From a virus, in IMG/VR virus record IMGVR_UViG_3300027793_000296, positions 1 through 22,700 of that record: a stretch of 22,700 nucleotides of DNA; one strand, given 5' to 3'. The notes under the pieces were generated by a model. It ran no database searches. It saw nothing but the letters and a program-made list of their open reading frames with translations, and was not told the origin of the DNA. Made by a program: the position numbers and the translations under genes. The stretch's first letter is position 1, and every line of letters begins with the position of its first letter. Below are positions 1-22,700 of this stretch, piece after piece.

Positions 1-1266
1 TTCAAATGCTTTTGTATCTTGACCGTATTTCTTTGCAAGTTCAATAATCTTATTGTATTTTGATTCAACTAAAAGAACTTCTCTATCTTGGGCATCCATG
101 ACACCAAGTAAAGCTTCTTCTCTTGCCTTTTGTAATTCTTCTAATTCTTTCTTTCTGGCTTCAATTTGTTTAGAATAATCAGGTGGTGATTCTAAACCTT
201 TCTTTAGATTCTTATCATTCTCAATTGCTTGTTGAGTAAGTTTATCACCTTCTGCAGCAAACTTCTCTGCTTCTTTTTGTGTATCAGTTAAATTTTGTGC
301 ATAACTTCCAATTTGATTGGATGCAAATGCTGCATACTGACCACCTGATAAAATGTAATTACCAATGGTTTCCCAAGTATCAGGTTCTAAATCTTCACCA
401 CTAACTGCCTTTGCAGCTGCCTCTGCAGATTTAGCATAAAACACATTTGCTTGTGTTCTTAATTTTATACCTTCAATTACGGTCTTTGTATTTGCTGCAA
501 GTAATGCTTCTGCTTGTTCTAATGAACCAGCAAAACCAACGGTAGAACCAAGAGTTTCGTTATACTTCTTGAGTGCCTCATCCTTTGATATAGTACCATC
601 TTTTGCTTGTTTGAATGCATTATTTACATCAAATAATTTCTTATTGAAATCTGCTAATGCCTTGGTTACATCTGCCTGTGCTTCTTCATAGGTTTTTGAT
701 TCCAATGTAGCACCCATGATTGCATCTTTTACTTTATCCCAGTTTGCAATCAACAAACCTAATGCAACTACAATCGCACCAATACCAGTTGCAGTTAATG
801 CTGCAGCGAATGCTCTTGCACCCGATGCAGCTGCAGTTTCACCAACACCTACTGCTACGAATGAACGAGCTAATGCCTGATTTAATACAGTATATACTTT
901 GGTTATACCTGTCATGTTTGCAAATCCTTTTGCAACATCAGTTAAATCATTACCTAACTCAACAAAAGAACCTCGTATATCGGTTAGTTTGATTTGTCCA
1001 AATGTTTTAAGAGTACCAACCAAACCACTTGTTTTACCGGCAATGTCTCCAATAGGACCAGGTAGATTACCAAGAACATCTGCAAAGTTTCCAGCACCAG
1101 CTTTGGCAGCCTTGATCGCCTCTTCAGTATCATCAATTTGTTGTTGTAATCTCTTAAATTCTGCTGGGTCAGTTGTATTTCTTAATTCTTTTTTTAACTG
1201 TCTTAATGCAGCAATAGAAGGGGTTACATCTATACTAGCTTCTATTTCTATTTTCTCATCTGCCAT
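1..1266 (-). CDS. tail tape measure protein, N-terminal part (runs off the window)
   Basis: I translated this frame by hand from the ATG at 1266-1264; it stays open to base 1, giving 422 residues with the C-terminus outside the window. The order of parts is an acidic start (MADEKIEIEASID), a helical coiled-coil-like stretch at about 20-58 (many K/E/Q, for example KRLQQQIDDTEEAIKAAK), a Gly/Ala-rich part, a hydrophobic segment at about 157-176 (ATGIGAIVVALGLLIANW), then long Lys/Glu/Ala/Gln-rich helices. A hydrophobic segment between long helices is typical of phage tape measure proteins, which fill the tail tube, set its length and help DNA pass the host envelope. Its start overlaps the end of a 49-residue ORF by 11 bases. 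No sheath or chaperone gene lies directly before it; three glycosyltransferase-like genes do, which is an odd neighbourhood. Confidence 0.85.
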   Translation of the reverse strand, partial: MADEKIEIEASIDVTPSIAALRQLKKELRNTTDPAEFKRLQQQIDDTEEAIKAAKAGAGNFADVLGNLPGPIGDIAGKTSGLVGTLKTFGQIKLTDIRGSFVELGNDLTDVAKGFANMTGITKVYTVLNQALARSFVAVGVGETAAASGARAFAAALTATGIGAIVVALGLLIANWDKVKDAIMGATLESKTYEEAQADVTKALADFNKKLFDVNNAFKQAKDGTISKDEALKKYNETLGSTVGFAGSLEQAEALLAANTKTVIEGIKLRTQANVFYAKSAEAAAKAVSGEDLEPDTWETIGNYILSGGQYAAFASNQIGSYAQNLTDTQKEAEKFAAEGDKLTQQAIENDKNLKKGLESPPDYSKQIEARKKELEELQKAREEALLGVMDAQDREVLLVESKYNKIIELAKKYGQDTKAFE

Positions 1267-1405
1267 AGTAGTAATGTCTCTTTATTTTATACCATGCATT
1301 TTTCCAAGAATGCACTAATTCGTATTTACCCTTTGCGATTTCTACATTTTCAGAAACTCCATAAAAATCATCTGCAGCTAATATATTCAATACTTGTGAA
1401 ATCAT
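1256..1405 (-). CDS. small hypothetical protein (49 aa) overlapping the tape measure start
   Basis: An ATG at 1405-1403 opens a 49-codon frame ending with TGA at 1258-1256. It begins MISQVLNILAADDFYGVSEN and ends in a basic, aromatic tail (YKIKRHYYYGR). Its last 11 bases overlap the tape measure start in another frame, an arrangement that often indicates translational coupling. It starts 28 bases after the stop of the 283-residue gene, and the leader is A/T-rich with an AAGAAAG stretch upstream of the start. There is no signal peptide or membrane segment, and I do not recognise the family. If it is not real, 1267-1433 is a 167-base gap, which would be long for this tightly packed operon; this favours a gene. 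It could be a small tail-assembly factor, but nothing in the sequence proves that. Confidence 0.5.
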   Translation of the reverse strand: MISQVLNILAADDFYGVSENVEIAKGKYELVHSWKNAWYKIKRHYYYGR

Positions 1406-1433
1406 AATCGTCTTTCTTATTTAACAAAAATGA

Positions 1434-2285
1434 TTATCTAAATAGGTGAAGATAGTTTGTATAATCACCCCAATACGAATGTGTTGGGTATACATTATCT
1501 TTTCTGTATATACTGAAATGAGATGTAAAGTGGGAGCCATGATTGATGTGGATACTTTCGTTCTCACATCTCCATTGATTTCTTGTCATTCTTTGTGATT
1601 CTATCATACCACTATTTGTCACCAATGCATTACCAAGAATAGAATGAAAATGTTCTAATGCATCTTCTACTCTCATTGTCATTTGGTGCATGGGTTCATC
1701 ATCTTGACCTCTATATTGCCATCCATCTCTATTGATTCCACCATAATTCATGTTAGTTAGAATACCTCCACCGAAATCTTCGTAATCAAAATACCCTACT
1801 GGATATAGAACATCGTGTTCCAAGAATGATACATATTCGTACTTACCCATTGTCTTTGCAACATAGATACATTGTAAGATTTGTAGTAGTTGATTCAGGT
1901 GTGAAGATGAACGATTCCAAGATATAACTTCGTGGAATGGGTTTTCTTGTATAGGATTCCATACACAAGTTACTATATCTGCCTTTCCTTCTGCAGCAAT
2001 GTTGATTGTTTCTAATGATTTGATTACTGCTGGGTGATTAGTTGTATCGTTAGAATACCATACACCTAATTTATTATGTTGGGATTTTGGATAGGTAAAA
2101 GTATGACCTTCTCTAATACTATGTAATTCCCCATTTATTTCTATTTCTAGGAACTTTACGGTTCCAACTTGTGTATCACCGATTATATTATTATCTACAC
2201 GGAGAACTAATCTTTCACCCCTAATTTTGGATTTTACTTGTGGGAGACAATCTACACCTCCATAAGTTGCTTTTGTTATATTCAT
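1434..2285 (-). CDS. putative glycosyltransferase with an extra N-terminal beta domain
   Basis: The protein has 283 residues. Residues 1-64 begin MNITKATYGGVDCLPQV and resemble a small all-beta domain I associate with DUF3395-like regions (ItkAtYGg...DVt...LvlrvdNniiGD). Residues about 100-283 look like a GT-A-type glycosyltransferase: a strand VSFLEHDVLYP at 152-161 with E156-H157-D158 where the metal-binding DxD usually lies, then TNMNYGG, a PMHQMTM stretch and HINHGSHFTSHFSIY near the C-terminus. The His residues there could serve metal or donor binding. There is no signal peptide, so it should act in the cytoplasm. Its ATG overlaps the previous stop by one base (TAATG), so it is coupled to the 217-residue gene. 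Donor and acceptor are unknown. Transferase activity is inferred from the motif layout; a glycan-binding or inactive role is possible. Confidence 0.6.
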   Translation of the reverse strand: MNITKATYGGVDCLPQVKSKIRGERLVLRVDNNIIGDTQVGTVKFLEIEINGELHSIREGHTFTYPKSQHNKLGVWYSNDTTNHPAVIKSLETINIAAEGKADIVTCVWNPIQENPFHEVISWNRSSSHLNQLLQILQCIYVAKTMGKYEYVSFLEHDVLYPVGYFDYEDFGGGILTNMNYGGINRDGWQYRGQDDEPMHQMTMRVEDALEHFHSILGNALVTNSGMIESQRMTRNQWRCENESIHINHGSHFTSHFSIYRKDNVYPTHSYWGDYTNYLHLFR

Positions 2286-2938
2286 TACGGTCTTACATAA
2301 AATGATTTTTTAATCCATTTAGAAGAATGTATATCACCATATCCTTCTAAATAAGTTTTACTTGCGTTTATTGAATGGAACATTAAACTCCATCTTCTTT
2401 CCATACCTTGTTGCATCAATTTCTCTTGTGGGTATTTTAACCATGATGTAGGTATTCTATTCATTGTAGAATTTCTTACACTAAAAATAGGACCGAATAT
2501 ACCTTTTTCTGGATAATCATGGAATTCTATATCAGTTTCACACCATACTTTTTGTAAAGGATGTATATCGTAAGAGTATGGAAAATCAAATCCTGCTACA
2601 ACTTCAAATGATTTTAATTGTTCTTTGATTTGTGATATGTAATCAGGTCTTATTATTTCCAAACTATCTTGTAAAAAAATCCAATTATCTTGATTTTTTA
2701 TATTTTGATATGCCCAAATATAAGCACCTGAATCAAAACATTTGTAATCTAATGATGTAAAATGATATGGGTACTTGTTTTTACATTCTAAAAACCATTC
2801 CTTAAATTTTATATCTTCACTATTAGTATCTACAATAAGGACTTGTTCATCACATAAATCTACATTTTCTAAACTAATCAAAAACTTATGTAAAATTTCT
2901 ATGTTATTATGTGTTGCAACTACAATCATTTTAGACAA
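2285..2938 (-). CDS. putative GT2-like glycosyltransferase, short
   Basis: The protein has 217 residues. The N-terminus MIVVATHNNIEILHKFLISL followed by EQVLIVDTNSED is the classical first beta-alpha-beta unit of a family-2 type, GT-A-fold glycosyltransferase, which binds the nucleotide-sugar. GAYIWAYQN at 71-79 and WIFLQDSLEI at 86-95 match the following helix and the strand that normally ends in DxD. Here the motif reads Q90-D91-S92, so the metal site is reduced. It is shorter than a usual GT2 enzyme, and the C-terminal part (MERRWSLMFHSI, WIKKSFYVRP) is basic and aromatic. No leader peptide is seen. It overlaps the upstream 312-residue gene by 13 bases and the downstream gene by one base, forming a coupled three-gene cassette. 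It may be a degenerate or helper subunit; acceptor and sugar are unknown. Confidence 0.65.
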   Translation of the reverse strand: MSKMIVVATHNNIEILHKFLISLENVDLCDEQVLIVDTNSEDIKFKEWFLECKNKYPYHFTSLDYKCFDSGAYIWAYQNIKNQDNWIFLQDSLEIIRPDYISQIKEQLKSFEVVAGFDFPYSYDIHPLQKVWCETDIEFHDYPEKGIFGPIFSVRNSTMNRIPTSWLKYPQEKLMQQGMERRWSLMFHSINASKTYLEGYGDIHSSKWIKKSFYVRP

Positions 2939-3864
2939 GATCTTTTACCAGTTCTCATTACCCAATCCCAATACCACCAAGAAGCAGTACCTTTGTTTGG
3001 TTCTGGTGAGTTGTAAGGTAATTGATTCATATAATTTGATTTATAGAATAATCCTGATGTAGAATTAGTTACACCTGCATTATGCATTATATTTTTTATA
3101 TGATATTCATCTTCACTTGATGTACCCCAAGAAAAATCAAAGTTAGAATGAGTTATAGTTTTGTATCCCATCAACCAACCTTTCCACAATACACTCCACA
3201 TATCTGAACACCAGATTTGTAATTCGTGGTATGAAGGATTTTCTGATTTCTTTTTGTTGTTTAGTTCGGTAATCTCTTTGAATAATCTATCACATTTTTT
3301 CTCTACCCAATCCCAATACTCATAGGATAATCCTTTCATCAGGTATTGAGCACCAATGCAATTATGTTCGTTTTCTTTTACCAATTCTTTTGGTATTTCC
3401 ATTATCTTACACATCTCATCTAATACATCTTCACCTTTACCGATAATGTAATCGTGGGAGATATACCATCTTGTGTCTGAACCATACCAATTATCATCTT
3501 CTAACATCTCATCAGTAATCCAAAAAATAGGATTCTTGGTAAAGAGTATATCACAATCATGGTAGAATATAACATCTCTTTCTAAATAAGAATGTGCTTG
3601 AAAGTGTTGTTTTAGAATGTTGGGACGAATAGAAGAGATATAGTGTTTATTCTCTCTCGTATCATCGTAGAAGAAGAATCTTGCTGGATAGGAATTGGCA
3701 AGTTTAATCCAATCATCAGGAATAACTCCATTCACTTTCCAACAAACTATATCCATATTATTTGGGTTTATACCCATTGATGTAAAGTTGTTGATTAGGA
3801 CCTCAACCTGCCACTTGTAATAATCAGTAGCAGGTTGGGCACATACATATCTTAATTTTTTCAT
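2926..3864 (-). CDS. putative glycosyltransferase with DxD motif
   Basis: The protein has 312 residues. It carries IFYHDCDILFTKNP at 99-112, a good DxD (D103-C104-D105) in the usual 'y-x-D-x-D-x-l-f-x-x-P' setting of nucleotide-diphospho-sugar transferases. GAQYLMKG at 171-178, the ELQIWCSDMWSVLWKGW stretch at 214-230 and HNAGVT at 261-266 follow. This order recalls the hydroxyproline/serine O-arabinosyltransferase-like group seen in plants, algae, large viruses and phages; that resemblance is from memory. No signal peptide or membrane segment is present, so it should work in the cytoplasm on folded or nascent protein. It lies 16 bases after the 456-residue Thr-rich tail gene and is the first of three coupled transferase-like genes, which makes Thr/Ser residues of the tail proteins plausible acceptors. 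The enzyme class is fairly clear; the acceptor is inference. Confidence 0.72.
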   Translation of the reverse strand: MKKLRYVCAQPATDYYKWQVEVLINNFTSMGINPNNMDIVCWKVNGVIPDDWIKLANSYPARFFFYDDTRENKHYISSIRPNILKQHFQAHSYLERDVIFYHDCDILFTKNPIFWITDEMLEDDNWYGSDTRWYISHDYIIGKGEDVLDEMCKIMEIPKELVKENEHNCIGAQYLMKGLSYEYWDWVEKKCDRLFKEITELNNKKKSENPSYHELQIWCSDMWSVLWKGWLMGYKTITHSNFDFSWGTSSEDEYHIKNIMHNAGVTNSTSGLFYKSNYMNQLPYNSPEPNKGTASWWYWDWVMRTGKRSCLK

Positions 3865-3880
3865 ATAACTTTTATTTTAT

Positions 3881-5251
3881 TTACACACAACATTCAACTA
3901 TGGTTCCAGATACTGGTACTATACTAGCACTTACAAATGTTGGTGATGCAATTTCACCACAAGTTGGTGCAGCTACACATTGTACATCACTTGTAGCAAT
4001 GATTATACTACTTGTATATCCTGACGGTATGAATAAACTTGAAGTTGAATTATCACTATATCTTGATTCTACATTTATATCAAATGGAGGGAAGATTTCA
4101 CTTCCACTACAAGCAGTAAAGATTTTCATTACTGTATCGGTTGTACTTGCAAAGTAGCCAGGACAATCAAAACATTCACCTTGAGAACTTTGTACAGTTT
4201 CTAATGTATAACAATATGCAGGTGCAGCAGTTGTAGTTGTGGTTGTAGTTGTGGTACAATTTATTACTACTGGTGTATTTTGTACAGAAACAGTTCCTAC
4301 TGAATCCAATACCGCAACATAATATGTTCCGTTTGCAATACTTGCCCACTCATAGGTATTACCTGTCACTGCATATCTTGTACCTGAAATACCTTGTACT
4401 GCATTTGATGCGTTTGCTTGTGAATCTGCAATTGCTGTATAACTATATGTTCCACTACCTCCACTAAATGTAGAAGTAAATGTTCCTAAATTACCTATAC
4501 AAGTAATAGAACCATTACTTACCAATAATGGTGCTGCAGTAGTTGTGGTTGTAGTTGTGGTTGTTGTAGGACATCCAGTCACACCAGAACCACCTACACT
4601 AACAACATCAATTAAAGAACCACCAGGATTAGAAGTTAATTCTGCTATAACATACCAAAATGCTCCACCAAATGTAACTCTTTCATTTACAACAAATGTT
4701 CCTGCTGTTTTTTGAGTAGAGTATTGTGTACTACCATCAACACAATTATATAATGAATACCAAACTGGTTGTAATGTAGTTGTTGTTGTGCTCGTAGTAC
4801 TTGTAGTTGTAGTAGTAGGTGCAGCAGTTGTAGTTGTAGTTGTAGTTGTGGTTGTACTTGTAGTAGTTGTGGTTGTTGGTTCTAATGTAGTAGTTGTAGT
4901 TGTAGGTGCTGCAGTAGTTGTTGTTGTACTAGTTGTAGTAGTAGTTGGTTCTAATGTAGTTGTAGTAGTAGTTGGTGCAGCAGTAGTTGTACTTGTAGTT
5001 GTTGTTGTAATTGGATTTACATTTTCAATAACGGTATTACCACACGCTTCAGATAAAGAAGTTAAACGAATACAAGTAGAATCACTATCAACTGTACAAT
5101 ATACAACTGAACCTACTGATGGTAAAAATGCATTAGTACAATCTACCGATTGAGAATAAGTTATACAATCGGTAGAATACTGAACTGAAAAGTTAGGACC
5201 TGCTATTCCATTCAATTCAGTTAATGTTATTTTTCGTACTTGATTTGCCAT
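3881..5251 (-). CDS. modular tail appendage protein with poly-threonine linkers
   Basis: The protein has 456 residues and four compact modules: 1-81, 161-227, 241-331 and 345-456. They are joined by Thr linkers at 82-160, 228-240 and 332-344. The linkers are almost only Thr with recurring AAP and LEP steps. The modules contain Cys near their borders (C170/C227, C251/C332, several after 345), suggesting disulfide-closed or metal-bound beta domains. Module 241-331 (GGSGTYSYTA, NGTYYVAVLDSVG) resembles a SprB/PKD-like beta-sandwich. Such linkers are flexible and are classical O-glycosylation substrates. It follows the last tail-tip genes and precedes three glycosyltransferase-like genes. Its start is in the same frame as the preceding 583-residue gene, with one TAA and four codons between them. 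It is likely an exposed adhesin or decoration on the tail tip; no enzymatic motif is visible. Confidence 0.7.
   Translation of the reverse strand: MANQVRKITLTELNGIAGPNFSVQYSTDCITYSQSVDCTNAFLPSVGSVVYCTVDSDSTCIRLTSLSEACGNTVIENVNPITTTTTSTTTAAPTTTTTTLEPTTTTTSTTTTTAAPTTTTTTLEPTTTTTTSTTTTTTTTTTAAPTTTTTSTTSTTTTTLQPVWYSLYNCVDGSTQYSTQKTAGTFVVNERVTFGGAFWYVIAELTSNPGGSLIDVVSVGGSGVTGCPTTTTTTTTTTAAPLLVSNGSITCIGNLGTFTSTFSGGSGTYSYTAIADSQANASNAVQGISGTRYAVTGNTYEWASIANGTYYVAVLDSVGTVSVQNTPVVINCTTTTTTTTTAAPAYCYTLETVQSSQGECFDCPGYFASTTDTVMKIFTACSGSEIFPPFDINVESRYSDNSTSSLFIPSGYTSSIIIATSDVQCVAAPTCGEIASPTFVSASIVPVSGTIVECCV
4220..4255 (-). repeat. third Thr linker of the 456-residue protein
   Basis: Residues 333-344 are a Thr run ending in Ala-Ala-Pro. 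It follows the Cys that closes module three (C332) and precedes the first Cys of the last module. Confidence 0.75.
4532..4570 (-). repeat. second Thr linker of the 456-residue protein
   Basis: Residues 228-240 are Thr followed by Ala-Ala, with Pro next, separating the second and third modules. It has the same composition as the long linker but is only 13 residues. Confidence 0.75.
4772..5008 (-). repeat. tandem Thr-codon repeat encoding the 79-residue linker
   Basis: This stretch is built of ACN codons (ACA, ACT, ACC, ACG mixed). It contains a larger unit of 69 bases (23 codons): the plus-strand word gttggttctaatgtag begins at 4875 and again at 4944, each followed by a GGTGC-GCAG (Ala-Ala-Pro) step. 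The mixed codons show that the DNA is not a pure trinucleotide repeat, so the protein sequence rather than simple slippage seems to be maintained. The 69-base duplication is a place where recombination could lengthen or shorten the linker. Confidence 0.8.
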
Positions 5252-5263
5252 TATATATTTTAA

Positions 5264-7015
5264 TTAAGGTATTCCATTAGTTGTAGTTGTAGTTGTTGGT
5301 GCAGCAGTAGTAGTTGTTGTAGTTGTTATAGTACAAGGCCCATTATCTTGTATTACTAAATTAAGACAATTACCTATAATACAATTACCATTTCTGATAC
5401 TTCCAGGTATTGCACAGAATGGTCTAGAACCACTGGTTCTTGTTCTTGTAATTCCATCACAATCAGTATAATCAAATTGAAATACTCCTGAATAAACATT
5501 TACAAAATACTCGGTACAACCTTGAGTTGTAGTTGTTGTAGTAGGTGCTTCAGTTGTAGTAGGTGCTCCAGTTGTAGTTGTAGGTGTTGGTTGAGTACAA
5601 GATCTGTAAGTTAGAATGAATCTACCATTTCCACCTTTTCCAGGAGTTTCAGAAGTAGCACCTCCACCTCCACCACCAGTACCATCGGTACCACCATTAC
5701 CGGCAGTACCACCACCATCAGTAGCAGTTCCATTAGCAGTAGTTCCACTACCACCTCCACCACCACCAACTGATAATGCAGTACCAATTAAACCATTAAA
5801 GGTAATACCAGGCCCACCATTTCCACCAGTACTTCCACCATTTGAACCATTTCCAGTGGCACCACCACCACCTCCATTAGCACCACCGCCACCATTTGAT
5901 TGTGTACCAGTTCCTGCAGTTCCACTACTTTCACCTATACCTCCACCAGAACCTCCTCCAGCATTTCTACCACTATTATTAGGGAATGAACCACCACCAC
6001 CAGCACCAAATCCAGCAGTATAAGTTAGAAATACAGAATTAGTACCATCACCACCTTGTAATCCTGATGTAGGTGCTATACCACCTCTACCAACTGTTAC
6101 TGCATAAGAACCTGATGAAAGTGTTAAGTTATTTACAAAAAGAACTTCACCAGCTCCACCACCACCACCGGCATCTTTACCTGCATTATTATCATATCCA
6201 CCTGCTCCACCACCACCGATTAGTAGTAGTTTTGCATCAGTAGTAGTACCACTAAATACATTTAATGTTTTTGATTGTGAAGAACCAGAATCATGAAACC
6301 AACTTATAAATTCATATTGAATACCACCTGATATAAATGAACCTGATGCTGCACCTTGCATTGATGCACTTAAACAATTAGGTGCTGCAGTAGTTGTTGT
6401 TGTACTAGTTGTAGTAGGTCCTGCAGTAGTAGTTGTTGTAGTAGGTGGATTCGGTTCAAATGATGAACTAAAACCAAATTCACAATTTACTTCAACTGAT
6501 GCATCAGATGCATCTTTAATGATTGGTCCTAATAATTGTATATTACAAGTACCATCTTTTAGATTGTAATCGTTTATTGCACGAAGATGATAGTAATTAC
6601 CTCTCCATTGTACTATATCGTTTAATTCCATCTCAAAATAATCCGCAAGGGGTATTATCGCTGATGCATTAACTAAACGAGTTCTTGGGTTATATAAAAG
6701 GGAAACATAAGTATCCCAGTATTCAGTATAAAGGGAACCAGTTGGAGTTTCACCATAAGGTGGTATTTCGTTAAAGAATAGTAATGAGTTAGAACCAGTA
6801 TTTGGTGTTAAACCATCATAATAATCTAAATAAGGAAATTGTGTTTGTAGTGATGTATCAATACTTGCAGTTGAACCTGATGGGTAATGTTGAATATAAT
6901 AATCCTCACAATCCTTTAATCCATTATAGAAATAGATATGGGGAAGTGTTCTTACCGGTTGGTAAGTTATTGATGAAATCAATGTTGGTAGAAAAATTTT
7001 ATTCTTAACTGACAT
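5264..7015 (-). CDS. tail tip protein with glycine-rich domain and poly-threonine linkers
   Basis: The protein has 583 residues. Residues 1-185 form a globular N-terminal part ending YYHLRAINDYNLKDG and IQLLGPIIKDA, like the terminal piece of tail-tip proteins, and probably anchor it to the tail. A Thr/Ala/Pro linker follows at 191-212. A glycine-rich domain lies at about 215-470: AKLLLIGGGGAGG at 261-273, GSYAVTVGRGG, then long GGGG-rich loops at 337-465. A linker at 475-497, a Cys-rich module at 500-561 and a bare Thr linker at 562-579 before the C-terminal NGIP complete it. Gly-rich beta or polyglycine-II domains are known receptor-binding parts of phage adhesins, so host recognition is a reasonable role. 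It is oddly terminated: the last linker has no domain behind it, and the next gene continues in the same frame after one TAA and four codons. Confidence 0.72.
   Translation of the reverse strand: MSVKNKIFLPTLISSITYQPVRTLPHIYFYNGLKDCEDYYIQHYPSGSTASIDTSLQTQFPYLDYYDGLTPNTGSNSLLFFNEIPPYGETPTGSLYTEYWDTYVSLLYNPRTRLVNASAIIPLADYFEMELNDIVQWRGNYYHLRAINDYNLKDGTCNIQLLGPIIKDASDASVEVNCEFGFSSSFEPNPPTTTTTTAGPTTTSTTTTTAAPNCLSASMQGAASGSFISGGIQYEFISWFHDSGSSQSKTLNVFSGTTTDAKLLLIGGGGAGGYDNNAGKDAGGGGGAGEVLFVNNLTLSSGSYAVTVGRGGIAPTSGLQGGDGTNSVFLTYTAGFGAGGGGSFPNNSGRNAGGGSGGGIGESSGTAGTGTQSNGGGGANGGGGGATGNGSNGGSTGGNGGPGITFNGLIGTALSVGGGGGGSGTTANGTATDGGGTAGNGGTDGTGGGGGGATSETPGKGGNGRFILTYRSCTQPTPTTTTGAPTTTEAPTTTTTTQGCTEYFVNVYSGVFQFDYTDCDGITRTRTSGSRPFCAIPGSIRNGNCIIGNCLNLVIQDNGPCTITTTTTTTAAPTTTTTTNGIP
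5279..5332 (-). repeat. terminal Thr linker of the 583-residue protein
   Basis: Residues 562-579 are a Thr run, Ala-Ala-Pro and a second Thr run, followed only by Asn-Gly-Ile-Pro and the stop. Every other linker in the two proteins is followed by a folded module. Confidence 0.75.
5525..5593 (-). repeat. second Thr linker of the 583-residue protein
   Basis: Residues 475-497 carry TTTTGAP and TTTEAP steps between the glycine-rich domain and the Cys-rich module. Confidence 0.7.
5621..6223 (-). repeat. glycine-rich coding repeat
   Basis: Residues 265-465 of the 583-residue protein are mostly Gly with Ser, Thr, Asn and Ala, in irregular GGGGAGG and GGGGGSG blocks. The DNA is GGN-rich on the coding strand and locally raises GC against its AT-rich neighbours. 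The opposite strand therefore shows a spurious proline-rich frame. Confidence 0.8.
6380..6445 (-). repeat. first Thr linker of the 583-residue protein
   Basis: Residues 191-212 are Thr-rich with AGP and AAP steps, joining the N-terminal anchor part to the glycine-rich domain. Confidence 0.75.
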
Positions 7016-7026
7016 AATTTATATTT

Positions 7027-9141
7027 TTAATCACTATCTTGAACGGTACAATAGAATGTTGCAACACCTGCAGCAACATCGGCTGGTTGTATTGTGTAGT
7101 TAAATGTACTTGGTGAAGTTCCAGTTGCTAAGTTAGTTTGTACTCCATCTAAATCTCTGATAAAGGTATAATCAAAGTTTGTTGCTGCACCACCTTCAGC
7201 TTCAAATGTAATTGTATTACCAACTTCCAAAGATTGTACATAGAAACCAGTTGAAGGTGAATTAATTGTTTGAGAAGTATTTTGTGAAGAAACAAATGCA
7301 GATGCTTGAGTTAGATACTGTGTTCCCAATCTAATGTTTGCAACAGCAACAGCATTAAACGAATCTATTGTACTTGCAATTGCAGTAGAGCGGAATTGGA
7401 ATACTCCACTTTGTGCAGAACCTGATGTACCAGTTCCAGCAAGATAAATCAAAGGAGTAGAAGCAAATTTACTTTTAACCTCAAATGTTCCTTGTGAAAA
7501 GAAGTTCTCGGTATCTACATAATATGATTTACCATACTCTCTATTTTCTGCTTTACTGAATTGTTGTGATACATAATCACCATCAAGAGTATCACCAAAG
7601 TTCAAGTTATTTACTGCAAGGTTGTTTGCAGGTACTACCGAAATCTTTTCATTCAAGTTTATATACTTGTTAAAATCTCTAACCTGACCTTTGTTGTACC
7701 AATTGTTAAATGTTTCTACAATAAACTCTCTTGATTTAGTTTGATTTGGGTATATTACTAAATTCCATTTCTTTTGTATGGATGTAATAAAATCAATCAA
7801 CTTAATACCTGATGTACCAAATGGCATATTCTGTGCTATGTTCATTACTAAACCATCACCACCTTGATTTACCTTGGTTACTTGTAAATAAGCATTTACT
7901 GAGTTATCAGGATTTAGTTTTACACTAAAATTAGAACCGCCTTGGTTTTCATATCTAATATAAAATTCATAAGAACCTGATGGTAGTATTTCTGAACTCC
8001 ATTCAGTTAATAATTCAAATTTTTCAGTTCTTGTTTGTGTAGAATTGTAAAGTTGAACATCATCAAGAAAGTTATTTATATTGACCAATTCGGTTGTAGA
8101 TACAGTGGTATTAGTTGTACTATCTTTAATTTCCATAAAGAATTGTGGAATACCATTACCTGCAGATGAAGAACTAACCTCAAAGTTTAGATTTAATAAT
8201 CCTCTAATGTTAGTTGGGAATCCAACTGTATAAACTAAATCAGGTGCTATATTACCTGCAGGATTTTCATTTATATTGAACCATTCAATTTTTCTATCAT
8301 TACCAGCAGTTAATAAAACATCAGTTCCACTACCACTAATAGGAGAAATCTTAAACAAACCATAAGTTTCTAAATCTATATCTTCAAATACTGGATAACG
8401 AAGATTGTTATTACACAACATATACACATTATCCAAGAATGGTTGTTCCCAAAATGATGATGAATATGTGTATCCAAATTGTTCAAAGATTGCATTCCAT
8501 ACATTTTTTATTCTAATGGCAGGTTTGAAATCCTGAACACATAAAGAACCTGATGGAGAATCTATACCGAAAAGACTTTCTTCTGGTGTATATTGTATTC
8601 TTTGTCCGTATTCTACTAATGGATATACTATATTACCACCCAATAAATTTCCATTCCAAGAAGCAGATATATTTTGATATGTAAAATCGTGATTATATCT
8701 TGCAAGAGATGAAGTTAAATCAGTTAGATAAAATCTATTTACATCTCTACCAAATGAAGATAAACCACCGTATATACTAACCTCATAACTCTCTACGAAT
8801 TTATTAGCATATACATTTACTTGATTTAATTGCAAGTATCCCTCGGATACATAAATCCCATCAAAATCAAAATAAGCGGGCACCTTTACATTTGTAGAGA
8901 ACAAGTAAGGGTTTTCTACGGCAATGTCATAAACGTGTTGAAAAAACGCGTTATTTACCTTTGTGCCAGGTATTGTAATTTGTCTTGTAAAATCAGATGG
9001 TAATACACCTAAATCAAAGAGACCGGTGACATTATTACTTACAAGTATTTCTTCATCAGAGAAAGTATCAAGTTGTTGAAACCCATTACTCCCTGAGGCC
9101 ATTAATCTAAAATTAAAACCTTTACTACTATTTACTCCCAT
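7027..9141 (-). CDS. large tail-tip / baseplate-like structural protein
   Basis: The protein has 704 residues. The N-terminal part (GFNFRLMASGSNGFQQLDTF, then DFTRQITIPGT) and the middle part with AIRIKNVWNAIFEQFGYTYS resemble the large tail-tip proteins found after the connector genes in Bacteroidota-type phages. It is beta-rich with no signal peptide, membrane segment or enzymatic motif. Residues about 620-704 (VQSLEVGNTITFEAEGG, then FNYTIQPADVAAGVATFYC) look like an added immunoglobulin-like domain, common on exposed virion proteins. Its start overlaps the stop of the 389-residue gene as TAATG, so the two are coupled, and the Gly/Thr-rich tail protein follows after 11 bases. The role is taken from position and architecture; individual domain functions are unknown. 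Confidence 0.65.
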   Translation of the reverse strand: MGVNSSKGFNFRLMASGSNGFQQLDTFSDEEILVSNNVTGLFDLGVLPSDFTRQITIPGTKVNNAFFQHVYDIAVENPYLFSTNVKVPAYFDFDGIYVSEGYLQLNQVNVYANKFVESYEVSIYGGLSSFGRDVNRFYLTDLTSSLARYNHDFTYQNISASWNGNLLGGNIVYPLVEYGQRIQYTPEESLFGIDSPSGSLCVQDFKPAIRIKNVWNAIFEQFGYTYSSSFWEQPFLDNVYMLCNNNLRYPVFEDIDLETYGLFKISPISGSGTDVLLTAGNDRKIEWFNINENPAGNIAPDLVYTVGFPTNIRGLLNLNFEVSSSSAGNGIPQFFMEIKDSTTNTTVSTTELVNINNFLDDVQLYNSTQTRTEKFELLTEWSSEILPSGSYEFYIRYENQGGSNFSVKLNPDNSVNAYLQVTKVNQGGDGLVMNIAQNMPFGTSGIKLIDFITSIQKKWNLVIYPNQTKSREFIVETFNNWYNKGQVRDFNKYINLNEKISVVPANNLAVNNLNFGDTLDGDYVSQQFSKAENREYGKSYYVDTENFFSQGTFEVKSKFASTPLIYLAGTGTSGSAQSGVFQFRSTAIASTIDSFNAVAVANIRLGTQYLTQASAFVSSQNTSQTINSPSTGFYVQSLEVGNTITFEAEGGAATNFDYTFIRDLDGVQTNLATGTSPSTFNYTIQPADVAAGVATFYCTVQDSD

Positions 9142-10310
9142 TAGATTACAAGTTTGTAAGTTTGACCATAATCAAATTCAAATGCATACTGAATTACTTT
9201 ATCTACTACACCAGTCTTAAAAGTAAGATTAGATGTCTTTATAGTTAGTGGTTTTACTTCATAATTAATTTCATCGTAAATCCAATAGATTTCATCACTT
9301 ACAAGTAATTGTTTGAAGATTTCGTTATACTCTTCAGCTACCCAATCGGTGTTCACTTGGATACTTTCTTTTGTATCCACCATATAGTTTAGATTATTAC
9401 TTTCGTAATTCGCATATCCCAAATCAGTTCCACCCCATGAACCAATTTGTGGTTGGTAAAGGGAACGATTAACCTCAAATCTTTTTGTGTTAATCATATT
9501 AAAGTTAAACGAATCAAATTGACCAAATCGGTTTTTCCATTTAATTCTAATGTTTGGATACTTTTGATTACAAGTTATATTGTAATGTAGTTTCTCACCT
9601 AATGGATTTCCAAGATTAGAGAATGCCTGAATAGTATAAGAATCAAATGAACCTGAAAGGGGGAATCCTGAATCACTTGGTGCATTAGGATAAGGGTTTA
9701 TTTGTTCACTTGTTAAAGAACCAGTGTATAGTAAATACTCACCAGTTTGAATACTTGATGAATAAACTATCTTGGTTGCTTGTTCATTACCAAAATTATA
9801 TAAACCAGTGAATACACCTGCGTTACTTATATTGTTTGTAAATACCGATTGTGTTGCTGGTCCTGATGTCATCAAGGGCCAGTAAGGTGTCATATTCTCT
9901 ATAAACTCACCAATAGGTTCAGGGAACAATTGGTAACCATCTAAATACTTCACTACTTGTGTTTGTACCTTTTGGGAACTTGTTATATAAGTTGCCCCAT
10001 CAAAGTATTGCCAGTATCCAACACTTTTTGAATACTTTACATTAGAAGGATTTGCTTGTAATAAATCGGTAAGTGTAGAATTAAGAATTCTACTAACATC
10101 AAATATACCCACACCACTTTCGTTGGGGTATTTGACTAATGTATATTTTGATGAACCTGAATCTGCAGTATCACCACTCCAATAGTATAAATCTAAAACA
10201 TATTGAAAAGATGATGAAGTTATTACACTAGTATTTTCTTCCAATGTAATTGGCATTGGTGATTGTGCTAAACTTACTAAATCGGGTTCTTGTGTGATTG
10301 ATAATGCCAT
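9141..10310 (-). CDS. tail structural protein (distal-tail-like, unproven)
   Basis: The protein has 389 residues. It starts MALSITQEPDLVSLAQSPMP and ends with FKTGVVDKVIQYAFEFDYGQ. The body is beta-rich with many Ser, Tyr and Gly, for example IRIKWKNRFGQFDSFNFN at about 256-273. This arrangement recalls a conserved structural protein placed just before the large tail-tip gene in Bacteroidota-type phages, and a distal tail or tip-hub role fits. There are no catalytic motifs, leader peptide or membrane segments. It starts after a 53-base gap holding a promoter-like element, with no Shine-Dalgarno before the ATG (TTTCGTAATTATG), and is coupled to the next gene through TAATG. Function rests on context. 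Confidence 0.6.
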   Translation of the reverse strand: MALSITQEPDLVSLAQSPMPITLEENTSVITSSSFQYVLDLYYWSGDTADSGSSKYTLVKYPNESGVGIFDVSRILNSTLTDLLQANPSNVKYSKSVGYWQYFDGATYITSSQKVQTQVVKYLDGYQLFPEPIGEFIENMTPYWPLMTSGPATQSVFTNNISNAGVFTGLYNFGNEQATKIVYSSSIQTGEYLLYTGSLTSEQINPYPNAPSDSGFPLSGSFDSYTIQAFSNLGNPLGEKLHYNITCNQKYPNIRIKWKNRFGQFDSFNFNMINTKRFEVNRSLYQPQIGSWGGTDLGYANYESNNLNYMVDTKESIQVNTDWVAEEYNEIFKQLLVSDEIYWIYDEINYEVKPLTIKTSNLTFKTGVVDKVIQYAFEFDYGQTYKLVI

Positions 10311-10321
10311 AATTACGAAAT

Positions 10322-10346
10322 CATTTTATATATAACCACGATAATC
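10322..10346 (-). promoter_or_regulatory. promoter-like GTGGTTATATATAAAA element before the 389-aa gene
   Basis: On the minus strand the gap between 10364 and 10310 reads ATCGTGGTTATATATAAAAT. The core GTTATATAT with an upstream GTG also occurs in the gaps before the 144-residue gene and the 98-residue gene. The gap is long for this operon. This could be a phage promoter or only an A/T-rich leader. Confidence 0.3.
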
Positions 10347-10363
10347 CAAAAAGGTATGGAGGG

Positions 10364-10789
10364 TTATGTAAATCTAAACTTTTGCAGTTCTAATACGGCA
10401 AATCGTTTAAACTCTTTAGCAAATTCTTTCGTGAATTTCTTGATTTCAGTTTTAACTGATTTATCTTTTAAGGCCTTTTTACCAAACTGCCAGTTTCCTC
10501 TTTTGATTGCAGTTTGTTTGAACTTTCTTCTTTTAACAACTTTCGGTGGGTCTTGAAACCATTTACCATACTCAGCACCTGGAGGTGATACATCCAAATC
10601 TATTTTGATTTTACTTCGTGTTCCTGAACCAACAATAGAAACCATTTGTTTTGCCCTATTGAATTTGTTTATTTCTCTTTTGAGATGGCCAGTTTTTTTA
10701 GGTGCATAGAAGAGGGCAACATTCTTTACTTGTTGTGCAATTTGTTCTAATCCTTGTGTTTTTTTAATAGTTTGATTTAGAGTTGCCAT
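10364..10789 (-). CDS. HK97 gp10-like neck / tail completion protein
   Basis: The protein has 141 residues and is strongly basic. APKKTGHLKREI at 28-39 matches the 'a-P-x-x-T-G-x-L-r-x-s' signature of the HK97 gp10 family, whose members join the head and tail. DVSPPGAEYGKWFQDPP near 66-82 corresponds to the 'Y-a-x-y-v-e' region. The length and basic charge agree with the family. The gene starts 3 bases after the stop of the 172-residue tail-terminator candidate and ends before a 53-base gap. No leader peptide or membrane segment is seen. Confidence in the family is fairly good; the exact position in the neck is not shown by the sequence. Confidence 0.72.
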   Translation of the reverse strand: MATLNQTIKKTQGLEQIAQQVKNVALFYAPKKTGHLKREINKFNRAKQMVSIVGSGTRSKIKIDLDVSPPGAEYGKWFQDPPKVVKRRKFKQTAIKRGNWQFGKKALKDKSVKTEIKKFTKEFAKEFKRFAVLELQKFRFT

Positions 10790-10792
10790 TAG

Positions 10793-11311
10793 TTATTGTA
10801 ATAATGGAAATAAACATCTATTTCTATCGTTATGAACTACTACCGTAAAAGTAGAAACCCAACCTGCAAGACCATTATTGAATCTATCTTCAAATGGTTC
10901 GTTTAAGATACTATCAGGTATATCTAAACCATTTACTGACCTTTGTGTAAATGATGTTAAATCGTTTATGATTGCAAGAGTGTTTGCGTGTATATCTACG
11001 GTATCATCTACTCCATAGAAAGGAATAGTTTGTGTATTAGATGATGGTGTAGATTCATTATCTTTATTCTTTATCTTATCAGCAACTACTAATTGTATTT
11101 CCCAATTTGTAATTGTATCCAAATACTCACAAGACAATACAGAAACATTCCCAACTGGGTATTGTGGGAATTCTCTTGTATCAAAATCTTGAATAAGACC
11201 TTGTGTTACAAATTGTAATGAAGGGTGATTAGTCATTATAGTCTTGAAATAATCCAAGATGTTATAGTATAATGTATAATTTACACCACTATTTTCAACT
11301 ATTGCTGCCAT
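10793..11311 (-). CDS. tail terminator / tail completion-like protein
   Basis: The protein has 172 residues of mixed alpha/beta type. It begins with a helix (LYYNILDYFKTIMTNHPSLQ), then beta strands (NVSVLSCEYLDTITNWEIQL), a helix with IHANTLAIINDLTSF, and a C-terminal strand pair ending HNDRNRCLFPL. This order (helix, strands, helix, strands) fits tail terminator proteins, which cap the tail tube. Its place between the DUF6712-like connector and the gp10-like protein supports that role. It starts six bases after the previous stop. I recognise it as conserved in related phage operons but cannot name the family. Confidence 0.55.
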   Translation of the reverse strand: MAAIVENSGVNYTLYYNILDYFKTIMTNHPSLQFVTQGLIQDFDTREFPQYPVGNVSVLSCEYLDTITNWEIQLVVADKIKNKDNESTPSSNTQTIPFYGVDDTVDIHANTLAIINDLTSFTQRSVNGLDIPDSILNEPFEDRFNNGLAGWVSTFTVVVHNDRNRCLFPLLQ

Positions 11312-11317
11312 AATATA

Positions 11318-11836
11318 TTATAGGTTTATACCTGAAAAATACTGATTTGTTTGGTCAGGGTAGATTTGAGTTTGATTTCCTACTGATTGTAGGTATTGTG
11401 GTATTTGATTAGAATACGCAATCAAATAGTTTTGTAATCTCAATGCATAATATTCAGCATTATCCTGTGCCTTTGATAATAGGTAATCAATCTCTGTCTT
11501 TGTTGGTGCTACACCTTGTTCGGATTGTTGTTTTACTGCACCATTTGATTTGAACTGAATAGAACTAAATGGTATATACTCTACACACGCATACCAAATC
11601 AAAGTTGGTTTGATATGGTCATGAATCAAATCTTGATAATAGATAGATAACCCAGCAGTAGTTCCTGCCAAGACTTGTGCAGATAAGAAATCATACAATA
11701 CCGTACCAATCAAGTTTTTGATATACTTGATTTGTGCAGTAACCATAAAAGGTAGTAATGCATCAGCATCTATTGCACCTTGTAATGGAGTTGTCTTGAT
11801 TATATCGTTTCGGTTTATGAATAATGCAGTTGCCAT
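11318..11836 (-). CDS. head-tail connector-like protein (DUF6712-like)
   Basis: The protein has 172 residues and is mostly helical. It starts MATALFINRNDIIKTTPLQG and has the helices ALLPFMVTAQIKYIKNLIG, YYQDLIHDHIKPTLIWYACV and EIDYLLSKAQDNAEYYALR. The C-terminus is Gln/Tyr/Asn-rich. Its position directly after the portal and its helical build fit a gp6-like adaptor that docks on the portal ring. From memory it resembles the family called DUF6712 in Bacteroidota-type phages; no search was possible. It begins six bases after the portal stop, in one transcription unit. Confidence 0.6.
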   Translation of the reverse strand: MATALFINRNDIIKTTPLQGAIDADALLPFMVTAQIKYIKNLIGTVLYDFLSAQVLAGTTAGLSIYYQDLIHDHIKPTLIWYACVEYIPFSSIQFKSNGAVKQQSEQGVAPTKTEIDYLLSKAQDNAEYYALRLQNYLIAYSNQIPQYLQSVGNQTQIYPDQTNQYFSGINL

Positions 11837-11842
11837 ATTATA

Positions 11843-13141
11843 TTAGTTTTTAGTAAAGTACTTTGATGATGGGCCGTGAGTTCTAATTAGTTCCAACTCT
11901 TCATCATCATTAATTGTTTCTTCTTGGATGTTCGGGTCTGCCTCTTCGTCTGGTGTTGCCATAGAATCATTTACTTCATCTTCTACTTGTTCTATACTCT
12001 TACCAGTTTCTTCTGCAGTTGTAGAAAGAATTACAAGTGGAGTTAATTGCTCAAAGTATAGTTCCAAATCTTCCATACCACCCTCACTTAACGCAGTGGT
12101 TAAATAGTTGATTACAAGGTTCTGGAAGGGTTGAATTGTCATTGATTGTAAGATACTGAATGCAGTTTTCATCTCCTCGCTATTGGAAGAAAAACCTTGA
12201 TTCTGTGTTCTTATACCAAAGAGTAAAGGTGATGTGATTTTGTGTCCTACCAAGATTCTATCTTGTGCATATTCTGCAATGTATTTGAATCTCTCGTGAA
12301 GGTTCTCACTTTGGATTGCAGTGACACTTGGTGCATTCTCTTTATCATCATTAAATGAAACCATAAATCTACCACCATTATTAGTGCCAGTAAATTTAGA
12401 ATACAACAAATCCTCAATCGTTTGTCTTTCTTCAGGAGCAGGAACTCCATTATTAAAGTTAATCATCAAGGTTGGTAAGAACCCATTACTGATTGTATTG
12501 ATGTGTAGATTAGATAGTTCTGCTTCTGCAATTGCAAACTGAAGAGCAGATACCCAATCAGGTAAAGAATAGTAATATAGATTAGGTGAATAATCTTTGA
12601 TGTATAGGATTTCTCTTTTCTCGTTAGAAGTTCCAAATGCAGGAATTTTGATTTTATCTTTTATCTTTCTTTGGTCTTTCCAATCGGTACAATAGTAGTA
12701 ATACTCAACTCTCGTATTATCGTATAATTTCTCTGCTCTGAGGGTTTGTACTGGAATGTGATACATCTTTACTATTCTTGTGTGATCATCGTTCCAGTAC
12801 ACCTGATATGCAGAATTACCATACAATTTCAAATCAAAACAAACTCTCTTTGTTTCTTCTTGTGGAATAATTCTTTCAAATGCCTTTTGTGTATCAGGAT
12901 TAGTAGTAAATAATCCTTTACCGAAAATCAAATCAGCAAGGTTATTTACCGAGGTTGCATTTGTAGTAGAATCGTTATACGCCATCACTACTGCATCCCA
13001 AAAATCATCTTGTCCAAAGACACCGAAAGGCACCCATGAGTATCTTGTTTTAGTATCCTCTGTTACTTGCGGTATCATATTATCGGCAAGATTGACTACC
13101 GAAAATTTACCTTCTTTTCTAATTGCTTTTGTATTATTCAT
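11843..13141 (-). CDS. portal protein
   Basis: The protein has 432 residues, close to the usual length of small siphovirus portals. The body has the portal pattern: a start region with ADLIFGKGLF, the middle RVCFDLKLYGNSAYQVYW (helix and strand before the wing), IPVQTLRAEK, and the late helix region RILVGHKITSPLLFGIRTQ followed by SSNSEEMKTAFSIL and IQPFQNLVINYL. The 12-subunit portal ring forms the DNA entry and exit channel and binds terminase. The C-terminal 50 residues are very acidic, a possible flexible docking tail. Its start shares a base with the stop of the 144-residue gene (TAATG). The fold call is from motif order and position between an unknown protein and a connector protein. 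Confidence 0.85.
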   Translation of the reverse strand: MNNTKAIRKEGKFSVVNLADNMIPQVTEDTKTRYSWVPFGVFGQDDFWDAVVMAYNDSTTNATSVNNLADLIFGKGLFTTNPDTQKAFERIIPQEETKRVCFDLKLYGNSAYQVYWNDDHTRIVKMYHIPVQTLRAEKLYDNTRVEYYYYCTDWKDQRKIKDKIKIPAFGTSNEKREILYIKDYSPNLYYYSLPDWVSALQFAIAEAELSNLHINTISNGFLPTLMINFNNGVPAPEERQTIEDLLYSKFTGTNNGGRFMVSFNDDKENAPSVTAIQSENLHERFKYIAEYAQDRILVGHKITSPLLFGIRTQNQGFSSNSEEMKTAFSILQSMTIQPFQNLVINYLTTALSEGGMEDLELYFEQLTPLVILSTTAEETGKSIEQVEDEVNDSMATPDEEADPNIQEETINDDEELELIRTHGPSSKYFTKN

Positions 13142-13575
13142 TATTGTAGAATTATGAAAGTATTATCACTTACTTCTGATGTGTATGGTGGAACACCACT
13201 TTCTGGTAATGGTATTTGATTCACATAATTTGGTTTATTCTCGGTTTGTGCTTCGAAGAATGCAACAGAACCATGCCATACTTCTGGTAAATTCTGTACA
13301 GATTGAGAACCTGATGGGAAGAATGCAGGAAAAAGGGTCATTCTTAACTCATTACCTACAATTGATTCACCTTGTGTTACGGTATCTAAATCAATACTAA
13401 ACGAAACAAACGATTCGTATCGTTCATAACTCCACTGGCCAGGATTTAGATATGCCCCATAATTTTCTTGGGTTGTCATATCCTGCAGGGTCAAACCTAA
13501 ATGTGTAGATTGTGATGGCAATGATTCAACTCTAATAGTATAATCATTATATCCACCTCTAAAATATGTTAGCAT
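13141..13575 (-). CDS. conserved hypothetical beta-rich structural protein
   Basis: The protein has 144 residues: YNDYTIRVESLP, LGLTLQDMTTQENY, a Tyr/Ser-rich strand YERYESFVSFSIDLD, then LRMTLFPAFFPSGSQ and VWHGSVAFFEAQ. This is an alternating-strand beta-sandwich pattern of a kind I associate with small virion proteins beside portals in Bacteroidota-type phages. There is no signal peptide or catalytic motif. It is the first gene after the terminator at 13639-13664 and has a promoter-like element at 13598-13620, so it probably opens the second transcription unit. It is translationally coupled to the portal. I cannot assign a function. Confidence 0.55.
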   Translation of the reverse strand: MLTYFRGGYNDYTIRVESLPSQSTHLGLTLQDMTTQENYGAYLNPGQWSYERYESFVSFSIDLDTVTQGESIVGNELRMTLFPAFFPSGSQSVQNLPEVWHGSVAFFEAQTENKPNYVNQIPLPESGVPPYTSEVSDNTFIILQ

Positions 13576-13597
13576 ATCTATTGTTTATCTCGTATTA

Positions 13598-13620
13598 CCT
13601 TATATATAACACCCAATCTT
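13598..13620 (-). promoter_or_regulatory. promoter-like GTGTTATATATAAGG element after the terminator
   Basis: On the minus strand this reads ATTGGGTGTTATATATAAGG, about 23 bases before the ATG of the 144-residue gene and just past a rho-independent terminator. A promoter is expected here for the portal and tail unit. A near-copy (ATTTGTGTTATATATCTAAAAGG with a two-base insertion) lies before the 98-residue gene. Confidence 0.45.
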
Positions 13621-13638
13621 CTATAAATAACACATAAT

Positions 13639-13664
13639 AAAAAAACCCCATATTTCTATGGGGT
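13639..13664 (-). terminator. rho-independent terminator after the tail-tube gene
   Basis: The minus strand reads ACCCCATA, GAAA, TATGGGGT and a run of seven T (the first belongs to the stem). This is a perfect 8-bp stem with a GNRA-type tetraloop. It lies 25 bases after the stop of the 181-residue gene and should end the head-gene transcript. Confidence 0.9.
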
Positions 13665-13689
13665 TCTCTTATATTAATTCTATACTGAA

Positions 13690-14235
13690 TTATGAATTTG
13701 TTCCATACACAACGGTTGGTTGTGATGTCAATCCTGCGAAAGCATTAGTGGTTGTAGAACCAGATAAGAATGCTGCTGGTAATTGTTCTTGTCCAGTGAA
13801 TGTCAATGAGTAACCATAAAGGTCTCCCATTGCAGCACCAGTTTGAAGAGTTCCTGCAGTCATATCAGCACCTTCTCTTTCACCAACTAATAATGCATCA
13901 CCATTCATTGTCCATACAACGATTTGTGGTCTACCATAAGCCAACAACTTCATTTGAGTTGTCATCTCGTTGGTAAGTTTCTTCAAGTTCAAGAGTAATT
14001 CTTGAGAGAAGAAAGTTGTACCATTATCTCTTGATGTATTGACAGTTTCAGTATAGGCCGAATTTCCTTTCAACTCATAATAGTATACGGTTGAGCCAGA
14101 TGGTAAAGCAGTTACTTCACCATTTCCATTTTTAGTGAAAGAACCCGTAGTATAGTTAAGGAAGTAAACACCGGCTAATCCACCGATACTATCCTTACAT
14201 ACTTCGTTTCTTCCAGCTGTGATATTACATGCCAT
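13690..14235 (-). CDS. major tail (tube-like) structural protein
   Basis: The protein has 181 residues. It starts MACNITAGRNEVCKDSIGG and contains YYYELKGNSAYTETVNTSRD, NGTTFFSQELLLNLKKLT and LLAYGRPQIVVWTMNGDALLVG, ending in TGAAMGDLYGYSLTFTGQEQ. The alternation of a short helix (LLLNLKKLTNEMTTQMKLLA) between beta strands fits a tail-tube beta-barrel, and the family is recurrent in Bacteroidota-type phages right after the capsid gene. It has an A/T-rich leader (AAATAAACACACACAAGTATG) typical of Bacteroidota starts. A strong terminator follows, so it can be made at high level with the capsid protein. It could instead be a capsid decoration protein. Confidence 0.65.
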   Translation of the reverse strand: MACNITAGRNEVCKDSIGGLAGVYFLNYTTGSFTKNGNGEVTALPSGSTVYYYELKGNSAYTETVNTSRDNGTTFFSQELLLNLKKLTNEMTTQMKLLAYGRPQIVVWTMNGDALLVGEREGADMTAGTLQTGAAMGDLYGYSLTFTGQEQLPAAFLSGSTTTNAFAGLTSQPTVVYGTNS

Positions 14236-14264
14236 ACTTGTGTGTGTTTATTTAGTTAGTAAAA

Positions 14265-15233
14265 TTAATATGCTCCGTAGTAAACGATGTCTGAACCGAT
14301 ACCGAATTGTACGCCTGCAGTGTATCTCATGATGATACGATAGTTTTGAGAACCATCCAAGTTAGCCATATCAAGTACTCTTACTTCGTTGTGGTCAGAA
14401 AGAAGACCAGTACCGAAGAACAAGTTAGACTTCTGTGCAGCTACAATCTTAGAATCACTCATACCAGGGCAAAGAACGATTTCAATACCATTGAAGTTGA
14501 AAGGTTTTTCACCTACGTTCAATTGGTTGTTCCATCCGTTTGCACCTACGGCTCCACCTGCCAATGCTTGCTGATAAGCCTTAGCAACTGATGTACCAAC
14601 ATAGATTAAAAGGTCTTCCTTACCATAAACGGCAGAAGGGATAGTGTTTACTACGTTATTCAATTTGTTCAACACGTTCGCAGAAGTGATTGAACCTGAA
14701 TCAATTGCAGAACCAGTCAATGCCGGTAATACAGCTCCTGCTCCACCTGCAGCGATAGATGCAGAGAATGCAGTTTGGAATCCAAGGAATGAACCATTGG
14801 AAGCAGTACCTTGCCAGATTGATTGTTCAGTTGCTTGTGCAACTTGTCCAGCAACATAAGAGATTAAGTAATCGTTGAATGATGCAGGGATAGTATCAAA
14901 CGCAGAGAAACCTAACTGAAGAGATTCCCATGAGTCAACGAATTCTTGCTTACACAATTCAAGGTTTACTTGTAGTTCTTTTGGTTCAAGGATACGCTCA
15001 GAAAGAGCTACTGAACCTGAAGTTACGAAATCGCAACTTGCATCTTGTACGATACCAGATACATCCAATTTTTGGATTACTGACTTGTACTTCACATTTG
15101 GTTTGATGGTTACTAACTTGTTATCCAAAGTCTTTGCAGATAACAATGCAGCTGCGATGTACTCGCCAGCGAATTCACCTGCGTAGGTGTTTTGAGTGAA
15201 AGTTGGTAACGCCAAGTTTTGTCTTTTTTTCAT
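14265..15233 (-). CDS. major capsid protein (HK97-like)
   Basis: The protein has 322 residues. Features are the N-terminal arm (MKKRQNLALPTFTQNTYAGE), a strand-rich E-loop region (KSVIQKLDVSGIVQDASCDF), the spine-helix region QEFVDSWESLQLGF, a long helix with SYVAGQVAQATEQSIWQG, the P-domain part ANVLNKLNNVVNTIPSAVYG and LLIYVGTSVAKAYQQAL, and the final strands YRIIMRYTAGVQFGIGSDIV. This order is that of HK97-fold shell proteins. No N-terminal delta domain is present, so assembly needs a separate scaffold; the acidic 244-residue protein immediately upstream fits. The codon use is rich in GCN and looks suited to high expression. No Shine-Dalgarno; the leader is A/T-rich. Confidence 0.88.
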   Translation of the reverse strand: MKKRQNLALPTFTQNTYAGEFAGEYIAAALLSAKTLDNKLVTIKPNVKYKSVIQKLDVSGIVQDASCDFVTSGSVALSERILEPKELQVNLELCKQEFVDSWESLQLGFSAFDTIPASFNDYLISYVAGQVAQATEQSIWQGTASNGSFLGFQTAFSASIAAGGAGAVLPALTGSAIDSGSITSANVLNKLNNVVNTIPSAVYGKEDLLIYVGTSVAKAYQQALAGGAVGANGWNNQLNVGEKPFNFNGIEIVLCPGMSDSKIVAAQKSNLFFGTGLLSDHNEVRVLDMANLDGSQNYRIIMRYTAGVQFGIGSDIVYYGAY

Positions 15234-15259
15234 TTTGTAAAAAGTTTTGGGTTGTTAAA

Positions 15260-15994
15260 TTATTTATTGTATAATCTCGCTAATACTCTCTCTTGTGAAG
15301 AAAGACCAGGAGTTGATTTCTTTGTATCATGAGTAGAGAATTTCTTTATTCTAGCTTCGATAGGTGCCCCATCTAACTTTGGTAAATCTTCCTCTTCTTC
15401 ATCTTTTTCTATTTCAATTTCTACTTCGGCCATATCTTCTTCCATAGTAGGTTCTTTATCTACTACTTCTTCTTTTACTTTCTCCATATCCATCAATTTC
15501 TTTTCCATCTCTTCAATACGATAAGAAAGTTCTTCAATCATTTTAGCGATGTCTTTATCAGTTCCAACGATTTTACCTTGGTCAACATCTGCAGGGATAC
15601 CATCACCAGTAGTTGGTATATCACCAGGAGCAGTTTCGTAAGTTTCCTCACTCATTTCAGTTGGCATTTCATTTGGACCAGATGCAGGAATGTCTTCTGC
15701 TTCTTTAACTTCTAAATCAGCAAGTTCAACATTTTCTCTTTCTTTGATTACACCACCTTCGGTGATTACTTTGAATAGAGTTTCGTTTCCTTCTGAATCT
15801 CTCAAGGCCAATTCATGTTCTCCATCAGGAGCAGGAGATTTAGTACCATCTTCTGATACTACTTCTAAAGGTTCTCCAACATCAAATGTTGGTGATTCTA
15901 CGATGGTTCCATCTTTTAGTTTAGCGTATGTAAATTCTACCTCGTTAGAGGATAACATCATCACTAATTTCTTTAATACAGTTTTTGCGTTCAT
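15260..15994 (-). CDS. capsid scaffolding-like acidic protein
   Basis: I choose the ATG at 15994 (MNAKTVLKKLVMML; 244 residues) over the one at 16024, whose extra ten residues (MLLYKIDFYI) do not look conserved and lie in an A/T-rich leader. Residues about 18-90 form a small beta domain with repeated 'DGT', 'EDGT' and 'PDGEHEL' turns. Residues 130-175 contain a coiled coil (MIEELSYRIEEMEKKLMDME), then a stretch of Glu/Asp, and the end is basic (EARIKKFSTHDTKKS, then ERVLARLYNK). Acidic centre, coiled coil and short basic tail that can bind the shell protein are the typical build of a scaffold. It lies directly before the capsid gene. No protease motif is seen. Confidence 0.72.
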   Translation of the reverse strand: MNAKTVLKKLVMMLSSNEVEFTYAKLKDGTIVESPTFDVGEPLEVVSEDGTKSPAPDGEHELALRDSEGNETLFKVITEGGVIKERENVELADLEVKEAEDIPASGPNEMPTEMSEETYETAPGDIPTTGDGIPADVDQGKIVGTDKDIAKMIEELSYRIEEMEKKLMDMEKVKEEVVDKEPTMEEDMAEVEIEIEKDEEEEDLPKLDGAPIEARIKKFSTHDTKKSTPGLSSQERVLARLYNK

Positions 15995-16051
15995 AATGTA
16001 AAAATCTATTTTATATAATAACAATAATTTATTTTTCTATATCAATTTTTT

Positions 16052-17164
16052 TTAAGCTCCGGTCAATCTACTGATAATACCATTTAATTCTTGTAATGGT
16101 CTTATTACTCTACCATTGTTTAATAATCGTTTTACGCGATAAGAACCTGCAGTAGAAAACATATGTAAATCTCCACTTGGAGACATGATAATAGTTTGCC
16201 AATCACCTGATGGTAGAGTTTCATAACTTACCGTGTTTGTAAATGGATTATAGATTACCATTTGGTCGGTATTACCAACCGTATATATTAATCCATCAGC
16301 ACCAATAGCATAGTTGTTTGCTCTTGTATCAGTTACTCCACTCAATGCAATTGTTGCAGTATTTGTTCTTGGGTCTATTCTTACAATAGTATCTGATCCA
16401 TACGCAGGGAAACAATACAAAAACCCATTAGGGTGTTGTACTACATCTCTATAAAAATCAGAAACATCTGATTGGCCAGGTACTGCAACATATTCCATTG
16501 TATCAGTAAAAGGATTATAGCAGTGAATACCTGATGTTGTTCCTCCACCTCCACCGAAATATATTTTACCATTTACACCCATAGTTCCATTTTGTGGGTC
16601 ACCTACATAAGATGTTACTGCAGTATTGGTAATGGTTCCATTGAATAAATCCATTCTCATGAATTGACTTCCACCAATCCATCTACTACCATACGCATAT
16701 CTTCCATCAAATCCAACACCCCACCAAAATGAATAGTTTCCACCTGCTGAATAAGTTACTGAACCCGATGATGTATCATTAGTAGTATTTATTACTCTCA
16801 TTGCTGAAAATCCTGGTAGATAGGCCATCTTAGTTATTGGAGAATAAAATGCAGAATAACTTGCTAAATTACCACCTGCAGTAATAGTTGTTCTTGTATC
16901 AGTATATGTGTCAATTACTGTCACTATGTTAGAACCAGCATCAGCAGCAGCATATATCTTACCATTTTCAGCAAGAATACCGTGGTTTATTGCTCTACCA
17001 ATAGCTGTCATAGCAGTATTTGTGCCATAGACTGCACCATTACCACTACCTGATGTAAAATAAGATAATCCAGCTCTACACCATTGGTTTGATTCATATT
17101 CAGACCAATACTGTAAAGATTGTTGTGGGAAAGTTATATCCTCAAATGCTGCTGGTGCAATCAT
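16052..17164 (-). CDS. beta-propeller tail adhesin-like protein
   Basis: The protein has 370 residues. Repeats of about 40-50 residues with the pattern 'G-k-I-Y ... v-x-x-i-d/y-x-x-T-n-T' occur: NGKIYAAADAGS at 67-78, KMAYLPGFS, GRYAYGSRW, NGKIYFGGGGG, NGFLYCFPAYGS, GLIYTVGNTD and GDLHMFSTAG. NPFTDT and NPFTNT close two of the blades. This is a seven-blade propeller of the YVTN/NHL-like type. Phage propellers are usually interaction domains at the fibre tip. It begins 3 bases after the stop of the 1291-residue fibre gene, so it is probably its partner. The C-terminus (LQELNGIISRLTGA) is a short amphipathic helix that may attach it. An enzymatic role such as a lyase cannot be excluded, but no active-site residues are evident. 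Confidence 0.7.
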   Translation of the reverse strand: MIAPAAFEDITFPQQSLQYWSEYESNQWCRAGLSYFTSGSGNGAVYGTNTAMTAIGRAINHGILAENGKIYAAADAGSNIVTVIDTYTDTRTTITAGGNLASYSAFYSPITKMAYLPGFSAMRVINTTNDTSSGSVTYSAGGNYSFWWGVGFDGRYAYGSRWIGGSQFMRMDLFNGTITNTAVTSYVGDPQNGTMGVNGKIYFGGGGGTTSGIHCYNPFTDTMEYVAVPGQSDVSDFYRDVVQHPNGFLYCFPAYGSDTIVRIDPRTNTATIALSGVTDTRANNYAIGADGLIYTVGNTDQMVIYNPFTNTVSYETLPSGDWQTIIMSPSGDLHMFSTAGSYRVKRLLNNGRVIRPLQELNGIISRLTGA

Positions 17165-17167
17165 ATT

Positions 17168-20100
17168 TTATAGAAAGTTTTTAATTGAAGTTCCCAATAC
17201 ATTAGTTCCATCAAGTGATACAAATGTCAACAAATCTATTGCCGAACCAGTTGCAGTTGCTTGATAATCATTACCACCTGCAAATCTTACATTAGGTGAG
17301 AATGTTACTGAACCAGTTGCAGCACTAGCTGCTTGTGAAATTTGTATGTTTATAGTTTGTCCTGCCTTAATGTTAGTAGGTGTAAAGTGAGTTACTGAAC
17401 CAGTTGGTAGAGTAATCACAAACATATTACCATCATTAAAATTAACTGATGCAGTTTGTGAAGTAACTGAAAGTGTATTTACAAATCCACTCATTGAACC
17501 AGTTACTTGAAGTGCTCCCGAGATTGATGCAGTTCCACTAAAAGGGAATGCAGAACCTCCACCACCGAATGAACCAGTAGATACAGTAGTAGTTCTACCA
17601 CTAGCATCACCTACCCATACATATCCTTGTTGTAAAGATGATGTTAAAGTTCCAGTTATACCTACTGAACCAGTAAATTGTGTTTCACCTATTACTTGTA
17701 ATTCTACTGCAGCAGATGATGAGAGTACAAGTGAACCAGTAATGGTTGTACTTCCACTTACATTCAATGTACCTTCTACAAATGTGTTAGAACCTGAATC
17801 AACTAATAAACCAGTCTTTCTTGTTCCAGTAGCAGTACCAGTTCCTACTGCAAATACAATGTCACTTGTTTTATTTCTTATACCATCATTAGCATTAAAT
17901 CTACCAACGAATGCAGAACCTATACTTGTTGTATCACTTGTTAATGATGAACCAGTTACTGCTAAATTAGCACCAAGTATTGCAGTTGCAGATAAATGTG
18001 TGTATGCGTTAGTTCCACTTGTTCTTGCTAAATCTGCATTTATATGTGCAGCATTGGAAATACCATATGAAATGTTTCCTTGAAATGCTGCATTATTAGT
18101 TGTTCCTGCTGGATTTGCTCCTTGGACAGTTAGATTTGTAAATTGAACTCCACCTACTAAATTATTATTTACTGTTGGTTGACCAGTACCAGCAGCAGTA
18201 GTAAAGTGGTTATTTGCAATAATGAATGAACCAGCATTAACTATGTTATTTTGAAATGCTAATGATGAACTATTCATCGTTGCCTGCATTGCACCATTTA
18301 CTATGTTATTAGTTGCAGAAGGTGTTGTAGCTAAAGTTGGTAAAGCAGCATTAGCACTTGCTCCAAAAGTCATAGTTCCAATTACCTGATTACCAGTAAA
18401 TGTAAAGTTCGGTGTTCTTGTAAGGTCATTTACACCTGCTTGACCAAGGTTCAAAGTTCCAAATATAGCGTTATTACTAATGGTAAATAAACTACCCGTA
18501 ATAGGTCCTCTAACAGTTGTTGTACCACTACCGAAGTAGTTAGATGCCATTGTTATAGGGGTTGTCATAGAACCAGTCACTTGTGGCATGCCGGTTGCAC
18601 TATTTACTATATTATTACTTCCAACTATTCTTTTGTAATCTGCAGTTGGTGCACTTGGATTGGTAAATATGTTATTACTACCACTTATGGTTGTATCGGT
18701 AGTATTATTATTATTCTTAAAAATTATATTTACTTGATTACCTGCAGATGCAGTAAGGTGTGAAGATGCAGATGTAAATGTTTTTGCAACCAACATCAAT
18801 GAACCTGATGCATCTGAAAGGGTTATAGTATTACCTGATGCATCTATCAAGGTTTGATCTCCAGTAAATGTGTTAGAACCAGTAGTTGCATAACTTCCAG
18901 TTACTGATTGTAAATTATCTACTTCACTTTGTAATGATGCGGTAGTAAGTTCTATATTATCTAATCTACCATCTACCGATTCGGTAAATGAGTTAAATGA
19001 TGAAGTAGTTGCAAAGGTTGCATTCAATACTTCTTGAGATGCAGTAAATGCATTCAATGGTCCTAAATCACTATTGATTAAAGGTGCATTACCATTTACC
19101 AATAACGAACCAGTTATTTGTGTAGCAGAGTTTATAGAGACAGTAGAACCATCATCACTAATGTTAGAATCTAATAAGTGATGTCCTCCATCTCCTTTTT
19201 GTATTCTATTATTTGTTGGATATGATGGAGAACCTTTTGTTGCATAATCTGGTCCAAATAATGCAACTCCAAAGTTTAATGGGTCTGAACCAGTATATTC
19301 ATAAAACCAATCGTTGGTTAAACCATCAAATTGGAATGATGCAGTAGTATTAGCAGAACCTGAATCCTGAACTATAATACCAGCATATCTTTCAGTTGGT
19401 GTATCGTTATTCAATACAATAAACGCATCACCGATAATCTTTGCAGAACCAGTTACTGATTCAAGATATGCAATAGATGCAGTTCCATTTACTGCAATGT
19501 TATTAAATGTTTGAGTTCCAGTAAATGTATTATCTTGGTTAAAGATATAAGATGATAATGAACCACTTGTTACTGCAACCGGTACTCCATTACTATTACC
19601 TACCCACACATATCCTTGTTGGATGTTCGGTAATCCATCTGCAACTTGATTGAATACAATACCTCTACCATTTGTAGCTTCTAATGTTACAACACCTAAT
19701 ACTTGAACCGATGCAGAACCAGTTGGTCTTGTTGCAGTATAACCACCACCAGGTGCTAGGTAAATAACAGTACCTGCAGGAAATCCATTTGTATTTACAT
19801 TTTGAATTTCACCACTAATTATTGCAGTTCCAGTTGCAGCAGGTGCAAGAGTTGTATCATACGCAATTAAAGTTGCTGGTCTTCTTAGTGGATTGTTAGC
19901 ATCTGCTCTAAACACATTTGCATTATCACCAGTTGAACCTGAAACGAATAGAGGAGTTCCTCTTGTAATTGCTACTGAATCAACATTACGAATGTTTTGG
20001 TGAAGGGTTTTAACCCAATCAAACGAAAGATTACCTGCACCATCAGTTGATAAGAACTGGTCTAATACACCATCAGTATAAGTTGTATCTTGTAATACTA

Positions 20101-21043
20101 CTTGTGATGAGCCAGAAACAGTCCCTGCAGGTAATGCTGAAACAACTTGTGCAGAGCCTGATATAGTTCCACTTGGCAATAACGGAGTTATTTGTGCTGC
20201 ACCACTTACAATACCTGATGGTACATTTGATAATCCAGTATAAGATACTTGAGATGATCCTGATACAATACCACTTGGTATATTACTAATTTGTGGGTAG
20301 TTGATTTGGGATGAACCTGATACAACACCACTTGGTAAAAGAGGAGTTATTTGTGCTGCACCACTTACAATACCTGATGGTAAATCAAGAGTTACATTGG
20401 TATCACCACTTGCATTACTATAAGTTAATGTTAAAGGTGTTAGAGGATTATTTTGTATATCGGTAATAAATGAACCAGTATCAATAATACTTCCACTTAC
20501 ATCAGGTATATTTACTGCAAAGGTAGAACTATCACCTTTTGTAAAAGTTAGATTTCTTGTGTTATTATTAAATGATGCAGTAATTACTGATGAACCAGTT
20601 ACTGATGAACTAACAAATCCTAATGCAGTAAGTTGTCCTGAACCTGAAACTATACCACTTGGTATATTACTAATTTGTGGGTAGTTTATTTGCGATGAAC
20701 CTGACACTACGCCACTTGGTAAAACACTACCACTGGCATCAGGTATATTCACAGCAAATGTAGAACCATCACCTTTTGTAAAGGTTAGGTTTCGTGTTCC
20801 ATCGTTAAATGATGCAGTAGTAAGTAATGAACCAGTATCGGTTGAACCACCACTACCAGTCACATTATTGATTCGTGTATCAAAAGATGCAGAATCAATT
20901 GTATATTTTTCTTGATTGACAGTTGAGTCAATCATGTTTTCATTGAATGTTCGTAAAGCAGTTGGAGTAATCAATCCCGCATTGTTATTTGGGAATGACA
21001 TATTATTTTCTACTTTGAGAGCTTGTTTAGTTAATTCACTCAT
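17168..21043 (-). CDS. long repetitive tail fibre protein
   Basis: The protein has 1291 residues and is very rich in Ser, Gly, Thr and Asn. Residues 1-100 form the N-terminal part (MSFPNNNAGLITPTALRTFN). Residues 85-340 carry repeats of LPSGVVSGSSQINYPQISNI type. Residues 355-475 form a domain with RGTPLFVSG, GEIQNVNTNGFPAGTVIYLAPG and QQGYVWVG, and 520-640 a domain with AGIIVQDSGS and GGHHLLDSNISDDG, both typical of fibre shafts. Residues 780-1000 form an Asn-ladder region (SNNIFTN, GNQVIG, NNIVNG, QNNIVNAG) that looks like a right-handed beta-helix. A second QQGYVWVG lies near 1140, and a terminal beta-domain at 1195-1291 has GQTINIQISQA and LLTFVSLDG. It probably binds the host surface. 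No S74 peptidase is visible. Confidence 0.8.
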   Translation of the reverse strand: MSELTKQALKVENNMSFPNNNAGLITPTALRTFNENMIDSTVNQEKYTIDSASFDTRINNVTGSGGSTDTGSLLTTASFNDGTRNLTFTKGDGSTFAVNIPDASGSVLPSGVVSGSSQINYPQISNIPSGIVSGSGQLTALGFVSSSVTGSSVITASFNNNTRNLTFTKGDSSTFAVNIPDVSGSIIDTGSFITDIQNNPLTPLTLTYSNASGDTNVTLDLPSGIVSGAAQITPLLPSGVVSGSSQINYPQISNIPSGIVSGSSQVSYTGLSNVPSGIVSGAAQITPLLPSGTISGSAQVVSALPAGTVSGSSQVVLQDTTYTDGVLDQFLSTDGAGNLSFDWVKTLHQNIRNVDSVAITRGTPLFVSGSTGDNANVFRADANNPLRRPATLIAYDTTLAPAATGTAIISGEIQNVNTNGFPAGTVIYLAPGGGYTATRPTGSASVQVLGVVTLEATNGRGIVFNQVADGLPNIQQGYVWVGNSNGVPVAVTSGSLSSYIFNQDNTFTGTQTFNNIAVNGTASIAYLESVTGSAKIIGDAFIVLNNDTPTERYAGIIVQDSGSANTTASFQFDGLTNDWFYEYTGSDPLNFGVALFGPDYATKGSPSYPTNNRIQKGDGGHHLLDSNISDDGSTVSINSATQITGSLLVNGNAPLINSDLGPLNAFTASQEVLNATFATTSSFNSFTESVDGRLDNIELTTASLQSEVDNLQSVTGSYATTGSNTFTGDQTLIDASGNTITLSDASGSLMLVAKTFTSASSHLTASAGNQVNIIFKNNNNTTDTTISGSNNIFTNPSAPTADYKRIVGSNNIVNSATGMPQVTGSMTTPITMASNYFGSGTTTVRGPITGSLFTISNNAIFGTLNLGQAGVNDLTRTPNFTFTGNQVIGTMTFGASANAALPTLATTPSATNNIVNGAMQATMNSSSLAFQNNIVNAGSFIIANNHFTTAAGTGQPTVNNNLVGGVQFTNLTVQGANPAGTTNNAAFQGNISYGISNAAHINADLARTSGTNAYTHLSATAILGANLAVTGSSLTSDTTSIGSAFVGRFNANDGIRNKTSDIVFAVGTGTATGTRKTGLLVDSGSNTFVEGTLNVSGSTTITGSLVLSSSAAVELQVIGETQFTGSVGITGTLTSSLQQGYVWVGDASGRTTTVSTGSFGGGGSAFPFSGTASISGALQVTGSMSGFVNTLSVTSQTASVNFNDGNMFVITLPTGSVTHFTPTNIKAGQTINIQISQAASAATGSVTFSPNVRFAGGNDYQATATGSAIDLLTFVSLDGTNVLGTSIKNFL
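20184..20223 (-). repeat. 40-bp perfect direct repeat in the fibre gene, copy 1
   Basis: It is identical to 20343-20382 (plus strand starts ggagttatttgtgctgcacc). It encodes 'LPSGIVSGAAQITP'-type residues. The spacing is 159 bases, which is 53 codons and in frame. Confidence 0.85.
20271..20340 (-). repeat. 70-bp direct repeat in the fibre gene, copy 1
   Basis: It matches 20655-20724 with five mismatches in 70 bases. It encodes the 'LPSGVVSGSSQINYPQISN' unit. The copies are 384 bases (128 codons) apart and in frame. Confidence 0.85.
20343..20382 (-). repeat. 40-bp perfect direct repeat in the fibre gene, copy 2
   Basis: Identical to 20184-20223. Recombination between the copies would remove 53 codons without breaking the frame. 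Confidence 0.85.
20655..20724 (-). repeat. 70-bp direct repeat in the fibre gene, copy 2
   Basis: This is the partner of 20271-20340. The flanking segment 20736-20820 is also similar to 20499-20583, so two overlapping repeat periods exist in this shaft region. Confidence 0.85.
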
Positions 21044-21057
21044 ATCGTTTATATATC

Positions 21058-21354
21058 CTATTCGTTGTTGATTACTATATCGTATCCTTCGTTATATCCA
21101 TTATCAAATCCACCACCTTTAGTTCTTACTGGTGATTGAATAACACCGATACCTTGCTCCATTAATGCTCCATTGCAACATTTCACATGGTAGATGTCCT
21201 CGTGAAGACAAAGACAACCTCTACGAGAGTTTTTTGGTGAAGATAAACCTTGTGTAGGTCCAATGTACACACCACTAGCATTCTCTCTATTTACAGAGTA
21301 TCGTAGATTCCCATTGCGTGAATTACTCCACTTACTATTTGACCAGATTGCCAT
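21058..21354 (-). CDS. small Cys-rich conserved phage protein
   Basis: The protein has 98 residues: MAIWSNSKWSNSRNGNLRYS, then YIGPTQGLSSP, then RRGCLCLHEDIYHVKCCNGA (45-64). It ends in a Gly/Asn/Asp tail with GGGFDNGYNEGYD. C47, C49, C59 and C60 with H51 and H56 between them make a compact cluster that could hold zinc or form disulfides. I recall similar short proteins ('RRGCLC...KCC...QGIG') next to fibre genes in related phages, but know no function. It precedes the fibre gene by 14 bases, follows a promoter-like element, and has a fair Shine-Dalgarno-like AAAGGA about nine bases before its ATG, unlike most genes here. A structural or fibre-attachment role is possible. Confidence 0.6.
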   Translation of the reverse strand: MAIWSNSKWSNSRNGNLRYSVNRENASGVYIGPTQGLSSPKNSRRGCLCLHEDIYHVKCCNGALMEQGIGVIQSPVRTKGGGFDNGYNEGYDIVINNE

Positions 21355-21364
21355 ATATAAAAAT

Positions 21365-21388
21365 CCTTTTAGATATATAACACAAATT
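21365..21388 (-). promoter_or_regulatory. promoter-like GTGTTATATAT element before the Cys-rich gene
   Basis: The minus strand reads AATTTGTGTTATATATCTAA followed by AAGG, in the 51-base gap before the 98-residue gene. The word GTGTTATATAT is shared exactly with the element at 13598-13620. It may start the fibre and head transcript. Confidence 0.4.
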
Positions 21389-21405
21389 GGGGTAAAAAGT
21401 GTAGA

Positions 21406-21666
21406 TTACTTAATACCCCTCATTGCATCTTTATGCATCATTGATTCTAATAAGGATTTGTCTGATTTATATGCTAAGAATAAAAGACATTGTTCTAATG
21501 GTAGATTAGTTACTTCATCAATTTTTTGTATGTCTCCATTTGCGAGTTCAAAGATTGACGTATAGCCTTTCCACTTCTTTCCAAAATTAATTTGATGTTG
21601 GGAGGAAGACCCGTCAGATTCGTAAATTTCAGGGTATAATTCAGCAAGTCCATTTGCAAATTGATA
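21406..21666 (-). CDS. -1 frame extension of the terminase-proximal gene (frameshift product)
   Basis: This is the second half of a probable fusion, not an independent gene. Read in the -1 frame after the T9 run, it adds 86 residues (YQFANGLAELYPEIYESD, then NFGKKWKGYTSIFELANGD, then LPLEQCLLFLAYKSDKS) to the first 168 of the 219-residue product, giving 254 residues. The 'FGKKW-x-Y-x-S-I-x-x-L-a-x-G-D' and 'D-E-V-T-x-L-x-L-x-x-C-L-x-F-L' patterns look like a conserved C-terminal domain of phage proteins of this type, which argues that this frame is translated. An ATG at 21678 (MVFFYQF) also exists just before the T run, but a start there would lack the N-terminal domain. Either -1 ribosomal frameshifting, transcription slippage or an assembly error in the T run explains it. 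Confidence 0.65.
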   Translation of the reverse strand, partial: YQFANGLAELYPEIYESDGSSSQHQINFGKKWKGYTSIFELANGDIQKIDEVTNLPLEQCLLFLAYKSDKSLLESMMHKDAMRGIK

Positions 21667-22169
21667 AAAAAAAACCATGCTCCGAAATGAACATCCATAC
21701 CTACATCTAAAAATAACTCATCATCTATCTCTCCCTGATAGGATGAAATCTCATATCTTTCTTTTTTCTTTCTTATTACTGGTCTGTAAAGTATTGACAT
21801 AATCTTAGCCCAGTTAGTATCAATTCCTAATGTATCATATTTAGTTATATCTAAATACGCACCATAACTAATCTTGGATAGGTTTGGTTCAAACCCATAC
21901 TCTATACCATCTATTGTGATTAGTCTTTGTAGTGGTAATTCCTGATTTAACATCAATGCATCCAAACTTCTTTTAATCTTCTCATGTGATTCGTGTGTCA
22001 TACTCAAAATCACATCCACACTAATACCACACAAGTGATGCATAGTATAATGGAATTGTGCCATAGGGTCATCCTCATGGTTTTGTAAATCTCTTTGTAA
22101 TTCCAAATACTTTCGTAATGTTATATCTTTCCAACTATCGGGTAGATTAATGTTTATTTCTTGTCTCAT
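21510..22169 (-). CDS. conserved phage protein, zero-frame product (tail chaperone-like layout)
   Basis: The zero-frame product has 219 residues. The N-terminal part MRQEININLPDSWKDITLRK, the middle IEYGFEPNLSKISYGAYLD, IMSILYRPVI and the helix HFGAWFFF at 161-168 form a pattern I know from conserved proteins in environmental and Bacteroidota-type phages. After residue 168 the zero frame adds 51 residues (INLQMDLLNYTLKFTNLTG...), which look less conserved than the alternative -1 frame. Two products sharing an N-terminus, in about the same size ratio as lambda G/GT, is the hallmark of tail assembly chaperones. Here, however, the gene sits beside the terminase and far from the tape measure, so the name is uncertain. 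It starts one base after the previous stop (TAAAATG). Confidence 0.7.
   Translation of the reverse strand: MRQEININLPDSWKDITLRKYLELQRDLQNHEDDPMAQFHYTMHHLCGISVDVILSMTHESHEKIKRSLDALMLNQELPLQRLITIDGIEYGFEPNLSKISYGAYLDITKYDTLGIDTNWAKIMSILYRPVIRKKKERYEISSYQGEIDDELFLDVGMDVHFGAWFFFINLQMDLLNYTLKFTNLTGLPPNIKLILERSGKAIRQSLNSQMETYKKLMK
21666..21674 (-). other. T9 slippery run, probable -1 frameshift site
   Basis: On the coding strand the run is TGG TTT TTT TTT ATC in zero frame. It contains T TTT TTT, a legitimate X-XXY-YYZ heptamer that allows both tRNAs to re-pair after slipping back one base, so the next codon becomes TAT. I see no convincing downstream stem or pseudoknot: only a loopless ATTTGCAAAT palindrome and a weak ACCC/GGGT pairing. 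Without an inducing structure, transcription slippage on nine T is an equal candidate. Confidence 0.6.
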
Positions 22170-22170
22170 T

Positions 22171-22389
22171 TTAATTTAAGTTTATATATCCAAAACCACT
22201 TTCTGCTACTCTTTCTTCCAATACTCTAATGTATTGATTTGCTCTTCGTAATTCTGCTTCTCGTTTCTTCACCATTGCATCCATTGTAATTACTTTTGCT
22301 CGTAATTCTTCATTCTCTTCTCGTAGTGATTGTGTAAATAGGATTAAATCTCTTAATTCCGTTTCACTCCATGATTTATCTTCTTTCAT
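22171..22389 (-). CDS. small coiled-coil hypothetical protein
   Basis: The protein has 72 residues and is nearly all helix: ELRDLILFTQSLREENEELR, then MDAMVKKREAELRRANQYIR and VLEERVAE. Leu, Ile and Val recur at heptad positions, so it probably forms a parallel dimer or bundle. It starts one base after the terminase stop (TAATATG) and ends one base before the next start, so it is coupled to both. It is not a typical small terminase, which normally precedes the large subunit and has a helix-turn-helix domain. I do not recognise a family; a DNA-packaging or assembly accessory role is conceivable from position only. Confidence 0.6.
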   Translation of the reverse strand: MKEDKSWSETELRDLILFTQSLREENEELRAKVITMDAMVKKREAELRRANQYIRVLEERVAESGFGYINLN

Positions 22390-22390
22390 A

Positions 22391-22700
22391 TTATCTTATA
22401 CTGATTGAGTATTTTCCCTTGTGTTGTTGTTTGATTGATAACTTGGACATTGCCACATAGCGTAATGCATCAAGTGTGTGGTCAAATCCATCTTGTGGTG
22501 TATCAGTTACATAACCATATTTGTCTGTCACATACTCGTATCCATACATCTCGTTTATTATATTTTGTGAGCGTTTTGTTATGTGTAGTTTATAGTTTTG
22601 TAATACACCTATACCAAACTTTCTACTATCAGGACCTTTCACTACTGCCTTTGCATTGAAACCTGAACGATATAGTTCTTCTATGTTTCTTGGTTCTGCA
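22391..22700 (-). CDS. terminase large subunit, C-terminal end (runs off the window)
   Basis: The open frame continues past the right edge; 102 C-terminal residues are visible, starting AEPRNIEELYRSGFNAKAV. The pattern 'EP-x-x-I-e-E-L-x-x-x-G-f-n-a' then VVKGPDSRKFGIGVLQNYKL, HITKRSQNIINEMYGYEY and GFDHTLDALRYVAMSKL is the end of the RNase H-like nuclease domain of PBSX-type large terminases. The Asp in DHTLDALRY is the position of the last metal-binding carboxylate. The enzyme cuts concatemeric DNA and, with its ATPase domain (outside the window), packs it through the portal. The apparent GTG start at 22642 is internal. The stop is one base before the coiled-coil gene. Confidence 0.88.
   Translation of the reverse strand, partial: AEPRNIEELYRSGFNAKAVVKGPDSRKFGIGVLQNYKLHITKRSQNIINEMYGYEYVTDKYGYVTDTPQDGFDHTLDALRYVAMSKLSIKQQHKGKYSISIR

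Follow-up and report, generated by a model that had tools for sequence, protein, structure and literature searches.

A GT8-like phage enzyme and threonine-rich virion proteins point to a candidate virion self-glycosylation cassette

Analysis of a viral locus from IMG/VR (positions 1-22,700 of virus record IMGVR_UViG_3300027793_000296; this whole 22,700-nucleotide stretch is termed the window) points to a virion self-glycosylation cassette, in which one enzyme, here called GT1, would O-glycosylate threonine tags and linkers in the cytoplasm and neighboring transferases would extend the glycan. We put the probability of this reading at about 0.83. The earlier note on this DNA had proposed a phage tail-glycosylation system, and fold prediction and a co-occurrence survey both support that interpretation; sugar attachment itself we infer from these results. 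Together with Thr tags on shell and tail proteins, GT1 points to a widespread, hardly noticed self-glycosylation route across phages whose bacterial hosts differ widely. Since glycoproteins cannot be recognized from sequence annotation, those of phages seldom attract notice.

The five ORFs of the cassette were confirmed with the sizes given previously, all on the minus strand (Table 1), and the last three (GT1 and the 217- and 283-aa genes) overlap by 13 bases and by 1 base. The 583- and 456-aa products are termed putative tail proteins because their genes lie between further structural genes and that of the tape-measure protein, not because of a family match. Virion self-glycosylation calls for a transferase-fold protein adjoining virion protein genes, an arrangement found in the window and, with tagged virion proteins, in relatives. 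A DNA-level search of the cassette against phage records gave no match, and NCBIfam and PADLOC searches returned nothing, and hence no sign of a defense system.

Table 1. Features of the candidate cassette and its borders
Feature	Coordinates	Strand	Description
Structural protein, 704 aa; anchor for presence/absence comparison	7027..9141	-	Neighboring gene
Putative tail protein, 583 aa; presumed glycan carrier	5264..7015	-	~173-aa conserved N-terminal domain, three Thr/Ala/Pro linkers, glycine-rich domain (PF21722)
Putative tail protein, 456 aa; presumed main glycan carrier	3881..5251	-	79-residue Thr linker and two shorter; directly upstream of GT1
GT1, 312 aa; presumed Thr O-glycosyltransferase (core enzyme)	2926..3864	-	phrog_4417; predicted GT8-like GT-A fold
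GT2-type transferase candidate, 217 aa, TTG start; presumed glycan extension	2285..2938	-	Sub-threshold PF00535
Two-part protein, 283 aa; presumed glycan extension	1434..2285	-	Short N-terminal beta part, then predicted GT2-like GT-A fold
Tape-measure protein (partial), cassette border	1..1266	-	phrog_24676, E 1.1e-6

The six linkers that had been counted on the two adjacent carrier proteins, the longest of 79 residues, were located at residues 190-212, 476-497 and 564-579 of the 583-aa protein and at residues 82-160, 228-241 and 333-345 of the 456-aa protein, with overall Thr contents of 15.3% and 25.7%, respectively. Linkers of this kind are rare by chance, occurring in 2 of 696 ORFs from 80 random viral loci. 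The underlying DNA is no uniform microsatellite but an irregular alternation of ACA and ACT codons in which some ACC and ACG also occur. Linker lengths differ strongly among relatives, and relatives of the 583-aa protein from loci without GT1 mostly consist of the ~173-aa N-terminal domain alone, the linkers being gone.

GT1 is a member of phrog_4417 (profile match, E 1.5e-58, residues 5-302 of 312), a family listed as "unknown function", and its phage relatives are annotated "prophage pi2 protein 34". No Pfam or NCBIfam family matched GT1 at E ≤ 1, PF01501 (Glyco_transf_8) matched none of 27 GT1 family members, and a GT1 profile search of PDB sequences returned nothing useful, so the fold assignment rests on structure comparison. 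The AF2 model (pLDDT 96.4) found its best matches among solved structures in glycogenin (Z 14.7 over 228 residues, rmsd 3.5), LgtC (Z 14.4), UGGT and LARGE1, and GT1 is accordingly modeled as a GT-A fold of the GT8/glycogenin-like type. Residue conservation was assessed over 80 sequences, 16 from isolates and 64 window or metagenomic. D103 and D105 of the DxD metal motif are present in all 80, while H261, G264 and K275 are invariant or nearly so; of the GT8 HxxGxxK motif, H261xxG264 is kept and the conserved lysine is K275, 11 residues later. The motifs D103-C-D105 in GT1 and E156-H-D158, both pointed out previously, are present, with acidic residues that are invariant in their respective families.

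The two genes that follow GT1 are predicted to encode further transferases. The 217-aa product matches PF00535 (Glycos_transf_2) with E 0.007 and 16.8 bits, below the curated cut-off of 23.3. The model of the 283-aa protein (AF2 pLDDT 88.9) places a GT2-like GT-A fold over residues 68-283, with fold matches to 6p61 (Z 15.1) and to SpsA and TarP (Z 13.9); the nucleotidyltransferase IspD comes near as well (Z 13.1), and a GT-A fold by itself is therefore no proof of sugar transfer. Its N-terminus weakly resembles a rhamnose-binding lectin. The proposal that all three genes are GT-A-like was thus upheld by models and fold search for GT1 and the 283-aa protein, and went no further than the sub-threshold GT2 match for the 217-aa gene. 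Structure prediction had been named beforehand as a check, and the outcome of two genes in three was counted in favor. No isolate relatives of the 217- or 283-aa genes were found, and the one viral match to the 217-aa gene was a near-identical contig. Across loci, transferases predominate among the genes downstream of GT1 (GT2, Gly_transf_sug, GT6, GT11, GT29 and GT60), with PF00535 detected at E ≤ 0.01 in 23 of 72, the near-twin of the window included.

The survey of co-occurrence that had been called for shows a strong association of the lead transferase, GT1, with Thr-rich proteins. A Thr-rich ORF lies directly upstream of GT1 in 31 of 41 non-redundant viral loci, as against 2 of 696 control ORFs, and these upstream ORFs fall in several unrelated protein groups. 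Four further loci carry runs of seven Thr codons elsewhere on the contig. The other six (L032, L035, L042, L046, L059 and L062) have neither a Thr-rich ORF adjoining GT1 or within 4 kb upstream nor a seven-Thr-codon run on the fragment, so some GT1 members may have other acceptors. Among relatives of the 704-aa anchor, an unrelated gene, 11 have linkers as well as GT1 and 22 have neither, with one contig-edge exception. On the anchor tree linkers and GT1 each change five times; the number of phylogenetically independent pairs is insufficient to reach significance (median p 0.125), and adjacent genes can move together through linkage alone. In the reverse search, GT1 was found on 24 of 66 contigs chosen solely for a Thr linker and on 0 of 50 random contigs. 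It was not seen on the remaining 42 Thr-linker fragments, which means that a linker can also go with a different enzyme or with no enzyme; GT60 (PF11397) lies beside or near the linker gene in some of the loci without GT1, an enrichment that is by itself borderline (p 0.056).

The GT1 family occurs in many phages, including those of Lactococcus, Lactobacillus and Enterococcus; Lactococcus phage CHPC971, prophage bIL285 and Lacticaseibacillus phage R9.1 are GT1-positive examples. In Gram-positive phages it lies near major capsid, connector and tail-tube proteins that end in a poly-Thr tag. Runs of five or more Thr occur near GT1 in 15 of 16 GT1-positive isolate loci, mostly at the C-termini of head and tail proteins, and in none of nine GT1-negative phages with a homologous major tail protein. 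In a separate set of bacterial genomes, T5 runs were found on the GT1 strand in 36 of 39 GT1 loci and on the other strand in 0 of 39. When tags of different proteins from one phage were paired, 23 of 47 pairs had the same two final residues, compared with 5.9% between phages, and the common endings are encoded by differing codons; the likeness is at the level of protein rather than DNA. The tagged proteins tested are major head, connector and major tail proteins. In one family of 159 genomes, a strict tag was found in 12, GT1 in 11 and both in six; in those six, no tag is more than 2.3 kb away from GT1. Since the Thr tags of Gram-positive phages are carried by the major capsid protein, the head-tail connector and the major tail protein, the system is specific neither to tails nor to Bacteroidota, contrary to the earlier suggestion. 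The further argument, that the phage brings its own enzymes because the periplasmic system of the host cannot reach virion proteins, can therefore be dispensed with.

In the proposed mechanism, GT1 would act in the host cytoplasm as a phage-encoded, GT8-like, metal-dependent glycosyltransferase that places sugar on threonines in Thr-rich segments of virion proteins: internal linkers in the window phage and its relatives, and C-terminal poly-Thr tags in Gram-positive phages. The 217- and 283-aa proteins would be exchangeable transferases that extend or vary the glycan. Direct action on Thr is suggested because GT1 is the one member that stays constant and because it stands, in Gram-positive phages, beside tagged proteins without other annotated transferases in the stretch viewed, where many neighbors are unnamed. 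The same two observations weigh against a different assignment of roles, in which virions are glycosylated and GT1 extends a chain that a host or other phage enzyme starts on Thr. GT8-fold enzymes such as LgtC and LARGE1 often act on sugars, which speaks for an extender, and the unnamed neighbors temper the second observation; we consider this arrangement unlikely. Use of a nucleotide sugar as donor, the sequence in which the enzymes would act and any advantage for the phage are likewise inferences, and the glycan may rigidify linkers, resist proteases or mask epitopes.

Surface-modifying transferases are carried by phages, and for that reason one might suppose that these enzymes alter the host surface (receptor or O-antigen conversion, superinfection exclusion) beside Thr-rich neighbors that are there by chance or linkage. 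The capsule-type families PF05704 and PF04488 downstream of GT1 in relatives fit this idea, but GT1 tracks Thr-rich tags and linkers across unrelated phages, is mostly found within the virion gene region (next to capsid genes in certain phages, next to tail genes in others), and among relatives of the anchor gene those that have no linkers have no GT1 either, making a host-surface role quite improbable. That the Thr runs are neutral repeat slippage or unmodified flexible spacers, as the ready expansion of triplet repeats and the variable linker lengths might suggest, is slightly less credible still, given the mixed Thr codons, the reverse strands free of such runs, the common endings spelled in different DNA and the absence of runs from GT1-negative relatives.

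Beyond the cassette, we judge it reasonably likely that a C-terminal run of about 5-12 Thr with a short ending, common to unrelated capsid, connector and tail-tube proteins of one phage, is a portable glycosylation tag, the acceptor signal for one dedicated transferase whose family spans phages that infect Bacteroidota, Bacillota and at least one actinomycete, the Bacteroidota-type phages having internal Thr linkers together with additional enzymes for extension. If self-glycosylation by GT1 is correct, an orphan gene family found in many phages gains a function, a short C-terminal tag makes it possible to predict glycosylation of capsid and tail, and these phages need a fresh look at the mass and stability of their particles, at diffusion through mucus or biofilm and at host-factor recognition. 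Paired with a poly-Thr tag, one soluble enzyme would also make a simple tool for cytoplasmic O-glycosylation.

In the open-access literature we found neither a description of such a system linking threonine-rich or poly-threonine phage proteins to glycosylation nor a link between phrog_4417 and Thr tags. Like the GT8 enzymes glycogenin and LgtC, GT1 has a predicted GT-A fold, a DxD motif and a late His...Gly...Lys triad; unlike them, it has a different His-Gly-Lys spacing and no Pfam GT8 match, at ~10% identity. Virion self-glycosylation is described for mycobacteriophages Che8, Corndog and Myrna, where, in the account of Freeman et al. 2023 given in PMC12363180, phage-encoded transferases glycosylate capsid and tail-tube proteins, as proposed here. 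Che8, the sole mycobacteriophage compared, differs in that gp108-gp110 lie at the right genome end, far from the structural genes, and resemble GT1 to no usable degree (hhalign probability 0.1% with gp110; HMM scores ≤ 0 bits for gp108-110), and Thr runs are missing from its capsid and major tail protein. In the streptococcal serine-rich repeat adhesin (Fap1/SRRP) clusters, nucleotide sugars are transferred sequentially to protein (PMC5207161). There the acceptors are exported surface adhesins and the initiator is a Gtf1/Gtf2 complex, whereas the acceptors proposed here belong to the virion and one GT8-like protein serves as the constant enzyme; neither a Gtf1/Gtf2 pair nor accessory secretion appears among the family matches of the window. 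The two systems share their layout, with a repetitive, hydroxyl-rich acceptor encoded beside the (here presumed) initiating enzyme and further transferases.

All five genes described in the earlier note, and its six Thr-rich linkers, are present among the window ORFs, and the linkers have mixed Thr codons with no single perfect repeat. In this 22.7-kb virus record, the portal, structural and tape-measure protein genes all lie on one strand; a 1291-aa protein with repeated 'SGIVSGSSQ'-type segments is also encoded. GT1, the 312-aa GT8-like protein, is a member of phrog_4417, which is listed as unknown function, and a search of Pfam and NCBIfam models gave no match. The AlphaFold2 model of GT1, built from an input of 39 sequences, has a mean pLDDT of 96.4; compared with solved structures, it lies closest to GT-A transferases of the GT8/GT24 type (Z 14.7 to glycogenin, 14.4 to LgtC and 13.6 to UGGT). 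Residues D103, D105, H261, G264 and K275 are conserved in nearly all of 80 sequences, extending at ~30% identity to phages of Gram-positive hosts. One relative is contained in a 665-aa open frame (L181), possibly as a fusion with another domain.

The GT-A fold proposed for all three transferase-like genes was predicted for GT1 and for the 283-aa protein, while the 217-aa protein gave only a GT2 match below threshold. The 283-aa protein adopts the fold from residue 68 onward (AlphaFold model, pLDDT 88.9; best Z 15.1, SpsA and TarP ~14, with IspD nucleotidyltransferases also at ~13), and its residues 1-67 weakly resemble rhamnose-binding (SUEL-type) lectins. Of 72 genes that lie downstream of GT1, 23 likewise match GT2, and further ones match GT6, GT11, GT29, GT60, Gly_transf_sug and Caps_synth, a variety that marks GT1 as the constant member and the other cassette genes as exchangeable. 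Radical SAM/SPASM and FkbM methyltransferase genes also occur among the cassette transferases of relatives, where further modification of peptide or glycan is possible.

Viral GT1 relatives were collected blind to their neighbours. At non-redundant loci with enough upstream sequence, a Thr-rich ORF lies immediately upstream of GT1 in 31 of 41, compared with 2 of 696 ORFs of random viral loci, so the co-occurrence anticipated in the earlier note was borne out for GT1. These ORFs form several protein groups, mutually dissimilar outside the linkers. Runs of 7 Thr codons were found elsewhere on the contig in four of the ten exceptions (L012, L014, L015, L027) and in none of the other six; the corresponding rate for random records is 1 of 30.

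Loci were also fetched through the neighbouring 704-aa structural protein (the anchor), which is neither carrier nor enzyme. Where the protein after the anchor lacks Thr linkers (mostly a ~173-aa N-terminal domain alone), GT1 is absent (22/22); where it has them, GT1 follows in 11 of 12. In the single miss (L105) the contig edge falls at the final Thr-rich frame, and a near-twin (L104) does have GT1. On the anchor tree, linkers and GT1 each change five times, and a sign test on independent pairs had too few pairs to reach significance; mere linkage of adjacent genes is a possible explanation of this co-presence. When contigs were picked solely by a DNA pattern encoding TTTTTAAPTTTTT, 24 of 66 had GT1; of those picked by an arbitrary 14-mer, 0 of 50 did (Fisher p 1.9e-7). 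On some Thr-pattern contigs without GT1, a GT60 gene (PF11397) lies near the Thr-linker gene (5/50 vs 0/50, p 0.056). GT60 includes enzymes adding GlcNAc to protein Thr or hydroxyproline, and would thus do the same job by another family.

Coordinates of features in the window and in relative loci (L-numbers)
Feature	Location
283-aa protein	window 1434-2285 (-)
217-aa protein	window 2285-2938 (-)
GT1	window 2926-3864 (-)
456-aa putative tail protein, Thr linkers	window 3881-5251
583-aa putative tail protein, Thr linkers	window 5264-7015
704-aa structural protein (anchor)	window 7027-9141 (-)
1291-aa repeat protein	window 17168-21043
GT60-type genes beside or near Thr-linker genes, phages without GT1	L148:3461-4375; L156:8155-9063; L199:2513-3493
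Radical SAM/SPASM and FkbM methyltransferase genes	downstream of GT1 in relatives; L156:7151-8152
Major tail protein with second overlapping Thr-rich frame	L382:3117-3930; L387:3164-3926; L399:3729-4431
Thr-rich frame after capsid gene, vipetofem and VPE25	L383:3600-3823; L397:4165-4386
Frame beyond capsid stop, bIL285	L384:3850-3985

Among phage records, 74 contain a GT1 relative, and almost all of these come from phages that infect Lactobacillus, Enterococcus, Staphylococcus, Lactococcus and kin. Runs of five threonines (T5) or longer lie near GT1 in 15 of 16 isolate loci examined, as against 0 of 9 phages that have a homologue of the major tail protein but no GT1 (p 4.9e-6), and are mostly at the extreme C-terminus of head or tail proteins. 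In phiFL1A the capsid protein ends ...TTTTTTTQG and the major tail protein ...TTTTTTTQASSK; two CHPC971 proteins end ...TTTTTTTTRHD, and Semele is another example. Bacterial genomes supplied a separate set of 39 loci, of which 36 have T5 runs on the GT1 strand, none has them on the other strand, and 32 have a C-terminal tag. When tags of two different proteins from one locus are compared, their endings are alike in 23 of 47 pairs, versus 5.9% between loci; because they are often written in different codons, simple copying of DNA does not account for the likeness. Those tagged proteins that were tested are major head, head-tail connector and major tail proteins. Among 159 genomes of one family, 12 have the strict tag pattern, 11 GT1 and 6 both, at tag-to-GT1 distances of 3 bases to 2.3 kb. 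In three phages, staphylococcal and of Arcanobacterium, a Thr run closes the major tail protein and is followed by a second overlapping Thr-rich frame, as if a ribosomal frameshift yielded a less abundant, longer product with an extended tag. An unannotated Thr-rich frame directly after the capsid gene in vipetofem (there in a different frame) and VPE25 may extend the capsid protein by frameshifting. Past the bIL285 capsid stop the frame reads on as NDKTTTTTTRHD, an ending identical to that of its major tail protein, which may reflect stop read-through or a sequence change.

The predicted fold, conserved residues, genomic association and protein-level tag likeness are the observed parts of a mechanism in which GT1 would most likely move a sugar from a nucleotide donor onto Thr hydroxyls of tags and linkers in the cytoplasm, before assembly or during it; we infer the acceptor, the donor, the order and the benefit. 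In the Gram-positive phages the genes near GT1 include no other annotated transferase, which points to GT1 as the enzyme that begins the chain in them. In the window, the 217-aa and 283-aa proteins would probably extend it.

Mycobacteriophages encode enzymes of their own that glycosylate the capsid and tail tube (PMC12363180, citing Freeman et al. 2023). The Che8 transferases have no usable similarity to GT1, and Che8 capsid and tail proteins are without a Thr run. The streptococcal serine-rich repeat adhesin clusters (PMC5207161) have a similar working arrangement to the GT1 cassette, although in the latter the acceptors would be virion proteins.
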